64,000 bases of DNA from Deltaproteobacteria bacterium (GTDB lineage: Bacteria > Myxococcota > Myxococcia > Myxococcales > SZAS-1). The translations under genes and the position numbers were made by a program. The stretch is from NCBI GenBank assembly GCA_018266075.1, contig JAFEBB010000008.1, positions 1-64,000 of the forward strand, in the 5' to 3' direction. How positions within the stretch are numbered: the stretch's first letter is position 1; every line of letters begins with the position of its first letter. The notes beneath the pieces were generated by a model that made no database searches, was not told the DNA's origin, and was given only the letters and a program-made list of their open reading frames with translations. Positions 1-64,000 of this stretch are shown here, in pieces.

Positions 1-67
1 GCCGAGGTTGGCTGCATCGCGTTGATTACAGTTGCTCCTACATCCACCACGCTCTTTCGCTGTCTCG

Positions 68-424
68 CTACTCGCGGATCTTCGTCGCCCGCGCCGACGT
101 CTTCTCCGTCAGCTCGCTGGTCTTCGCGAGCAACGCGTCGAGCTCGCGGTAGATGACCTCGACCTCTTCGCTCGGACCGCCGCCGAGATCCTCGAGCCGA
201 CCGAGCAGCGCCTCCACGCGAAGCAGGTGCTGGTGCGCGAGCAACAGATCGCGACCGGTGCGGGTGCCGCGGCGCGTGAAGATCGAGCCGGAGGCGAAGA
301 GGCGGGAGAGCGCGCCGCGGTTCTGATCGAGCACCGCGCGGATGCGAGCTTCGTAGTCGTGGAGACGGCGGCGGCCGCGCTCAACCTGGAGGTCGACGAT
401 GGTCGCGCTGCGCTTCCTCGCCAT
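68..424 (-). CDS. Small charged helical/coiled-coil protein, hypothetical
   Basis: This is a 118-residue protein starting MARKRSATIVDLQVERGRRR. It is rich in Arg, Glu and Leu with a heptad-like spacing of leucines, so it is probably alpha-helical, and it has no signal peptide or membrane segment. The phrase RDLLLAHQHLLRVEALLGRL suggests an amphipathic helix. I do not recognise a family. It stands alone; the next minus-strand gene upstream is the acyl-CoA dehydrogenase, about 200 bp away, and a weak promoter-like pair lies just upstream of its start. It is called as real because of its length, its plausible composition and the absence of a better frame here. It could be a regulatory or scaffold protein, but the sequence gives no function. 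Confidence 0.55.
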   Translation of the reverse strand: MARKRSATIVDLQVERGRRRLHDYEARIRAVLDQNRGALSRLFASGSIFTRRGTRTGRDLLLAHQHLLRVEALLGRLEDLGGGPSEEVEVIYRELDALLAKTSELTEKTSARATKIRE

Positions 425-474
425 CGTTCACCACTCCCGCGCGTCGCTCGCGCTCACTGCATCGAACGCAATCA

Positions 475-503
475 CCCTAGTACCCGCTGCGCGCGACGGT
501 CAA
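475..503 (-). promoter_or_regulatory. Weak candidate sigma-70 promoter for the 68-424 gene
   Basis: Read on the minus strand, TTGACC (498..503) is followed after 17 nt by CTAGGG (475..480), or after 15 nt by TACTAG (477..482). The -35 is good and the -10 is poor. It points at the small coiled-coil gene. No other convincing signal is seen in 425-609. Confidence 0.3.
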
Positions 504-609
504 TGCACGCAAACGCGCGGCGTCCGCGCGACGGCTTGACTTCAGTGCGATGGTGAGCGAGCGCGATCGAGATCTATCGCGTGAAATTTCGCACGCTCGC
601 GAGGCGTAT

Positions 610-623
610 TAACGAATTCGTTA
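610..623. repeat. AT-rich dyad TAAC-N6-GTTA at the acyl-CoA dehydrogenase 3' end
   Basis: TAAC GAATTC GTTA lies in otherwise very GC-rich DNA. The GTTA half contains the stop codon (TAA) of the minus-strand acyl-CoA dehydrogenase. The flanks add a GCGTA/TACGC match offset by one base. It is closely similar to the copy after serS at 13544..13557. Confidence 0.7.
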
Positions 624-1733
624 TACGCCCTTGGCCAGCTCGCGCGCGATCACCAGCTTCTGCACCTCGCTGGCGCCCTCGTAGATGCGCAGCGCGCGGA
701 TCTCGCGGTATAGCCGCTCCACCGCCGCGCCCTTGCACACGCCCGCGCCGCCGTGAACCTGGAGGCTGCGGTCGATCACCTTCTGCGCGGCTTCGGTGGC
801 GAAGAGCTTGGCCACCGCGGCTTCGTACGTCACGCGCGCGCCGCCGTCCTTCACGCTCGCGGCGTGGTGCACGAGCAGCCGCGCGGCGTCGAGCTCCATC
901 GCGCTCTCGGAGATCAGGAACTGCACGCCTTGCAGATCGAAGAGCGGCGCGCCGAACTGCTCGCGCGACTGCGCGTGTGCGAGCGCTTCCTTCAGGGCGC
1001 GCTTGCCCATGCCGATCGCCGCGGCGCCGACGGTCGCGCGGAACAGATCCAGCGTCGCCAGCGCGAGCTTGAGGCCCTGGCCTTCGTCGCCGAGCCGCCG
1101 CGACGCGGGGATCACGCACTCCTCGAACGTCAGCTCGGCGAGCGGGTGTGGCGCGAGCAGCTCCGTCTGCGGACCCACGGTGAAGCCCGGCGTGCCCGCA
1201 TCGACCACGAACGCGCTGATGTGCCGCTGCGAGTCGCTGGTGCGCGCGAACACCGTGTAGTGGTTCGCGATGCCGGAGTTGGAGATGAAGCGCTTGCGGC
1301 CGTCGAGCACGTAGGTGTCGCCCACGCGGCGCGCGGTGGTGCGCACGTTGGCCGCGTCGCTGCCGGCCTCGGGCTCGGTGAGCGCGAACGCGAACACGCG
1401 CTCGCCGCGCGCGGCCGCGGGCAAGAGCTCGCGCTTGAGCGCGTCGTTGCCGCCCATGGCGATCGGATAGCTGCCGAGCCCCTGGACCGCGAACACCGAG
1501 TCGGCGAGGCCGGAGAAGCTCGCCAGCTCCTCGCGGATGGCGCAGATGGCGAGCGCTTCGACTTTTTCCAGCGCGGCGTAGAGCCCGGCCTCGGCCATGA
1601 GCTGCACGGCGCGGCGGCCGTCGGCGAGCACGTAGGGCGATTCGGTGGGCAGGCGCGGCCCGACTTCCGCCGCGGCACGTGCGAGCGCGAGGTGCGGCTC
1701 CTTCAAGAACGGCGAGGCGACGGAGAGGCGCAT
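621..1733 (-). CDS. Acyl-CoA dehydrogenase
   Basis: This 370-aa flavoprotein of the acyl-CoA dehydrogenase family should catalyse alpha,beta-desaturation of an acyl-CoA with FAD and electron-transfer flavoprotein in the cytoplasm. The family signature FALTEPEAGSDAANVRTTA lies near residue 120, ERFISNSG-like sequence (KRFISNSG) follows, and the C-terminal IYEGASEVQKLVIARELA contains the glutamate that acts as base in many members. Length is typical. The ATG at 1733 has a good ribosome-binding site (AAGGAG). It is last in a minus-strand operon with SDR, RidA-like and enoyl-CoA hydratase genes, which suggests degradation of a specific acyl-CoA, possibly from an aromatic or amino acid. The exact substrate cannot be read from sequence. 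Its stop codon lies inside an AT-rich dyad. Confidence 0.93.
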   Translation of the reverse strand: MRLSVASPFLKEPHLALARAAAEVGPRLPTESPYVLADGRRAVQLMAEAGLYAALEKVEALAICAIREELASFSGLADSVFAVQGLGSYPIAMGGNDALKRELLPAAARGERVFAFALTEPEAGSDAANVRTTARRVGDTYVLDGRKRFISNSGIANHYTVFARTSDSQRHISAFVVDAGTPGFTVGPQTELLAPHPLAELTFEECVIPASRRLGDEGQGLKLALATLDLFRATVGAAAIGMGKRALKEALAHAQSREQFGAPLFDLQGVQFLISESAMELDAARLLVHHAASVKDGGARVTYEAAVAKLFATEAAQKVIDRSLQVHGGAGVCKGAAVERLYREIRALRIYEGASEVQKLVIARELAKGV

Positions 1734-1743
1734 GGGTTCTCCT

Positions 1744-2052
1744 TCAGAGTCCGCGGAAGCCGGCGAAGTCGCCCTCGACGTACAGCAGCCCGAACGGGAA
1801 GTCAGCGCCGTCGTCGGTGCGGAGGGTGAGGTCGGGGGGCGAGGTGGCGTCCTCGAGCGCGTCGAACTCCGGCGTCTCGCCGTCGCTCGACTCCAGCGCC
1901 TCGGCGAGCCGCGACTTCTCGACGAAGCGCGCGCGCCAATGCTCGAACTCAGGCGTGGGCGCGAAGTGGCAGCACACGTTCCACATCTCGTTGTCGCGAT
2001 GGGTGAGCCGCCCGAGCGCCGTCTCGCCGGCTTAGAGCGTCCACGGGCCCAT
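1744..2052 (-). pseudogene. Small conserved-looking gene interrupted by an in-frame TAA
   Basis: An ATG at 2052 follows the enoyl-CoA hydratase stop after 3 nt, but codon 7 of this frame is TAA (2032..2034). Beyond it the frame stays open for 96 codons with convincing protein character (AGETALGRLTHRDNEMWNVC..., ending FGLLYVEGDFAGFRGL). The downstream ATG at 1986 would give an 80-aa product lacking the first conserved-looking strand. I see no ATG, GTG or TTG between the TAA and 1986 in frame. The simplest reading is a nonsense mutation or a sequencing error in a roughly 102-aa gene between ech and acd. I do not recognise the family with certainty. If translation does restart at 1986, a truncated protein could still be made. 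Confidence 0.5.
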
Positions 2053-2055
2053 CGA

Positions 2056-2850
2056 TCACTTGCCCTGGAAGTTCGCCGGACGCTTGGCCACGAAGGCCTC
2101 GTACGCCTCGCGGAAGTCCTTGGTCTGCATGCACACCGCTTGCGCGCGCGCTTCGCTCTCCAGCGCGCTCAGAAAGTCGAGGCCCATCTCCTCGTTGAGC
2201 GCGTCCTTGGTGATGCCCAGCGCGAACGACGGCCCGCTCGCGAGCCGCTTGGCCAGCGCGAAGCCTTCGGCTGGCAGATCCTCATGCTTAACCACTTTGT
2301 TAAACAGCCCGTAGCGCTCGGCGGTGGGCGCGTCGATGGCGTCGCCGAGGTAGAGCAGCTCCGTGGCGCGCGAGAGCCCGACCACGCGCGGGAGCAAGAA
2401 CGCCGAGCCCATGTCCGCGCCGGCGAGTCCGACCTTCACGAAGAGGAAGGCGATCTTGGCCTTCTCGCTGGCGATGCGCAGGTCGCTGGCCAGCGCGAGC
2501 ACCGCGCCTGCGCCCGCGGCCGTGCCGTTGAGCGCGGCCACGATGGGCTTGCGGAGCGTGCGCATGTTGCGAATCACGTCGCAGGTCATGCGCGTGAACT
2601 CCACCAGGCCGGGCATGTCGCGCGAGAAGAGCTCGCCGATGATGGCGTTCACGTCGCCGCCGGAGCAGAAGCCGCGGCCTTCGCCGGTGAGCAGCACCGA
2701 GCGCACCTGGGGCTGCGTGTTCAGCCAGGCGAAGCCCTCGCGCAGCTCCGCGTAGATCTCGAAGGTGAGGGCGTTGAGCAGATCCGGCCGGCACAGCGTG
2801 ATGATCGCGACGCCGTCCTTCTCCTCGTACTTCACGTGCTGAAACTTCAT
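2056..2850 (-). CDS. Enoyl-CoA hydratase/isomerase family protein
   Basis: This 264-aa crotonase-fold protein should hydrate or isomerise an enoyl-CoA. The oxyanion-hole regions are visible: GEGRGFCSGGDV near residue 60 and LNGTAAGAGAVLALASDLRIAS near residue 105. The MKFQHVKYEEKDGVAIITLCRP start is typical of the family. The start ATG at 2850 overlaps the RidA-like gene stop by 4 nt (ATGA), so translational coupling is likely, and this decides the start over longer upstream readings. It sits in the operon SDR-ridA-ech-(broken gene)-acd. Near its 3' end the sequence contains an AT-rich TAAC-N6-GTTA dyad written in rare codons (GTT, AAG, TTT), unlike the rest of the gene. Substrate is unknown. 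Confidence 0.92.
   Translation of the reverse strand: MKFQHVKYEEKDGVAIITLCRPDLLNALTFEIYAELREGFAWLNTQPQVRSVLLTGEGRGFCSGGDVNAIIGELFSRDMPGLVEFTRMTCDVIRNMRTLRKPIVAALNGTAAGAGAVLALASDLRIASEKAKIAFLFVKVGLAGADMGSAFLLPRVVGLSRATELLYLGDAIDAPTAERYGLFNKVVKHEDLPAEGFALAKRLASGPSFALGITKDALNEEMGLDFLSALESEARAQAVCMQTKDFREAYEAFVAKRPANFQGK
2289..2302. repeat. AT-rich dyad TAAC-N6-GTTA inside the enoyl-CoA hydratase gene
   Basis: TAAC CACTTT GTTA, extended to TTAAC/GTTAA on both sides. It falls in the codons for FNKVVKH and forces AT-rich codons in a gene that otherwise uses GC-rich ones. Same spacing as the copies at 610, 13544, 57965, 61099 and 62063. Confidence 0.65.
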
Positions 2851-3239
2851 GGGATCACCGCCGTGGCTTCGATTTCGACGAGGGCCCGGTCCTCCACCAG
2901 CGCGCTCACCTGCACGAGCGCCATGGCCGGGAAGTGCTTGCCGAGGTGCGCTCGGTACGCGGCGCCCACGGCAGGAAGATCGGCGAGGTACTTCTTCTTG
3001 TCGGTCACGTAGACCGTGAGCCGCGCGATGTGGCTCGGCTCGCCGCCGGCCGCGCGCACCACCGCGACCACGTTCGCGAGCGTGTTCTTGAACTGCTGGA
3101 TGAAGTCGTCGGTTTCGAAGGCGCAGGTGGTCGGATTCCAGCCGATCTGTCCGGCGACGAAGAGCTGCTTGCCGCTGGCGACCACGCCGTTGCTGTAGCC
3201 GCTGGGCCGCTTCCAGCCTGCGGGTTGAATGAAGTCCAT
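2847..3239 (-). CDS. RidA/YjgF/UK114 family protein
   Basis: This 130-aa protein has the RidA (Rid) fold signature throughout: an N-terminal SNGVVASGKQLFVAGQIGW, a central FKNTLANVVAVVRAAGG and a C-terminal VQVSALVEDRALVEIEATAV. RidA proteins hydrolyse reactive enamines or imines, and some relatives are pathway deaminases such as 2-aminomuconate deaminase. The conserved arginine that canonical RidA has in the PAR(S/T) position is replaced here (FPAMALVQV), so a canonical RidA imine-hydrolase role is doubtful and a pathway-specific role fits better. The ATG at 3239 is chosen because family similarity begins there. Its stop overlaps the enoyl-CoA hydratase start. The operon mix of SDR, Rid, hydratase and acyl-CoA dehydrogenase resembles aromatic-CoA (2-aminobenzoyl-CoA type) clusters, but that is inference. 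Confidence 0.88.
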   Translation of the reverse strand: MDFIQPAGWKRPSGYSNGVVASGKQLFVAGQIGWNPTTCAFETDDFIQQFKNTLANVVAVVRAAGGEPSHIARLTVYVTDKKKYLADLPAVGAAYRAHLGKHFPAMALVQVSALVEDRALVEIEATAVIP

Positions 3240-3252
3240 GTTCACTCCGACC

Positions 3253-3280
3253 AGCCACGAGCCACCAGCCACCAGCCACC
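3253..3280. repeat. Heptanucleotide tandem repeat (unit AGCCACC / GGTGGCT), 4 copies
   Basis: Four consecutive 7-bp units, AGCCACG then AGCCACC three times, fill the short gap between the SDR stop and the RidA-like start. The complementary unit GGTGGCT recurs in tandem inside priA at 41264..41291. Related heptamer arrays lie at 36191, 63736 and within the elements at 40145 and 42539. Confidence 0.75.
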
Positions 3281-3288
3281 GACCCGCG

Positions 3289-4062
3289 CTACATCGCCTC
3301 TCCGCCATCGACGCCCAGCGCCTGGCCCGTGATTCCGCTCGCCACGTCGCTCGCGACGAACGCCACCATCTCCGCGACTTCGGCAGGCTGCGTGATGCGG
3401 CCCATCGGGTTCATCTGCTCGATGGCCGCGCGCGCCTGCTCGCGGGTCTGGCCGGAGGTCTTGTGAATGCGCTCGATGGACTCATGAAACATTTCTGTTT
3501 CAGTCCAGCCGGGGCACACCGCGTTCACGGTCACGCCCTTCTTCGCGACCTCGAGCGCCAGCGAGCGCGTCAGGCCGAGCAGCCCGTGCTTCGACGCGCA
3601 GTACGCCGCCGTGTAGCGATAGCCGATGCGCGCTGCCGTGGAGGCGATGTTGATCACCCGGCCCCACTTCGCCGCGAGCATGTCCGGGAGGACCACCTGC
3701 GTGCAGAGGAACGCGCCGGTGAGGTTCACGTTCAGGATGCGCTGGAACTCGTCGAGCGACACCTTCAGGAACGGCGCTGCCGGCGAGATCCCGGCGTTGT
3801 TCACGAGGACCGTCACCGGGCCGTGCGCCGCGCGCGCCTTCTCGAAGGCCTTCGTCACGCTCTCGGGGCTGGCGACGTCGAGCTCCATCGCGTGCGCCTT
3901 GCCGCCCGCCGCCGCGATGGCCTTCACCGTCTCGTCGAGATGCTGTGCGCTCCGGCCGCCGATGCTGACGATGAAGCCCGCCTTCGCCAATCGCTCGGCG
4001 CAGGCGCGGCCGATGCCGCGTCCGCCGCCGGTCACGAACGCGTGGCGCGTGGGGCTTTGCAC
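3289..4062 (-). CDS. SDR family NAD(P)-dependent oxidoreductase
   Basis: This 257-aa classical short-chain dehydrogenase/reductase has the cofactor motif TGGGRGIG (residues 11-18), NNAG (88-91), and the catalytic set Ser141, Tyr154 and Lys158 in STAARIGYRYTAAYCASK. The C-terminus GITGQALGVDGGEAM is typical. It probably oxidises a 3-hydroxyacyl-CoA or a related hydroxyl group, given the operon with a hydratase and an acyl-CoA dehydrogenase. Translation appears to start at GTG (4062). It is the first gene of the minus-strand operon. A GAAAC-N6-GTTTC palindrome (3486..3501) lies inside the gene in AT-rich codons encoding TETEMFHE, which is out of keeping with the surrounding codon use. The exact substrate is unknown. 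Confidence 0.9.
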   Translation of the reverse strand: MQSPTRHAFVTGGGRGIGRACAERLAKAGFIVSIGGRSAQHLDETVKAIAAAGGKAHAMELDVASPESVTKAFEKARAAHGPVTVLVNNAGISPAAPFLKVSLDEFQRILNVNLTGAFLCTQVVLPDMLAAKWGRVINIASTAARIGYRYTAAYCASKHGLLGLTRSLALEVAKKGVTVNAVCPGWTETEMFHESIERIHKTSGQTREQARAAIEQMNPMGRITQPAEVAEMVAFVASDVASGITGQALGVDGGEAM

Positions 4063-4090
4063 GGCGCGGGTTCTAGCCGAAGGCCCGCAA

Positions 4091-5017
4091 TCACGCCACC
4101 TGCGCCGAAGCCTGCAGCAGCGTCACCACCTCGTAGTCCTGCTTGATGCGCCGCAAGAGCTCCGCGAGCCGCGCGAGCTTGTCGGTCGCGGGCACGCGCA
4201 GGTCGCGCTGGAGCTGGGGCAGGGCGCTCCCGGTGCCGTCGCTCTCGTCGAGGAGATCTGCGCCGTGCAATTCCAGGTTCAAGAACGGCTGGCGCACGAT
4301 GTTGCGATATATCGAGAACACCACCATCGCAGGCAGGGTGCACACGAACGTGCCAATAAAAGGAAAGCGCGTGATGGGCTCCACGGTGATCGGCAGCTCC
4401 ACCACCGGCCCGTCGCCCTTGCGGTACGGCTCTTCCGGATCCGGCCGATAGGGCTCGAGCGGCGCGGTGAGCACGCGCGGTCGGTCCATGCTCGAGGCCG
4501 AATGGCGACCGGCGAGGTTCTGCACCGCGAGCACCACGGCCTTCGCCAGGTAGTAGGGCGCCGCGGGAAAAACGGACGAGCCGTACGCGTACTTCTGCTC
4601 CACCAGCGCGCGGTACATCTCCGCGGTGAAGGTGTAGCCCGGCGCGCGAAACCCGCGGGGACGCACGCCGCACGCAGCCTCGAGCACGTCGGCGCCGCGT
4701 CGAATGTCGGTCGAGACGTCGGCGGTGCCCTGCTGGCCGAGCGCGTAGCGGTGCCAGAAGGTGTGGTTGCCCACCTCGTGTCCGCGTTGAACGGCGCGGC
4801 GCAGCGAGGCCTTGCCGTGCTCGCGAAGATCGTTGCCGATGGCGAAGAGCGTGCCCGGGACCTGGTGGTTGTTGCAGAGCTCGAGGAAGCGATCGATGGC
4901 CACGCGGTCGACGAGATCCTCGCCGCTCGCGGGAAGCGCGCCCTCCGGCAGCGCGTGGATCGCCGCGTAGTGCGAGAGCCCGTCGAGGTCGATGGTGATG
5001 CAGGCCTGGCGCTTCAT
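4091..5017 (-). CDS. Polysaccharide deacetylase family protein
   Basis: This 308-aa protein has a NodB-type deacetylase domain. Family motifs can be seen: an Asp-containing first motif TIDLDGL (residues 8-14), the metal-binding NHTFWH with His85 and His89, and RAPGY (124-128) for motif 3. Members remove N- or O-acetyl groups from chitin-like, peptidoglycan or exopolysaccharide substrates. There is no clear signal peptide, so it may act in the cytoplasm on lipid-linked precursors. The start at 5017 (MKRQACITIDLDGL) fits the family and leaves room for the divergent lipoprotein promoter. Two AT-rich patches lie inside the gene: one at 4299..4317 shares a 12-mer with the TetR operator region near 50680 and another 12-mer with sites at 32564 and 55541. 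A nearby glycosyltransferase suggests an envelope-polysaccharide role. Confidence 0.85.
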   Translation of the reverse strand: MKRQACITIDLDGLSHYAAIHALPEGALPASGEDLVDRVAIDRFLELCNNHQVPGTLFAIGNDLREHGKASLRRAVQRGHEVGNHTFWHRYALGQQGTADVSTDIRRGADVLEAACGVRPRGFRAPGYTFTAEMYRALVEQKYAYGSSVFPAAPYYLAKAVVLAVQNLAGRHSASSMDRPRVLTAPLEPYRPDPEEPYRKGDGPVVELPITVEPITRFPFIGTFVCTLPAMVVFSIYRNIVRQPFLNLELHGADLLDESDGTGSALPQLQRDLRVPATDKLARLAELLRRIKQDYEVVTLLQASAQVA

Positions 5018-5079
5018 GCGGGGCGCAGTTTGAACTTCGGCAGGGTGAAATGCCACTCTTCCGCGCGCTCGGAGGAAAC

Positions 5080-6129
5080 ATGAGAAAGCTCGTCATCATC
5101 GTCGCGGCCGCTGGCGCGCTCGCGTGCACCAAGAGCAGCACCAGCTCGAGCACGACCGGCACCACCGGCACCGGCGCGACCAGCACCGGCACGGGCACGA
5201 CGAGCGGCGGATCCGGATCCGGCACGACGTCGACCACGGCCGCGTCGACGTCGACGGGCGGCTCGAGCGGCTCCTCGGGCAGCGTGGGCGGCGTGGGGAT
5301 CTTCACGCGGCTCGACGGCCTCTGGAACGGCCCGGCCACCCTGACGCCGCTCGGCGACTTCCCTCAGATGCCCATGGATCTGCGTGCGGAGAACAACGGG
5401 CACCTGCTCTTTGGCCGTGTGGATCTCGACGATCAAAACGCGCTGCGCTTCGGCTTCTCCATCGAGACCGTGAACGGCGTGGACACCGTCATCTTCCGCA
5501 ACGGCGGCCTCTTCAGCGGCATGAGCCGCGACACCCGCACGTCGCTGGTCGACTTCGACGAGACCGCGGGCACGTACCACTTCTGCGCCGAGAGCAGCGC
5601 GGGCTGCGGCTACGTCGACGCGGTCTTCAGCTTCAGCGACGCGACCCACGTGACGCTCAACGTGCACGTGAACGGCGCGCAGCACCTCGTCTGGACCGCG
5701 ACCCGCGAGGAGACGCGCGACATGCCCAGCCCGTTTCCGTCGGATCTCTCGAGCCAGGGCGCGGGCACCGCAGACTGGCCGCCGCTGCCCGAGCTCGACG
5801 TCACCGTGAGCTGGTCGCCCGCGCTCACCGCCGACGCCGATGTCTGGGTGGTGCTCACGACGACGAACTGCAGCAACACCGGCACGGGCTGCAACGCGAG
5901 CCGCTTCATGAAGGCCGCGGCGCACGCGGGCGACTCCAGCGCCACGCTGAACATGGTCCAGATGCACGCGGGCGACTACAAGGCCAACGCGGTGCTCGAT
6001 CGCAACATGGACTTCGAGGCCACGCTCGGGCCGGATCACGGCGACGGCGTGGCGCTGCCGAATCGCGCGGTCACCGTGGGCGCGACTGGCACGACGACGT
6101 TCGCGATGTCGATCGTGACTTCGATCTAG
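5080..6129 (+). CDS. Secreted lipoprotein with Ser/Thr/Gly-rich linker, hypothetical
   Basis: This 349-aa protein begins with a lipoprotein signal peptide, MRKLVIIVAAAGALACTKSS, with lipobox cysteine at residue 16. Residues 17 to about 70 are a low-complexity Ser/Thr/Gly linker. The rest is a globular region with beta-rich character (for example LDGLWNGPATLTPLGDFP and VTLNVHVNGAQHLVW) and several cysteines (CAESSAGCGY, TNCSNTGTGCNASR) that may form disulfides outside the cytoplasm. The ATG at 5080 has a strong GGAGG ribosome-binding site. It diverges from the polysaccharide deacetylase and converges with the glycosyltransferase, overlapping it by 4 bp. I recognise no family. It is a surface or outer-membrane lipoprotein by inference from the signal. 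Confidence 0.8.
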   Translation: MRKLVIIVAAAGALACTKSSTSSSTTGTTGTGATSTGTGTTSGGSGSGTTSTTAASTSTGGSSGSSGSVGGVGIFTRLDGLWNGPATLTPLGDFPQMPMDLRAENNGHLLFGRVDLDDQNALRFGFSIETVNGVDTVIFRNGGLFSGMSRDTRTSLVDFDETAGTYHFCAESSAGCGYVDAVFSFSDATHVTLNVHVNGAQHLVWTATREETRDMPSPFPSDLSSQGAGTADWPPLPELDVTVSWSPALTADADVWVVLTTTNCSNTGTGCNASRFMKAAAHAGDSSATLNMVQMHAGDYKANAVLDRNMDFEATLGPDHGDGVALPNRAVTVGATGTTTFAMSIVTSI

Positions 6130-6860
6130 CCTTCGCGGTTCCGATTCTTGATGCGGATCTCCACGAAGAGCGTGGAGAGGTTCTTCAGCACCTTGGGCAC
6201 GCGCTTGTAGAGGTTGATGCTCGGCTGGCGCTTCTCGTGGAGCTCGATGGGGATCTCCACCACCACGCGATTCATGATGCCCGCGCGGATCACGAACTCG
6301 CTGGCGAAGACGTCGCGATCGGTCACGCAGGCGTCGGCCACCGCCAGCAGCCGGTCGCGCTTGAAGGCCTTGAGGCCGTGCGTGTCGGTGCCCCTGAACT
6401 TCAGCGCCACGCGCAAGAGCCCGTTGTAGGTTCGCGTGGCCACGCGGCGGAAGATCGGCCGCTCGTCGCGCGAGCCGGCGAGGGCCTTGGAGCCGACCAC
6501 CATCTCCGCGTCACCGCGCTCGAGGATGCGCAGCGCGCGCTGGTGGAAGTCGACGTCGCAGAGGTCGATCTCCTCGCAGATGACGAACTTGCCGCGCGCC
6601 TCGAGGATGCCCTTCTTCATCGCCTTGCCGTAGTTCGGCTCGTCGGAGTGCAGGGCGCGAACGCGCGGCAGCTCCTTGGCGAGCTCGTCCACGATCGACG
6701 GCGTGGAGTCCTTCGAGCCGTTCTCCGAGAGCAGGATCTCGTAGTTCCAGCCCTTGTGATCGAGCTGATCGACGAGCTCGCGCGTGGAGCGCTCCACGAT
6801 CGCGGCTTCGTTGTAGACCGGAATGACGACGCTGACGTTCGGAGTGCTTTCGGAGGCCAT
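6126..6860 (-). CDS. Family 2 glycosyltransferase
   Basis: This 244-aa protein has the GT-A fold start VSVVIPVYNEAAIVERS and the nucleotide-sugar region YEILLSENGSKDSTPSIVDEL. It resembles the dolichyl-phosphate mannose synthase-like part of family GT2, which transfers a sugar from a nucleotide donor to a lipid or polysaccharide acceptor at the inner membrane face. There is no C-terminal membrane segment, so it may be soluble or peripherally bound. Its ATG lies just 3 nt after the stop of the FAD-dependent oxidoreductase gene, so the two are probably one operon. With the deacetylase it suggests glycan or glycolipid assembly. The acceptor is unknown. Confidence 0.9.
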   Translation of the reverse strand: MASESTPNVSVVIPVYNEAAIVERSTRELVDQLDHKGWNYEILLSENGSKDSTPSIVDELAKELPRVRALHSDEPNYGKAMKKGILEARGKFVICEEIDLCDVDFHQRALRILERGDAEMVVGSKALAGSRDERPIFRRVATRTYNGLLRVALKFRGTDTHGLKAFKRDRLLAVADACVTDRDVFASEFVIRAGIMNRVVVEIPIELHEKRQPSINLYKRVPKVLKNLSTLFVEIRIKNRNREG

Positions 6861-6863
6861 GAT

Positions 6864-8204
6864 CTAGGCGGCGCGGCGGGCGCGGATGCGGAGGGCGGCG
6901 TCGCGACCGCCGCGGATTGCGTCCTCCATGGAGGAGTACTCCCAGTTGCCGTAGCGGCCCACCGGCTCGATGCCCTGGGCCTGGAGGAAGTCGACGATGG
7001 TCTTGCGGGCCTCGCCGTAGTCCTTGTCGTAGAGCACGTACGAGTTCTGGATCGTGCGCGCCTCGGCGAAGAGCACGTCCTCGCGCTTCTTGAGCATGCC
7101 GCACGCGAGCAACCCGTCCACGGCCTCCTGCTCGGCCTGGCGGTGCGGGTAGTCGGCCATCTGCTTGCTGAACTCGACGTAGAAGCTGGAGTGGCCCGCG
7201 GGCGCCGTGCCCGCCCAGGTCGAGCTCGGCGAGCCGACCCGATAGAACGGGAACTGCTGCTCGGGGAAGTAGACCCAGTGATGGCCCAGGGTCGGGCCCT
7301 TGGCGCCCACGTTCACGTAGGTGGTCCACACCGCGCGCAGCTTCCTGCAGGCGGCGTCGATCGCCTCGGGCACGCCGCCGCCCGCGCGCATCAGCGCCAC
7401 CAATGCCTGCGGCGGGATGCTGGAGATGAGGTGCGTGTACGAGATCGTCCGGCCGTCGGCGAGCCGCACCTGCTTGCGCGCGTAGTCGATCGACTTCGGC
7501 TCGACGTTGCACTCCAGCGGCCCCAGCTTCATCACCGGCGGCACGAAGCCCTTGGGCAACGTCTCGATGCCGCCCTCGCGCGGATAGATGAAGTGCGCGT
7601 TGTAGCCGAGCTGGTCGTCGGCGATGCCCAGCGCGCCTTTGACCACCTGCTCGATGGTCGGCCGCGGCACGAACCGCCCCGTCCACGCCACCGAGAGCTC
7701 CGACGGGTGCACCGTGTAGAGCTTGGTGTTGTACGGGAACATGAAGTGCTTCGCGAAGCCGTCGCCCAGGTAGCGCAGGATGAACTCGGCGAAGGTGGTC
7801 GGCTCGCGGTCGCGGAGCGCGCGGCCCTTCTCGCCGAAGTTCGCCTCGTGGAAGCCGAGCAGCAGCTCGCTGACCACGTTCGCCGGCAGCCCGAAGGTGT
7901 TCACCTGGTACGGGTAGCGCGTGTAGATGCCGTTCGAGTAGATGCGCGCCTGCCGTTCGATCTCCACGAACGCGTTGGGCAGGAGCTGGTCCACCAGCTT
8001 TCGTACCGCTGGATCCCGCAGGTGGAGCCAGTGGCCGGTGTGATCGAAGGTGAAGGTGCCGGCCGGCGTCTGGCGGAGCTCCGACTTGCACAGCCCGCCG
8101 GGCCGCTCGCTCTTCTCAATGATGTGGAAGCCGCCCTCGAGGTGGTACGCGGCGGAGAGGCCCGCCAGCCCAGCCCCGAGGATCAGCGTCTCGACGTTGG
8201 CCAT
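6864..8204 (-). CDS. FAD-dependent oxidoreductase (protoporphyrinogen oxidase/UDP-galactopyranose mutase-like)
   Basis: This 446-aa protein begins with a dinucleotide-binding motif, ETLILGAGLAGLSAAYHLEG, followed by the second glycine-rich segment IIEKSERPGGLCKS, as in amine oxidase/UGM-like flavoproteins. The pattern TFTFDHTGHWLHLRDP and a C-terminal GRYGNWEYSSMEDAIRGGRDAA match the FAD-contact regions of this superfamily. Such proteins often occur in polysaccharide clusters, where they modify sugars or carry out desaturations. Here the gene is followed at once by a GT2 glycosyltransferase in the same direction, supporting a glycan-related role. The reaction cannot be assigned from sequence alone. 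Length fits the family. Confidence 0.85.
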   Translation of the reverse strand: MANVETLILGAGLAGLSAAYHLEGGFHIIEKSERPGGLCKSELRQTPAGTFTFDHTGHWLHLRDPAVRKLVDQLLPNAFVEIERQARIYSNGIYTRYPYQVNTFGLPANVVSELLLGFHEANFGEKGRALRDREPTTFAEFILRYLGDGFAKHFMFPYNTKLYTVHPSELSVAWTGRFVPRPTIEQVVKGALGIADDQLGYNAHFIYPREGGIETLPKGFVPPVMKLGPLECNVEPKSIDYARKQVRLADGRTISYTHLISSIPPQALVALMRAGGGVPEAIDAACRKLRAVWTTYVNVGAKGPTLGHHWVYFPEQQFPFYRVGSPSSTWAGTAPAGHSSFYVEFSKQMADYPHRQAEQEAVDGLLACGMLKKREDVLFAEARTIQNSYVLYDKDYGEARKTIVDFLQAQGIEPVGRYGNWEYSSMEDAIRGGRDAALRIRARRAA

Positions 8205-8460
8205 ACGCGGCGCCTTCTAGCACACAACGAACATCAGATCCGGCAAACGGCCAGACTCGCGGGCCATTCGGGGCCATTCAGGCTTCCGACCATGCCCAAG
8301 CGGCAGCTTTGGTCTCCGCCAATGGGGTGCTAACCTTCGCCGCTGCTGGATCTTTCCCGGCATGAGCCACCCCTCCTTGCAGCCTGACCGCCTTCCGCTG
8401 AGCACCGGTGTGTGCGCGGCGCGGCCGGCTGCCCGCTGAGCCGCTTCACCCGAGTTCCCC

Positions 8461-11400
8461 ATGCGCGCGAACTGCCCCTCCTGCAACACGGCGTACCAGG
8501 TCGAGGACGCCAAGGTCCCGCCCGGCGGCGCCCGGTTGAAGTGCTCCAAGTGCGGCACGATGTTCAGCATCGGCGGCAAGCAGGCGGCCGCGCCCGCCGC
8601 CGTTCCGCTGCCGGGTAACAAGGGTCCGGGTGCGGCGGTTCCGCTGCCGGGTCAGCGTGCGGCGCCCGCGGCCGTGCCACTTCCGGGTCAGCGCGCGGCC
8701 CCTGCCGCCGTGCCGCTGCCGGGTGGGCGTGCGGCGCCGTCGGCGGCCATTCCGCTCCCGGGTCAGGCGCGCTCGGCGGGCGCTGCGGTCCCGTTGCCGG
8801 GTGGGCGTGCGGCCGCGCCGTCGGCGGCCGTTCCGCTCCCCGGCGGTCGCCAGGCCGCGCCCATGGACGACCCCTACGCTGCGGACTTCGGAGGCGCGTC
8901 CACCCAGGGTGGCGACGACTTCGACGCCATGCTCCAGCAGGCGGCCGAGCCGGATCCGGCGCCGGTGCCGGACTCGTCCACCAACGCGGTGGACTTCGGT
9001 GCGCCGGGCGGCGGCGATCCCGGCGCGGGCGGCGATCCCTACGCCATGGACTTTGGCACGCCCGCTGGCGATGGCGGTGGCGGCGATCCCGGCGCCGGCG
9101 GCGACCCGTACGCCATGGACTTTGGCAGCCCAGGGGCCGCTCCCGAGGCCGCAGCTCCCGCGGGCGGCGGCGACGACAACCTGGAGTTCGATCCCACCGC
9201 CAGCGCGCCCGCGAGCAGCAGCAGGCCCGCCGACGACCTCGAGGCCGACCTCGCCGCGCCCATCTCGCCGGCCGCGGCGCCCCAGACCGAGGGCGACGAC
9301 CTCGAGCTCCTCGACTTCATCGACGACGCCGAGGCCCAGGCGAAGTCCAAGGGCAAGGGCAAGGAGAAGAAGAAGGCCGGCTTCGACGGCTTCCAGGTGC
9401 GCAACCGCGCGGGCAAGGTCTTCGGGCCCATGCCCGAGGCCGACGTCATCAAGCTCCTCGGCCAGGGCAAGCTGCTCGGCAACGAAGAGATCACCCGCGA
9501 CGGCGAGACCTGGCTGGCCTTTGGCTCGCACGCGCCGTTCGCCGAGGCCCTGCAGAAGCTGATGGAGGCGCCCGGCGGCCTGCCCGGCGCCAACAGCGGC
9601 CCGGGCATCATCGACGGCGCGATCACCGGCGAGCCGACGGTGGATGTAAACGCGCGCATCCAGCAGATCTACGGCGGCCGCATGGCCGGCATCGTGATCG
9701 TGGACTCGGCCGAGGCCACCGCGAAGATCAAGAAGCGCATCCCCTACTTCATCGCCGGCGGCGTGGTGGCGCTGTTCCTCGCGTTCGGCATCTACCTCGG
9801 GTTCACGCCCTACGGCCTCTTCGGCATGCGGCGCTTGTTCCCCAAGGAGATCAAGCAGGGCTCGGCGGAGTACGCCAAGCTCGTCGACGGCCGCAGCCAG
9901 GTGGCGCTGGGCACCTACGCCGGCTTCAAGAAGGCCCTCTCCGACGCCGACGCGGTGCTGCACGAGAACGACCAGTTCGTGGATGCGCGCTCGCTCTTCG
10001 TGGAGGCCACCTACGGCCTCAAGGTGAACTACGGCGACGCGCCGCCGGAGGCCGTGGCCCGCGCCCACCAGTACGTGCAGGACATGCTGGTGGCCCAGAA
10101 GAACGACCCCGACGTGATCGTCGCGGCGGGCGCCGAGGCGCTCGCCCTGGGCGACGCCACCGAGCTCCGGCCCCAGCTGGAGAAGGCCCTCGGCGAGCTG
10201 ACCAAGAAGCGGCCCCAGGGCGCCGCCACCGCGGCCCTCGAGCTGGCCCTCTCCGCCGCCAAGACCCGCGACCCCGCCAAGGCCAAGACCTACTTCGACC
10301 AGGCGGAGAAGCTGGGCGACTCGCACGTGCGCGCCCTCGACGCCCACGCCGCGTACCTCGTGGCCCAGCGCGATCCTCTCGGCGCCGCCAAGGTCCTGGA
10401 GCAGGCGGTGAAGGAGCTGCCCACCCACGGCCCCTCGGCGCTGGCCCTGGCCCACCTGCGCGTGGGCCCGCTCGCCGACTTCGACCACGCCGAGGAGCTG
10501 CTCAAGCCGCTGCGTGAAGGCGAGAAGGAGCTCTCCAGCGACGAGCAGGCGCTCTTGCACGCGGTGCTGGGCATGGTGCGCGTGTCGCAGAAGAAGGTCA
10601 CCGAGGCCGAGGAGGAGTTCAAGACCGCCGCCAAGCTCGCGCCCAAGTCGGCCGACGTGGAGCAGGCCTACGCGAGCTACCTCCTCAAGCGCGGCCTCTT
10701 CGATCAATCGCTCGGCCAGTACCAGGACGCGTACAACCAGCGCCCCGACGATTTGGACAACCTCGACGGCCTGGTGGTGTCGATGGTGGGCAACGACCAG
10801 CCGCAGACCGCGGAGAAGCTCGTCGCCGACGGCAACCGCAAGTTCCCCAACAACGCCCGTGTGGCGGCGCTGCAGGGCATCGTGGCCGAGGGCGAGGGCA
10901 AGATCCTGGAGGCCGAGGAGGACTACAAGACCGCCATCACCCGCGACCCCAAGTACACCCGCGCCGACCTCTTGCTCGGCCGCGCCTACCTGGTGGACGG
11001 CAAGGTGAAGGAGGCCCACGCCACCCTCGAGGCGGCGCTCAAGAAGGCCCCCAAGGACGCCGACATCAACACCGCCTGGGGCGAGCTGGCCATGGCCGAG
11101 AGCCGCGTCGACGACGCGCTCGGCATCTACGCGCAGGCCATCGCCCTCGACAACGACAACCCCCGCGCCCACCTCGGCCGCGCCCGCGCGCTGCTCGCCA
11201 AGGGCCAGTTCCCCGACGCGCTCACCGAGGCCCAGGTCTCCGTGAAGCAGGACGACAAGCTGCCCGGCGCGCACAAGACGCTGGGCGACGTGCTCTTCGC
11301 CCAGGGCGAGTTCGGCAAGGCCAAGGAGGAGTACCAGACCTCGCTCAAGCAGATGGGCAAGGACGACGAGGCCTACCTCATGCTCGGCCGCGCCCACTAC

Positions 11401-12144
11401 TCCACCGGCGACTTCGACGCCGCGCAGACCGCCTTCGAGAACGCGCACACCATCAATCGCGTCTCGTACCGCGCCTACTACTGGCTGGCGCTCACGCACT
11501 TGAAGAAGCACGAGATCACCCAGGCCATCGAGTCCATGAACAAGGCGGTGGACAACGGCGGCAAGAACGATCCCGACGTCCACTACCAGTTCGGCCTCAT
11601 CTACAAGGCCGGCGAGGGCCACTACAACGACGCGCTCGAAGAGTACAAAGCCGCCCTCAAGCTGCGCCCGAGCTACGTGGAGGTGCTGGAGGCGCTCGGC
11701 GACGCGCTCTTCGAGGCCAACGACTTCAAGACCGCCCAGGGTTACTTCGAGCAGGCCTTCAACACCGACGGAAAGCGCACCGCGCTGCTGGGCAAGATCG
11801 GCGACTGCTACGCCAAACAGACCCTCTGGGCGAAATCCATCGAGGCCTACAACAAGCACCTGAGCATCGATCCCGAGGCGGTGGGCGACTACTACAAGAT
11901 CGGAAACGCCTACAACGAGATGAACAAGAAGAAGGAAGCGATTGCCTCCTTCGTCAAGGCCACCTCCAAGGACAAGACCAACGCCGAGGCTTGGCGCGCC
12001 CTGGGCTACGCCTACAAAGAGACCAACAAGCGCGCCGAAGCCGTGCGCGCCTTCAAGCAGTACCTCACGGTCAACGCCAAGGCCGAGGACGCCAAGGACA
12101 TCGAGGTGGAGATCGACGGCCTCGGCGGCAGCACCGACAAGTAG
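8461..12144 (+). CDS. Zinc-ribbon / GYF-like / TPR membrane protein (motility-type architecture)
   Basis: This 1227-aa protein has, in order: an MJ0042-type zinc ribbon (CPSCNTAY...CSKCGTMF, residues 5-38); a low-complexity region with about seven repeats of (A)AVPLPG/AIPLPG followed by repeats of DPYAMDFG (to about residue 225); a charged linker; a GYF-like domain (VRNRAGKVFGPMPEADVIKLL, about 312-360); one membrane segment (IPYFIAGGVVALFLAFGIYLG, about 427-450); and then TPR repeats to the end. The N-terminal zinc ribbon plus GYF plus single membrane segment resembles AgmX/GltJ of myxobacterial gliding, whereas the long periplasmic TPR array resembles other motility or assembly scaffolds. 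The ATG at 8461 has no obvious ribosome-binding site, but the zinc ribbon starts immediately. A perfect AT-rich palindrome follows its stop codon. Confidence 0.88.
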   Translation: MRANCPSCNTAYQVEDAKVPPGGARLKCSKCGTMFSIGGKQAAAPAAVPLPGNKGPGAAVPLPGQRAAPAAVPLPGQRAAPAAVPLPGGRAAPSAAIPLPGQARSAGAAVPLPGGRAAAPSAAVPLPGGRQAAPMDDPYAADFGGASTQGGDDFDAMLQQAAEPDPAPVPDSSTNAVDFGAPGGGDPGAGGDPYAMDFGTPAGDGGGGDPGAGGDPYAMDFGSPGAAPEAAAPAGGGDDNLEFDPTASAPASSSRPADDLEADLAAPISPAAAPQTEGDDLELLDFIDDAEAQAKSKGKGKEKKKAGFDGFQVRNRAGKVFGPMPEADVIKLLGQGKLLGNEEITRDGETWLAFGSHAPFAEALQKLMEAPGGLPGANSGPGIIDGAITGEPTVDVNARIQQIYGGRMAGIVIVDSAEATAKIKKRIPYFIAGGVVALFLAFGIYLGFTPYGLFGMRRLFPKEIKQGSAEYAKLVDGRSQVALGTYAGFKKALSDADAVLHENDQFVDARSLFVEATYGLKVNYGDAPPEAVARAHQYVQDMLVAQKNDPDVIVAAGAEALALGDATELRPQLEKALGELTKKRPQGAATAALELALSAAKTRDPAKAKTYFDQAEKLGDSHVRALDAHAAYLVAQRDPLGAAKVLEQAVKELPTHGPSALALAHLRVGPLADFDHAEELLKPLREGEKELSSDEQALLHAVLGMVRVSQKKVTEAEEEFKTAAKLAPKSADVEQAYASYLLKRGLFDQSLGQYQDAYNQRPDDLDNLDGLVVSMVGNDQPQTAEKLVADGNRKFPNNARVAALQGIVAEGEGKILEAEEDYKTAITRDPKYTRADLLLGRAYLVDGKVKEAHATLEAALKKAPKDADINTAWGELAMAESRVDDALGIYAQAIALDNDNPRAHLGRARALLAKGQFPDALTEAQVSVKQDDKLPGAHKTLGDVLFAQGEFGKAKEEYQTSLKQMGKDDEAYLMLGRAHYSTGDFDAAQTAFENAHTINRVSYRAYYWLALTHLKKHEITQAIESMNKAVDNGGKNDPDVHYQFGLIYKAGEGHYNDALEEYKAALKLRPSYVEVLEALGDALFEANDFKTAQGYFEQAFNTDGKRTALLGKIGDCYAKQTLWAKSIEAYNKHLSIDPEAVGDYYKIGNAYNEMNKKKEAIASFVKATSKDKTNAEAWRALGYAYKETNKRAEAVRAFKQYLTVNAKAEDAKDIEVEIDGLGGSTDK

Positions 12145-13536
<1,392 letters not shown>

Positions 13537-13543
13537 GCGATAT

Positions 13544-13557
13544 TAACGATCCGGTTA
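13544..13557. repeat. AT-rich dyad TAAC-N6-GTTA after serS
   Basis: TAAC GATCCG GTTA, flanked by TAT on the left and TACGC on the right. It lies 7 nt after the serS TGA, between convergent serS and pduL. Nearly the same sequence ends the acyl-CoA dehydrogenase at 610. Confidence 0.7.
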
Positions 13558-13634
13558 TACGCTGGCGGGCAGCGTGGCGAGCGTGACCCACCCCGGGTCC
13601 GGCCGACCCTGCTCGTACGCTGCGTGAAGTCCGC

Positions 13635-14232
13635 TCAGTCGCGCAGGAGGAACGCGGCCGTGTCAGGCGTGACGCCGACCGCGTTCGCCTCGTCGGTGTC
13701 GAGGTGCAGATCGAGGGCAAAGTCGTCGCGCACGCGGACCACCACGTCCTCGAAGATCACCGGCCGCGCACCCAGCACGTGCACGCGCACCAGCTCGCCG
13801 TGCTGCACCTGGAGCCGCGCGGCATCGGCAGGGCTGGCGTGGATGTGCGGCTGGGCCACGATCGCGCCGTGGGGTGAGCGTCACCTCGCCGGCGGGGCCG
13901 CGCACCGTCACGCCCGGCGTCCCGCTGAGGGAACCGGACTCACGCACCGGCGGGTTGAGCCCGAGGTGCAGCGCGTCGGTCCGCGAGAGCTACACCTGGC
14001 TCTCGCCGCGCACCGGCCCCACCACGGCCACGTGCGCGAGCTGACCCTTCGGCCCGATGAGCTCCACCCGCTCCTGGGCGACGAACTGCCCATGCTGTGT
14101 GAGCTCGTGCGCCGCCGCGAGCGGGTGCTGAGGTCCGAAGAGCCGCTCACAGTCGGCGCGGGTCAGGTAAACGTGGTGCGCGCTCACGCCAATCGGGATG
14201 CGCGCCGCGTCTGCGAGGTTCTTGGCTTCCAT
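13635..14232 (-). pseudogene. pduL: Phosphate propanoyltransferase (PduL-like), interrupted by a stop and a frameshift
   Basis: The minus strand encodes a recognisable PduL-type phosphotransacylase, which interconverts acyl-CoA and acyl phosphate with zinc. The first part from ATG 14232 reads IPIGVSAHHVYLTRADCERLFG ... VAVVGPVRGESQV and is then broken by an in-frame TAG (13990..13992) at a position where relatives have an acidic residue; the same frame continues as LSRTDALHLGLNPPVRESGS and so on. About 130 nt further a +1 shift in a run of four C breaks the frame again; the last part reads HGAIVAQPHIHASPADAARL to DTDEANAVGV. The two His-containing motifs are therefore in different frames. No microcompartment genes are nearby. 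The ATG overlaps the DoxX gene stop. Either a real pseudogene or two sequence errors. Confidence 0.8.
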
Positions 14233-14759
14233 CAGTTGATCTGAGCATGCGCGCGCCGCGCCATCCAGCGGTCGACGCTCGCCTTGCCCGCACCGTGGCC
14301 CGCGAGCATGAGCAGCCCGCCGATGAAGGCGACGTTGGAGAGCGCCTGGGCGCGGTGCGCTTCGTTGGCGAGGTCGTAGTGCACGAGCAGGGTCAGGAAC
14401 GCCACGTAGGCGATGAGTCCCCAGGAGGCGATGCGCGTCTTCCAGCCCGCGAGGAGCAGGGCCCCGCCGATGATCTCGAAGCCGATGGCGAAGGGCAGCA
14501 GCAAACCGGCGTCGTTCATGCCGCTGGCGTTCATGCTGGCCACGGTGGCATCGAAGTGCGCCCACTTCACGAAGCCGCTCACGATGAAGAGCAGCGAGAG
14601 CAGCACGCGGCCCGCGGCGTACATCTGCACGCGGCGGCGCTTGAGCTCGTCGAGCTCCATTCGATGCTCGTTCTCGAGCTCCTTGAGCGCGGCAGCGGCG
14701 GCATCCGAGTTGTGGTGCAGCGGCGTTTCGTTGAAGCGGGGCTGGGCGATCGTGGTCAT
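14232..14759 (-). CDS. DoxX family membrane protein
   Basis: This 175-aa protein has a roughly 45-residue charged N-terminal helix (ALKELENEHRMELDELKRRR) and then four predicted membrane helices with the DoxX pattern: VLLSLLFIVSGFVKW, LLLPFAIGFEIIGGALLLAGW, SWGLIAYVAFLTLLVHYD and SNVAFIGGLLMLAGHG. DoxX-type proteins are small inner-membrane proteins linked to quinone or thiosulfate redox and stress responses; a precise activity is unknown here. The start at 14759 is the ATG preceding the helix (ATGACCACGATCGCC). Its stop overlaps the pduL start (ATGA), so both belong to one operon. It diverges from the CBS-domain gene. Confidence 0.88.
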   Translation of the reverse strand: MTTIAQPRFNETPLHHNSDAAAAALKELENEHRMELDELKRRRVQMYAAGRVLLSLLFIVSGFVKWAHFDATVASMNASGMNDAGLLLPFAIGFEIIGGALLLAGWKTRIASWGLIAYVAFLTLLVHYDLANEAHRAQALSNVAFIGGLLMLAGHGAGKASVDRWMARRAHAQIN

Positions 14760-14892
14760 GGACGGCTCCTTGTGATGGGCACCCAGAGAGCAACCCACGT
14801 GCCGCGGCTGATCCCCGGGGCGAAGCGTGCGCAGCGACGCAGCCGATGCACGTCGCCCTCTGTCCGCCAACCCGGGGCGCAGGTTCTGCACC

Positions 14893-14906
14893 GGCGGTCC
14901 ACCGCC
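14893..14906. promoter_or_regulatory. Short dyad upstream of the CBS-domain gene
   Basis: GGCGGT-CC-ACCGCC is a perfect 6-bp-arm dyad placed about 20 bp before the candidate sigma-54 element and between the divergent doxX and CBS genes. It could bind a regulator or simply form a hairpin. Confidence 0.3.
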
Positions 14907-14923
14907 ATCAGGCGGATCAGGCT

Positions 14924-14940
14924 GGGCACATGGCGTGCAC
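14924..14940 (+). promoter_or_regulatory. Candidate sigma-54 (-24/-12) promoter of the CBS-domain gene
   Basis: GGGCAC, five bases, then GTGCA places the invariant GG (-24) and GC (-12) 12 positions apart as in the sigma-54 consensus TGGCAC-N5-TTGCA. The predicted start point would be about 15 nt before the ATG at 14967. Two mismatches to consensus remain. Confidence 0.35.
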
Positions 14941-14966
14941 ATCCGCTGTGCAAACCCGAGGACGCC

Positions 14967-15503
14967 ATGCTCACTGCCGCCGATCTCATGACCCCCGCAC
15001 CGGTGACCGTGCGCCACGACGACTCCATGGCCGTGGCGGTGTCGATCATGCGCATGGGGGTAAAGCCCATCCGCCACCTGCCGGTGCTCGAGAACGGCAA
15101 GCTGGTGGGCATGGTGAGCGATCGCGACGCCGCCCGCACCCGTGGCTGGGAGCACGTGAAGGTGCAGGACGCGATGAGCAAGGGGCTCTACATCGTGCGG
15201 CCGCGGACGCCCCTGCGCCGCGCCATCGACCGCATGATCAAGCACAACATCGGCGCGTTGCCCGTCGTCGACTGCGATGGGACGGTGGTGGGCATTCTCT
15301 CGCTGGTCGACGTGGCCCAGTGCATGGCGAACCTCGTGCTGCGCATCGACGCGCTCCAGGCCGGGCGGCGCCGCGGCCTCACGCCCACCGACGCGAACCG
15401 CTTGATGCACATCTCCTCGATGCTCTGGGCCAGCCTGCCCGATCGCGTGCCGCTCGCCCGTCGCAGCGGGCGCCGCAGCTTCGCCGCACGCTCGCAGGCC
15501 TGA
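14967..15503 (+). CDS. Tandem CBS-domain protein
   Basis: This 178-aa protein consists of a pair of CBS domains: the first starts LTAADLMTPAPVTVRHDDSM and ends VGMVSDRDAAR, the second starts QDAMSKGLYIVRPRTPLRRAI and ends VVGILSLVDVAQ. Tandem CBS modules bind adenosyl nucleotides and often act as energy or redox sensors. There is no catalytic domain, so it is a stand-alone sensor. It overlaps nothing; the P-loop ATPase gene starts 7 nt downstream, so they are probably co-transcribed. A sigma-54-like promoter precedes it, which would suggest regulated stress or developmental expression. The C-terminal 50 residues are basic and not recognised. Confidence 0.9.
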   Translation: MLTAADLMTPAPVTVRHDDSMAVAVSIMRMGVKPIRHLPVLENGKLVGMVSDRDAARTRGWEHVKVQDAMSKGLYIVRPRTPLRRAIDRMIKHNIGALPVVDCDGTVVGILSLVDVAQCMANLVLRIDALQAGRRRGLTPTDANRLMHISSMLWASLPDRVPLARRSGRRSFAARSQA

Positions 15504-15510
15504 GGGCGCG

Positions 15511-16161
15511 ATGCGGAGCTGCCACTGCCACAAGAAGCACGGGCTGCGTCGGGTGGTGGTGACCGGCGGCCCGGGCGCGGGCAAGACCGCGGTGCTGGAG
15601 CTGGTGCGCCAGGCGTTCTGCGGGCACGTGCACGTGCTCCCGGAGTCGGCGAGCATCCTCTATGGCGGCGGGTTCCCGCGCGGCACCGACGACGCCAGCC
15701 GACGCGCTGCGCAGCGCCTCATCTTCGAGATCCAGCGCGAGCTGGAGATCCTCCAGGAGCCCACGCAGCCCGCGTTGGTGCTCTGCGACCGGGGCACCCT
15801 CGACGGGCTCGCCTACTGGCCCGGCCACCCCGACGACCTGCTGGAGGAGATGGGCACCACCCGCGCCGAGCAGCTCGCGCGCTACCAGGCGGTGATCCAC
15901 CTGCGCACGCCCGACGCGGAGGATGGCTACGACCACGTGAACCGGCTGCGCATCGAGTCCGCGACGGAGGCCGCGCGGCTCGACCGGGAGATCCTCAAGA
16001 TCTGGCACGAGCACCCGCGGCGGCACGTGGTCGCCAGCCGGCCCGATTTTTTGGACAAGGCGCTGGAGGTGGTGAACCTGCTCCTCGAGGAGCTGCCGCC
16101 GTGCTGCCGACCGCGGCCGCGCGCGTCGAAGCTCCTGCGGCCGGTGCAGGCGCGGCGTTAG
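15511..16161 (+). CDS. P-loop AAA-type ATPase/kinase-like protein
   Basis: This 216-aa protein has a Walker A motif, GGPGAGKTAVLELV (about residues 19-32), and a Walker B-like segment PALVLCDRGTLDGLAYW (about 88-104). It fits the AAA_28-type small nucleoside-kinase-like ATPases, in which the substrate is usually unknown. The N-terminus is Cys/His-rich (MRSCHCHKKHG), possibly metal-binding. It follows the CBS-domain gene by 7 nt and precedes the LigB-type dioxygenase by 9 nt, so CBS-ATPase-dioxygenase looks like one operon. A poly-T stretch (about 16039) occurs in GATTTTTTGG. Function cannot be assigned further. Confidence 0.8.
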   Translation: MRSCHCHKKHGLRRVVVTGGPGAGKTAVLELVRQAFCGHVHVLPESASILYGGGFPRGTDDASRRAAQRLIFEIQRELEILQEPTQPALVLCDRGTLDGLAYWPGHPDDLLEEMGTTRAEQLARYQAVIHLRTPDAEDGYDHVNRLRIESATEAARLDREILKIWHEHPRRHVVASRPDFLDKALEVVNLLLEELPPCCRPRPRASKLLRPVQARR

Positions 16162-16170
16162 GCTGTCCGC

Positions 16171-16977
16171 ATGACGTCCTCGCCGCGCATGCCCGTCGCG
16201 TTCCTGCCGCACGGCGGCGGACCGTGGCCGTTCGTGGAGATGGGGCTGCCCAAGGCCGAGCTCGAGTCGCTCGCGGGCTACCTGCGCGAGCTCGGCGCGC
16301 TGCCGGAGAGGAAGCCCAAGGCGGTGCTGGTGGTGTCGGCGCACTGGGAAGAGACGGTGCCCACGGTGATGACCGCGGAGCGCCCGCCGATTTTTTACGA
16401 CTACTACGGCTTCCCGCCCGAGTCGTACCGCATCACCTGGCCTGCGCCGGGCGCGCCCACGCTTGCCACGCGCGTGCGCGAGCTGCTCGGCGCAGCGGGC
16501 TTCACCACGGCCGAGGACGGTGAGCGCGGCTTCGACCATGGGACGTTCATTCCGCTGAAGCTCACCTATCCCGACGCGGACGTGCCCACGCTGCAGCTCT
16601 CGCTCAAGAAGGGGCTCGATCCTGCCGAGCACCTGCGCATGGGCCGCGCGCTCGCGCCGCTCCGCGACGAGGGCGTGTTCATCCTCGGCAGCGGCATGAG
16701 CTTCCACAACCTGCGCGCGTTCGGAGATCCGCGCGCGCCCGCGGTGGCCGCCGAGTTCGATACCTGGTTGCAGGAGACGGCCACCGGCGAGGCGGCCGAG
16801 CGCGACGCGCGGCTCACCGCCTGGACCCAGGCCCCGCACGCGCGCGTGGTGCACCCGCGCGAGGAGCACCTGATTCCACTGATGGTGATTGCTGGCGCGG
16901 CTGGGGACGATCGCGGCACCACCAGCTGGTCCGGCGAGTTCATGGGCGTGAAGATCTCGGCGTACCACTTCGGCTGA
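16171..16977 (+). CDS. LigB-family extradiol dioxygenase (4,5-DOPA dioxygenase-like)
   Basis: This 268-aa protein belongs to the class III extradiol dioxygenase (LigB/YgiD) family, which cleaves catechols with non-haem metal. Metal-ligand and active-site histidines are visible in LPHGGGPWPF (residues 11-20), VVSAHWEE and GFDHGTFIPL. Length is typical of YgiD-like enzymes acting on DOPA or other small catechols; the real substrate is unknown. It is the last gene of the probable CBS-ATPase-dioxygenase operon. No terminator is obvious in the 150 bp that follow. A promoter for the tRNA-Ser(UGA) gene lies there instead. Confidence 0.9.
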   Translation: MTSSPRMPVAFLPHGGGPWPFVEMGLPKAELESLAGYLRELGALPERKPKAVLVVSAHWEETVPTVMTAERPPIFYDYYGFPPESYRITWPAPGAPTLATRVRELLGAAGFTTAEDGERGFDHGTFIPLKLTYPDADVPTLQLSLKKGLDPAEHLRMGRALAPLRDEGVFILGSGMSFHNLRAFGDPRAPAVAAEFDTWLQETATGEAAERDARLTAWTQAPHARVVHPREEHLIPLMVIAGAAGDDRGTTSWSGEFMGVKISAYHFG

Positions 16978-17086
16978 GTCGGTTTCGTCAGAGCGCGGCG
17001 TCCGCGGCGTCCAATCGCTGCGAGGTGTCCTCCATGGCTCTGTGCTCACGCGTCCGATCTCGTCGCTCCCGGCGCAGTCGCTCGCG

Positions 17087-17116
17087 TTGACGCGCGGGCC
17101 TGGGCAGCGCTATCCC
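17087..17116 (+). promoter_or_regulatory. Promoter of the tRNA-Ser(UGA) gene
   Basis: TTGACG (17087..17092) and TATCCC (17111..17116), 18 nt apart, lie 20 nt before the tRNA. The -35 is strong and the -10 moderate. Confidence 0.5.
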
Positions 17117-17135
17117 CTCCCATGCAGGAACGTGG

Positions 17136-17225
<90 letters not shown>

Positions 17226-17350
17226 TTTCGCTTGCCGTCGTCGGGCGGCGAAGGCGGTCCAAAGCTCTTGATCCCGCATGCGGGGTGCATTAGGTTGCGC
17301 GGGCTTTTGCGCCGGGAAAGTCCCGTCGCCCGACAATTGAATAGTGATCT

Positions 17351-17443
17351 GGAGAGGTGGCCGAGAGGCTGAAGGCGCTGGTTTGCTAAACCGGTATACG
17401 CCCAAAAGGTGTATCGAGGGTTCGAATCCCTCCCTCTCCGCCA
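17351..17443 (+). tRNA. tRNA-Ser, anticodon GCU
   Basis: The acceptor GGAGAGG pairs with CCTCTCC, ending GCCA. The anticodon arm TGGTTTGCTAAACCG has anticodon GCT, reading AGC/AGU. It has the long serine variable arm and the T-loop TTCGAAT. Confidence 0.97.
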
Positions 17444-17452
17444 AACTGGTCT

Positions 17453-17529
17453 GGACCCTTAGCTCAGCTGGATAGAGCGTCGGACTACGAATCCGAAGGC
17501 CGCAGGTTCGACTCCTGCAGGGTCCGCCA
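17453..17529 (+). tRNA. tRNA-Arg, anticodon ACG
   Basis: A 77-nt tRNA: acceptor GGACCCT with AGGGTCC and GCCA; anticodon arm CGGACTACGAATCCG with anticodon ACG. In bacteria A34 of this tRNA is the substrate of TadA, whose gene starts only 41 nt downstream. Confidence 0.97.
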
Positions 17530-17569
17530 ATTTCTCCCGCGCCACAGGCGCGGGGCCCGTAGGTGCAGC

Positions 17570-18070
17570 GTGCTCGCCGAAGACATCGCCTTCATGGACG
17601 AAGCCTTGCGCGAGGCGCAGGCCGCGGCCGCCGAGGGCGAGGTCCCGGTGGGCGCGGTGGTGGTGCACCAGGGGCGGGTGATCGCCCGGGGCCGCAACCG
17701 CAAGGAGCAGCTCCCCGATCCCACCGCCCACGCGGAGCTCCTCGCCGTGCGCGAGGCCGCGAAGGTGCTGGGCGCCTGGCGGCTCTCGGGGGCCACGCTC
17801 TACGTGACCCTGGAGCCCTGCGCGATGTGCGCGGGGGCCATCGTGCAGGCCCGGGTGGCGCGGGTGGTGTTCGGCTGCCGCGACCCCAAGGCGGGCGCCA
17901 CCGGCAGCCTGATGAACCTGGTGCAGGACGCCCGGCTCAACCACCGCGTGGAGCTTTGCGAGGGGGTGCAGGGCGAGCAGGCGAGCAGGGTGTTGAAGGA
18001 GTTCTTCCGCGCCAAGCGCGGGAGGGTAGATGGGTCTGGAGAGTTGGCCGAGCTGGTCGAAGGCGCCTGA
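17570..18070 (+). CDS. tadA: tRNA-specific adenosine deaminase
   Basis: This 166-aa zinc enzyme deaminates A34 of tRNA-Arg(ACG) to inosine. It shows the cytidine/deoxycytidylate deaminase motifs: HAE (TAHAELLAV, with the catalytic Glu) and PCAMC (LEPCAMCAGAI). The start codon is GTG at 17570. The gene sits directly after tRNA-Arg(ACG), the substrate. The normal C-terminus would end near FFRAKRG; here the frame runs on into the next tRNA-Ser gene (18038..18128) and stops at a TGA inside it, giving the extra RVDGSGELAELVEGA tail. So protein-coding and tRNA sequence overlap by 33 bp, which is unusual but seems real in this sequence. Confidence 0.95.
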   Translation: MLAEDIAFMDEALREAQAAAAEGEVPVGAVVVHQGRVIARGRNRKEQLPDPTAHAELLAVREAAKVLGAWRLSGATLYVTLEPCAMCAGAIVQARVARVVFGCRDPKAGATGSLMNLVQDARLNHRVELCEGVQGEQASRVLKEFFRAKRGRVDGSGELAELVEGA

Positions 18071-18128
18071 CTCGAAATCAGGTATACCGGCAACGGTATC
18101 GAAGGTTCGAATCCTTCACTCTCCGCCA
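18038..18128 (+). tRNA. tRNA-Ser, anticodon CGA
   Basis: The acceptor GGAGAGT pairs with ACTCTCC; the anticodon arm CCTGACTCGAAATCAGG has anticodon CGA and reads UCG. Long variable arm and GCCA end are present. Its first 33 nt overlap the end of tadA. Confidence 0.97.
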
Positions 18129-18136
18129 ACACATAG

Positions 18137-18168
18137 AGCCCGCGGGGTGCAAACGCCCCGCGGGCTCG
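18137..18168 (+). other. Strong GC hairpin between two tRNA-Ser genes
   Basis: GAGCCCGCGGGG and its exact complement CCCCGCGGGCTC enclose an 8-nt loop. There is no T-run after it. It may be a processing or pausing element in the tRNA transcript. Confidence 0.6.
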
Positions 18169-18174
18169 CCATCT

Positions 18175-18264
18175 GGAGAGGTGGCCGAGCGGTTGAAGGC
18201 GCACGCTTGGAAAGCGTGTATACGGGAAACCGTATCGAGGGTTCGAATCCCTCCCTCTCCGCCA
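18175..18264 (+). tRNA. tRNA-Ser, anticodon GGA
   Basis: The acceptor GGAGAGG pairs with CCTCTCC and GCCA; the anticodon arm CACGCTTGGAAAGCGTG has anticodon GGA and reads UCC/UCU. Long variable arm is present. Together with UGA, GCU and CGA it makes a four-isoacceptor serine cluster. Confidence 0.97.
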
Positions 18265-18319
18265 GTTGGCGCTGAAGAAGGAACGCAGGGCCGCGGTTAG
18301 AATACGCGGTGAAGGATGT

Positions 18320-18419
<100 letters not shown>

Positions 18420-18423
18420 CCAT

Positions 18424-18461
18424 GAGGGCCGCTCGGGAAACCGGGCGGCCCTCAGCTTTTG
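18424..18461 (+). terminator. Intrinsic terminator after the SRP RNA
   Basis: GAGGGCCGC and GCGGCCCTC pair around a 12-nt loop, followed by AGCTTTTG. It should end transcription of the tRNA/SRP RNA block. Confidence 0.85.
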
Positions 18462-18499
18462 CGGGCGGGCACTGGACCACCGAGAAGGTCTGGAGAGAC

Positions 18500-18611
18500 G
18501 GCGAGCGTTGGAGCGGTCGGGCGTCGGGAGGCCGCGGAGACTTCCTGCAAACGGCGAGCGTTGGAGCGTAGGAGCGGCGCACGCTTCCACTCCAACGCTC
18601 TAATGCTCGCC
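18500..18611. repeat. Octanucleotide repeat cluster (TTGGAGCG family), direct and inverted
   Basis: GGCGAGCG-TTGGAGCG occurs at 18500..18515 and again at 18553..18568, each followed by a further degenerate octamer (GTCGGGCG, TAGGAGCG). An inverted version (reverse complement GGCGAGCA-TTAGAGCG-TTGGAGTG) covers 18588..18611, so the second and third copies can pair into a long hairpin. The stretch 18462-18680 holds no gene that I can see; this repeat cluster is its main content. Confidence 0.6.
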
Positions 18612-18680
18612 TTTCGTTGGAGGTCGCCTCGGTTTCGGCTCACCTCTGACTGACCCTGGAGATCGACGTCGCGCAAAACG

Positions 18681-18713
18681 AAAGCGCCGGCTCCCTTTCG
18701 GGAGGCCGGCGCT
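18681..18713 (-). terminator. GC-rich hairpin downstream of the zincin gene
   Basis: GCGCCGGC and GCCGGCGC arms enclose a loop with its own CTCCC/GGGAG pair. It lies 26 nt beyond the metalloprotease stop on the minus strand and so probably ends that transcript. On the minus strand the 3' flank is GTTTTGCG, a short T-run after the stem. Confidence 0.65.
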
Positions 18714-18738
18714 CGCGCGCTTCAGTCTGCTTCGACGC

Positions 18739-21700
18739 TTACTGGTCGAGCAGGTAGTAGCCGTAACCCAGCGCGCCGTGCAGCGAGCGCATCATGTCCA
18801 GGTTCTCGACGTACTTGACGTAGTTGGTGTGGGCCACGTCGGGATCCACGCTCGAGGTCTGGGTCTGACGCCAGAGCTGGTTGGCGTGGTCGAGCATGCG
18901 CACCGCAGCGTCGGAGCGGAGGTTGCTGCTGCCCACCGCCGCGGGCGCAATGGAGTGCGCCGCGTAGGTCTTGCCGGTGAGCGGGTCGGTGAAGACCAGC
19001 CACTGCTTGGTGCCGCCGGCGCCCAGGGTCTGGGTGGCGTCGTTGGTGGCCAGCGGGCCCGGGGTGCCGTCGGGGTTCAGCAGCGAGGCGTCCGGAACCG
19101 GGGCCTCGCCGTTGCCCACCACGAACACGCGGGTGGCGTCGATGAAGCCCTGGTCGAACGTGCTGGAGAAGCCCGAGATGCCCCACACGCCGGCCCACAT
19201 CTGCGCCGAGAAGCCGAGCTCCGGGTCGATGCGCGAACCCGAGGGGTTCTGCACCACCGTGCCGTCGTCCTGGTGCCAGGCGCCGCTGGTGATGTCGAGG
19301 CGCGCCAGGCCCTCGCCCGGCCCGAGCACGTAGGGCGCCAGGTTGCTGGTCTCACCGGCGAAGATGGCGCCGTAGGTGTCGAGGATCTGCTGCTTGTAGG
19401 GCAGCCAGTAGCCGATGGCGTACTGACGAACGTCGACGCTGGTGTCGCGGCCGGTGAAGTACGCCTGGCTCTCGCCGAGGGCGTAGAGGGCCAGCCACTT
19501 GTCGATGAAGTAGCCGATGCGGGTCTGGCACTCGTCACCCCAGTAGTAGCCGCAGCCGTTGAAGTTCCACGAAGTGGCCTCGTAGCGGCCGTCGGTGATG
19601 TCGATGTTGGTCACCTGGCCCGGGGCGTCGATGGGCGTGTCCTGGATCTGCTTCAGGAGCGGGTTGCCCAGCTGGTCGCTGGTGCTCACGAAAGCGCCCG
19701 CCTGCGGCGCGGTGAGCACGTCGCCGAAGAGCTTGAAGCCGTCGTTGATGGCCGCGGTGAAGCTGCCCCAGCCGATGACGTCATCGGAGAGGAAGCTGTC
19801 CAGCTGGCTGGTGCTCTGGTTGAACGTGACGTCCTGGTTCACGAAGTCCGAGCGCAGCAGCACGTACCAGGTCATCTGCTCGCGGATGATCTCGAAGTAG
19901 CGCTCCAGGGTGTAGTCCACGTAGTGGCCGGAGAGGCCGAAGTTGTGGAACGAGAACTGGTCGCGCTTGAAGTTGCGGAGCAGGTAGTAGTTCCAGTAGC
20001 GGTTGATGATGTCCTCGGCCTGCTCGTAGGCGTCGGCACCGAAGTCGAACCGCTGGCAGCTCAGGTTGCCCACGAACTCATCCGAGCAGAAGTAGTAGGG
20101 CACCTGCACCAGGAGCTTGCCGGTGCCATCGAGCGCCGCGCGCACCGTCTCGTTGGTGCCCGGGCCGATTGCCGCGGGAACGTAGAAGCTGCGGTCGTCG
20201 ATGTCGTACGCCGAGACGTCCTTGCGCTCCTGGAGACCGGCCGCGCCGTCGTTGAAGTACGAGGGGTACGAGTAGTAGTTCACCGCCTCGAAGCGCGAGC
20301 CGGTGTTGAGGAGCGGCGAGGGGAAGCCGTACGCATCCTGGAACACCTGGAGGCTCGCCAGGCGGAACAGCGACTGCGGATCCTGCTTGCCGCTGCCGTT
20401 GGTGAGCACGTTGGTGAAGACCTCAACGTGGTTCGCGTAGCCGTACTTGATGGCCGCGATGTCGTAGCGACCGAGGCCCGCGGTGTCGGTGTTGAAGGCC
20501 GCGCCGTAGTCCATGATCGAGGAGTACTCCTGACCCTGGCTGGAGATGGCGCCCGGCGAGTTGCCGGTGATGGCCCACGCGCCCTGGGTGGTGTCCACGG
20601 TCTGGGGGAGCAGCTCGTTGGCCTGCACCGCGCCCTTGGGGTTGGAGCGGGAGAAGAGCTGCGGGTGGCCGTTGGAGTTGTTGGCGTTGCCCAGCGCGGC
20701 CGAGGCGGCCTCGCGCTGGCTCCAGTAGCCAGGGAAGTAGTTCATCGCGTCCCACGAGCCGCGGAAGTTGTGGCGCAGGCCCATGTTGTGGCCCACCTCG
20801 TGGAGGGTGACCGCGATGTAGATGCGGATGAGGAGGTCGTTGTAGATGTCCTCGGGCTTCATGTTGGCGTAGCGGTTCGCCTCGCCCTTGATGACGTCGT
20901 AGTTGAACGCCTCGAAGTCGAAGCCGAAGGCCTCCATGCGCTCGATGTACTGGCGGCGGCCCGTGCGCATGCGCGGGTAGTTCAGCGGCGAGTACTCGAC
21001 CTTCTGCGAGGGGCTGAGCGAGGTGAAGTCCTGCCGGGGATCCAGGCCGGTCTGCATGGTCAGCTCCTGGCTGGCCAGCTGGGCCTCGAGCGGCGTGCCG
21101 CGCATCATGTCCACCTTGGCCTGCATCATGTCGCCGTTGGGCTGGCCGAAGAGGTCGCCCATGCGGTCCTCGCGGTTCTGCAGCGAGGCGCGGTAGGCCT
21201 TGAGGCTGGAGCGATCCACCGGGCCGGGGTTGGCGGCCTTGGCGTAGCTGAAGTTCATGCGCTGCGCCTCAGCCAGGATCTCCTCCTGGGTGCGGGGCTT
21301 GGCCGGGGTGCCCAGGCCGTGCGTGGCGCCCTGCTGCTGGGTCACCCAGGCGCGGACGCTGGAGCCCATGTTGGAGTTGGCATTGGTCTGCACGTGCGCG
21401 TCGACGTTGGCGCCCACGATGTACTGGTTGGGGTCGATCTGACCGTTCTCCAGCTGGAGCAGGTCGCGCGCGTAGGCCGCGTAGGTGAGGAGCTCGCCGC
21501 CGTAGATGTTGGCCTTGGCGGAGATGGTCTCGCCGGTCTCCGGGTCGCTCATCGCCGGGCCGAGACCCAGCGGGCCGCCGGCCTGGTACTGGCCGAGCCA
21601 GAGGATGCTCGAGTAGCGCGGGTCGCCCTGGCGCACCTCGTAGATGGGCTTGCCGTCGGCGCCGTTGATGACGTTGCCGTTGGCGTCCACGTCGGCCTTG

Positions 21701-23226
21701 AGGTGGGTGAGGCACGCGGCCGGGTCGGCGGCGCCGTTGTTGTCGGCGGTCTGCTTCACCGGGTTGTGGCACCACACGAAGATGTCCTGCGAGGCGGCGT
21801 TGCCCGTCTCATCCTGGTAGGCCACCTTGAAGACGTTGTTCCACTCCTTGATGACCTCGGCCGAGGCCTGCCAGATGTTCTCCGGCATCTCGGTGTTGGC
21901 GTAGTAGGGGATGGTGCGCTGCGGGCGCTGGCCGGGGGGGATCCAGTTGCTGTCGCCGGTGAAGCCCTGGGCCTTGCCGTTGGCGTCCACGCCGGTCACG
22001 GTGAGGGGCACGCCGTCGGTGCCCTCCCAGTAGAACTGGTCGTCGGCGATGGGAAGCGGGTTGCCCGAGCCGTCGGTGGCGGTGATCTTGCCGGCGCTGA
22101 TGGCCTCGGTCTCCGAGAGGTGGCGCCCGGTGGCCAGCACGGCGCCCTGACCGGTCAGGTCGGCGTCGGTGTACTTGGTGAGCCAGGTGGCGTCGTTGGG
22201 GTCGCGCACGCGGTGCGGGGCCTCGCAGGTGGTGCCCGGCGTGTTGCAGCTCTTGCCGAAGAAGTTGAAGCGCTCCACGAAGCGCTTGTCACCGGTGTAC
22301 GTGTCGCCGTACTGGCGGTCCCAGAAGTGGCGCAGCTCGGTGGTGAAGAAGCCGAACGCGTTCTGGTCGATGCCGTCCCACTTGCGCTTCTCGTAGGTGC
22401 TGTTGGGGGCGAGCTTGCTGAACGAGTGGCGGAGCTTGACCTTCTGCGCCGCGCAGTCTTCGGTGCCGTAGTAGAGGAAGCAGCTGGGCAGCATGGCGGT
22501 GTTGCCCGCCTCGTCGATGACGAACTGCTGCTCGTTGGGGCCCATGATCAGCTGGGCGGTGATGTCGAGGAAGTTCATCTCGCCGCTGGCGAAGCCGAGG
22601 TCGGCGTCCTTGTCGTCGGCGCGCTCCACGTGCAGCGCGTCGGGCGAGGTGGGGTCGCTCACGTAGTAGCTGAGCTCGGTGACGTCCACGCCGTCGAAGG
22701 TCCAGAAGAGGCCGATGCCCGAGTAGTCGGGAGCGAGGTTCTTGCTCCAGTCGACGCGGAAGTACTCGCGCTCGTTCCAGGGGCGCTCCTGGCTCTCGAT
22801 GATGCGGTTGGTCTCTTCACCCGTCGACGGGTTGTAGTCGCGGATGATGTCGAAGTGGCTGGTGATGCGCCACGCCGCGAGGGGCTCGCCCTCGTAGGTG
22901 TTGGAGCCGTCCACGTTGCCGTGGATGGTGCCGGGGGTCTGCGCCTCCTCCTGGTTGTAGACGAAGGGGAAGGCGCGGACGGCGAACAGGGTGTCCTCGC
23001 TGATCACCCACTTGATCTTGGAGAGCTCGCCGTACTGGCCCTCGTACACGGTGCCGTTGGTGGGCGGCGCGTCGATGACCGTGGCGTTGTAGTACCAGGT
23101 CCCGTTGAAGTCGGCCTTGCGCAGGGCGTTGGGCTGCACGAACGAGCGGGGAGGCTCGCTCTTGGTGCAGCCGCTGGCGACCAGCGCAGCGGCGAGCATC
23201 GTTCCGGCGAGAAGCAGGCGCTTCAT
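18739..23226 (-). CDS. Zinc-dependent metalloprotease lipoprotein (metzincin-type HExxHxxGLRHN)
   Basis: This 1495-aa protein has a lipoprotein signal peptide, MKRLLLAGTMLAAALVASGC, with lipobox Cys at about residue 20. The extended zinc site HEVGHNMGLRHNF is near residue 807 and EYSSIMDYGA, a plausible Met-turn, lies about 90 residues later. This matches the zincin family found with DUF4953/DUF5117-like domains, known as outer-surface proteases of unknown substrate. The long N-terminal half contains beta-rich repeats; the C-terminal half is rich in Tyr and Asn. It follows the beta-barrel gene by 75 bp in the same direction with an AAGGA site before ATG, so the pair probably forms one operon. 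The barrel could anchor or export it, but that is inference. Confidence 0.88.
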   Translation of the reverse strand: MKRLLLAGTMLAAALVASGCTKSEPPRSFVQPNALRKADFNGTWYYNATVIDAPPTNGTVYEGQYGELSKIKWVISEDTLFAVRAFPFVYNQEEAQTPGTIHGNVDGSNTYEGEPLAAWRITSHFDIIRDYNPSTGEETNRIIESQERPWNEREYFRVDWSKNLAPDYSGIGLFWTFDGVDVTELSYYVSDPTSPDALHVERADDKDADLGFASGEMNFLDITAQLIMGPNEQQFVIDEAGNTAMLPSCFLYYGTEDCAAQKVKLRHSFSKLAPNSTYEKRKWDGIDQNAFGFFTTELRHFWDRQYGDTYTGDKRFVERFNFFGKSCNTPGTTCEAPHRVRDPNDATWLTKYTDADLTGQGAVLATGRHLSETEAISAGKITATDGSGNPLPIADDQFYWEGTDGVPLTVTGVDANGKAQGFTGDSNWIPPGQRPQRTIPYYANTEMPENIWQASAEVIKEWNNVFKVAYQDETGNAASQDIFVWCHNPVKQTADNNGAADPAACLTHLKADVDANGNVINGADGKPIYEVRQGDPRYSSILWLGQYQAGGPLGLGPAMSDPETGETISAKANIYGGELLTYAAYARDLLQLENGQIDPNQYIVGANVDAHVQTNANSNMGSSVRAWVTQQQGATHGLGTPAKPRTQEEILAEAQRMNFSYAKAANPGPVDRSSLKAYRASLQNREDRMGDLFGQPNGDMMQAKVDMMRGTPLEAQLASQELTMQTGLDPRQDFTSLSPSQKVEYSPLNYPRMRTGRRQYIERMEAFGFDFEAFNYDVIKGEANRYANMKPEDIYNDLLIRIYIAVTLHEVGHNMGLRHNFRGSWDAMNYFPGYWSQREAASAALGNANNSNGHPQLFSRSNPKGAVQANELLPQTVDTTQGAWAITGNSPGAISSQGQEYSSIMDYGAAFNTDTAGLGRYDIAAIKYGYANHVEVFTNVLTNGSGKQDPQSLFRLASLQVFQDAYGFPSPLLNTGSRFEAVNYYSYPSYFNDGAAGLQERKDVSAYDIDDRSFYVPAAIGPGTNETVRAALDGTGKLLVQVPYYFCSDEFVGNLSCQRFDFGADAYEQAEDIINRYWNYYLLRNFKRDQFSFHNFGLSGHYVDYTLERYFEIIREQMTWYVLLRSDFVNQDVTFNQSTSQLDSFLSDDVIGWGSFTAAINDGFKLFGDVLTAPQAGAFVSTSDQLGNPLLKQIQDTPIDAPGQVTNIDITDGRYEATSWNFNGCGYYWGDECQTRIGYFIDKWLALYALGESQAYFTGRDTSVDVRQYAIGYWLPYKQQILDTYGAIFAGETSNLAPYVLGPGEGLARLDITSGAWHQDDGTVVQNPSGSRIDPELGFSAQMWAGVWGISGFSSTFDQGFIDATRVFVVGNGEAPVPDASLLNPDGTPGPLATNDATQTLGAGGTKQWLVFTDPLTGKTYAAHSIAPAAVGSSNLRSDAAVRMLDHANQLWRQTQTSSVDPDVAHTNYVKYVENLDMMRSLHGALGYGYYLLDQ

Positions 23227-23301
23227 GACACGTCCTTCTTGGTTAGGTGTACGGCAGGTGAAACCCCGGGAACTTCACCCGGAGTGAAGTGGAGGAGGTC
23301 C

Positions 23302-24927
23302 TTACGACTTGTGGAGCAGCTTGGCCGCGAGGGCCTCGGTGGTGAGGGTGACGCTCAAGTTGAACGACGAGTAGTTCCGGTAGTCGGTGGTGATGAACGG
23401 CTGCTGCCACGAGCCGTCCGGGTGGCGCTGGGGCGACACGGTGATGAGCGCCGCGCTCACGTCGAGGTAGTCGAACGGCTGGTAGTCGGCGGTGAGCCAG
23501 AACTGCTGGCTGCCCAGGTCGCCGTGCTGGAGCACCGTCGCGCCCGCGTTGGAGGCCACGGCCGCGTCGTTGGAGCAGAGGTCGACGTTGCCGATGGCCC
23601 CGCCGTAGTAGAAATTGCAGTTCGGCGCGGCGCGCTTGAAGGTGTCGGCGATGACGTAGCGGGCCAGGAACGAGAACTTCTCGTTGGGCGCGTAGGTCAC
23701 GGAGATGGCGTCGGCGATGCCATAGCTGGGCACGAAGCCGCCCTGGCCCACCGCAAACTGGTCCAATGCACCGTTGGTGCTGGAGAGCGCGTTGGCGCCC
23801 AGCTGCGGGTTCACGGGGATGGACGTCTCGTTGAGCGCGGTGTCGGAGACCGGGACATCGTGCGAGTAGAAGTACTTGGTGTAGCCGAAGGAGTAGTCGA
23901 TCGAGATCTTCTTGTTGAGGAAGCTGCGCGAGAGGCCGATGCCCGGCTGGAGCGAGGTGATGAAACCCGTGGCCTGGCTCTCCGCCGAGACCGGCAGCGC
24001 CGAGCCCAGCGAGCCCTTCACTTCAATCAGGGCCACCGGGACGGTGTAGAGGTTGTCGCTCACCTTGAGGCCGATGTCGCTGTAGTCGAGCCGGCGGTCG
24101 CCGCCGCCCTGGCAGTAAGGCAGGTCGCTGGTGTTCACCACGCCGCCTTGACCGCTGGGAGCGGCGTTGAGGCAGTTCTGGTAGCTCTGGCTAGAGGGCA
24201 GGTTACCGGTGCGGAACTGCTCGCCCGAGCCTGCGAACTCGCCGGAGAGCGCCCAGCGCGCGCTCACCACCAGCCGCTTGAGCATGGGCTGGTTCTTGAA
24301 GAACTTCTCGCCCGCGCGCCACGACGGCGCCAGGTAGAGCGACCAGCTGTTCTGGTAGGTGTTGTCCGGGCCGGCGTAGAGGCCGCTACCATCGCCGAGC
24401 GTCGCGTCGAGGCCCACGCCCGCGAAGATGAGCGGCTTCTCGTCGACCTTCGTCTCGTGCTCCGACTCCGCGTCGGGCGCCTTCGCGGTCACCCCAGCCG
24501 TTGCGCCGGCCGTCGCGGGCGCAGCCGCCGGAGCGGGCGCCGCGGGGACGTCGGCCACCGGGGTCGCTGCCGGGGCAGCCGCCGGAGCCGCCGCAGGCGT
24601 CGCCGCCGCCGGGGCCGCGTTCACCGCAGGCGCTGCCGCCGGAGCGGCCGTGGTCGCCGCGGCCGGAGCCGCAGCGGCGGCGGGCGTGGCGTTCACCGCC
24701 GGAGCGCCCTGGGCCTGGGCCTTCTTCTTCTTCTCGTCCTCGTCGCTCTTGGCGGGGGCCGCGGCCGGAGCGGCCCCGGGGGCGGGCGTGGGCGCGGCGT
24801 TCACCGCCGGCGCACCGGCAGGAGCGGGTTGGGCTGGCGCGGCGTCGTCGGCGCGGGCCGAGCGAACTCCGACGAGCGCGAAGGCCAGCGCGCCCACCAC
24901 CATGGTCCGAAGGCTCTTCCCGCTCAT
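23302..24927 (-). CDS. Putative outer-membrane beta-barrel protein with Ala/Pro-rich linker
   Basis: This 541-aa protein has a Sec signal peptide (MSGKSLRTMVVGALAFALVGVRSARA, cleavage near residue 26), then a long low-complexity linker of Ala, Pro and Val with PAVNA/PAVNAAP repeats (about residues 27-165) interrupted by a charged DEDEKKKK patch, and then about 370 residues with alternating hydrophobic/aromatic beta strands (WSLYLAPSWRAG, RLVVSARWALSG, KISIDYSFGYTKYF, FWLTADYQPFDYLDVSAALI) that end in SFNLSVTLTTEALAAKLLHKS. This looks like an outer-membrane barrel. The start at 24927 fits the signal peptide and a GAGAGGAAG site. It is probably cotranscribed with the zincin gene. No family was recognised. 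Confidence 0.75.
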   Translation of the reverse strand: MSGKSLRTMVVGALAFALVGVRSARADDAAPAQPAPAGAPAVNAAPTPAPGAAPAAAPAKSDEDEKKKKAQAQGAPAVNATPAAAAAPAAATTAAPAAAPAVNAAPAAATPAAAPAAAPAATPVADVPAAPAPAAAPATAGATAGVTAKAPDAESEHETKVDEKPLIFAGVGLDATLGDGSGLYAGPDNTYQNSWSLYLAPSWRAGEKFFKNQPMLKRLVVSARWALSGEFAGSGEQFRTGNLPSSQSYQNCLNAAPSGQGGVVNTSDLPYCQGGGDRRLDYSDIGLKVSDNLYTVPVALIEVKGSLGSALPVSAESQATGFITSLQPGIGLSRSFLNKKISIDYSFGYTKYFYSHDVPVSDTALNETSIPVNPQLGANALSSTNGALDQFAVGQGGFVPSYGIADAISVTYAPNEKFSFLARYVIADTFKRAAPNCNFYYGGAIGNVDLCSNDAAVASNAGATVLQHGDLGSQQFWLTADYQPFDYLDVSAALITVSPQRHPDGSWQQPFITTDYRNYSSFNLSVTLTTEALAAKLLHKS

Positions 24928-25192
24928 CCGCGCTTCCTCTCTCGCCTCAGCCGAAGCCGAGGTGGTGCAGGGTTCGCGCGGCATTGCAGTGCCTATGCCA
25001 GATGATCCGGACGTAGGCTGAAGCGCGACAACCCTCAAGGGCGGCGCAGGATTCCCGATAATGTGTGCCTCGTCAACCAGCCAGGTCCAAGATCGCGAAT
25101 TCTGAGTGACTCGTCGGCGTTCTGGCGGCCGGGATCACCCGATTGCCACTTTCGTGGCAGCCGCGCGTCACACGTAGGGCAGTGTGGGTGCG

Positions 25193-25212
25193 CCTGATCC
25201 GGCTGGATCAGG
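25193..25212. other. Hairpin overlapping the kinase stop codon
   Basis: CCTGATCC and GGATCAGG pair perfectly around GGCT; the kinase stop (minus strand) is inside the stem at 25208..25210. No T-run follows. It could slow or end transcription. The rest of 24928-25192 shows no gene that I can support. Confidence 0.4.
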
Positions 25213-26704
25213 TCCGCGGCTTGTCGATGATCTCGGTCGGCATGCGATCGAGCTTGGTGGTCCAGCCGGCGATCTCCTCCGCCTTGCCGGGGAACACCGT
25301 GCGCAGCCAGGCGCCGATCTCGCTCGTCGACGGCGCCCCGTGGGTCGCTTTGAGATAGCCGTCGAGCGCGCTCGAGAGGTGGAGCGCGGTAGGGTAGCGC
25401 TCGTCCGGGTTGCGCGCGAGGGCCCGCTGCACGATCCGCCAGAGCTCCTCGCCCACGCCCGCGCGGGACTTGGAGATGCGGGGCACGGGCTCGTCGAGCA
25501 GCGCGCGCAGGGTGGCGCCGTCGTTGTCGCGCAGGAAGAGCGGCCGGCCGGCGATGAATTCGTAGAGCACTGCGCCCAGCGCGAACACGTCGCTGCGGCG
25601 ATCGATGGTGCGGCCCAGGCACTGCTCCGGGCTCATGTAGCAGAGCTTGCCCTTCACGGCGGTGTCGCGGGTCTGCTCGCGCTGCACCTGGCTCTTGGCC
25701 ACGCCGAAGTCCACCAGCTTGGCCACGCCGTCGAACGTCACCATCACGTTCTGCGGCGAGACGTCGCGGTGCACCAGCCCCAAGGGCCGTCCGTCGAGGT
25801 CGGTGAGCTCGTGCGCGGCGTGGAGGCCGGTGGCGATCTGGCTGGCCAGCGCCAGCGCGTAGGGCACGGGGATGCCGCCCATCTCGTACGCCGTGTCGAC
25901 CAGGCTCGCCGAGTCCACGCCCGCCAGGAACTCCAGCGCCATGTAGTACGTGCCGCCCAGCTCGCCGAAGTCCTCCACGCGCGCCACGTGCGGATGGTTC
26001 ACCAGCGAAGCCACGCGGGCCTCGTCGAGGAACATCGCCGTCAGGTGCCCGTCGCGGGAGAGGTGCGGGAGCATGCGCTTGAGCGCGCAGAGTCGGGCCA
26101 CGCCGCTGGGGCCGTCGACGCGCGCGAGGTGCACCTGGGCCATGCCGCCCTGGCCGAGCAGCTTCACCAGCGAGTACTTCCCGAAGCGGCCGTCGTCGAG
26201 GAAGACTGGCTTCTCCAGCGCGCGGATCTTCTGGCGCAGCTCGCGCTCCACTTCCACCTCCGAGAGCGAGAGCACCGCGCCGTCGAGCTCCTGGGCGAGG
26301 ATCTCCGTGCGCGCGTCGGCCTTGTCCTTGAGCGACTCGGGAAACACCAGCAAGAGCTCGCCCAGCTTGAGCTTGCCCACCTCGAGCGGGAAGCGGGAGA
26401 CCACGCCGTCGAGATCGCGGATCTTCTCGTTGCGCAAGAGCCGTCGCCCGAGCTCCTCGTCGAGGCCGGTGACGCGCACCAGGTTCACGCGCGCGCCCGG
26501 AGACACGCGCACCGCGCCGCCCACCGCGCCCGCGCGCGGGGCCATGCGCTCCAGGAAGGTCTGCACGCTCTCGTCGAGCGGGCGGCCCTCGCCCTGGCAA
26601 TTCGACAGAAAGGCGTCGGCTTCGCGGTTGAGCCGGAGCAGGAACTCCAGCTCCGCGGCGCGCTCCTCGGCGGACGGCGCCGGCTTTGCGCGCGCGTCGG
26701 CCAT
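25208..26704 (-). CDS. Hanks-type Ser/Thr protein kinase (after dnaK)
   Basis: This 498-aa protein has an N-terminal region of about 175 residues that I do not recognise (helical, with EVEVERELRQKI near its end) and then a full kinase domain: glycine-rich LLGQGGMAQVHLA, Lys in CALKRMLP, catalytic loop LVHRDVSPQNVMV, DFGVAKS, and SPEQ (MSPEQCLGRTIDRRSDVF). The C-terminus has no membrane segment, so it is cytoplasmic. It starts 6 nt after dnaK in the same direction, and hrcA-grpE-dnaK precede it, so it should be co-induced with the heat-shock chaperones. Its place is where many genomes have dnaJ. Link to chaperone control is inferred. Confidence 0.92.
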   Translation of the reverse strand: MADARAKPAPSAEERAAELEFLLRLNREADAFLSNCQGEGRPLDESVQTFLERMAPRAGAVGGAVRVSPGARVNLVRVTGLDEELGRRLLRNEKIRDLDGVVSRFPLEVGKLKLGELLLVFPESLKDKADARTEILAQELDGAVLSLSEVEVERELRQKIRALEKPVFLDDGRFGKYSLVKLLGQGGMAQVHLARVDGPSGVARLCALKRMLPHLSRDGHLTAMFLDEARVASLVNHPHVARVEDFGELGGTYYMALEFLAGVDSASLVDTAYEMGGIPVPYALALASQIATGLHAAHELTDLDGRPLGLVHRDVSPQNVMVTFDGVAKLVDFGVAKSQVQREQTRDTAVKGKLCYMSPEQCLGRTIDRRSDVFALGAVLYEFIAGRPLFLRDNDGATLRALLDEPVPRISKSRAGVGEELWRIVQRALARNPDERYPTALHLSSALDGYLKATHGAPSTSEIGAWLRTVFPGKAEEIAGWTTKLDRMPTEIIDKPRT

Positions 26705-26710
26705 GAGGGG

Positions 26711-28531
<1,821 letters not shown>

Positions 28532-28554
28532 GGTGTGCGTGCCCCCCCGGGCGA

Positions 28555-29289
28555 TCAGTTCGTGGGGTTGGAGTTGGGATCCTTCGGAGGCTCAGCCGGG
28601 GCCGCAGCGGGCTCCGCGGCCGGAGCAGCAGCAGGCGCGGCCTCAGCGGGCGCAGGCGCGGGTGCGGCGCCTTCCTTGGCGCGGGTCACCGACACCAGCG
28701 CCGGGCGGATGAGCCGGTCGTTCAAGGTGTAGCCGCGCAGGAACTCCTCGTGGACCATGTTCGACGGGCCGTCGGTCTCCACGGCGCTCATGGCCTCGTG
28801 CACGCGCGGATCGAAGGCCTGGCCCTTGGCCGAGAAGCCCTTCACCGCGTGCTTGCCGAGGATGTCTTCGAGGAGCTTGGCCACCATCTTCACGCCGGTG
28901 ACGATGGATTCCTTGTTGTCGGCGTCGGCATGGCCGAGGGCGCGATCGAGGTTGTCGGCGACGGGGAGCAGCTCCTTGAGGAACTTCTCCAGGCCGAACT
29001 TGAGCGCGTCGTCCTTCTCGCGCTGGGCGCGCTTCTTCTGGTTGTCGAGCTCGGCGGCGGCGCGCAGCACCCGCTCGTGCTCTTCCTTCAGCTGCCCCAG
29101 GGCTTCCTTGCCGCGGGTCTGTGCCAGCTCCAGGCGCTGCTTGAGCTGTTCGTTCTCCTTTTCCAGCTCGGAGACGCGATTGGCCTCGGCGCCGGAGCCC
29201 TCACGCTGCCGCTTCTCCACGGCGGCGAGGGCGGCATCGACGGCGGCCTGGCTGATGTCGGCGCTGATCTTTCCCTTGTCGTCGGACAC
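28555..29289 (-). CDS. grpE: Nucleotide exchange factor GrpE
   Basis: This 244-aa protein has a long helical N-terminus (residues 20-100: coiled coil with [15 protein letters not shown]) and the GrpE core with [19 protein letters not shown] and [19 protein letters not shown]. It promotes ADP release from DnaK. The C-terminal 45 residues are an Ala/Pro/Glu tail not typical of GrpE. The GTG at 29289 is taken as start because an AGGAG site lies just upstream. It lies between hrcA and dnaK in the standard order. Confidence 0.96.
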
Positions 29290-29429
29290 GGGGGCTCCTC
29301 GTCTGGGCACACGCTAGCACGCCAAATGAGAATTCCCTATGGAGTTCCCGCCCGGGGATTATCGGGCAACTGGGCGGATTTGCGCCAGGTTGGCAGCTTG
29401 CAACGCCACCAAACCCCTGCCGGGGCGGA

Positions 29430-30455
29430 TCAGGACACCAGCACCCGCGAGACGACGCGGGCCGTGTAATCCACGAGTGAGATGACCTTGGAGTAGTTCA
29501 TGCGCGCCGGACCGATGATGCCCAGCGTGCCCACCACCGAGCCCTCGCCGTAGGGCGAAGCCACCAGCGCCACGCCCTCCTGCGCGAACCCGGACTCGGT
29601 GCCGATGAAGATCTGCATCTGCCGCGCCTCGCGGGTGAGGTCGAGCACGTGGAGGATGCGCTTCTTCTCCTCGATGAGGCGGATGGCGGCCTTGGCCTGC
29701 TCCAGGTCCTGATCGAACGACTCGAGGAGCGCGCCCTGGCCCTGCACGCGAACGCGAGCCTCGTCGGCGGGGCCCTCCTGCATCATCGACTGGCCCAGCG
29801 TGAGCGCGCGGTGCTGGAGCTGGTCGTAGAGCTCGCGCTGGTCGGCGAGCTCCTGGGCGATGCGGGAGCGCGCGGCCTCGAGGGTGAGGCTGGCGAGCAG
29901 CTCGTTCAAGTAATTCGCCGCCTGGGTGAGCTCGTCCTGCGAGAGCGGCGCGTCGAGGCGGATGAGCTTGTTCTGCACCGCCCCCTGGCTGCTGACGACG
30001 ACGGCCAGCGCGCGATCGTCGCGCAGGCGCACGAACTCCACGCGCTTGAAGGTGCCGTCCTCGGGCCGCGGGGTGAGCACCACCGACGCGTGCTTCGACA
30101 GGCCGTGGAGCATGCGCGAGGCCTGGTCGAGGGCCTCGTCGAGGGTGGCGGCGTCGGGCACGGAGCGTTCGATGACCTCGCGCTCCTGGGGTGGCGGGGT
30201 GCGAACCTGAAGGAGGGTGTCGACGAAGAAGCGGTAGCCGCGGCCGGTGGGCACGCGCCCCGCGGACGTGTGGGGCTTCTCGAGGTAGCCGAGCTCCTCG
30301 AGGTCGGCCATCACCGCGCGCACGGTGGCGGGCGAGACGTCGACCTCGGCGCGACGAGCGACCTGCAGCGAGCCCACGGGCTCGCCCTTGGAGATGTAGT
30401 CCTCCACGATGGCGCGGAGGATCTCCTGCTTGCGGTTGTCCAGCTCGTTCGACAT
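29430..30455 (-). CDS. hrcA: Heat-inducible transcription repressor HrcA
   Basis: This 341-aa protein has the N-terminal winged helix (KQEILRAIVEDYISKGEPVGS, then VSPATVRAVMADLEELGYL) and the GAF-like C-terminal domain ending NYSKVISLVDYTARVVSRVL. HrcA represses class I heat-shock genes at the CIRCE inverted repeat. It is the first gene of the hrcA-grpE-dnaK-kinase run. I found no canonical CIRCE (TTAGCACTC-N9-GAGTGCTAA) upstream of hrcA or grpE, so the operator may be diverged or HrcA may act elsewhere. A clear sigma-70-type promoter lies immediately upstream with a very short leader. Confidence 0.95.
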   Translation of the reverse strand: MSNELDNRKQEILRAIVEDYISKGEPVGSLQVARRAEVDVSPATVRAVMADLEELGYLEKPHTSAGRVPTGRGYRFFVDTLLQVRTPPPQEREVIERSVPDAATLDEALDQASRMLHGLSKHASVVLTPRPEDGTFKRVEFVRLRDDRALAVVVSSQGAVQNKLIRLDAPLSQDELTQAANYLNELLASLTLEAARSRIAQELADQRELYDQLQHRALTLGQSMMQEGPADEARVRVQGQGALLESFDQDLEQAKAAIRLIEEKKRILHVLDLTREARQMQIFIGTESGFAQEGVALVASPYGEGSVVGTLGIIGPARMNYSKVISLVDYTARVVSRVLVS

Positions 30456-30464
30456 GCGACGGCA

Positions 30465-30493
30465 ACTCTATTGACGCCCCTCGCTCGGCTCAA
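30465..30493 (-). promoter_or_regulatory. Promoter of hrcA (sigma-70 type, nearly leaderless)
   Basis: On the minus strand TTGAGC (30488..30493) and TAGAGT (30465..30470) are separated by exactly 17 nt. The ATG at 30455 is only 9 nt from the -10 box, so the mRNA would have a leader of very few bases. Confidence 0.6.
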
Positions 30494-30505
30494 GGGGCCG
30501 GCCCC
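30494..30505. other. GC palindrome between the GH1 gene and the hrcA promoter
   Basis: GGGGCCGGCCCC is a perfect 12-bp palindrome between the GH1 stop (30508) and the hrcA -35 box. It could form a small hairpin at the end of the GH1 transcript. Confidence 0.35.
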
Positions 30506-30507
30506 GT

Positions 30508-32043
30508 TCAAGGGTCGTACTGCTGCTTGATGGCGTCGGTCACGCCGCCGGCCTGGATGACGGCCTGGTATGCGGCCACGCCCTGGGTCGGGGTGCGAGC
30601 GCCCGAGGCGTAGTCCACGTGGTACAGCCCGAACTTGGGCGCGAAGCCCTTGGCCCACTCGAAGTTATCGAGCAGCGACCAGTACGTGTACCCGAGCACG
30701 GGCACGCCTTCCTTCTGCGCCTGCTGCAGCGCGAGCAGGTGCTGCACCAGGAACTTCGCGCGCTCGCTGTCCGCCGAATCGGCCACGCCGTTCTCGGTGA
30801 TCAGGATGGGCAGCTGGTACTGCTGGTAGAGCTCCGTCACCAGATCGTGCATGCCCTGCGGATAGATGGGCCAGCCGAGATCCGTCTCCGGATAGCCGAG
30901 GTCGTTGCCGTCCATGGGGAAGCCGGTGATGCCCACGCCCGCGTCGTTGGCGATGCTCACCGGCACGATCTCCGAGAACGAGTAGTAGTTGAGCCCCAGG
31001 AAGTCGAGGCGGCCCTTGAGATCCGCGCGGCCCTGGGCCTCGTTGGGTCCGTCGTATTTCTGGTCGAAGTTGAGATCCACGTCGCCTTTGACCATGGCGT
31101 TCAGGATGAGGTTGTTGTTCACGTACTGCAGCTGCGCGGCGGCGTTCACCGAGGCCTGGTCGCGGCCCGCGGGCAGGAACACGCGCACGTGGTGCGCGAT
31201 CGACACGCGCGCCGCCACGCCGTCGCCGTCCGCATCGACGGTGTCGCGTGCATGGATGGCGTCGTAGGCCTTGGCGTGCGCGACGATCATGTTCATGGCC
31301 GCGCGCGTGGCGAGCGTGAAGTTCACGCCGTCGATGGGGCTGGTGAGGTCGCTCTGGAAGGGCTCGTGCGGGAACTGCTCGCTGGTGGGGTTCACGTACG
31401 TGGCCGTCATCAACACCACGGGCTCGTTGAGGGTGAACCACCAGTCCACCTCGCCGCCGAACTCCTGGGCCATGTCGCCGGCGAAGCGCGCGAAGCGGTC
31501 GACGATGCCGCCGCCGCCGAGCGGATCCGAGTCCAGCCCCGCCCAGCCGCCGTAGCCCGCGTCGGGCTGGTAGCAGTTGTGGATCCACAGCGGCAGCGAG
31601 AAGTGCTGCAGCGTGACCATGGGCGTGATGCCGCGGTCGCGCAGGGCCTTGAAGACCGCGTGGTAGTGCGCGATGGCGTCGGGGTCGTAGTGGCCCTCGG
31701 TGGGTTCGATGCGCGCCCACTCGATGGAGAGCCGCATCGCGTTCGTGCCCAGCGACTTGGCGAGGTCGAAGTCGGTCTCGTACTTGTGGAACTCGTCGTC
31801 GCCGTTGTCGGCGTGGTCGTTGTGCGCGATGTGGCCGGCGTCGGCGGGGAACTCGCCGCCGTCGGGCTGGTACTCCCACTGGTGCCAGTCGGTGCCGTCG
31901 AGCCCGCCCTCGACCTGGTACGCCGCGGTCGCCGTGGACCAGAAGAATTTTGGCCCGGCGTCGACGCCGGCGTCCGTCGAGGTGGACGACTTGCCGCTGC
32001 AGGCAGCGAGAACAAGAGCAGCGAGGATCGTGGCGCGGCGCAT
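30508..32043 (-). CDS. GH1 family beta-glucosidase-like lipoprotein
   Basis: This 511-aa protein starts with a lipoprotein signal (MRRATILAALVLAACSGKSS) and then a glycoside hydrolase family 1 domain: KFFWSTATAAYQVEGG, acid/base glutamate in WWFTLNEPVVL (about residue 205), and nucleophile glutamate in ILITENGVADS (about 416). GH1 enzymes hydrolyse beta-glucosides, beta-galactosides and relatives by retention. The lipoprotein anchor and the aspartate after the signal suggest surface or periplasmic location. The start at 32043 is chosen for the signal peptide; the longer upstream reading lacks any family similarity. It stands between rlmN and hrcA in the same direction. Confidence 0.93.
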   Translation of the reverse strand: MRRATILAALVLAACSGKSSTSTDAGVDAGPKFFWSTATAAYQVEGGLDGTDWHQWEYQPDGGEFPADAGHIAHNDHADNGDDEFHKYETDFDLAKSLGTNAMRLSIEWARIEPTEGHYDPDAIAHYHAVFKALRDRGITPMVTLQHFSLPLWIHNCYQPDAGYGGWAGLDSDPLGGGGIVDRFARFAGDMAQEFGGEVDWWFTLNEPVVLMTATYVNPTSEQFPHEPFQSDLTSPIDGVNFTLATRAAMNMIVAHAKAYDAIHARDTVDADGDGVAARVSIAHHVRVFLPAGRDQASVNAAAQLQYVNNNLILNAMVKGDVDLNFDQKYDGPNEAQGRADLKGRLDFLGLNYYSFSEIVPVSIANDAGVGITGFPMDGNDLGYPETDLGWPIYPQGMHDLVTELYQQYQLPILITENGVADSADSERAKFLVQHLLALQQAQKEGVPVLGYTYWSLLDNFEWAKGFAPKFGLYHVDYASGARTPTQGVAAYQAVIQAGGVTDAIKQQYDP

Positions 32044-32114
32044 GGGCGCTCCTGGCGAAGGCGCGCCCGGATAGCACAGGAGGCGCCGTGCAATCCTCTC
32101 GTGCCACCCAGATT

Positions 32115-33191
32115 TCACACGCGCGGCGGAGCCTCGAGCTGCACCAGCTCCCCGCCCGCGCGCGTGGCCGCGAGGGTGCCGCACGCGGCGCCGATCTCCT
32201 TGCCGCCCGAGTACCGACGCGCGATCGGCGCCCGCAGAAGCTGCAAGTGATCTCGAAACGCCTTGAGCTCGTCGGCCTCGGGCGGGCGGTAGGTGCCGGT
32301 CGGATCCGTGACGTCGATGAGATCGAGCCGCACCGGGATGCCGTCGAACGCCTTGGCGAGCGCCTCGGCGTCCTCGCGGCCCATGTTGAAGCCGGAGATG
32401 CACACGTAGGCCACCGTGGCCCGCTCGCGGCGCACCTGCGCATAGCGGCGGATCGCGTCGACGAGCGTCGGCAAGGGGTGGGTCTTCTCGATGGGCATCA
32501 CCGCGTTGCGCTTCTCGGGAATGGCGCTCGTCACCGAGAACGCCAGCCGGAAGGGCAGGTCCATCTCGATATATCTATGAATCCCGGGCACCACGCCGGC
32601 GGTGGAGAGGGTGATCTTGCGGCCGTCGATGGCCATGCCGGCGGGCTCCATCATCACCTTGCCCGCGCGGACCACGGCGTCGAGGTTGAGCAGCGGCTCG
32701 CCCATGCCCATGAAGACCACGCCGCCCACGCGGCGATCGGCCTCGGCGCGAATCTGCAAGAGCTGGTCGAGCATCTCCCAGGTCTGGAGATTGCGTTTGA
32801 AGCCCAGCTTGCCCGTCTGGCAGAAGTCGCACGCGAGCGCGCAGCCCACCTGCGAGCTCAGGCAGACCACGTAGTGCGTATCGAAGATCGGGATGCGCAC
32901 GGCCTCCACTTCGCCGCCGAGCGGCGAGCGGAACAGGTACTTCACGAAGCCGTCGGCGGCGCGGCGGCGCTCGAGGACTTCGAGGCGCGGCATCACGGCG
33001 TCGGTCTGAAGGCGATCGAGCAGCTCGCGCTTCACGTTGGGCGTCGCGCGGAGCTCGGCGAGATCCACCGCGCCGCGGTGGAACACGCGCGCGAAGATCT
33101 TCCGGGCGGCAAGCTCGCTCGCGCCCAGCTCGCGCAGGTGCGCGGTGAGCTCGGGCAGGGTGTGGTTCTTGAGGTTCAGCGGGCCGTTCAC
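32115..33191 (-). CDS. rlmN: 23S rRNA/tRNA (adenine-C2)-methyltransferase RlmN
   Basis: This 358-aa radical-SAM enzyme methylates C2 of A2503 in 23S rRNA and A37 in tRNA. The CX3CX2C cluster CALACDFC lies near residue 118, [10 protein letters not shown] follows as the SAM-binding GGE-like motif, and the second catalytic cysteine lies in [13 protein letters not shown] near the C-terminus. The start is GTG (33191), which overlaps the mpg stop (GTGA), so mpg and rlmN are coupled. Inside the gene there is an AT-rich patch (32563..32575) with rare codons CAT AGA TAT ATC, unlike the rest of the gene; it contains a 12-mer also found at 4306 and 55541. Confidence 0.95.
32563..32575 (+). repeat. AT-rich 12-mer TCTCGATATATC (inside rlmN)
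   Basis: This sequence, preceded by A, is the reverse complement of GATATATCGAGA found at 4306..4317 (inside the polysaccharide deacetylase gene) and 55541..55552 (after rimO). It uses rare codons here. Confidence 0.55.
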
Positions 33192-33775
33192 GACCGCGCC
33201 TTTATCAAGCGACGGCCTTTGGGCGCCAGTCCGAGCCTCGGCTTCGAGCCGAACGGGCTCCCCGATTCCATGTAACGAAATGGTTTCAACGCCCACGCGC
33301 CCGCGTAGTCCACGCCGATGCGCGGGCCTCGAGAGATCCGGATCCGATGCGGCTCGCCCAGCTCGAGCCGCAGGGGAGAGCGCGGATCCAGAAGATCGAC
33401 CGCGTTGTGCCCGCGATGGATGGCGAGCGCGCGGCAGAGCTTGCCGGGGCCGTCGAGCGCGGAGAGGCCGTTGGTGAGCGGCTCGGCGGCGCGGATGAGC
33501 ACCGCGGACGCGAAGTCCTCGGGCCCGGTGACCACGTTGAGGCAGTGGTACATGCCGTAGATCAAGTAGACGTACGCGCGCCCGGGCGGGCCGAACATCA
33601 CCTCGGTGCGCGCGGTGCGGCCCTTCGCCGCGTGGCACGCGAGGTCGTGCGGGCCCACGTAGGCCTCGGTCTCCACGATGCGCGCGCGGTGCTCGCCATG
33701 CACGAGCACCATGCCGATCAGGCGTCGGGCGGCGTCGGTGGCCTTGCCGAGAAAGAGGGTTCGCTCCGGGACCAT
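33188..33775 (-). CDS. DNA-3-methyladenine glycosylase (Mpg/AAG family)
   Basis: This 195-aa base-excision repair glycosylase of the Aag/Mpg fold removes alkylated purines from DNA. Family signatures are [38 protein letters not shown] and the C-terminal segment [22 protein letters not shown]. Length matches bacterial members. The start at 33775 ([11 protein letters not shown]) fits the family; a longer upstream frame has no similarity. It overlaps rlmN by 4 bp. A near match to the TAAC-N6-GTTA dyad (TAAC-N6-GTTT, 33273..33286) lies inside the gene. Confidence 0.93.
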
Positions 33776-33829
33776 GGGCGTGTCCGCGCGGACGTTGTCC
33801 GTCCCCTGCGCGATGTTCAGCGTAACCGC

Positions 33830-34552
33830 ATGGCGCTCGTCGCGACACCCAAGCTCCTCCACGGCGGCCTGCTGGCGGGCCTGGGGCTGCTCGCCTGGTC
33901 GGCGGCCGAGTACGTCCGCGTGCGCCGGGGCGACCACCCCAAGTCGCGCTGGCTGGCCCGCGACCTCAATCGGCTCGATCGCGGCACGCGCGGGCTCCTG
34001 CGCTGGAGTGTGCCCCAGCGCGCCGACCGGCTCGCCGACGTGCTCGCGTTCGGCGTGGCGCCGGCGGTCTGCGCGTGGGCCCTTCGTCGGCGCGACGAGA
34101 GCCTGTGGTCGGTGGCCCAGCGCGACGGCTTCGCGGTGACCGAGGCGGCGGTCGTCGCCGGGCTCTTGAACCAGGTGGCCAAGCAGCTGGCCATGCGCGA
34201 GCGGCCCTTCGCGGACAAGGTCTCGCGGCGCACGCCGCTCGAGGATCGCTATGGCTCGTTCTTCTCCGGGCACGCGTCGTCGGTGGCGGTGATCGCCGCG
34301 GCCACCGCGTTCCGGCGGGTGCGGCAGGGCGCGCCCTCGAAGCGGCTCTGGGTGCTGCCGGCGCTTCCGCTCGCCACCGCGTACCTGCGCGTCGCCGCCG
34401 ACAAGCACTACGCGACGGACGTGCTCGCGGGTCTGGCGACCGGCGTGGTGGTGGCGCTGCTGGCCACGTGGATCGATCTCGGCCTGCCGCCCGGATACCG
34501 GCACATCGTCCCCGGGCCGCAGCCGCACCTCGAGCCCGCGCCTCAGTACTGA
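33830..34552 (+). CDS. PAP2-family membrane phosphatase
   Basis: This 240-aa inner-membrane protein has the three acid-phosphatase motifs in order: KQLAMRERP (KX6RP), FFSGHASS (SGH), and [11 protein letters not shown] (RX5HX3D). It should dephosphorylate a lipid such as undecaprenyl or phosphatidyl phosphate. Membrane helices surround the motifs ([50 protein letters not shown]). The ATG at 33830 diverges from mpg and the gene converges with the rhodanese gene, overlapping it by 10 bp. Confidence 0.92.
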
Positions 34553-34860
34553 GGCACTTTCGGATCCACCTCGGCGCTCCAGGCCGCGATGCCGCCCCGC
34601 AGGTTGGCGCCGACGAGCCCGCCTGCGCGCGCGACCAGGCACGCGTGCAGCGAGCGCACGCCGTGGTGGCACACGAAGACGAGCGCGCGATCCGCGGGCA
34701 GCTCGTGAAGCCGCTCGGGCAGCTCGCCCAGCGGGATGTGCAGCGCGCCGTCGATGTGCGCGAGCTCCAGTTCCCAGACCTCGCGGACGTCGACGAGCGC
34801 GATCTCGCCCTGGTCGAGGCGCCGTTTGGCCTCCTGCGCGGTGAGCTCGGCGATGGGCAT
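34543..34860 (-). CDS. Rhodanese-like domain protein
   Basis: This 105-aa single-domain protein has the rhodanese pattern: [25 protein letters not shown] and the active-site loop [15 protein letters not shown] with catalytic Cys in CHHGVRS. Such proteins move sulfane sulfur between thiosulfate or persulfides and acceptors. Length is that of stand-alone single-domain rhodaneses. Start at 34860 (MPIAEL) is chosen by family length. It converges with the PAP2 gene and diverges from nth. Physiological partner unknown. Confidence 0.93.
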
Positions 34861-34905
34861 GCGCGAGTTGTAGCGCGTGCGCGTCGCGTGCGCTAAGCGA
34901 GCGTC

Positions 34906-35574
34906 ATGAAGCGCATCACCCCGGACGAACAGCAGCGCGCGCTCGCCATCATCGACGCGCTCGACGCGCACATGCCCGAGGCGGAGATCGAGCTCGACTA
35001 CGAGACCGATCTCGAGCTCGTCGTCGCGGTGATCCTCTCCGCGCAGTGCACCGACAAGCGCGTGAACATGGTCACGCCGGCGCTCTTCCGCGACTTCAAG
35101 ACGGCCGCCGACTACGCGCGCTCCACGCCCGCGGAAGTGGAGAAGTACATCCAGTCACTCGGGCTCTATCGCAACAAGGCCAAGGCGCTGGTCGCGCTGG
35201 GCGGCGCGCTCCAGGACATGGGCGGCGAGGTTCCGCGCGAGCGCGAGAAGCTCGCGGAGCTGCCGGGCGTGGGCGCCAAGACGGCGGGCGTGGTCGCGCT
35301 GCACCTGGGCGGCACGCCGAGCTTCCCGGTGGACACGCACGTGGGCCGGCTCGCGCGGCGCATGGGCTTCAGCAAGGAGACGGATCCGGACAAGGTCGAG
35401 CGCGACCTGCAGCGGCTCTTGCCGCAGGCCCGCTGGTACAAGGGGCATCAGCTCCTGGTGTGGCACGGCCGGCGGACGTGCTTCGCGCGAAATCCCGAGT
35501 GCGCGACGTGCGTGGTGCGCGATCTCTGCCCGAAGAAGGGCGTGAAGCTGGGCGCGGCGCGGACGCTGAAGTAA
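34906..35574 (+). CDS. nth: Endonuclease III
   Basis: This 222-aa DNA repair glycosylase/AP lyase removes oxidised pyrimidines. It has the helix-hairpin-helix ELPGVGAKTAGVV with the catalytic Lys, the catalytic Asp in VDTHVGRLARRMG, and a C-terminal iron-sulfur site CX6CX2CX5C (CFARNPECATCVVRDLC). Length is close to E. coli Nth (211). Its TAA stop abuts the def stop on the other strand (35574/35575). Confidence 0.96.
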   Translation: MKRITPDEQQRALAIIDALDAHMPEAEIELDYETDLELVVAVILSAQCTDKRVNMVTPALFRDFKTAADYARSTPAEVEKYIQSLGLYRNKAKALVALGGALQDMGGEVPREREKLAELPGVGAKTAGVVALHLGGTPSFPVDTHVGRLARRMGFSKETDPDKVERDLQRLLPQARWYKGHQLLVWHGRRTCFARNPECATCVVRDLCPKKGVKLGAARTLK

Positions 35575-36144
35575 CTACGGCTGCGGCCGCTTCTCCGGCT
35601 TCTCGGGCTGCTCGGCAGGCGGGTGCTTGGCCTCTTCCTCGCGCTCTTCCTTGAGGCGCTCCATGCGCTTCTTGATCATTCCGCGCTTGAGGCTCGACAG
35701 GTAGTCCACGAAGAGCACGCCCTCGAGGTGATCCATCTCGTGCTGGATGGCGATGGCGAGCAGGCCGTCGGCGTGGATCTCGAAGGGCTTGCCGTTCCGG
35801 TCGAGCGCCTTGCAGGTCACCTTCTCGGCGCGGATGCCCACGTCCTCGTATTCGCCGGGCACCGACAGGCAACCTTCCGTGTACTCGGCCTTGCCCTCGG
35901 CCGCGGTGATCTCCGGGTTCACGAAGACGAGCGGCTTCTGGCCTTCCTGGCGCGGCGAGGTGTCGATGACGAGCAGGCGCTGGTGCACGCCCACCTGCGG
36001 CGAGGCCAGCCCCACGCCCTCGGCGGCGTACATGGTCTCGAAGAGGTCGTCGACCAGGGTCTGGAACGCCGGCCCGAAGTCGGTGACCGCCTTGGACTTC
36101 TGCTTCAGGCGGGCGTCGGGCCAGATCAGGATTTCGCGCTTCAT
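35575..36144 (-). CDS. def: Peptide deformylase
   Basis: This 189-aa metalloenzyme removes the formyl group from nascent proteins. The three signature motifs are complete: GVGLASPQVG, EGCLSVPG with metal Cys, and QHEMDHLEG with two metal His. There is a 25-residue charged C-terminal tail (KEEREEEAKHPPAEQPEKPEKRPQP) beyond the core. The start MKREILIWPD at 36144 is typical. Stop abuts nth. Confidence 0.96.
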   Translation of the reverse strand: MKREILIWPDARLKQKSKAVTDFGPAFQTLVDDLFETMYAAEGVGLASPQVGVHQRLLVIDTSPRQEGQKPLVFVNPEITAAEGKAEYTEGCLSVPGEYEDVGIRAEKVTCKALDRNGKPFEIHADGLLAIAIQHEMDHLEGVLFVDYLSSLKRGMIKKRMERLKEEREEEAKHPPAEQPEKPEKRPQP

Positions 36145-36190
36145 GGGCACCAGCATAAAAGCGACCGTGCGAGCCCGCAAACCTGTCCTC

Positions 36191-36222
36191 AACCAGGAAC
36201 CAGGAACGAGGAACCAGGAACC
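36191..36222. repeat. Heptanucleotide tandem repeat (unit AACCAGG), about 4.5 copies
   Basis: AACCAGG, AACCAGG, AACGAGG, AACCAGG and a partial AACCGCT. It ends 2 bp before the stop codon of the minus-strand coiled-coil gene. Same period as the arrays at 3253, 41264 and 63736, with a different unit. Confidence 0.7.
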
Positions 36223-36224
36223 GC

Positions 36225-39200
36225 TCAGCTTGCCTGCGCCAGGTGCTGGGCGTACGCGCGCCGGGTGTGGTCATCGGCGAGCACGTCGGCCGCCTCGGCG
36301 ACCATCCGGGCGATCTCCTCGAGCTGCCCGGGCAAATGCGGCTCGGCCACGCCCGCGAACCGCGCCGGGTGGAACTCGCGCGCCAGCCGCTCGAACGCCG
36401 TGCGGACTTCGTAGCTGGTGGCCTCGCGCTCCACACCGAGGATCTCGAAGTAGTCGCCGTTCTTCACCTGCTCGTACTTCTCGTGCACGCGGCCGAGGTC
36501 GATCTGCAGCTCCGGGCCGTCTTCGCCTGCCGCGGTCTCGCCGGGCAGCACCTCGACGGCGTTCGCCACCTTGAGCGCATGCAGCAGCTTCACCGCCGCC
36601 GGCGGCTCGAGGCCCGAGGCGAAGATGAGCTCTTCGATCGTTCGCAGGCCGTCGACGAGCGAGACGAAGCGCCGCTCGCGCGCAGTCAACCCCAGCTCGG
36701 AGAGCTCCGGGCCGCCCTCGCGCAGCCGCACCAGCGCGCTCGGTCCACCGAGCAAGGCGTTGAGGCGATCGAAGTCGCCCTTGCGCCGCACGCCCTCGAG
36801 CATGAACGCCAAGGGATGCAGCGGCAGCGCCACGCGCAGATCCGCCGGCGCGAGCTCGGTCGAATAGGTGTACCGACCGCGCTCCTCCACGAAGAGCGCG
36901 TAGGCCACCTGCTCCATGTGCCGTCGCACCAGGCCGTAGAGCTCGGTGCCCTTGATGAGCTGCAGCTCCACGAGCCGCACCGCGAGCTGCCGCGGGGCCA
37001 CCTGCGCGGACTCCTGCCGCAGCACCTTCTCGTGCGCGCGGGTGATGAGCCCCTCGCGCTGCGCCAGCGCCTCGAGCCGGTCGTACGGCGCGCTGGAGAG
37101 CGCGGCGACGAGCCGGCCCTCCTCGAAGAACAGCGCCCGGGCGCCGTCGCGGAGCTCGAAGTCGAAGCGACCGGTCACGCGCTCGCGCCACACGCGCGCC
37201 AGGAACTCCGCTGCGCCCATGTCCGCGAGCTCGCCCTGCGGCTCGAACGGCGGCGGCCGGGGCTCCGCGGGCGCTTCGGGCAGCGCCGGCGCCACGGGAT
37301 CGAGCTCGTGCAGCTCGGGCTGGTTGGGAGACGTGCGCACCTCGGGCCGCTTGAACCGCCCGCCCACGAAGGGCCGCAGCTTGCGCGCTGGCGGTCCCGG
37401 CGGGCGCAGCGCGGGCTCGGTGGCAGGGCGGTGCGCCTGCAGCTCCATCTGCGTCGGGTGCACCATCGGCTGCCGCGGCGACGCCGACAGCTCCCCCTCC
37501 GCGGCGCTCACCGCCTTCTGGAACTCTTCGCGCTTCTCGGCGAGGGCCCGCGCGCGCGCCTCGGCGGCCTCGCGGGCCACGCGCACCTCGGCCAGCTCCG
37601 CATCGAGCGCGGACTTCTTCGACTCCAGGGCCTCGAGCACCTTCGACGCCGCCTCGGCCTCGGCCTCGAGGCGATCGACCTCGGCCTTGGCGTCGGCGCG
37701 ATCGGTCTCGAGCGCGGTGAGCGTCTCCTGCATGCGCGCCGCGGCCTCCTGCTTCTCCTTGGCCACCATGCGCAGCCGCGCCGAGAGCGCCTTGAGCTCC
37801 TGCTGCACGGCCTCGCCGGCGCGACGGGCGGCGTCGGCTTGAGCGAGGGCCTCGTCGCGCTCGGCCTCGGTCTGCTTGAGGCTGGCGCGGGCGCCGGCGA
37901 GTTGCTCGGCCGCGGCGTCGGCGCGCTCGGAGTGCTCGCGCTGCGCGGCCTGGGCCTGGGTGAGCGCACCGCCGGCCTCGGCGAGGTTGGCCTTGAGCGC
38001 GGCGAGCTCGCGGGCGAGGGCGGAGAACTGCTTGTCCGCTTCGGCGCGGGCGCTGGTGGCCTGGGCGGTGGCCTGCTCGCGCTCGGCGAGCTGGGCGCGG
38101 CCGCGCTCCAGCTGCTTCTCCAGCTTCTCCAGCTCCTTCTGGCGCTGGGTGAGGTCCTTCTCCACCGGGCCCTGGGCGCTCTCGCGCTCGGCGAGCTGGA
38201 TGCGCAGATCGTCGAGGGCCTTCTGGGCCTGCTCGCGCTTCTGGGTGGCCTGCTCGGACTCGGCCTGCATCTTCTCCGCGGCGCGAACCGCCTGGGCGAG
38301 CTTGATCTCCGCGGCCTCGCTGGCGCGCTGGAGGGTGGTGAGCCTCTCGGACTCGACCTGAGCCTTCTGCTGCGCCGCCTGGGCTTGCGCCTGGAGCTGC
38401 GCGCGCCGGGCCTGCAGCTCCTTGGCGCGCTTCTCGGCCTCGCTGCGGTGCAGCTCCTGCTCGGCCTGCTCGTGGGTCAGCTCCTCGACGCGCGCCTCCA
38501 GCCCGCTGATCTGCGCGGCCTCGGCCTCGGCGCGGCTCTGGGCCTCCTGGGCGGTGTGCTCCAGCTCGAGGATCTCGTTGGCGAGCGCGTCGACGCGCTG
38601 GCTGGCCCGCGCGCGCGCGGCGGCCTGGAGCTGGGCCTCGGCCTGGGCGCGCTGCAGCTTCTGCTCCAGCTCGGCGAGCTCCTTGCCCAGCGCCTCGGCC
38701 TGCTCGCTCGCGGCGGAGGTGGCCTCGGCCTCGCGGCTGGCGTCCTCTTCGGCCTTCTCACGCAAGGCTTCGAGCTCGGCGCGGCGCGCGGCCTCGTCGC
38801 GGGCCTCGGCCTCGGCGCCCTGGAGATTTTCGGCGAGCTGGGCGTGGCGGGCGGCGGCGCTCTGCAGCTGGCGCTCCGACGCCTCCCGGGCCTGGCGCTC
38901 CGCGGCGAGCCGACCCGCAGCACTGGCCAGCGCGCGCTCCAGCGCGTCGATGGCGCGCGACTGCTCCAGCGCGCGGTTCTCGGCGGCTTGCTTCTCTTCG
39001 GTCTCCGCCTGCAGCCTGGCGGTGAGCTCCTGCGTCTCCGCCTCCAGCGCGGCACGGCGGCCTTCTGCGCGCTCGGCGTCGGCGTTGAACTGGGCGCGCT
39101 GGGCGCGGAGCTGCTCGAGCTGGCTGCGAACCTGGTCGCGCGAGACCTGGGCGGCGTCACGGGCGCGGGCGCGCTCCTCGGAGCGCTCGCGGGCGCGGGT

Positions 39201-40067
39201 GGCGGCCTCGATCTCCTCGGGCGGAAGCTCGAGCTCCTCGAAGGCCTTGTCGAGGGTGGGGAAGTCGTCGTGGGTGCGCGCTTCGCGGTCGATGCCTGCG
39301 GGCGGCACGGGCTGATCATCCGGCGCCGGCGTGGGCGCGGTGTTGCCGCGCGAGGGCAGGTTGTCGACGTCGGTCGGCGGGCGCGCGCGCCGCTCGTCGG
39401 GCTCCTCCGAGAGCGGCAGCTGCGCCAGCTCCGCGGGCACGTCGCTCTGTGACGGATCCGTCGTCTGCTGCGCGCGCTCTTCGGGCGTGGCCGGACCCTG
39501 CAAGGTCACGGGCACGGCCGCCGATGGCACGCGCGCGTCGTTCGGCTCCGGCCGGAGATCGCCGAAGAGCGCTTCTGCGAGCGGCTCCTCGCTGCCGCTC
39601 ACGGCCGTGCGCGGATCGGCCACGCGCCAGGGATCGGGCGACTCGGCGGCGGGGGTGGGCGGCTCGGTATCCTGCTGCGGCGGCAGCGAGATCGAGGGGT
39701 GCGAGAGCTCCCAGCCGGCGCCCTCGGTGGCCAGGGCGCGGTGAAGGGCGGCGCGGAGCTCGTCGGCGTTCACCGGCAGGGCGACGACGGTCGTCTCGCG
39801 CGCGTCGGGAAGGTTGGCGCCGAGGAGCACGAAGCGCACGTGCTCGCCGTGCGGCAGCGAGCGGATCTCCTGGTACACGCTGGCGCCGCGCCCGCCGTCG
39901 ACGCTGGGAGCGAGCACCACCAGCGCCGGCGGCCTTTGTCCGAAGGCGATGATGGCGTCGGCCGACGAGGTCGCGAGCGTGACCTCCAGCCCCTCGCTCA
40001 CCAGGACGCGCCGGGTGGCCGCGATGGCCGCGATGTCGTCGTGGACGAGGAGGACGTTGCCAGACAT
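36225..40067 (-). CDS. Pseudo-receiver / coiled-coil / DUF4388 (PATAN) / J-like domain protein (AglZ-FrzS-like architecture)
   Basis: This 1280-aa protein starts at MSGNVLLVHDDIAAIAATRR with a response-regulator fold (residues 3-120), but the phospho-acceptor Asp position reads ALVVLAPSVDGG, so it is a pseudo-receiver. A disordered Pro/acidic region (about 125-260) follows, then more than 600 residues of coiled coil (for example EQAEALGKELAELEQKLQRAQ). The C-terminal part has a DUF4388/PATAN-like domain (ELADMGAAEFLARVWRERVTGRFDF onward) and a J-domain-like end (NGDYFEILGVEREATSYEVR) whose HPD motif has become HPA. Pseudo-receiver plus coiled coil is the architecture of the myxobacterial polarity proteins AglZ and FrzS. 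A localisation or motility scaffold is a reasonable inference. Confidence 0.85.
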   Translation of the reverse strand: MSGNVLLVHDDIAAIAATRRVLVSEGLEVTLATSSADAIIAFGQRPPALVVLAPSVDGGRGASVYQEIRSLPHGEHVRFVLLGANLPDARETTVVALPVNADELRAALHRALATEGAGWELSHPSISLPPQQDTEPPTPAAESPDPWRVADPRTAVSGSEEPLAEALFGDLRPEPNDARVPSAAVPVTLQGPATPEERAQQTTDPSQSDVPAELAQLPLSEEPDERRARPPTDVDNLPSRGNTAPTPAPDDQPVPPAGIDREARTHDDFPTLDKAFEELELPPEEIEAATRARERSEERARARDAAQVSRDQVRSQLEQLRAQRAQFNADAERAEGRRAALEAETQELTARLQAETEEKQAAENRALEQSRAIDALERALASAAGRLAAERQAREASERQLQSAAARHAQLAENLQGAEAEARDEAARRAELEALREKAEEDASREAEATSAASEQAEALGKELAELEQKLQRAQAEAQLQAAARARASQRVDALANEILELEHTAQEAQSRAEAEAAQISGLEARVEELTHEQAEQELHRSEAEKRAKELQARRAQLQAQAQAAQQKAQVESERLTTLQRASEAAEIKLAQAVRAAEKMQAESEQATQKREQAQKALDDLRIQLAERESAQGPVEKDLTQRQKELEKLEKQLERGRAQLAEREQATAQATSARAEADKQFSALARELAALKANLAEAGGALTQAQAAQREHSERADAAAEQLAGARASLKQTEAERDEALAQADAARRAGEAVQQELKALSARLRMVAKEKQEAAARMQETLTALETDRADAKAEVDRLEAEAEAASKVLEALESKKSALDAELAEVRVAREAAEARARALAEKREEFQKAVSAAEGELSASPRQPMVHPTQMELQAHRPATEPALRPPGPPARKLRPFVGGRFKRPEVRTSPNQPELHELDPVAPALPEAPAEPRPPPFEPQGELADMGAAEFLARVWRERVTGRFDFELRDGARALFFEEGRLVAALSSAPYDRLEALAQREGLITRAHEKVLRQESAQVAPRQLAVRLVELQLIKGTELYGLVRRHMEQVAYALFVEERGRYTYSTELAPADLRVALPLHPLAFMLEGVRRKGDFDRLNALLGGPSALVRLREGGPELSELGLTARERRFVSLVDGLRTIEELIFASGLEPPAAVKLLHALKVANAVEVLPGETAAGEDGPELQIDLGRVHEKYEQVKNGDYFEILGVEREATSYEVRTAFERLAREFHPARFAGVAEPHLPGQLEEIARMVAEAADVLADDHTRRAYAQHLAQAS

Positions 40068-40144
40068 GAGTCGCAAGCCAGTGTAGCGCTCCCTGGCGAT
40101 TGCACCATTCCTCGGCCGCACGCTCGCCTGCCCACTCGGGCGTC

Positions 40145-40250
40145 CAATCGCGGGCCGTGGGTCGTTCGTCCGGCCGCGGCGTCCACCCATTGGAAATCCA
40201 AACGGGCGTCTTCGAACGACCCACGACCCTCGACCCACGACCCGCGATTG
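40145..40250 (+). repeat. 106-bp element with terminal inverted repeats, copy 1 (downstream of priA)
   Basis: The ends are CAATCGCGGG and CCCGCGATTG; the inverted match extends to about 20 bp with one mismatch. The right arm holds heptamer repeats GACCCAC-GACCCTC-GACCCAC. The reverse complement of this element matches copy 2 at 42539..42650 over nearly its full length. It ends 2 bp before the priA stop codon. Confidence 0.75.
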
Positions 40251-40252
40251 GG

Positions 40253-42508
40253 TCAGAGCAAGTTGACCGGATCGACGTCGAAGCTCGCGCGCACACCCGG
40301 TGGCAGCTCGTCGGCCGCGGCTTCCAGCGCTTGCACCACCGCGTTCATCGCCGCGTGCCCGCGCGCCTTGAGCAAGAGCTGCCAGCGCGTGCGTCCACGC
40401 AGCTTGACCAGCGGCGCCGGCGTCGGACCCAGCAAGCGCAGCGGCTCGCGACCTCGACGGATCTGGCGCTCGGCCACGTCGGCCAGGCGCCGCGCGGCGT
40501 CGATCGTTGCGCGCTCTTGCAGACCGTCCACGCGCACCGCGAGCAACTTGGCGTAGGGCGGGAACCCGAGCGCCTCGCGACGTCGCAGCTCCGCCTGGGC
40601 AAAGCCGTCGAAGTCGTGGCCCACCACGCGCGCGACGGCGTCCGAGTCCGGGTTGTAGGTCTGCACCAGCACGCGACCGGCCTGGGCGCCACGTCCCGCG
40701 CGCCCCGCGACCTGCGCCAGCACCTGGAACGTGCGCTCCGCGGCGCGAAAGTCCGGCATGGCCAGCGCGGTGTCCGCGAGCACCACGCCCACCAGCGTCA
40801 CGCCCGGGAAGTCGTGACCCTTGGCCACCATCTGCGTGCCGATCATCACGTTGGCGGCGCCGCGGGCGAAGTCCGCGAGCGTCCGCGTCAGCTCGGCTGC
40901 GTCACCGGCCGAGTCGCGATCCAGTCGCAGCACGCGCGCCGCCGGAAAATCGCGCGCGACCTCTTCTTCGACCTTTTCGGTGCCCACGCCGAGCCGAAGC
41001 AGCGCCCCGCGACACTCCGGACAATGCTCGGGCAGCGGCGCGGTGTGCCCGCAGTGGTGACAGAGCAGCCCGCGCCGCGCCAGGTGGTGCGTGAGCGCGA
41101 TGGAGCAGTTGGGACACGTGACCGTGAGCCCGCAGACCGTGCAGGTGACGAACGTCGAGTGCCCGCGGCGATTGAGGAAGAGGATCGCCTGCTCGCCGCG
41201 ATCGAGCGTCTCCGAGAGCGCCTGCTTGAGCGCCGGACTCAGCAAGCTCGCTTCGCGAGGATCGGTGGCTGGTGGCTGGTGGCTGGCGGCTGGCCGGATC
41301 CGCAGGTCGACGACTTCCACTTTCGGCAGCGGCCGATCGTCGATGCGCGCGGGAAGCGAGAGCAGCGCGTACTTGCCGGAGCGCGCGTTGGAGAGCGTCT
41401 CGAGCGACGGCGTGGCCGAGCCGAGCACCACCGGACAGTTCGCGTGCTGCGCGCGCACCACCGCCAGATCGCGCGCGTGGTAGCGCAGCTTCTCGTCCTG
41501 CTTGAACGACGGATCGTGCTCTTCGTCGACGACCAGCAGCCCGAGGTCTCGCACCGGCGCGAAGATCGCCGAGCGCACGCCCACCGCCACCGGCGCCTCG
41601 CCCGAGCGAATGCGGCGCCACTCCTGCAGCCGCTCGGCGTCCTTGAGGCCGGAGTGCAGCACGGCCACCTCGTCGCCGAAGCGCGCACGGAAGCGGCCCA
41701 CCAGCTGCGGCGTGAGCCCGATCTCCGGCACCAGGCACAGCGCCCGCTTTCCCAGCGCGCGCGTCTTGGCGATCGCGCGCAGGTAGACCTCCGTCTTCCC
41801 CGAGCCCGTGACGCCGTGAAGCAGGAACGGCGCGAAGCCGCCCGACTCGAGTGACTTCTCGAGCGCGGCGAGCGCACGCGCCTGATCGTTCGACAGCTCC
41901 AGCGGCGCAGCGCCGGCGAGCGCTCCGGTGCCCGGGCTGTCGTCGCGGGCCTCGGTGGTCACGCGGACGCGACCGCGCGCGGCCAGGCGCTTCACCGCAT
42001 CGCGCGCGCCGGGGACTGCGCCGGAGAGCTCTTCCATCTCGGTGCGTCCGCAGGCCTCGAGGTAGCTGAGCACCGCGCGCATCAAGGCCCCGCGCACTTC
42101 TCCATCGTCGGCGTCGGACGCGCGCGGAATCGGCTCGACCCAGGTCAGCACCTTCGCGCGGGCCTCGGGCGGCGCGCGCAGCTCGGCCATTCCCGGGGGC
42201 AGGGCGCCGCGCAACGCCTCGCCGAGCGGGTGCCGGTAGTACTCCGCGGCCCAGGTCACGAGTCGAAGGACGTCGGGCGTGAGCGCGGGCTCGGGATCGA
42301 GCACCTCGAGGATGGACTTGGGCGTCACCGGCGGCGGCGCGGTCGCCTCGCCGAGGAAGAAGCCGAGCGCCTTGCCGCGGCCAAACGGAACGGAGATGCG
42401 CACGCCTGGCACGAGCTTGCTCTCGAGCGCTTCCGGGATGGCGTAGGTGTACGCGCCGCGCACCGGCCGACCGACGGCAACCTGGGCCAGGCGCGCTCCC
42501 GAGCTCAT
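40253..42508 (-). CDS. priA: Primosomal protein N' (replication restart helicase)
   Basis: This 751-aa helicase restarts stalled replication forks. It has the 3'-DNA-binding N-terminus (VAVGRPVRGAYTYAIPEAL), Walker A (LHGVTGSGKTEVYLRAI), DEEH box (LLVVDEEHDPSFKQ), the zinc-binding eight-Cys region (CTVCGLTVTCPNCSIAL...CHHCG...CPEC), and GTQMVAKGHDFPGVTLVGVV. Between VVDLR and REASLLSPAL there is an extra segment IRPAASHQPPATDP made by a GGTGGCT heptamer array in frame (41264..41291). The start at 42508 is chosen because similarity begins at LAQVAVGRP. The gene is flanked by inverted copies of a repeat element (40145 and 42539). Confidence 0.95.
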   Translation of the reverse strand: MSSGARLAQVAVGRPVRGAYTYAIPEALESKLVPGVRISVPFGRGKALGFFLGEATAPPPVTPKSILEVLDPEPALTPDVLRLVTWAAEYYRHPLGEALRGALPPGMAELRAPPEARAKVLTWVEPIPRASDADDGEVRGALMRAVLSYLEACGRTEMEELSGAVPGARDAVKRLAARGRVRVTTEARDDSPGTGALAGAAPLELSNDQARALAALEKSLESGGFAPFLLHGVTGSGKTEVYLRAIAKTRALGKRALCLVPEIGLTPQLVGRFRARFGDEVAVLHSGLKDAERLQEWRRIRSGEAPVAVGVRSAIFAPVRDLGLLVVDEEHDPSFKQDEKLRYHARDLAVVRAQHANCPVVLGSATPSLETLSNARSGKYALLSLPARIDDRPLPKVEVVDLRIRPAASHQPPATDPREASLLSPALKQALSETLDRGEQAILFLNRRGHSTFVTCTVCGLTVTCPNCSIALTHHLARRGLLCHHCGHTAPLPEHCPECRGALLRLGVGTEKVEEEVARDFPAARVLRLDRDSAGDAAELTRTLADFARGAANVMIGTQMVAKGHDFPGVTLVGVVLADTALAMPDFRAAERTFQVLAQVAGRAGRGAQAGRVLVQTYNPDSDAVARVVGHDFDGFAQAELRRREALGFPPYAKLLAVRVDGLQERATIDAARRLADVAERQIRRGREPLRLLGPTPAPLVKLRGRTRWQLLLKARGHAAMNAVVQALEAAADELPPGVRASFDVDPVNLL
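41264..41291. repeat. Heptanucleotide tandem repeat GGTGGCT inside priA
   Basis: Three perfect GGTGGCT units and one GGCGGCT unit. They encode SHQPPAT in PriA, so the length change is a multiple of three (28 bp array plus partial unit) and the frame is kept. Same unit as the array at 3253..3280. Confidence 0.75.
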
Positions 42509-42538
42509 GAGCGTGCGTTGTACGACGAATGGCTGACG

Positions 42539-42650
42539 CAATCGCGGGTCGTGGGTCGCGGGTCGTGGGACGTTCGGAGATACCCGATTGGATTCAAAGG
42601 GGTGGACGCCGCGGCCGGCCGAACGACCCACGAGCGACGACCCACGATCG
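42539..42650 (+). repeat. 112-bp element with terminal inverted repeats, copy 2 (upstream of priA)
   Basis: Starts CAATCGCGGG like the reverse complement of copy 1, then heptamers GGGTCGT-GGGTCGC-GGGTCGT, the shared core GGGTGGACGCCGCGGCCGG-type segment (here GGGGTGGACGCCGCGGCC), and ends with CGACCCACGATCG. A GGCTGA hexamer flanks it on both sides (42531 and 42650), possibly a target duplication. It lies between priA and the 42710 gene, possibly in their shared promoter region. Confidence 0.75.
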
Positions 42651-42709
42651 GCTGAAAGCGAGCGGGCGCCCGCTGCCGCGCCGATTTGACCGTGCTAAAG
42701 AGGACGCGA

Positions 42710-43384
42710 ATGACCGCCTCGGCCAGCCAGCTCTCGGGCCTCGCGCCGCCGACGCCGCTCCCGTGCGAGCGCTGTGGCCACGCGCCGCCGACCGCGCGCC
42801 TCGCGGTGGCCGGAAAGCGGCTGTGCATCGCCTGCGCCGACCAGCTGGCCCGCGACGCGCGGCCCGCTCCGGCCATCTGGCCCACGTTCCTGATCTTCGC
42901 CACGGGCTTCCTCTCGCCGCTGGCGCCGCCGGTGCTCGCGGCCATCAACTGGGCCAGGCTCGGCGACCGCCGGCGCGTGCGCGACGCCGTGGGCCTGGTG
43001 CTCCTCGGCGCGGTCTGCAGCGTGGGCCAGGTGATCAGCAACTTCTCTGCGCTGGACGCCGAGCTCACCTCGGTCGACGTCGATCGCCAACTGCCATTCG
43101 TGCTGGTGGCCCTGGGCGTGGCCTTCTTCGCCACGCTGCCGCTCCGGCGCCGCTACACCGAGCACCGGCTGCAGGGCGGCCGGCGGGCGAGCGTCTGGCC
43201 GGCGCTGCTCATCAGCTTCGGGCTGCAGCTCGCCATCGGCTTCCCCGTGCTGGGCTACATGCTCGCCACCGGCAAGGTGACCGTGGAGCAGTTGGAGAAG
43301 AAGAGCCTCTTCGAGCTGCCGCCGGCCGGCAGCGAGGCTCCGCCCGCCGCGAAGCCCGCGCCCCCGGCCGGCGGCGCGACCTGA
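42710..43384 (+). CDS. Zinc-ribbon membrane protein, hypothetical
   Basis: This 224-aa protein has an N-terminal zinc-ribbon-like pair of CXXC motifs (PCERCGHAP and LCIACADQL, residues 18-45) and four predicted membrane helices (IWPTFLIFATGFLSPLAPPVL; DAVGLVLLGAVCSVGQVI; LPFVLVALGVAFFATLPL; WPALLISFGLQLAIGFPVLGY). The C-terminus is Pro/Ala-rich. A Zn ribbon next to membrane segments is common in Myxococcota proteins of unknown function. It is followed by a TetR gene on the same strand; a TTTCCA-CCC-TGGAAA palindrome lies 4 bp after its stop. Confidence 0.8.
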   Translation: MTASASQLSGLAPPTPLPCERCGHAPPTARLAVAGKRLCIACADQLARDARPAPAIWPTFLIFATGFLSPLAPPVLAAINWARLGDRRRVRDAVGLVLLGAVCSVGQVISNFSALDAELTSVDVDRQLPFVLVALGVAFFATLPLRRRYTEHRLQGGRRASVWPALLISFGLQLAIGFPVLGYMLATGKVTVEQLEKKSLFELPPAGSEAPPAAKPAPPAGGAT

Positions 43385-43387
43385 CCG

Positions 43388-43402
43388 TTTCCACCCTGGA
43401 AA
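43388..43402. repeat. Palindrome TTTCCA-CCC-TGGAAA after the zinc-ribbon gene
   Basis: Perfect 6-bp arms starting 4 bp after the stop codon. AT-rich compared with its surroundings, like other dyads at gene ends in this window. Confidence 0.5.
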
Positions 43403-43412
43403 TCGGCGCTCG

Positions 43413-43439
43413 GATATAACGCGAGTGATCACTCGCGTT
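43413..43439 (+). promoter_or_regulatory. TetR-type operator/promoter of the TetR gene at 43456
   Basis: A perfect 22-bp palindrome (half-site AACGCGAGTGA, 43418..43439) overlaps a -10-like GATATAAC (43413..43420) and ends 16 bp before the GTG start of the TetR gene. The position is that expected for autorepression. Confidence 0.7.
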
Positions 43440-43455
43440 TGTCCGGGGGCATCGC

Positions 43456-44079
43456 GTGGCGCCCAAGACCAGGCCCGTGGAGCGCAAGGCGCCGCGGCAG
43501 GATCGCAGCCGAGCCACGGTGGAGGCCATCCTCGAGGCCACCGCCCGCGTGCTCCTCCGCGACGGCTACGACCGCGCCAGCACCAACCGCATCGCCAAGG
43601 CCGCGGGCGTGAGCGTGGGCTCGCTCTACCAGTACTTCCCCAGCAAAGAGGCGCTCACGGGCGCGCTCATCGACCGCCACCAGGCGGAGACCGAGGCGCT
43701 GCTCACCTTGCCCGACGACGCCCATCGCCGTCCGCTCCCCGAGATCGCCCGGCACCTGGTGCGCGGGATGCTGCGCGCCCACGCCGTGCACCCGCGGCTG
43801 CATCAAGTCTTGATGGACCAGATGCCCCGCGTGGGTCGCCAGGACCGCGCCCGCGACCTCGGCGTCCGCGCCAGCCAGCTCGTCCGCGGAATCCTGGAGA
43901 CGCGCAAGGCCGAGATCCGCGCGGTGGATTTGGAGCTGGCGACGTTCGTCATCATCTCCAGCGTCGAGGCGGTGACGCACGAGGCGGGCATCGAGCGCCC
44001 GGAGTCGCTCCGCGATCCGCGGCTCGAAGACGAGCTGGTGGAGCTGGTGCTGCGCTACCTCGGCGTCGCCGCCCGCTGA
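43456..44079 (+). CDS. TetR family transcriptional regulator
   Basis: This 207-aa regulator has the TetR DNA-binding helix-turn-helix: ILEATARVLLRDGYDRASTN then AAGVSVGSLYQYFPSKEALTG (residues about 26-66). The C-terminal ligand domain is not recognised; ligands are usually small hydrophobic molecules. Start is GTG at 43456. A perfect 22-bp palindrome lies just upstream and probably is its own operator. No obvious transporter gene is next to it; the neighbouring zinc-ribbon membrane protein could be a target. Confidence 0.93.
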   Translation: MAPKTRPVERKAPRQDRSRATVEAILEATARVLLRDGYDRASTNRIAKAAGVSVGSLYQYFPSKEALTGALIDRHQAETEALLTLPDDAHRRPLPEIARHLVRGMLRAHAVHPRLHQVLMDQMPRVGRQDRARDLGVRASQLVRGILETRKAEIRAVDLELATFVIISSVEAVTHEAGIERPESLRDPRLEDELVELVLRYLGVAAR

Positions 44080-44082
44080 TCC

Positions 44083-44095
44083 GAAACGAAGTTTC
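44083..44095. repeat. Dyad GAAAC-GAA-GTTTC after the TetR gene
   Basis: Five-base arms with a 3-nt loop starting 4 bp after the TetR stop. No T-run follows. Confidence 0.4.
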
Positions 44096-44260
44096 ACCGG
44101 CAGGTGCCGTGGCGCGTGAATACAGTCGCAGTTCCCGAGTCTTTCTCTCGTCGCCCGGGCGAAGGGTGTGCGTGCAGGTGGGCGGTTGGGGCGGGTTTGC
44201 AACGGATCCGGGGTCGCGGTGTTGAACCGGATGAGAGGTCGCGGGGAGGAGGTCGTCGTC

Positions 44261-45316
44261 ATGGGCTCGCTGCTCGCAGACACCCAGCCGGTTCGCATGG
44301 ACGCCAACGCTGCTCGGCCCACCTCCGCAGGCGTCGATCTCGCCGCGGGCGAGCTCGTCGACAACCGCTACCGCATCCTCGAGCGCCTGGGGCAGGGCGG
44401 CATGGGCGCGGTGTTTCGCGCGCACGACGTCGACGCCCAGCGCGACGTGGCCATCAAGATCCTCACCTCCGACAGCGCCTGCGATCCCGAGTTCGTGGCC
44501 CGGTTCCAGCGCGAGGCGCGCACCACCGGCGCGCTCGATCATCCCGCGGTCGTGCCCGTGTACGCGGTGGGCAAGCAGGGCAAGCGGCACTACCTGGTGA
44601 TGGCCCTGCTCGAGGGCGAGACCCTCGAGGAGCGGCTCGGTCGCGGCAAGCTCACCATGTCGGAGACGCTGCAGATCCTCCGGCCCCTGGTCGCCGGGCT
44701 GTCGTACCTGCACAAGCAGAAGCTCGTGCACCGCGACGTGAAGCCCGGAAACGTGATGCTCCGTCGCGACGGCGGCGTGACCATCATGGACTTCGGGCTG
44801 GTGCGCGGGCCGAGGGATCCGTCCATCACCCGCGATGGGTTCGCGGTGGGCACGCCCGGCGCCATGTCGCCGGAGCAGATCCTCGGCGATTCGCCCGTCG
44901 ACGGCCGCGCCGACCAGTACGCGCTCGGCGTGCTCCTCTTCGAGTGCCTCACCGGGCACATGCCGTTCGAGGGGCTTTCCGACGTGGAGCTGCTCCGCAA
45001 GCACCTGGAGCAGCCCATTCCGGATCCGCGGATCTTCGAGCCGGAGATGCCCTCCGCCGTGGCCGACGTGATCCTGCGCGCCATGGCCAAGAAGCCGTAC
45101 GAGCGCTTCCTCGACGTGGAGCAGCTCCTCGCCGAGCTGGAGAAGTCGGCCGCCGGCAACGGCACCCGGCCCACCACGAGCGGCTCGCGCTGGCTGGCCA
45201 AGGTGCTCGGCCTGGGCGTCGCGGGCGCGCTGGCGCTCGCGTTCGGACAGAAGCTCCTCGCGGACAAGCCGGCGGCGCCGATCGTCGTCGCGAGCGCGGA
45301 CGCTTCCCACCGCTGA
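44261..45316 (+). CDS. Hanks-type Ser/Thr protein kinase with C-terminal membrane segment
   Basis: This 351-aa kinase has the glycine loop LGQGGMGAVFRA, Lys in VAIKIL, catalytic loop KLVHRDVKPGNVML, DFGLVRG, and MSPEQ (GTPGAMSPEQ, where most relatives have GYMSPEQ). After the kinase domain a short linker leads to one membrane segment (LAKVLGLGVAGALALAFGQ) near the C-terminus. The kinase domain would face the cytoplasm. The ATG at 44261 has a GGAGGAGG site; an upstream ATG at 44231 would add 10 residues. It precedes the second kinase by about 260 bp containing a structured RNA. Substrates unknown. Confidence 0.92.
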   Translation: MGSLLADTQPVRMDANAARPTSAGVDLAAGELVDNRYRILERLGQGGMGAVFRAHDVDAQRDVAIKILTSDSACDPEFVARFQREARTTGALDHPAVVPVYAVGKQGKRHYLVMALLEGETLEERLGRGKLTMSETLQILRPLVAGLSYLHKQKLVHRDVKPGNVMLRRDGGVTIMDFGLVRGPRDPSITRDGFAVGTPGAMSPEQILGDSPVDGRADQYALGVLLFECLTGHMPFEGLSDVELLRKHLEQPIPDPRIFEPEMPSAVADVILRAMAKKPYERFLDVEQLLAELEKSAAGNGTRPTTSGSRWLAKVLGLGVAGALALAFGQKLLADKPAAPIVVASADASHR

Positions 45317-45369
45317 GCTGCACGATTTCGCTCGCGCTGCGTTGCCACGTTGGCGCACGTCTCCCCACG

Positions 45370-45400
45370 TTGACGAGCGCCCGCGGACGCGGCCGATAAT
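45370..45400 (+). promoter_or_regulatory. Promoter of the structured RNA upstream of the second kinase
   Basis: TTGACG (45370..45375) and GATAAT (45395..45400), 19 nt apart. The next about 7 nt lead to the first predicted RNA hairpin. Good -35 and -10 for this GC-rich genome, with a slightly long spacer. Confidence 0.55.
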
Positions 45401-45404
45401 TGCG

Positions 45405-45543
45405 TTCACGAATCCAGAGCGATGACCTCGCTCAGAGCAAGCTCCGACGTGGCGTCGGGGCGCGCAGAACTGCGCAGCGGCGTGAGCCGCCAGGCGGGTC
45501 GCCGAGGTCTCCAGCCCGACGGGCGTGGAGGCCTTTTTCTTTT
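45405..45543 (+). ncRNA. Candidate structured RNA (sRNA or attenuator leader) with five hairpins
   Basis: Five consecutive perfect or near-perfect hairpins follow a promoter: GAGCG/CGCTC (45417..45433), CCGACG/CGTCGG (45444..45458), GCGCAG/CTGCGC (45462..45475), GCGGC-GTGA-GCCGC with a GNRA tetraloop (45477..45490), and a terminator hairpin (45506..45533) followed by TTTTTCTTTT. The whole is about 137 nt. It lies about 34 nt before the kinase start at 45577, so it may be a regulated leader or an independent small RNA. I do not recognise a known RNA family. Short reading frames inside it look unconvincing. Confidence 0.55.
45506..45543 (+). terminator. Intrinsic terminator in the kinase leader
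   Basis: GGTCTCCA and TGGAGGCC (one G-T pair) enclose a second stem GCCC-GAC-GGGC; the T-run TTTTTCTTTT follows directly. It is the strongest intrinsic terminator in the window and lies only 34 nt before the ATG of the kinase. Confidence 0.85.
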
Positions 45544-45576
45544 CCAGCTCCCGTCGGCAGTGACGACGAGGAGCAC

Positions 45577-47166
45577 ATGGCTCAACCCATCGAGTGGAAC
45601 GACAGCGAGCCGCTGCGCTTGGGCCGCTACGAGATTCTCGAGCGCATTGGCCGGGGCGGCATGGCCGAGGTTTACAAGGCGCGGCTCGCGGGGGCGCTGG
45701 GCGTGGAGAAGCGGGTGGCGGTGAAGCGCATCCTCCCCGAGGCGTTCACGGATCCGCACTTCGTGAAGCTCTTCGTGCGCGAGGCGCGGCTCTCCACGCG
45801 GCTGCAGCACCCGAACCTCATCCAGGTCTTCGAGTTCGCGCAGGAGGAGCGCGAGCTGTTCCTGGCCATGGAGCTCATCGAGGGCTGCGATCTGCGCAAG
45901 GTCCTCAACGCCCAGCGCCAGCTCGGCAAGCCCATGCCCACGGAGATTGCGCTCTGTGTGATCCACGGCGTGCTGCAGGGGCTGGAGTTCGCGCACCGGC
46001 TGACCGACGAGCAGGGCGCGCCGCTGAACGTGGTGCATCGCGACTTGTCGCCGTCGAACGTGCTGCTCTCGTACGCGGGCGCCGTCAAGGTCGCCGACTT
46101 CGGCGTGGCGCACGTGGACGGCCCGGAGAAGAGCGACGCCAATCTCCTCAAGGGGAAGGTCTCGTACATGGCGCCGGAGCAGCTCACCGGCAAGGGCGTG
46201 GACGCGCGCACCGATGTGTTCGCGGCGGCCTGCGTGCTCTACGAGATGCTCGCCGGCGAGCCGGTGTACAGCGGCAAGGTTACGCCCAAGCTGGTGCGGC
46301 AGGTGGCGCGCGGCGAGGTGCCGACGGTGCGGAACGCGATCCCCTACGTGGATCCGGCGCTGGCGGCCGTGATGCAGCGCGCGCTCAGCCCCAAGCCCGC
46401 CGAGCGCACCGCGAGCTGCGAGCGCTTCGACCAGGAGCTGATGGAGCTGGTGAACACGGGTCGGCTGCGCTGCGCACGCGAAGGCGAGCTCGCATTGTAC
46501 CTCGAGGTGCTGGTGCCCAAGCCGGTGCCGAGCGAGGTGGACTCACAGCCGCAGCCGCCGATTGCGCCCACCGTCGCGTCGAAGAAGCCGCCGCCGTCGC
46601 CGAGGCAGGAGGGCGGGAGCGTCATCGAGCTGCGCACCTCGGACGTGGAGCCGCTCTCCATGGCCAAGTCTCCCGAGAGCGTCGCGATGCGAGAGCTGCT
46701 CGCTCCCATCGCCGTGCCGCCCGACGCGTCCCAGTCCACGTCAGCGCCGGAGCCGCTGGTGCCCAAGGCGGTGGTGCTCCGGCTCACGCCCGCGCCGGTC
46801 GTCGACTCGCGATCGCTGAGCGAGCCGCTGCTCCTCGACAAGCCGGTGGTGGAGCTGGTGAAGGAGCCTTCCCTCCCCGATGACGACGATGACGTGCTCG
46901 AGCCCCCGCGACGCTGGCCGCGCGCGCTCGCCGCGTTGTTCGTGGTGGCGGTGATCGGCGCGGGCGCGGTGCAGGCTCAGAAATACCTGCCGCACGCCTG
47001 GACGCCGGGCTTCGTTCCCGGGCCGCCGTTCGAGCCCGCGAAGGTGGCGCTGGTGCTCGACGACTCGAAGCTCAAGGTCGATCTGCCAGTGATCACCCTG
47101 AGCGCGCCCGAGCCGAAGCCCAGGAAGCCGGCGAAGAAGATCGTCCCCTCAACCGGTCACTGGTAG
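45577..47166 (+). CDS. Hanks-type Ser/Thr protein kinase with proline-rich linker and membrane segment
   Basis: This 529-aa kinase has glycine loop IGRGGMAEVYKARL, AVKRILPE, catalytic loop NVVHRDLSPSNVLL, DFGVAHV and MAPEQLTGKG. A long Pro/Ser linker (about residues 310-440) leads to one membrane segment (ALAALFVVAVIGAGAVQA, about 450) and a short extracytoplasmic tail. The start at 45577 follows a GAGGAG site. The leader contains a strong intrinsic terminator, so expression may need readthrough. It converges with the DNA adenine methylase and overlaps it by 10 bp. Targets unknown. Confidence 0.92.
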   Translation: MAQPIEWNDSEPLRLGRYEILERIGRGGMAEVYKARLAGALGVEKRVAVKRILPEAFTDPHFVKLFVREARLSTRLQHPNLIQVFEFAQEERELFLAMELIEGCDLRKVLNAQRQLGKPMPTEIALCVIHGVLQGLEFAHRLTDEQGAPLNVVHRDLSPSNVLLSYAGAVKVADFGVAHVDGPEKSDANLLKGKVSYMAPEQLTGKGVDARTDVFAAACVLYEMLAGEPVYSGKVTPKLVRQVARGEVPTVRNAIPYVDPALAAVMQRALSPKPAERTASCERFDQELMELVNTGRLRCAREGELALYLEVLVPKPVPSEVDSQPQPPIAPTVASKKPPPSPRQEGGSVIELRTSDVEPLSMAKSPESVAMRELLAPIAVPPDASQSTSAPEPLVPKAVVLRLTPAPVVDSRSLSEPLLLDKPVVELVKEPSLPDDDDDVLEPPRRWPRALAALFVVAVIGAGAVQAQKYLPHAWTPGFVPGPPFEPAKVALVLDDSKLKVDLPVITLSAPEPKPRKPAKKIVPSTGHW

Positions 47167-48119
47167 TTGCGGACCACCAGCTCGGCGATCGGGCCGCGCT
47201 TGCTCGCGTCGCGGTTGATGGCGCGGGTGGCGTAGACCTCGCGCACGTCGAAGTCGCGGTAGAGGTCGCGGATGAACTGCGCGCTGGAGTTGGAGAGCAT
47301 CACCTTGCAGCCGCGGCGATCCAGCTCGCGGCACACGTCGCGGAGCTCCTCCTGCTGCTGCGGCCCGAAGCTGCTCGAGGTGTACGCGGTGAAGCTCGAC
47401 GTCGCGGACAGCGGCGCGTACGGCGGATCGAAGTAGACGAAGTCGCCGCGCTCCGCGCGCTCCAGGACGTCCGAGTAGCCCGAGTGGTGCACGTCGACGT
47501 ACGCGAGCGCCGCGCTCACCCGTCGCAGGTTGGCCTCGTCGCAGATGGTGGGGTTGGTGTACTTGCCGAAGGGCACGTTGAACTGGCCCTTGCGGTTCAC
47601 GCGGTGCAGGCCGTTGAAGCAGGTGCGGTTCAGGAAAATGAAGCGCGCCGCGCGCTGCACGTCGGGCAGCTGCTCGGGCTCCTGCGCGCGCACCGCGTAG
47701 TAGTGCTCCTTCTCGTAGACGTGCTCGCCCAGGGCATCCACCAGCGCGTCCACCTTCGTGCGCAGCACGCGGTAGCAGTTCACGAGCTCGGGGTTCAGGT
47801 CCGAGATCACCGCGCGCGCCGGCGCCAGCGCGAAGAACATGGCGCCGCCGCCGATGAAGGGCTCGTGGTAGGTGCCCGTCATCCGCTCGGGCAGCAGCGG
47901 AAAGAGCTGGCTCAGGAGCTGCGTCTTGCCGCCCGCCCACTTGAGGAACGGCTGCGCCGGGGCGTCGAGGGCGCTGGGGAGCCGTGCGGTGCGGGCCGCC
48001 GAGGTTCGCCTGGCGCTGAGCGAACCCTGCTCGTCGGCCTCTTTGGAAAAGAGGTCTCCCTGCGCCCGAAGAGGGCGCGTGCGCGCGTGCTTCGCCAAGG
48101 CTGGGCTCCCGATCGGCAT
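47157..48119 (-). CDS. DNA adenine methylase (D12 class)
   Basis: This 320-aa N6-adenine methyltransferase of the Dam/DpnM class has the SAM motif FLKWAGGKTQLLSQL (about residue 60), the DPPYAPL catalytic motif (motif IV), and RGDFVYFDPPY nearby. There is no adjacent restriction gene, so it is probably an orphan methylase for regulation, mismatch repair or replication control; GATC is the usual target of the class but is not proven. An approximately 55-residue N-terminal extension precedes the core. A perfect dyad GTCGCGAT-AC-ATCGCGAC lies 9 bp upstream of the ATG. It converges with the kinase gene. Confidence 0.9.
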   Translation of the reverse strand: MPIGSPALAKHARTRPLRAQGDLFSKEADEQGSLSARRTSAARTARLPSALDAPAQPFLKWAGGKTQLLSQLFPLLPERMTGTYHEPFIGGGAMFFALAPARAVISDLNPELVNCYRVLRTKVDALVDALGEHVYEKEHYYAVRAQEPEQLPDVQRAARFIFLNRTCFNGLHRVNRKGQFNVPFGKYTNPTICDEANLRRVSAALAYVDVHHSGYSDVLERAERGDFVYFDPPYAPLSATSSFTAYTSSSFGPQQQEELRDVCRELDRRGCKVMLSNSSAQFIRDLYRDFDVREVYATRAINRDASKRGPIAELVVRNYQ

Positions 48120-48127
48120 CGAGATAT

Positions 48128-48145
48128 GTCGCGATACATCGCGAC
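48128..48145. promoter_or_regulatory. Palindrome immediately upstream of the adenine methylase start
   Basis: Perfect 8-bp arms GTCGCGAT / ATCGCGAC with a 2-bp centre, 9 bp from the ATG on the minus strand, preceded by GATAT. Position is that of a repressor site. Confidence 0.5.
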
Positions 48146-48221
48146 GGCCGATCTGCCCTGAGCGTCCGACGGAAAGCCGGTGTGGTCAAAAAAACGACCC
48201 GACTCTCGAGCGCTGGCCTGC

Positions 48222-48980
48222 CTACTGGAAGAGCTTGTCGTCGACCTTGGCGTTGGGCTCGATCTTCTCTGCGGAGAAGCGGGCCAGGAGCTGCTCGCCG
48301 CCGTCGCCGGTGCCCATCTGCCAGAGCTCGAGCGTGCGCGGGTGCGAGTCGAGGATGCCCACGCCGGGGTCGAAGCGCAGGTCGTAGAAGGCGTCGCCCT
48401 TCTTGAGGATCACCCGCAGCGGCACCAGCTCGTCCTTGTCGATCCAGATCTGCGGCTTGAGCTTGTCGTGCGGCCCCGCGCCGATGACCTCGGCCACGGC
48501 GTTGTTGGCGCGCGCCAGGCTGGTGACGTCGAAGTCCACCTTCGACGTCGCGGCCCACTCGCGGAGGAGCTTCGTCTCCTCGGGGCTGCCGCGGCTGGCG
48601 AGCAGCGGGCAGCCGAGCTGGAGCAGGGTCTGCGCGTCCTTCATCTCGTCGCTGCCGGAGACCACGCCGTTGCGATCCACCGCGTAGGGCCTGGGCGCCG
48701 CGGGCAGGTTCAGGTCGATGCGGCAGCGGCCGGGCATCTTGTAGGTGGCCACCGCGGGCACGCTGAGCTCGCCGCCCTCGGCGAAGCGCCCCAGCTTCTG
48801 CGCCAGGCTCTGCGCCGCCGTGCCGGTGAGGGTGTAGCTGCCCTGCACCACCAGCGAGAACACGTGCTGGTCCTCGCGCTTCTGCTCCATCTTTCGAAGC
48901 AGCGCGTCCGCGGGGAGCATGTACGCCCACGCGGTGCCCGCAATCGCCAGCACGCCCAAGACGATCAACCCACGCCGCAT
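48222..48980 (-). CDS. Exported protein, hypothetical
   Basis: This 252-aa protein begins with a signal peptide (MRRGLIVLGVLAIAGTAWA, cleavage about residue 19). The rest has a pattern of beta strands (VFSLVVQGSYTLTG, CRIDLNLPAAPRPYAVD, KPQIWIDKDELVPLRVILK) that resembles outer-membrane lipoprotein carrier/sorting proteins of the LolA type in general outline, but I cannot confirm it. It overlaps galU by 3 nt with the same direction, so galU probably is cotranscribed. A T7 run lies about 35 nt after its stop on the minus strand. Confidence 0.75.
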   Translation of the reverse strand: MRRGLIVLGVLAIAGTAWAYMLPADALLRKMEQKREDQHVFSLVVQGSYTLTGTAAQSLAQKLGRFAEGGELSVPAVATYKMPGRCRIDLNLPAAPRPYAVDRNGVVSGSDEMKDAQTLLQLGCPLLASRGSPEETKLLREWAATSKVDFDVTSLARANNAVAEVIGAGPHDKLKPQIWIDKDELVPLRVILKKGDAFYDLRFDPGVGILDSHPRTLELWQMGTGDGGEQLLARFSAEKIEPNAKVDDKLFQ

Positions 48981-49864
48981 CAGATGCCGCCCTTCTTCAC
49001 CACCTCGGCCATGAACGCGAGGAGGCTGTCCTTCATTTCGGGCCGCTTGAGCGCGTAGGCCACGTTGGCCTCGATGTAGCCGACCTTGTCGCCGGCGTCG
49101 TAGCGCTTGCCCTCGAAGAGGCAGCCCAGGAGGCCCGGGCCCGCCGCCAGCTCCGCGAGCGCGTCGGTGAGCTGGATCTCGCCGCCCACGCCGGGCTTGG
49201 TGGACTTGAGGATGTCCATGGTCTTCGGCGGCAGCACGTAGCGGCCGATGACCGCGAGGTTCGAGGGCGCCGTGCCCTGCTTGGGCTTCTCCACGATCTT
49301 CTCGATCTTGATCGTTCGGTCGTCGAGCTTCTTACCCGCGGCGATGCCGTAGAGGTGCGTCTGCGAGGGGTGCACTTCCATCAACGCGATCACGCCGAGG
49401 TCGTTGTGCTTGCGGTGCGCGCGCGCGAGCTGGAGCAGGCCGGGTGTCTCCGCGTCGATGAGGTCGTCGCCGAGGGCCACGCCGAAGCTCTCGTTGCCGG
49501 TGATGGGCGCGCCGCAGAGCACGGCGTGGCCCAGGCCGAGCGGCTCCTTCTGGCGGATGGAGATCACGCGCGCGAGGTTGGCGATGGCGCGGATGGCGTC
49601 GCGGTCCTTGGTCTTGCCGCGCTCCATGAGGATCTTCTCGTGCTCCACCGCGATGTCGAAGTGGTCCTCGATCGAGGCCTTGCCGCGGCCGTTGATGAGC
49701 ACCACGTCCTCCACGCCCGACGCCACCGCCTCTTCGACGATGAGCTGGATGGTGGGCGTGTCGACGATGGGCAGCATCTCCTTGGGGACGGCCTTGGTGG
49801 CCGGCAGAAAGCGCGTGCCCAGGCCGGCGGCAGGCACGATGCACTTCTTGATCAGGCGCTCCAT
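48980..49864 (-). CDS. galU: UTP-glucose-1-phosphate uridylyltransferase
   Basis: This 294-aa nucleotidyltransferase makes UDP-glucose from UTP and glucose-1-phosphate, feeding lipopolysaccharide and glycan synthesis. It has the N-terminal loop KKCIVPAAGLGTRFLPATKAVPKEMLPI, then the family segments FGVALGDDLIDAE and DAGDKVGYIEANVAYAL. Length is typical. The stop overlaps the start of the exported protein gene (ATGA). It precedes no other sugar genes here, though polysaccharide genes lie at 4-8 kb. Confidence 0.96.
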   Translation of the reverse strand: MERLIKKCIVPAAGLGTRFLPATKAVPKEMLPIVDTPTIQLIVEEAVASGVEDVVLINGRGKASIEDHFDIAVEHEKILMERGKTKDRDAIRAIANLARVISIRQKEPLGLGHAVLCGAPITGNESFGVALGDDLIDAETPGLLQLARAHRKHNDLGVIALMEVHPSQTHLYGIAAGKKLDDRTIKIEKIVEKPKQGTAPSNLAVIGRYVLPPKTMDILKSTKPGVGGEIQLTDALAELAAGPGLLGCLFEGKRYDAGDKVGYIEANVAYALKRPEMKDSLLAFMAEVVKKGGI

Positions 49865-49940
49865 GGAGCCTCCCCGAGAGGTGCGCGGAATCTACGGCCA
49901 ACGCGCGGGGCAGGGGAACCGGAAACGCGGCGTGTGCCGA

Positions 49941-50585
49941 CTACTTCGCGCGGCGCGGCTTGGCCGAGGGCAGCAGGCACCCGTCGAGCAGCAGATCCGC
50001 GACGGCGTCCAGGTGCTTGGCGTCCACCGGCTCCTTGATCACCATGCGGCGGATGAGCAGGCCGCTCATCATCGTCTCGGCCACGAGCTTGGGATCGATG
50101 CCGGGCCGCACCTCGCCGCGCTCCTGGGCGCGCATGAACATCAGCTCCCAGTCGGAGATCTCCTGGCTGCGCTTGTTGCGCACGATGGCGCCCACGTCGA
50201 AGTCATCGATGTCGCTGAAGAGCAGGCGCAGGAAGCCGCGCGTCTCGGGCAAGGAGAACATCCTGGCCTTCATATCCAGCATGCGGCGCAGGTCGGTGCG
50301 CAAGGAGCCGGTGTTGGGCGCCGGCACGGCGGCGTGCGTGGTCTTGTGGTCGAGCCGGAGCAGCATGTCGCGCACCAGATCGGCCTTGGTGGGCCAGCGG
50401 CGATAGAGGCTGGTCTTGTTCACGCCGGCGCGCTTGGCCACGTCCTCGAAGCGCAGCGAGCCGTAGCCGCTCTCCCCGAGCTGGATGGCGGTGGCCCGGA
50501 GCACCTGCTGCACGAGCCGCTCACGGCGGACGCCGGTCGGGGCGGCGGGTCGGGCGGTGGCAGCGGCGCGAGGCATGTCCTTCAT
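49941..50585 (-). CDS. TetR family transcriptional regulator
   Basis: This 214-aa regulator has a TetR helix-turn-helix: QLGESGYGSLRFEDVAKRAG followed by VNKTSLYRRWPTKADLVRDM. The C-terminal part is typical of TetR but the ligand is unknown. The ATG at 50585 follows an AGGAG site. It is divergent from the RpoH-like sigma gene. Several GCAAC...GTTGC half-sites in the intervening 324 bp suggest that it controls itself and perhaps the sigma factor. Confidence 0.92.
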   Translation of the reverse strand: MKDMPRAAATARPAAPTGVRRERLVQQVLRATAIQLGESGYGSLRFEDVAKRAGVNKTSLYRRWPTKADLVRDMLLRLDHKTTHAAVPAPNTGSLRTDLRRMLDMKARMFSLPETRGFLRLLFSDIDDFDVGAIVRNKRSQEISDWELMFMRAQERGEVRPGIDPKLVAETMMSGLLIRRMVIKEPVDAKHLDAVADLLLDGCLLPSAKPRRAK

Positions 50586-50637
50586 TATCTCCTACCCGGC
50601 CGTTGGCGCCACGCCCACCCTGTATCGCCACTCCGAG

Positions 50638-50688
50638 TTGCGAAATATCTCCCGGGGCCGTAGTCTATCGCAACACCATGTTGCGATA
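50638..50688. promoter_or_regulatory. Inverted repeat operator cluster between TetR and sigma genes
   Basis: GTTGCGAAATA (50638..50648) is one half-site; a full dyad with arms TATCGCAAC and GTTGCGATA (5-bp spacer, 50666..50688) follows. The core GCAAC-N5-GTTGC recurs at 50882. The 12-mer ATGTTGCGATAT from this dyad also occurs at 4299..4310. The remainder of 50689-50881 holds no gene I would support, only one more half-site near 50836. Confidence 0.55.
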
Positions 50689-50881
50689 TCCATCCAGCCC
50701 GCAGCGCCGCGCGCCTCGTGAGGCGGAGCGGGTCTCCCGGGCATCGCCTTTCGATTCGCCCGAGCTGGCCTGGGCGGCGGCGCTCTTCGTGCTGGGCGGG
50801 GTCTGGGGCAGCGCCGGGGTGGAGCCGAAGTCCAATCGCAACTCGTCGTCGCGAATGTCACGCCGTGGCGGGGGCCACAAC

Positions 50882-50896
50882 GCAACCTGAAGTTGC
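50882..50896. promoter_or_regulatory. Second GCAAC-N5-GTTGC dyad, upstream of the sigma gene
   Basis: GCAAC-CTGAA-GTTGC ends 14 bp before the sigma-factor ATG at 50910. Same core and spacing as the dyad at 50670..50684. Confidence 0.55.
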
Positions 50897-50909
50897 AATT
50901 GGAGGAGCC

Positions 50910-51608
50910 ATGCAGATCGCCCTGCGCCCCAGTCCACGCCAGCTCAGCCTGGGCCGCGCCCGCTCCGCCGGCCGGCTCGGTGCGGAAGAGGAGCGCGCGC
51001 TCCTCGCCCGCGCCAAGCAGGGTGATCGCGGCGCCCGCGACGAGCTGGTGGAGCGGATGTTGCCTGTCGTGGTCGCCGTGGCGCGCCGCTATCGGCGGGC
51101 CGGCGCCCTCATCGACGACCTCATCCAGGAGGGCGTGCTCGGGCTCTACCAGGCCATCTCCCACTTCGAGCCGAGCCGCTCCAACCGCTTCGTCACCTAC
51201 GCCATCTGGTGGGTGCGCGCGTACGTGAAGCGGCACTTCGACGTGCACCGCAGCCAGGTGCGCGGCAACGCCATCTCGCGCCGGTCGGACGTCTCGCTGG
51301 ATGCGCCGTTCGGCGACGAGCAGGAGCTGAGCGGCCTGGAGCGCCTCGCGGATCTCGAGCCGAGCGCCGAGGCCGCGTTGATGGACCTGGAGCGCGCCGA
51401 GCAGCTCCGCGGCTCACTGGAGCAGGCCAAGGCGCGCATCGGCGACATCGGCTGGGACGTGCTGCACGCGCGGACCATGTCGCCCGAGCCGGAGACCCTC
51501 GACGGCCTCGGCGAGCGCCACGGCGTCTCACGCGAGTGGATCAGGATCCAGGAGAAGCGGACGCTCGCGTTCTTGAAGCGCTACCTGGCCGAGTGGGAAG
51601 CGCCGTAG
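50910..51608 (+). CDS. Sigma-70 family RNA polymerase sigma factor (RpoH-like)
   Basis: This 232-aa sigma factor has region 2 (ALIDDLIQEGVLGLYQAISHFEPSRSNRFVTYAIWWVRAYVKRHF) and a C-terminal region 4 with HTH (LDGLGERHGVSREWIRIQEKRTLAFLKR). Region 2 resembles the heat-shock sigma RpoH group. It has no region 1.1 and no obvious region 3 domain of full size. The ATG has a strong GGAGGAG site. Two dyads with the same core as those near the divergent TetR gene lie upstream. No anti-sigma gene is visible nearby. Confidence 0.88.
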   Translation: MQIALRPSPRQLSLGRARSAGRLGAEEERALLARAKQGDRGARDELVERMLPVVVAVARRYRRAGALIDDLIQEGVLGLYQAISHFEPSRSNRFVTYAIWWVRAYVKRHFDVHRSQVRGNAISRRSDVSLDAPFGDEQELSGLERLADLEPSAEAALMDLERAEQLRGSLEQAKARIGDIGWDVLHARTMSPEPETLDGLGERHGVSREWIRIQEKRTLAFLKRYLAEWEAP

Positions 51609-51617
51609 ACGCAGACG

Positions 51618-52280
51618 CTAACGCGCGTGGAAGGCGAGCTCGCGCGTGGCTCGCGCATAGGTCACGTGCAGCAGCCGCGGCCGCTCGGTGATCGGCATTC
51701 CGCCGGCCCTGTCGCTCCACGAAACCAGCCGGTCGAGCGCGGCCACCAGCTTCTGCGAAGCGACCTCGGCGTCGGCGTTGAGCGGCAAGGGATAGATCGA
51801 GAGCGAGACCTTCGCTGGCGCGCGGCCGTCGCCCACGTCCACCATCGCCAGCCGCCAGCTCGGTTGATCTGCGCCCTGGCGGTGCTTGGCGCCCAGGTAC
51901 TTCACCTTGGTGAAGATCTTCTCGGGCACGCGGCCGCTCTGAACGAGCTCCACGTAGAGCTCGGCGAGATCGAGGCCAAAGCGCGTGTCCTCGTACTCGG
52001 GCGGGAGCGGCCAGCCCTCTTCGGCCTCGGCCTTGGCAGGCTCGGCCTTGGGCAGCGGAACCTCGAACTTGGGCAGGCCCAGCTTCTCGCGCATTCGATC
52101 GATCTTCGACTCGAGCGTGAAGAGCTCCACGTCGAGCGAGGTGGCGGCGCCTTTGCGCGCGCCGCGCTTCTCGGAGATGTACGCGGAGAACTTCTCGGCC
52201 TTGGCGCGGGTGAGCGCGTCGAGAAAGGCCGCCTCGAGGTTATCCAGATCGTTCTTGCGCCGGTCGTCGCCGCGGGACAT
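51618..52280 (-). CDS. Hypothetical protein, charged
   Basis: This 220-aa protein has a Lys/Arg-rich helical N-terminus (MSRGDDRRKNDLDNLEAAF) and a C-terminal part with mixed alpha/beta pattern (WRLAMVDVGDGRAPAKVSLSIYPL). There is no signal peptide or membrane segment. I do not recognise a domain. It converges with the sigma gene. It is called from length and codon character; function unknown. Confidence 0.7.
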   Translation of the reverse strand: MSRGDDRRKNDLDNLEAAFLDALTRAKAEKFSAYISEKRGARKGAATSLDVELFTLESKIDRMREKLGLPKFEVPLPKAEPAKAEAEEGWPLPPEYEDTRFGLDLAELYVELVQSGRVPEKIFTKVKYLGAKHRQGADQPSWRLAMVDVGDGRAPAKVSLSIYPLPLNADAEVASQKLVAALDRLVSWSDRAGGMPITERPRLLHVTYARATRELAFHAR

Positions 52281-52312
52281 GCGGCCCTTCTAGCTCGACC
52301 GAGCGGCGTTCG

Positions 52313-52840
52313 CTACGCCGCCGGGTTCTTTCCCACGGCCACGGTCGCGAGCACGCTCAGAATCAGCTCGGGATCGATGAGCACCTTCTTCACGCTCGCG
52401 GTGAAGTCCTTGGGTGCGTAGCTCTTGCCGCTCTTGAAGTAGAGCCCGGCCGCCGCCGCCACGCCCGAGGTCATGCGGTGCGCGCCCACGCCGGCCACGG
52501 CCGCGTCGACGAAGTACGCGGTGATCGTTCCCGCGCCGGGGATGAGCTTGAGCAGCGTGCCCGCGAGCGCGCCCGAGCCCCACCACGCGCACGAGGTGAG
52601 CAGCGCGCCCTTGAGGAACTCGCCCGCGAGGCGCTTGCCGTCATCGGCCGTCACCTCGTGGCCGTAGAGCGTGGCGATCTCCTTCACCATCTTTCCCCAG
52701 GTGCCGAAGACGGCGGCCAGGTCGAGGCCAGGCACGGGGATGGCGACGATCTCTGCGGCGGAGAGCCACGAGTACTTCGTGGCCAGGGCCTGCACTTTTT
52801 CGTCGGCGTGGATGTCGATGACCATGGCGTCATCTTTCAT
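52313..52840 (-). CDS. DUF697-like protein with hydrophobic helices
   Basis: This 175-aa protein contains the pattern IVAIPVPGLDLAAVFGTWGKMVKEIATLYG, then LLTSCAWWGSGALAGTLLKLIPGAGTITAYFVDAAVAGVGAHRMTSG, which resembles the DUF697 hydrophobic domain found at the end of some GTPase-like membrane proteins. Start at 52840 is chosen (MKDDAMVIDIHAD). No GTPase domain is attached. It stands between a hypothetical gene and the RsmB-like gene on the same strand. Function unknown. Confidence 0.65.
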   Translation of the reverse strand: MKDDAMVIDIHADEKVQALATKYSWLSAAEIVAIPVPGLDLAAVFGTWGKMVKEIATLYGHEVTADDGKRLAGEFLKGALLTSCAWWGSGALAGTLLKLIPGAGTITAYFVDAAVAGVGAHRMTSGVAAAAGLYFKSGKSYAPKDFTASVKKVLIDPELILSVLATVAVGKNPAA

Positions 52841-52912
52841 CTCGGCACCTCGCGCTCGCAAGGCGCGCACCTGCGCGCGCGTCCCACACCGGTAAACAGC
52901 CGGCGAGACGCC

Positions 52913-54037
52913 TCATTCCGAACGCGCAATGAAGAAGCCGTCGGTGCCGTCGACGTCCGGACGCAGCGTGCGCGCGGTCAGCCCAACTGCCGAGCGCGAC
53001 ACGACGTCCTCGTTCTCGGCCTTGTGAATCGTGCACGTGGCGTACACGAGCTTTCCGCCCGGCTCGAGGTGATCCGTCGCCAGCCTCGAGAGCCGCAGCT
53101 GCAGCGCGGGCAGCTTGGTGATCTTCTCGAGATCGAGCCGCCAGCGCGCATCGGGGTGACGGCGCAGCGTGCCGAGCTCGGAGCAGGGCGCGTCCACGAG
53201 CACGCCGTCGAAGCGCTCGCCGTGCAGCGACTGCGCCTCCCGGCCGGGCTCGAGCTCGCGAATCTCCACGCCGTTCACGCGCGCGCGCTTGAGCCGCGCG
53301 TCGAGGTTCTGCAGCTTCTGGCGATCCACGTCGCACGCGACGATGGTCCCGGTTCCGCCCATGGCCGCCGCGAGCGCGAGCGTCTTGCCGCCGTTGCCCG
53401 CGCAGAGATCCAGCCAGCGCTCGCGCGGCTTCGCTCGACACGCCTCGACGATGAGCTGGCTGCCTTCGTCCTGAACTTCGAAGAGCCCGTTGCGCCACGC
53501 GGTCGAGCCCCACAAGTTCGCGCGGCCTTCCACGTGCAGCGCGTTCGGCGCGAGCCGTCCCGGCCGGGTGACGATGCCTTCTTCGCGCAGCTTCACCGCG
53601 AGCGAATCGCGGTCGGTGTGCAGCGTGTTCGCGCGCAAGGTCGTCGGGCCGGGCTGATTCATCGCCAGAACGAGCGATCGCGCGTTCTCGAAGCCCAGCT
53701 CGCGATCCCAGAGCTCTGCCAGCCACATCGGCACCGAGGCCTCGACGCTCAGGCGCTCGACGCGGTTCTCGGGCCACAGCACATCGGGCGGCGCGTTCGC
53801 CTCGATGAAGCGCTGGTAGGCGTCGATGAGCTCGGCGGCTCCCGCGTTGGGCTTGCGGAGCCAGTGCCGCAGGGTCAGCCGCATCACCGAGCTGCCGAGC
53901 ACCCACTTCGCCACGCGCGCGCGGTCGTCGTTCTCCAGCTTGGCGGCGCGGAGGGCGGCAGCGAGCGCGTCCTCGGCGTCTGCGCCGGCGAGGGCCTGCT
54001 CGAGCGCATGGGCGGCGACGGCGTTGAGGTCAGCCAT
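52913..54037 (-). CDS. RsmB-like 16S rRNA (cytosine-C5) methyltransferase
   Basis: This 374-aa protein has an N-terminal NusB-like helical part and a Nop2/Sun-type methyltransferase domain with SAM motif LDLCAGNGGKTLALAAA and catalytic cysteines in DAPCSELG and YATCTIHKAEN. RsmB methylates C967 of 16S rRNA; the motif IV here reads PCSE rather than the more common PCSG. Length is a little shorter than E. coli RsmB (429). It diverges from rimO. A closely related RsmF-like role cannot be excluded. Confidence 0.85.
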   Translation of the reverse strand: MADLNAVAAHALEQALAGADAEDALAAALRAAKLENDDRARVAKWVLGSSVMRLTLRHWLRKPNAGAAELIDAYQRFIEANAPPDVLWPENRVERLSVEASVPMWLAELWDRELGFENARSLVLAMNQPGPTTLRANTLHTDRDSLAVKLREEGIVTRPGRLAPNALHVEGRANLWGSTAWRNGLFEVQDEGSQLIVEACRAKPRERWLDLCAGNGGKTLALAAAMGGTGTIVACDVDRQKLQNLDARLKRARVNGVEIRELEPGREAQSLHGERFDGVLVDAPCSELGTLRRHPDARWRLDLEKITKLPALQLRLSRLATDHLEPGGKLVYATCTIHKAENEDVVSRSAVGLTARTLRPDVDGTDGFFIARSE

Positions 54038-54110
54038 GGATTGCGGCCCTCGCGTTGGCAGTTTCGTCTGCGTTATGGCAAAAGCCGCGCGCCAGATTTA
54101 GGAAGTTCCC

Positions 54111-55538
54111 GTGCCCAAGCCCGCCCCCACGCCCGACAAGCCCATCTATCTGCTCACGCTCGGTTGCTCCAAGAACCGCGTGGACTCGGAGATCATGCTC
54201 GGGACGCTCGTCGAGCGGGGCTACGCGCTCGTCGATGATCCCAAAGACGCGCAGACCATCCTCGTGAACACCTGCGCCTTCATCGGCGAGGCGAAGCAGG
54301 AGAGCGTGAACGCCATCCTGGAGATGGCGGAGCACAAGAAGAGCGGCAAGTGCGACACGCTCATCGTCACCGGCTGCCTCACCCAGCGCTACGCCGAGGA
54401 GCTCAACGGCGAGCTGCCTGAGGTCGACCACTTCCTGGGCACGGGCGCCTACGCGCAGGTGGGCGACATCCTCGCGGCCGAGCTGGCGCCGCGCGCGGTC
54501 ATTCCGGATCCCGAGTACATCCACTCCGCCAGCACGCCGCGCATCAACTCGCTGCCCGGCTACAAGGCGTTCCTGAAGATCAGCGAGGGCTGCGACAACA
54601 AGTGCGCCTTCTGCATCATCCCCAAGCTGCGCGGCGGCCAGCGCAGCCGCCCCATCGCCGACATCGTGAAGGAGGCGCAGCACCTGGCCTCGCTGGGCGC
54701 GGTGGAGCTGAACCTCATTGCGCAGGACCTCACCGCCTACGGCTACGACCAGCCCGGCCGGCCCAAGCTGCACGAGCTGCTCAAGACGCTCTGCGACGAG
54801 GTCGACGTCCGCTGGATCCGGCTGCACTACGCGTACCCGCGCGACTTCCCCGATGCGCTGATCGACGTCATCGCCAACGAGCCGAAGATCGCCAAGTACA
54901 TCGACATGCCCATCCAGCACGCGAGCGACAAGCTCCTGCGCTCGATGAAGCGTGGCCGCGACTCGCGCTTCTTGAAGCTGCTCCTCTCCAAGCTGCGCGC
55001 GCGCATTCCCAATCTGGTGATGCGCACCTCGTTCATCGTGGGCATGCCCGGCGAGACCGAGGAGGACTTCCAGCAGCTCATGCAGTTCGTGAAGGAGCAG
55101 CGCTTCGAGCGCGTGGGCGTGTTCGAGTACTCGCAGGAAGAGGGCACGGCCGCCGGCGAGATGGAAGGCCAGCTCGACGCGCGCATCAAGAGCAAGCGCC
55201 GCCGCGAGCTGATGGCGCTGCAGCGCAAGATCAACCGCGAGCAGAACAAGGCGATGATCGGCCGGCGCATCCCGGTGCTCGTGGAGGGCTCGAGCCCGGA
55301 GACGGAGCATTTGCTCGTGGGCCGCTACGAAGGCCAGGCGCCCGACGTCGACGGCATCACCTACATCAACGACGGCATGGGCTACCCGGGCGAGATCGTC
55401 ACGGTCGAGGTCACCCAGACCGCCGACTACGACCTGGTGGGCAAGATCGTCGAGCGCGGCGAGCCGGTGAAGCACAAGGCTCGCTCGGTGAAGCTGCCGC
55501 TGGTGACGCAGGGCTGGAGCGCGCCGCAGGGCAGCTAG
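54111..55538 (+). CDS. rimO: Ribosomal protein S12 methylthiotransferase RimO
   Basis: This 475-aa radical-SAM enzyme adds a methylthio group to Asp of ribosomal protein S12. It has the MTTase domain cysteines ([26 protein letters not shown]), the radical-SAM cluster CDNKCAFC and a C-terminal TRAM domain ([26 protein letters not shown]). Length fits (E. coli 441). Start is GTG at 54111 with an AGGAAG site. A TCGATATATCGA palindrome begins at its stop codon. Confidence 0.95.
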
Positions 55539-55550
55539 TCGATATATCGA
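55539..55550. repeat. Palindrome TCGATATATCGA at the rimO stop
   Basis: Perfect 12-bp palindrome directly after the TAG stop (55536..55538) between convergent genes. Part of GATATATCGAGA, shared with 4306 and (inverted) 32564. Confidence 0.65.
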
Positions 55551-55559
55551 GATAGAGCG

Positions 55560-56021
55560 TTACCTCTGCAGCGGCGACCCCGGGCCCTCCGGCGACGGGT
55601 GACAGGCCTTCTGCCACACCTGCAGGAACCGCTGGCAGCGCTGGGGATCCACGCCCGCGTGCGCGTTGCATTGCGCGAGGCGCCACGAGGCGGTCTTGAG
55701 GATCTCGCCCTCGAGCGGGACGTCGTTGCAGAAGCCCGGCGTGGGCGCGGCGGCCTGCAGGCAGCCGGTGGCCCAGAGGTTGTTCTTCACCTCGTCGCCG
55801 AAGCTGGAGATGCCGGTGAGGCGGTGCAGGCCTTCGTCGATGCAGCCCTGTGCGGTCTGGTTCGTGCCGTAGGCCGCGCCTGCGGACATGGCCTCCTTGC
55901 CCGCGGAGATGAGCTCGTCCTTGTGCGAGCGCACGTAGAGGAAGATGCCGCCAATCAGCAGCAGGAAGAGCGCGATTCCCGCGGCGACCACGCCGAGGGT
56001 GACCTTGAGCCAGGTGGGCAT
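55560..56021 (-). CDS. Small membrane-anchored protein, hypothetical
   Basis: This 153-aa protein has one N-terminal membrane segment (LKVTLGVVAAGIALFLLLIGGIFLYV) and an extracytoplasmic part with six Cys (for example GCIDEGLHRLTG, ATGCLQAAAPTPGFCND, AQCNAHAGVDPQRCQRF, KACHPSP) that may form disulfides. No family recognised. Its ATG (56021) directly follows the aldo/keto reductase stop, so the two are one operon. Confidence 0.75.
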   Translation of the reverse strand: MPTWLKVTLGVVAAGIALFLLLIGGIFLYVRSHKDELISAGKEAMSAGAAYGTNQTAQGCIDEGLHRLTGISSFGDEVKNNLWATGCLQAAAPTPGFCNDVPLEGEILKTASWRLAQCNAHAGVDPQRCQRFLQVWQKACHPSPEGPGSPLQR

Positions 56022-56825
56022 CTAGCCGTGAACCACTTTCCCGAGCGCGCGAAGCTCCTCGAGCTCGGCGTCGGAGAGCGGGCCCTTCTCCAGCGCAGCC
56101 AGGTTCTCGTCGAACTGGGCGGTGTTCTTCGGGCCGTTGAGCACGATGTCCACGTGCGGGTTCGATAGGCAGAAGCGGTAGCAATCGCCGGCGGTGGGCA
56201 CGTTGCCCTTCCAGCCGCTCGGTCGCTTGAGCAGCTTGCGCCAGTCCGTCGCGGTGTAGGCCACGATTGCGGGCTGGCGCTTGGAGAGGTGCGGGAAGAT
56301 GTCGCGCTCGGCGCCGGGGTGGGCGGCGTTGTAGCGGATCATGAAGAGATCGAGCGGCGAGTCGAGGGCCAGCCTGCCCGCGCGCTCACGGTCGTGGATC
56401 GACACGCCCAGCACCCGCACCTTGCCGCTCTCCTTCAAGTGCACGAGCTCGCGCTCGGTGGCCGCGGTCCAGGCGCTGGTCTTGCCCAGCCAGAAGAGCT
56501 GGAAGACGTCGAGGTAGTCGGTCTTGAGGATCTTCAGCGCCTTCTCGGCCCGAGCGCGCACCGAGCCGCCGGTGAAGCCGAGCGTGGGCCCGGTGGCGAT
56601 GACCAGCTTCTCGCGATCGCCGGGCTTGAGCGACTTGAGCACCTGGGTGATCGCTCGCGCGAAGGGATTCCAGAACACGTACTGCACGCCCGCGTCGAAG
56701 GCCTTGCGGACGCCGGCCTCGGGGATGCCGTAGCTCGCGGCCAGGCCCAGGCGGTGCACCCGGCGATCGAGCGCACGAACGTACTTGTGGGTGAAGGAAT
56801 CGGCCTCGACGGCGGCGGCGGTCAT
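56022..56825 (-). CDS. Aldo/keto reductase family protein with altered active site
   Basis: This 267-aa protein has the overall AKR pattern (VHRLGLAASYGIPEAGVRKAFDAGV..., EKALKILKTDYLDVFQLFWLGK..., KVRVLGVSIHDRERA..., VDIVLNGPKNTAQFDENLAAL). However, the usual tetrad Asp/Tyr (GvnffDTAxxYG) reads GVQYVFWNPFARA, the Lys region reads IATGPTLG, and the His region reads QLFWLG, so all four catalytic positions seem changed. It may be a special AKR subgroup or a non-reductase. Start 56825 (MTAAAVEADS) fits; a longer upstream reading has no similarity. Operon with the small membrane protein. Confidence 0.8.
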   Translation of the reverse strand: MTAAAVEADSFTHKYVRALDRRVHRLGLAASYGIPEAGVRKAFDAGVQYVFWNPFARAITQVLKSLKPGDREKLVIATGPTLGFTGGSVRARAEKALKILKTDYLDVFQLFWLGKTSAWTAATERELVHLKESGKVRVLGVSIHDRERAGRLALDSPLDLFMIRYNAAHPGAERDIFPHLSKRQPAIVAYTATDWRKLLKRPSGWKGNVPTAGDCYRFCLSNPHVDIVLNGPKNTAQFDENLAALEKGPLSDAELEELRALGKVVHG

Positions 56826-56895
56826 GCGCTCTCCCCGGTTGCCGGGGCGATGGTAACCGAGCCCCCGCCGCCGCGCTCGCGCGCGTGGCCGGCCG

Positions 56896-57111
56896 TCAAG
56901 ACATATCTGAATCGCGCAGGCCCCAGGCCCGGAAGTGCTCCTGCAGCCGGTTCCAGGCGCGCTCCAGCCGGGCGGCGGCGTGCTCGAGCCGCTCCCGCTC
57001 CACCGGAGACAGCTCCGGGTTGCGGGCCACCACCTCCACGAGCGACCGGGCGGCGCTGAGCTCGTTGCCCAGCGCGAGGTGCAGGTCGGTGAGGTCGTCG
57101 TGCAGGTCCAT
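56896..57111 (-). CDS. Small helical protein, hypothetical
   Basis: This 71-aa protein (MDLHDDLTDLHLALGNELSA...) is predicted to be two helices (LGNELSAARSLVEVVARNPELS and ERERLEHAAARLERAWNRLQEH). No family recognised. An AGATATGTCT near-palindrome overlaps its last codons. It lies upstream of the aldo/keto reductase in the same direction. Confidence is limited because of length. Confidence 0.5.
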   Translation of the reverse strand: MDLHDDLTDLHLALGNELSAARSLVEVVARNPELSPVERERLEHAAARLERAWNRLQEHFRAWGLRDSDMS

Positions 57112-57226
57112 GGGGATGCGAGGATCAATACCAGGAAATCGGTAATCCGCGTCAATGACAAATGCCAGGTGTGGCTGCCTGGACGTGGCCGGAGTAGAAG
57201 GCCGGCTCTCGCAGCGGGAGGGCCTG

Positions 57227-57967
57227 ATGGCGCGGGTGCTGATCCTGGGAGCGAACTCGGCGATCGCCGCGGAGGTGGCGCGGCTCTGCGCCGCGCGCGG
57301 TGACGGCCTCTACCTCGTGGGCCGCGACGCCGAGAAGCTCGCAGCCCTCCGCGCGGAGCTGTCCCCGTCGATGCTCGGCGTCGAGGCCGCAGATCTCGCC
57401 GACACCCAAAACAACGCGGGCGTGATCGACCGCGCGCTCTTCGCCATGGGCGGCGTGGACCTGGCGCTGGTGGCCCACGGGCTGCTCGGCGACCAGGAGA
57501 AGAGCGAGCACGAATGGGCCGAGGCCGAGCGGGTGCTGACCACGAACTACCTGAGCGCGGTGTCGCTGCTCATCCCGCTGGCCAACGCGCTCGAGGCGCA
57601 GCAGAGCGGCGTGCTGGCGGTGATCACCTCCGTCGCCGGCGATCGCGGGCGGCCGCGCAACTACACCTACGGCTCGGCCAAGGGCGCGTTGAACATCTAC
57701 CTCCAGGGCGTGCGCTCGCGCCTGTATCGCGCGGGCGCGCGCGTGTACGCGATTCGCCTGGGCCCGGTGGAGACGCCCATGACCGCCACGCACCCCAAGA
57801 ACGCGCTCTTCGCCCAGCCGCGGCCCATCGCCGAGCAGCTCTTGCGTGCGGTCGAGGGCCGCCGCGAGGACCTCTACCTGCCCTGGTTCTGGCGGCCGAT
57901 CATGGCCGTGGTGCGCAACCTGCCCGAGCCCCTCTTCCAGCGCATCGGCTTCCTCTCAGGTCGTTAA
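57227..57967 (+). CDS. SDR family oxidoreductase (DprE2-like)
   Basis: This 246-aa short-chain reductase has the cofactor motif ILGANSAIAAEVARL (with GxxSAI as in the decaprenylphosphoryl-ribose keto-reductase DprE2 group), VAHGLLGD in place of NNAG, and catalytic YGSAK (NYTYGSAKGALN) after ITSVAGDRGRP. DprE2 reduces the keto-ribose formed by DprE1, but no DprE1 gene is near, so a different sugar or lipid substrate is possible. ATG 57227 has a GGGAG site. Its TAA stop lies within a TAAC-N6-GTTA dyad. Confidence 0.85.
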   Translation: MARVLILGANSAIAAEVARLCAARGDGLYLVGRDAEKLAALRAELSPSMLGVEAADLADTQNNAGVIDRALFAMGGVDLALVAHGLLGDQEKSEHEWAEAERVLTTNYLSAVSLLIPLANALEAQQSGVLAVITSVAGDRGRPRNYTYGSAKGALNIYLQGVRSRLYRAGARVYAIRLGPVETPMTATHPKNALFAQPRPIAEQLLRAVEGRREDLYLPWFWRPIMAVVRNLPEPLFQRIGFLSGR

Positions 57968-57980
57968 CCGATTCGTTAAC
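57963..57980. repeat. Dyad GTTAAC-N6-GTTAAC at the SDR stop
   Basis: GTTAAC CGATTC GTTAAC. The stop codon of the SDR gene (TAA, 57965..57967) is inside the first arm. Between convergent genes. Confidence 0.7.
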
Positions 57981-57982
57981 GC

Positions 57983-58615
57983 CTACTGTGGCACCGAGGG
58001 CGGCATGCCCTCCGCCGACTCCAGCTCCTTGGCGATGCGCAGGGCCTCGTCGAGGTCCATCACCTTGAGGAAGTAAACGCTGCCCGGCTCCTGGAGCAGG
58101 CCGTTGGACAGCGGCCCCAGGTTGAGCGGCGCGAAGCCGCAGTCGCGCACCAGCTTGTCGACGACGGACGCGGCGCCCTGGCTGTCGGTGGAGAACACCA
58201 CCGCCACCGGCGCCTGGCTGTGGGCGCGGCCGCGCAGCTCGTCGGCGCGGATGGTGTTGAAGGCCTTCACCACCGCGAGCTTGGGGACGAGCTGCGCCAC
58301 CTGCTCGCTCGTGGAGTGGACGCCCTCCGGGACGTAGCCGCCCCACTGGTTGGTGCAGTCCACGAGGACGCCTCGCGCGTCGTGCAGGCGCTGGAGCACC
58401 GGGCCCACCACGCTGTGCGGCACGGTGAGGAAGAACACCTCGCCAAAGTCGGCCGCGTCTTCCAGGCTGCCCATGCGCGCGCCGATGGCGTCCGCGAGGT
58501 TGAAGGCAGCGTCGGCGTCGCGGTAGGCGCTGAGCATCACCTCGTGGCCGGCGTCGACGAGCAGGCCGGCGAGCGCGCTGCCGATGCGCCCGGGGCCGAG
58601 GATCACGATTCGCAT
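57983..58615 (-). CDS. NADP-dependent F420/NPDR-like oxidoreductase
   Basis: This 210-aa protein has the dinucleotide motif MRIVILGPGRIGSALAGLLVDAGHEV and the following segments (VFFLTVPHSVVGPVLQRL, VDCTNQWGGYVP, VVKAFNTIRADEL) of the NADP oxidoreductase coenzyme F420-dependent family (also STEAP-like reductases). It probably reduces flavin or another small electron carrier with NADPH. Start at 58615; divergent from the membrane protein gene. It ends 2 bp beyond the TAAC-N6-GTTA dyad of the convergent SDR gene. Confidence 0.88.
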   Translation of the reverse strand: MRIVILGPGRIGSALAGLLVDAGHEVMLSAYRDADAAFNLADAIGARMGSLEDAADFGEVFFLTVPHSVVGPVLQRLHDARGVLVDCTNQWGGYVPEGVHSTSEQVAQLVPKLAVVKAFNTIRADELRGRAHSQAPVAVVFSTDSQGAASVVDKLVRDCGFAPLNLGPLSNGLLQEPGSVYFLKVMDLDEALRIAKELESAEGMPPSVPQ

Positions 58616-58751
58616 GGACACTTCCTCCTGCGCGCGCGGCGCATGCGCCTTCAAGCTGCGTGAGCCCGTGCGCGGCGGCGAGGGACGATCGCCCGAGCAG
58701 GCGCGCGCCGCGTTCCTCGTTTTCGCGGCGCGTGCGAGCATCCGCTCACCC

Positions 58752-59483
58752 GTGACCCGCTACGTCATCGCTATCCCGTTCCTGCTCGTGGCCATCACGG
58801 CGCTCGACTCCACGGCCGTCGCTGCGCACACGTCGCTCGGCCAGCCGCTCGCTGTCGCCGGGACGCTGGTGTTCTGGGCGTTCATGCTCAGGCGCGCGGG
58901 CTGGCGCCTGCGGCGCTTGATGGTGCTCGGCCTCGTCGCTGCGACCGCGGGCGAAGCGGTCTTCAGCCTCGGCCTCGGGATGTACCGCTATCGGCTCGGC
59001 GGCATCCCGCTCTACGTGCCGCCCGGACACACCTTGCTGTACGCGGCGATCTTCGTCTTCGTGCGCAGGCCGTGGGTGCACCAGCGCGCGCACGTCCTGG
59101 CGCCGCTGCTCTTCGGGGTGTGCATCGCGTACACGCTGGGCTGGTACGCGATCGCGCACGATCGATATGGGCTCTGCTGCTTCGCGCTCTTCGCCTTGCT
59201 CTGGCTGGTCAACAAGCCGGCGCGGCTCTTCTTCGCGGCGATGTATTTGCTCGTCGCGTTCCTCGAGCAGTGGGGCACGCACTTCGGCTGCTGGCGCTGG
59301 CCGCCGGAGCTGCTCGGACGCATCTCGCAAGTTCCCAGCGGCAATCCGCCCAGCGGCGTGGCGCTCTTCTACGTGCTCTTCGATCTGAGCTGCCTCGGGC
59401 TCTACTTCTTCGTGCGCTGGCGGAGCTTCGAGCGCTGGGTGGCGCGCACCGTGCACCTGCGCGCGCGGGCCGCGCGGATGTGA
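58752..59483 (+). CDS. Integral membrane protein, hypothetical
   Basis: This 243-aa protein is predicted to have about six membrane helices (YVIAIPFLLVAITALDST, LAVAGTLVFWAFML, LMVLGLVAATAGEAVFSL, VLAPLLFGVCIAYTLGWYAI, LFFAAMYLLVAFLEQWG, GVALFYVLFDLSCLGLYFFV). No family is recognised. GTG at 58752 is proposed as start because the first helix begins just after; a longer ATG reading gives no extra pattern. Divergent from the F420-like reductase gene. Confidence 0.65.
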   Translation: MTRYVIAIPFLLVAITALDSTAVAAHTSLGQPLAVAGTLVFWAFMLRRAGWRLRRLMVLGLVAATAGEAVFSLGLGMYRYRLGGIPLYVPPGHTLLYAAIFVFVRRPWVHQRAHVLAPLLFGVCIAYTLGWYAIAHDRYGLCCFALFALLWLVNKPARLFFAAMYLLVAFLEQWGTHFGCWRWPPELLGRISQVPSGNPPSGVALFYVLFDLSCLGLYFFVRWRSFERWVARTVHLRARAARM

Positions 59484-59510
59484 TGCACCTGGAGCAGGCT
59501 TCGTGCGTTG

Positions 59511-60197
59511 ATGAAGGGCATGCGACGCGCACTGGCATTGTCGATCGCGATTTCGCTCGTGGGGTGTGCGCAGCGTCCGTCCCCGGCGCCAGGGCAGGGC
59601 GTGGCCGCGGTGGCGTATCGCGACGCGGTGCCCACCTGGCAGCGCCTGGGCACGCGCGCCTTCGCCAAGCACGAGCTCGACGGCACCTACGACGCGCTCA
59701 CCTATCTCCAATCCGACGACCTCGGCCCGGCCGCGCCGATGATGCTGCACGCGGCGCTGGAGCGGGCGCTTCGCGAGAACCGCGCGGTGGATCTCTTCCT
59801 CTTCGTGAATGGGGGCAGCGAGGCGCTCGACGCCGTCCGCGAGCTTGCGCCCGAGCTGCGCGCCAAGCTCCGGCTCGTCTACAACACCGGCGGCGGCGGC
59901 GCGTGGCAAGCGTCGGAGTGGCACGCGCTGGGCGCGAAGGCGTACCTCTCGCATCCCGGCTCGGGGAACCTGGCGCCGTTCTTCGTCTTCGACTTCTTGC
60001 GCAACTGGAGCGACGGCCAGTCGCTCTCCGACGCCGTGGCCCACTCGAACACCGCGCTGCACCACCGGCTGAGCGGCTTCACCGCGCCGTGGATCCTCTC
60101 GGCCGCGGGCTTCAACGCGCGCACCGAGGATCTGCCGTACTGGGAAGAGGCCACGCGCGCCCAGATCACGGGCGACGACAGCGTGGTGTTGCGTTGA
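59511..60197 (+). CDS. Lipoprotein, hypothetical
   Basis: This 228-aa protein has a lipoprotein signal peptide (MKGMRRALALSIAISLVGCAQ, lipobox Cys about 19). The mature part contains AVDLFLFVNGGSEALDAVRELAP, RLVYNTGGGGAWQASEWHALGAKAYLSHPGSGNLAPFF and WSDGQSLSDAVAHSN, which look like a Rossmann-like or caspase-like alpha/beta fold, but I cannot name it. The ATG at 59511 or 59520 may be used. A short TonB-tail gene overlaps its stop (TTGA). Confidence 0.7.
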   Translation: MKGMRRALALSIAISLVGCAQRPSPAPGQGVAAVAYRDAVPTWQRLGTRAFAKHELDGTYDALTYLQSDDLGPAAPMMLHAALERALRENRAVDLFLFVNGGSEALDAVRELAPELRAKLRLVYNTGGGGAWQASEWHALGAKAYLSHPGSGNLAPFFVFDFLRNWSDGQSLSDAVAHSNTALHHRLSGFTAPWILSAAGFNARTEDLPYWEEATRAQITGDDSVVLR

Positions 60198-60553
60198 AGG
60201 CGCTCCTGGCGGCGCTGATCCTCGCGAATCCGGGCGCCGCCGTGCCGGTGTCGCGCGAGCCGCCCGCGGCGGAGCTGAACGAGGTTCAGAAGTTTCTCCA
60301 GATGCATCGCCGCGAGCTGGTGCGCGTGTTCAACGACGCGCTCCAGCGCGATCCTGCCCTCCACGGTGCGCTCGCGCTGAAGCTGACGATCGAGACCAGC
60401 GGCCAGGTGTCGAAGGCCGAAGCCGTCGACGTCACGCTCAACGATCCCGACGTGGTGAAGAGGCTCTGCCGCGCGGCCGAGGCGTGGAAGCTCGCGCCGC
60501 ACGCCGGTGGCGCGTGGATCGTGAAGATGCCGCTCAACCTCAAGATGGACTGA
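60194..60553 (+). CDS. Short AgmX/PglI-tail (TonB C-terminal-like) protein
   Basis: This 119-aa protein starts at TTG (60194), overlapping the lipoprotein stop by 4 nt. It has a signal-peptide-like start (LKALLAALILANPGAAVP) and then the AgmX/PglI-type C-terminal domain: VQKFLQMHRRELVRVFNDALQRDPALHGALALKLTIETSGQVSKAEAVDV, ending AWIVKMPLNLKMD. This domain normally forms the C-terminus of longer motility or surface proteins; here it is alone. The conserved cysteine pair of that domain is not obvious. It probably acts in the periplasm. Confidence 0.75.
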   Translation: MKALLAALILANPGAAVPVSREPPAAELNEVQKFLQMHRRELVRVFNDALQRDPALHGALALKLTIETSGQVSKAEAVDVTLNDPDVVKRLCRAAEAWKLAPHAGGAWIVKMPLNLKMD

Positions 60554-60666
60554 GCGCCGTTCGAAGTTGCATCACCGAATTGTTAACAAGTGGGGCTTGC
60601 CGCGCGTCGGAGCCAGACGCACCTTGGGCGCCGGAGCAACCCAGCTCCGACAACCAGGACGCGACC

Positions 60667-61101
60667 ATGGATCCCAATGCCGTCTACGCAGAGATCAAGC
60701 AGATGCTCGGCACCGTGCCGGCCTTCCTCAAGCTCATCCCCAAGGACGAGCTCGAGGCGGAGTGGAACCTCTTCAAGCACATCGAGCTCGAGGACGGCAT
60801 CATCCCCAACAAGTACCGCGAGCTGATGGGCGTGGCCATCTCGGCGGCCACCAAGTGCCGCTACTGCGCGCTCTTCCACACCGAGGCTGCCAAGCTCTTC
60901 GGCGCCAGCGACGCGGAGATCGAGTACGCCGTGCGTTACGCCAAGAACTCTGCCGGCTGGAGCGCGTACCTGAACGGGATGCAGGTGGACCTCGGCGGCT
61001 TCAAGAAGGAGGTCGGCGAGATCGTGGCCTACGTGGCCAGCCAGCAGGGCGGCATGGCCGGCAAGAAGCCGGATCAGAAGACGCCCACCACGCGCATGTA
61101 A
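60667..61101 (+). CDS. Carboxymuconolactone decarboxylase family protein (AhpD-like)
   Basis: This 144-aa protein has the AhpD/CMD motif with redox CXXC: ATKCRYCALFHTEAAKLFG, giving Cys-X2-Cys and a His. Family members are peroxidase-linked disulfide reductases or decarboxylases. A helix-rich length of about 145 is typical. ATG 60667 lies after a GTTAAC-containing spacer (60570..60590). Its TAA stop is inside the TAAC-N6-GTTA dyad at 61099..61112, which also supplies the stop of the convergent gene. Confidence 0.9.
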   Translation: MDPNAVYAEIKQMLGTVPAFLKLIPKDELEAEWNLFKHIELEDGIIPNKYRELMGVAISAATKCRYCALFHTEAAKLFGASDAEIEYAVRYAKNSAGWSAYLNGMQVDLGGFKKEVGEIVAYVASQQGGMAGKKPDQKTPTTRM

Positions 61102-61112
61102 CCAACCGGTTA
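61099..61112. repeat. Dyad TAAC-N6-GTTA providing stops of two convergent genes
   Basis: TAAC CAACCG GTTA. The first TAA is the CMD protein stop and the reverse TAA (61110..61112) is the DUF1501 stop. Confidence 0.75.
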
Positions 61113-62336
61113 CGTCGTCGCGAACAGCTCGAGCTTGGGGAAGCTCGCGCCGAGGACGCTCTTGGCGTCGAGCTTGAGCCAGCCCTCGAGCACGCTCGCG
61201 TACACGGACCGGAAGTCGACGGCGAAGGGCACGTCGCCGTCTTGCAGCTTCGAGAGGTCGGGCGCGGTGCCGTGCAGGCCGCCGCGCACCGGCTTGCCCG
61301 CGATGAAGAGCACGCTCCCACCGCCGTGATCCGTGCCGCCGCTGCCGTTCTCCGCCACGCGCCGGCCGAACTCCGAGTACGTCATCACCACCACGCGTTC
61401 GCCGAGCCCCTGCGCCTCGAGGTCGTCGAGCAGCGCGCTCACGCCCTCGGAGAGCTGGGACAAGAGATTCTGGTGCTGGCGCTTCTGGTTGGCGTGCGTG
61501 TCGAAGCCGCCCAGCGTCACGTGCGCCACGCGGATGCCGAGATCCACCGCGAGGAGCTGGGCGATCAACTTGAGCTGATCGCCAAACGGCCCGCGCGGGT
61601 AGGGCACCATCGAGCGCGAGTTGCTCACCGCGCCCTTGAGCACCTCGCTCGACGCCAGCGCGCTCTGGCCCACGCGGGTGAGCGCGCCGAGCGTCGGGTG
61701 ATCCTTCGTCGGCGCGGCATAGAGCGCGGTGAGCGCGGCCACCAGCGCGGGCGCGTCGCCGGGGAACTTCTTGTCCGGCTGCACGCTGAACGCATCGAGC
61801 GACGACAGCGCTGTGGCGGGATTCGCCTTCGCGTAGAGCGCGGGCGAGAGCGAGCCACCGCCCACGCCGAGCAGCGCGAAGCCCTTGGCGTCGACGCCCT
61901 TCTTCGAGAGCGCGCGCCCCAGCCAGCCCTCGGGCTCGCGGTACGGCTCGAGCCGCGCCATCTGCCAGATCGCCGTGGAGTCGAAGTGCGAGCGGCTCGG
62001 CTTGGGATAACCCACGCCCTGGATGATGGCGAGCTGGTTGGCCTTGAAGCGCGTGTGGAGCTTAACCAAAGCGTTATGCAGCGCCACCTTGCCGTCGAGC
62101 TCCAGCGTCTCGTTCGGATCCAGCCCGACCTTCGGACGCAGCTTGCGGTACCGCGGATCCGCCAGCGGCGCGACGGTGTTCAGGCCATCGTTTCCGCCCG
62201 CGAGCTGGATGAGCACCAGCGCCGGCCCGGGCGTCGACTTGGGATCTGCGAAGAGCTCGAGCGGAAAGCCGTCCACCGCGAGCGACGCCGCGCCCAGCCC
62301 CACCCCTTGCAGAAAGCTCCGCCGCGCGATGGCCAT
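61110..62336 (-). CDS. DUF1501 domain protein (exported, TAT-like signal)
   Basis: This 408-aa protein starts MAIARRSFLQGVGLGAASLAVDG, a twin-arginine-like signal. The DUF1501 features LVLIQLAGGNDGLNTVAPLADPRYRKLRP, DSTAIWQMARL, VTLGGFDTHANQKRQHQNLLSQLS and VVMTYSEFGRRVAENGSGGTDHGGGSV are clear. DUF1501 proteins are sulfatase/alkaline-phosphatase-fold relatives of unknown role, nearly always next to DUF1800. Here the DUF1800 gene precedes it by 2 bp. An in-gene TAAC-N6-GTTA dyad (62063..62076) falls in rare codons. Confidence 0.92.
   Translation of the reverse strand: MAIARRSFLQGVGLGAASLAVDGFPLELFADPKSTPGPALVLIQLAGGNDGLNTVAPLADPRYRKLRPKVGLDPNETLELDGKVALHNALVKLHTRFKANQLAIIQGVGYPKPSRSHFDSTAIWQMARLEPYREPEGWLGRALSKKGVDAKGFALLGVGGGSLSPALYAKANPATALSSLDAFSVQPDKKFPGDAPALVAALTALYAAPTKDHPTLGALTRVGQSALASSEVLKGAVSNSRSMVPYPRGPFGDQLKLIAQLLAVDLGIRVAHVTLGGFDTHANQKRQHQNLLSQLSEGVSALLDDLEAQGLGERVVVMTYSEFGRRVAENGSGGTDHGGGSVLFIAGKPVRGGLHGTAPDLSKLQDGDVPFAVDFRSVYASVLEGWLKLDAKSVLGASFPKLELFATT
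62063..62076. repeat. Dyad TAAC-N6-GTTA inside the DUF1501 gene
   Basis: TAAC CAAAGC GTTA, extended to TTAAC on the left. On the minus strand it encodes HNALVKL using AAC GCT TTG GTT AAG, AT-rich codons unlike the neighbours. Confidence 0.65.
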
Positions 62337-62338
62337 GG

Positions 62339-63697
62339 TCAGCTCAGCTGGTACTCGGGAGAGGAAATCAGCAGGTGCAACATGCCGCGGACCTTCTCGT
62401 CGAGCACGCGCGCGTCGGTGAAGAGCGTGAGGGGCTTGCCCTTGCCGTCCTTCGGCCCTTGCGGATCCGGCGTCTCCACGTAGCGCAGGATGGCGGCGCG
62501 CAGCGGCTCCGACGCGCGGCCGTCGAGCAGCGCATTCGCCGCCAGCTCCACCATCTGCTTGGCGCTCGTGGGCCCGATACCACCAAAGACCGCTTCGGGA
62601 TTCACGTGGCTCGTGCCCTCCGGTCCGCGCGCGGTGGTGATCGAGGCGGCGAAGTTGAAGCGCTCGAACAACGTGCTGGTCGAGATCCACGCCTCTCCGC
62701 CGTCCCAGCCCTTCACGCTCGGCGGGTTGAAGAGATCCTGGCCCATGCGCGCCATCAGCCCTGCCACCTGGCGCGGCGCGATCGTGCCGCCCAGGCTGCG
62801 AATGGAGCCGATGACGTACTCCGCCGGACTCTTGATGAGCGCGCGGTAGGCTTTCTCCGAGCTGAAGATGGGCGAGAGGAAGATCGCGCGAAGCACCTCA
62901 CGCACGTCGCCGCGGGTGTCGTGCCAGACCTTCACGAACGGCGCGAGCGTCTTCGGATCCGGATCCGGGTAGACGAAGAACGCGAAGAGCCGCGCCGTGA
63001 GCCGCTGCGCCGTCGCCGGGTGATCCGCGAGCGTGGAGAGGACTTCCGTCCCGTCGAAGTTGCCCTGCTTGCCGAGGAACTTCTTCGAGTCGCCGTCGTG
63101 CTGGTTCGGATTGAACGCGAAGGCATTGCCGCTGAGGCCCCAGCCGGTGAACGCGCGCGCGGCTTCTTGCACGTCGGTCTCGGTGTACGGCCCGAGCCCG
63201 GTGGTGAAGAGCTCCATCACCTCGCGCGCGAAGTTCTCGTTGGGCCGGCCCTTGGTGTTCGACGCGCCGTCCAGGTACACGAGCATCGCCGGGTCGCGCG
63301 CCACGCGCTGGAGCAGATCTTCGAAGCGGCCGAGCCCGTGCTCGCGGAAGGTCTGGTTCTGCAGGTACATCAAGTACGGATTGCCGACCTTGTTGTTCGC
63401 GGTGGCGAAGTGCCCGTGCCAGAAGAACGCCATCTTCTCCACGAGCGGCCGGCGGCTGTGGATCATCCGGTAGATCCACCACACGCGGACGTCGTCGATG
63501 TTGGAGAAGTCGAGCAGCCCGCCAATTTGCTGATCGAGATCGCCGAGGCCGTCGGTCACCTGCGCCGGCTCCACGAGCTCGCGCACCGTGGCTTCGTAGC
63601 CCGCGTCGAGCCGCGTCTCGAGCTCACCTGGCGCCGCGCCGAAGCCCGCGCGCCGGAGCAGGTGCGACATGCGCAAGCGGGGATCGATCGAGCTCAT
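62339..63697 (-). CDS. DUF1800 domain protein
   Basis: This 452-aa protein has the DUF1800 pattern: LRMSHLLRRAGFGAAPGELE, MAFFWHGHFATANNKVGNP, MLVYLDGASNTKGRPNENFAREVMELFTTGLGPYTETDVQEAARAFTGW and the C-terminal MLHLLISSPEYQLS. DUF1800 proteins pair with DUF1501 proteins across bacteria; their role is unknown, possibly surface or export. It lacks a signal peptide here. ATG 63697 fits. Operon with the DUF1501 gene. Confidence 0.92.
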   Translation of the reverse strand: MSSIDPRLRMSHLLRRAGFGAAPGELETRLDAGYEATVRELVEPAQVTDGLGDLDQQIGGLLDFSNIDDVRVWWIYRMIHSRRPLVEKMAFFWHGHFATANNKVGNPYLMYLQNQTFREHGLGRFEDLLQRVARDPAMLVYLDGASNTKGRPNENFAREVMELFTTGLGPYTETDVQEAARAFTGWGLSGNAFAFNPNQHDGDSKKFLGKQGNFDGTEVLSTLADHPATAQRLTARLFAFFVYPDPDPKTLAPFVKVWHDTRGDVREVLRAIFLSPIFSSEKAYRALIKSPAEYVIGSIRSLGGTIAPRQVAGLMARMGQDLFNPPSVKGWDGGEAWISTSTLFERFNFAASITTARGPEGTSHVNPEAVFGGIGPTSAKQMVELAANALLDGRASEPLRAAILRYVETPDPQGPKDGKGKPLTLFTDARVLDEKVRGMLHLLISSPEYQLS

Positions 63698-63735
63698 GCG
63701 ACTCCTGGTGACGACGACATCTTAGTTCGACCGAT

Positions 63736-63770
63736 CGTGGCTCGTGACTCGTGGCTCGTGGCTCGTTCGG
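63736..63770. repeat. Heptanucleotide tandem repeat (unit CGTGGCT), about 5 copies
   Basis: CGTGGCT, CGTGACT, CGTGGCT, CGTGGCT, CGTTCGG. It fills the gap between the DUF1800 start and the next minus-strand gene end, together with TAAC-N5-GTTT at 63776..63788. Confidence 0.7.
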
Positions 63771-63788
63771 TGATGTAACAGTTTGTTT

Positions 63789-64000
63789 TCAATGGAGCGC
63801 CGACTGCTGCCAGGCATCGAGCGCGGCGAGCTCGCCCTTGCGCTCGGGCAGGTTCGCGAAGTCGGCGCGCGCGAGCTTCGCCAATTGCACCGCGCGCGTG
63901 CGATCGCCGTTGGACGCGATCAGCGCCTTCGCCAGGTTGAACCGAATCTGCGCCACCCAACCCGGGAAGAACGGGTGCGCACTCGAGAGCGTGAGCGCGC
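63789..64000 (-). CDS. C-terminal fragment of a TPR protein, probably a Ser/Thr kinase tail (runs off the window)
   Basis: On the minus strand the frame from the window edge reads HPFFPGWVAQIRFNLAKALI, then NGDRTRAVQLAKLARADFAN and ends LAALDAWQQSALH. This is a TPR-like helix pair typical of the C-terminal ends of Myxococcota Ser/Thr kinases (repeat A-x2-LA-x2-A pattern). The start is beyond 64000. The kinase part is therefore not seen, so the assignment as a kinase tail is inference. Confidence 0.6.
   Translation of the reverse strand, partial: ALTLSSAHPFFPGWVAQIRFNLAKALIASNGDRTRAVQLAKLARADFANLPERKGELAALDAWQQSALH

Follow-up and report, generated by a model that had tools for sequence, protein, structure and literature searches.

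The locus lies in a 64-kb stretch of DNA (hereafter the window) from a genome of 7.84 Mb in 166 contigs. The source is a deep branch of a myxobacterial order, as judged from the named relatives of its kinases, and looks uncultured. Two Ser/Thr kinase genes stand in tandem on the + strand: an upstream gene at 44168-45316, with a likely start at ATG 44261 and its stop at 45316, and a second gene at 45577-47166 (529 aa, Pkinase), which is the presumed controlled gene. A D12-class adenine DNA methyltransferase gene on the - strand (47157-48119) converges with the second kinase, the two coding sequences overlapping by 10 bases. Ser/Thr kinases are very numerous in myxobacteria, and how individual members are switched on is mostly unknown. 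The interval between the two kinases contains, in order, a pair of promoter boxes, six hairpins, a T-tract, and the ATG at 45577.

The promoter boxes, TTGACG (45370-45375) and GATAAT (45395-45400), had been identified in the first-pass annotation, and both are present, separated by a 19-nt spacer. The pair is unlisted in a consensus promoter scan because that scan allows spacers of 16-18 nt. Placing the start from the -10 box gives a predicted terminated leader RNA of ~137 nt (45407-45543). Its first five hairpins are hairpin 1 (45417-45433), hairpin 2 (45441-45461, 9 pairs), hairpin 3 (45462-45475), hairpin 4 (45477-45490; GCGGC-GUGA-GCCGC), which carries the GUGA (GNRA) tetraloop described previously, and hairpin 5 (45493-45503). 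The sixth belongs to an intrinsic terminator (45504-45543), in which a 14-pair stem with one bulged G (hairpin 45504-45535, ΔG about -23 kcal/mol) is followed by the T-tract TTTTTCTTTT at 45534-45543. This terminator was found by a fold-based scan and is missing from the consensus scan.

The first-pass annotation had thus correctly recognized a hairpin array ending in a strong intrinsic terminator just before the kinase ATG, with some adjustments: it counted five hairpins including the terminator where there are five plus the terminator, and it gave a distance of 34 nt where 33 nt separate the end of the T-tract from ATG 45577. It also missed a further hairpin at 45547-45574, which pairs the Shine-Dalgarno sequence GAGGAG (45568-45573) and could add translational control. 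As a special feature of this locus, Shine-Dalgarno sequestration was rejected, since low Shine-Dalgarno accessibility is common in the GC-rich window.

When folded, the leader is far more stable than its shuffles, with z-scores that depend on the segment: -2.9 for 156 nt, -4.5 for the 194-nt leader, and -5.3 for a 140-nt segment with pairing limited to 36 nt (0/300 shuffles as good). Of 914 segments of 140 nt from the window, 1.8% reach a global z this low and 0.8% a local energy this low; against this background, the folding of the leader alone is only suggestive. That 0.8-1.8% of segments, depending on the measure, fold equally well is also what speaks for chance, that is, for GC-rich intergenic DNA without a functional RNA. 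We consider chance very improbable, given that the T-tract, a rare promoter recurring at a paralogue (see below) and the local-fold z of -5.3 coincide at this one place; with its features combined, the leader is more than chance.

The scan's lowest global z falls at a site overlapping a tRNA-Ser gene (18038-18128), which acts as a positive control. Four tRNA-Ser genes (anticodons tga, gct, cga, and gga) are clustered at 17136-18420 of the window with a tRNA-Arg gene and a small SRP RNA. What may be a repeat element lies at 18490-18615, where GGCGAGCGTTGGAGCG units recur and one copy (CACTCCAACGCT) is partly inverted, and on the - strand at 18675-18720 a T-rich stretch follows a very strong hairpin (GCGCCGGCCTCCCGAAAGGGAGCCGGCGC), making this site resemble an intrinsic terminator.

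GC content by codon position is flat in the leader (0.70/0.65/0.65) versus 0.73/0.44/0.93 in the kinase (0.73-0.74/0.44-0.46/0.93 across the two flanking kinases), and the leader is therefore non-coding. The same flat profile rules out an extended coding start at TTG 45400. A leader peptide was likewise considered and rejected: two frames read through the terminator without a stop, and the third, interrupted by stops, has no evident start. No known ligand-binding motif was seen in the leader.

The promoter motif is rare. TTGAC-N(17-21)-GATAAT occurs at exactly two sites in the genome, and widening the pattern to TTGAC-N(15-22)-KATAAT adds one more, for three genome-wide. Both TTGAC-N20-GATAAT sites sit upstream of paralogous Ser/Thr kinases in sense orientation, and each has the same unusual 19-nt spacer. 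The second site (C57:34349-34379) is upstream of the closest paralogue of the second kinase (49% identical across the full alignment and 59% within the kinase domain), 155 nt from the start of that gene and in the same orientation. The exact-spacing pattern gave 13 matches in 145 related genomes, compared to 11 for a reversed control (146 genomes), a rate of about 0.09 per genome, from which we calculate a probability of ~2 in a million that any given 300 nt of upstream sequence would match by chance on one strand. When the matches in the relatives were checked, one (L103) proved to be near a kinase, but on the opposite strand to that kinase. Scoring of 76 kinase upstream regions placed this pair at 12/12 and 11/12, with the next best at 9/12. 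Because the rare motif recurs with equal spacing upstream of the closest paralogue, the promoter at 45370-45400 is most likely the kinase's own, inherited with the gene pair and driving both kinases. If the promoter belongs to the kinase, the hairpin-terminator block lies inside the kinase 5′ leader.

The paralogue's own leader is 118 nt long, contains no terminator or T-tract, and folds unremarkably (z -0.6); only one of the two copies therefore carries the hairpin block with its terminator. Since the other leader lacks both a terminator and unusual structure, attenuation need not be ancestral to the kinase pair, a point against the attenuator reading developed below.

We found no sigma-70-like -10 box (NANNNT hexamer) in 45440-45576, and the earlier statement that no room remains for another promoter after the terminator holds for boxes of this type. 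Transcripts from 45407 would therefore have to pass the terminator to give kinase mRNA. Of the two options left by the first-pass annotation, a trans-acting small RNA or a cis attenuator, the second is favored by the paralogue's matching promoter and by the absence of any sigma-70-like -10 downstream of the terminator. Based on the leader anatomy and the promoter common to the paralogue, we lean slightly toward reading the hairpin-terminator block as the kinase gene's 5′ leader, acting in cis as a transcription attenuator.

A stand-alone trans-acting small RNA gene, with its own promoter and terminator and situated before the kinase by happenstance, would leave the kinase to be transcribed by leakage or from an unrecognized non-sigma-70 promoter. 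We think this unlikely. The promoter-to-terminator unit is complete and the RNA compact and stable, as such a gene would require, and there is a precedent in Pxr, the developmental small RNA of Myxococcus xanthus (PMC5684412, PMC5568312), which is intergenic; an insert bearing the whole predicted Pxr ends 44 bp before the start codon of Mxan_1079 (PMC5684412), so the closeness of our terminator to the ATG is weak evidence for cis over trans. However, the same rare promoter would also drive the paralogous kinase through a terminator-less leader, tying the promoter to the kinase, and the RNA has almost no single-stranded region for pairing with a target except its 5′ ~10 nt and a 7-nt linker. 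In addition, searches of 60 genomes found no homologues, and the duplex of the leader RNA with the start region of the paralogue mRNA is no better than shuffles.

The terminator might instead serve mainly to stop read-through from the upstream kinase, with non-regulatory hairpins and a second kinase that lives on leak-through. Such insulation would fit an upstream gene (44261-45316) that shares the strand, and between this gene and 45370 the fold-based scan places no terminator. We regard it as improbable, because a strong promoter lies between the upstream kinase and the terminator, so that the kinase's own promoter would be blocked too, and because the five other hairpins would be left unexplained.

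Under the favored attenuator reading, RNA polymerase would start near 45407 from the kinase's own promoter, the leader would fold into its hairpins, and by default most transcription would halt at the terminator near 45543, yielding a compact RNA of ~137 nt. Kinase mRNA would then arise from read-through, either leaky or regulated. Most transcripts probably end before the kinase gene unless the terminator is overridden. The sequence itself shows the promoter motif, the hairpins, the terminator, the non-coding composition and the promoter common to the paralogue; from these elements, we infer the start site, termination, its regulation, and a signal acting on it.

A candidate switch is provided by GACCUC (45424-45429), the predicted antiterminator strand, which is held in hairpin 1 and can pair in nascent RNA with GAGGUC at 45504-45509, the base of the terminator 5′ arm. 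With the growing chain folded to 45510-45524, hairpin 1 is predicted to open and GACCUC to pair with GAGGUC; in nascent RNA to 45516, this pairing has a predicted probability of 0.96 versus 0.04 for hairpin 1. Shuffled upstream sequences sequester the terminator arm as well in 5.7% of cases, 10% have as long a run complementary to it, and the finished terminator fold is 13-20 kcal/mol more stable than the antiterminator alternative. For these reasons, the evidence for a terminator/antiterminator/anti-antiterminator arrangement of the terminator, the GACCUC:GAGGUC helix and hairpin 1 is weak and borderline relative to shuffles. In such an arrangement, hairpin 1 would hide GACCUC, and read-through would be favored by any factor opening or binding hairpin 1 or stabilizing the long-range helix.

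Relatives of the leader were sought in several ways. An Rfam search, suggested in the first-pass annotation, returned no family at gathering score; the best match, ctRNA_p42d, reached 21.1 bits against a cut-off of 50 and came from the terminator hairpin and tail only. BLAST of the leader against its own genome and 59 relatives gave short GC-rich matches only. The best outside match of a single-sequence covariance model across the 60 genomes (23 bits, E 0.0045 for one genome) lies just downstream of a secG-like gene and rests largely on the terminator tail, and the remaining matches look like chance. Neither approach found a homologous leader in these 60 genomes, among which the source genome is the sole member of its family. 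Relatives of the kinase match mostly in the kinase domain, at 36-46%, so an orthologous kinase leader is not alignable. A terminator-like site no more than 300 nt from the start was seen at just one other (L056) of 93 kinase loci.

It would be a long shot to see here an undescribed, lineage-specific attenuator, sensing a protein or ligand, that controls just one copy of a duplicated kinase pair in a deep myxobacterial family (the other having a plain leader) and whose terminated RNA also acts in trans. If the attenuator reading itself is true, with a common promoter but an RNA-level stop ahead of only one sister, the pair would be a clean natural experiment in the divergence of control after kinase duplication.

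RNA-level control by a premature terminator is of a kind already known, and our example appears ordinary in kind, though without detectable relatives. Premature intrinsic terminators in leaders are widespread (survey PMC2965389). Like these attenuators, the kinase gene has what is very probably its own promoter, a structured leader and an intrinsic terminator shortly before the start codon; a candidate helix that would compete with the terminator base is predicted as well. It differs in gene class, being a Ser/Thr kinase, and neither a signal or ligand motif nor a leader peptide or conserved family was identified for it. The ANTAR-controlled leaders of amiE, nasF and eut, for which the criterion is two hexaloops with A1 and G4 (PMC3369936), also have hairpins before an intrinsic terminator, and their antiterminator overlaps the terminator arm, as the candidate antiterminator of the kinase leader would. 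In contrast, the hairpin next to the terminator in the kinase leader does not overlap the terminator, and paired loops with A1 and G4 are absent from this leader, its alternative hexaloops being AGAACU (H3) and CGUGAG (H4).

Pxr, to which a relation had been raised, resembles the kinase leader in being myxobacterial and intergenic, in having several stem-loops, and in having its end only some tens of nt ahead of the following gene. Unlike the kinase leader, it has a sigma-54 promoter, pxrR/nla19 as neighbor, and three stem-loops. The complement of the Pxr probe has at least 12/26 mismatches to the leader and only a control-level match in the whole genome. With no sequence match and no sigma-54-like site in 45301-45580, a relation to Pxr is not supported.

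The nearest known system, by analogy of anatomy, appears to be UpsM of Rhodobacter sphaeroides, a small RNA from the long mraZ 5′ leader with a Rho-independent terminator (PMC5089854). The controlled genes are unrelated (mraZ versus a Ser/Thr kinase), and UpsM differs further in being backed by transcript data and conserved among Rhodobacteraceae. The double role proposed for UpsM, in which premature termination yields a trans-acting 5′-leader small RNA and read-through yields the gene product, would extend to the kinase if the shared order of promoter, multi-hairpin leader, strong terminator and gene carried the same function; with neither a target nor homologues found, we hold this to be rather unlikely. 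In both systems, a multi-hairpin 5′ leader with a strong terminator stands before the gene, and just as the terminated product of UpsM is a discrete RNA, the ~137-nt product of the kinase leader might also act in trans.
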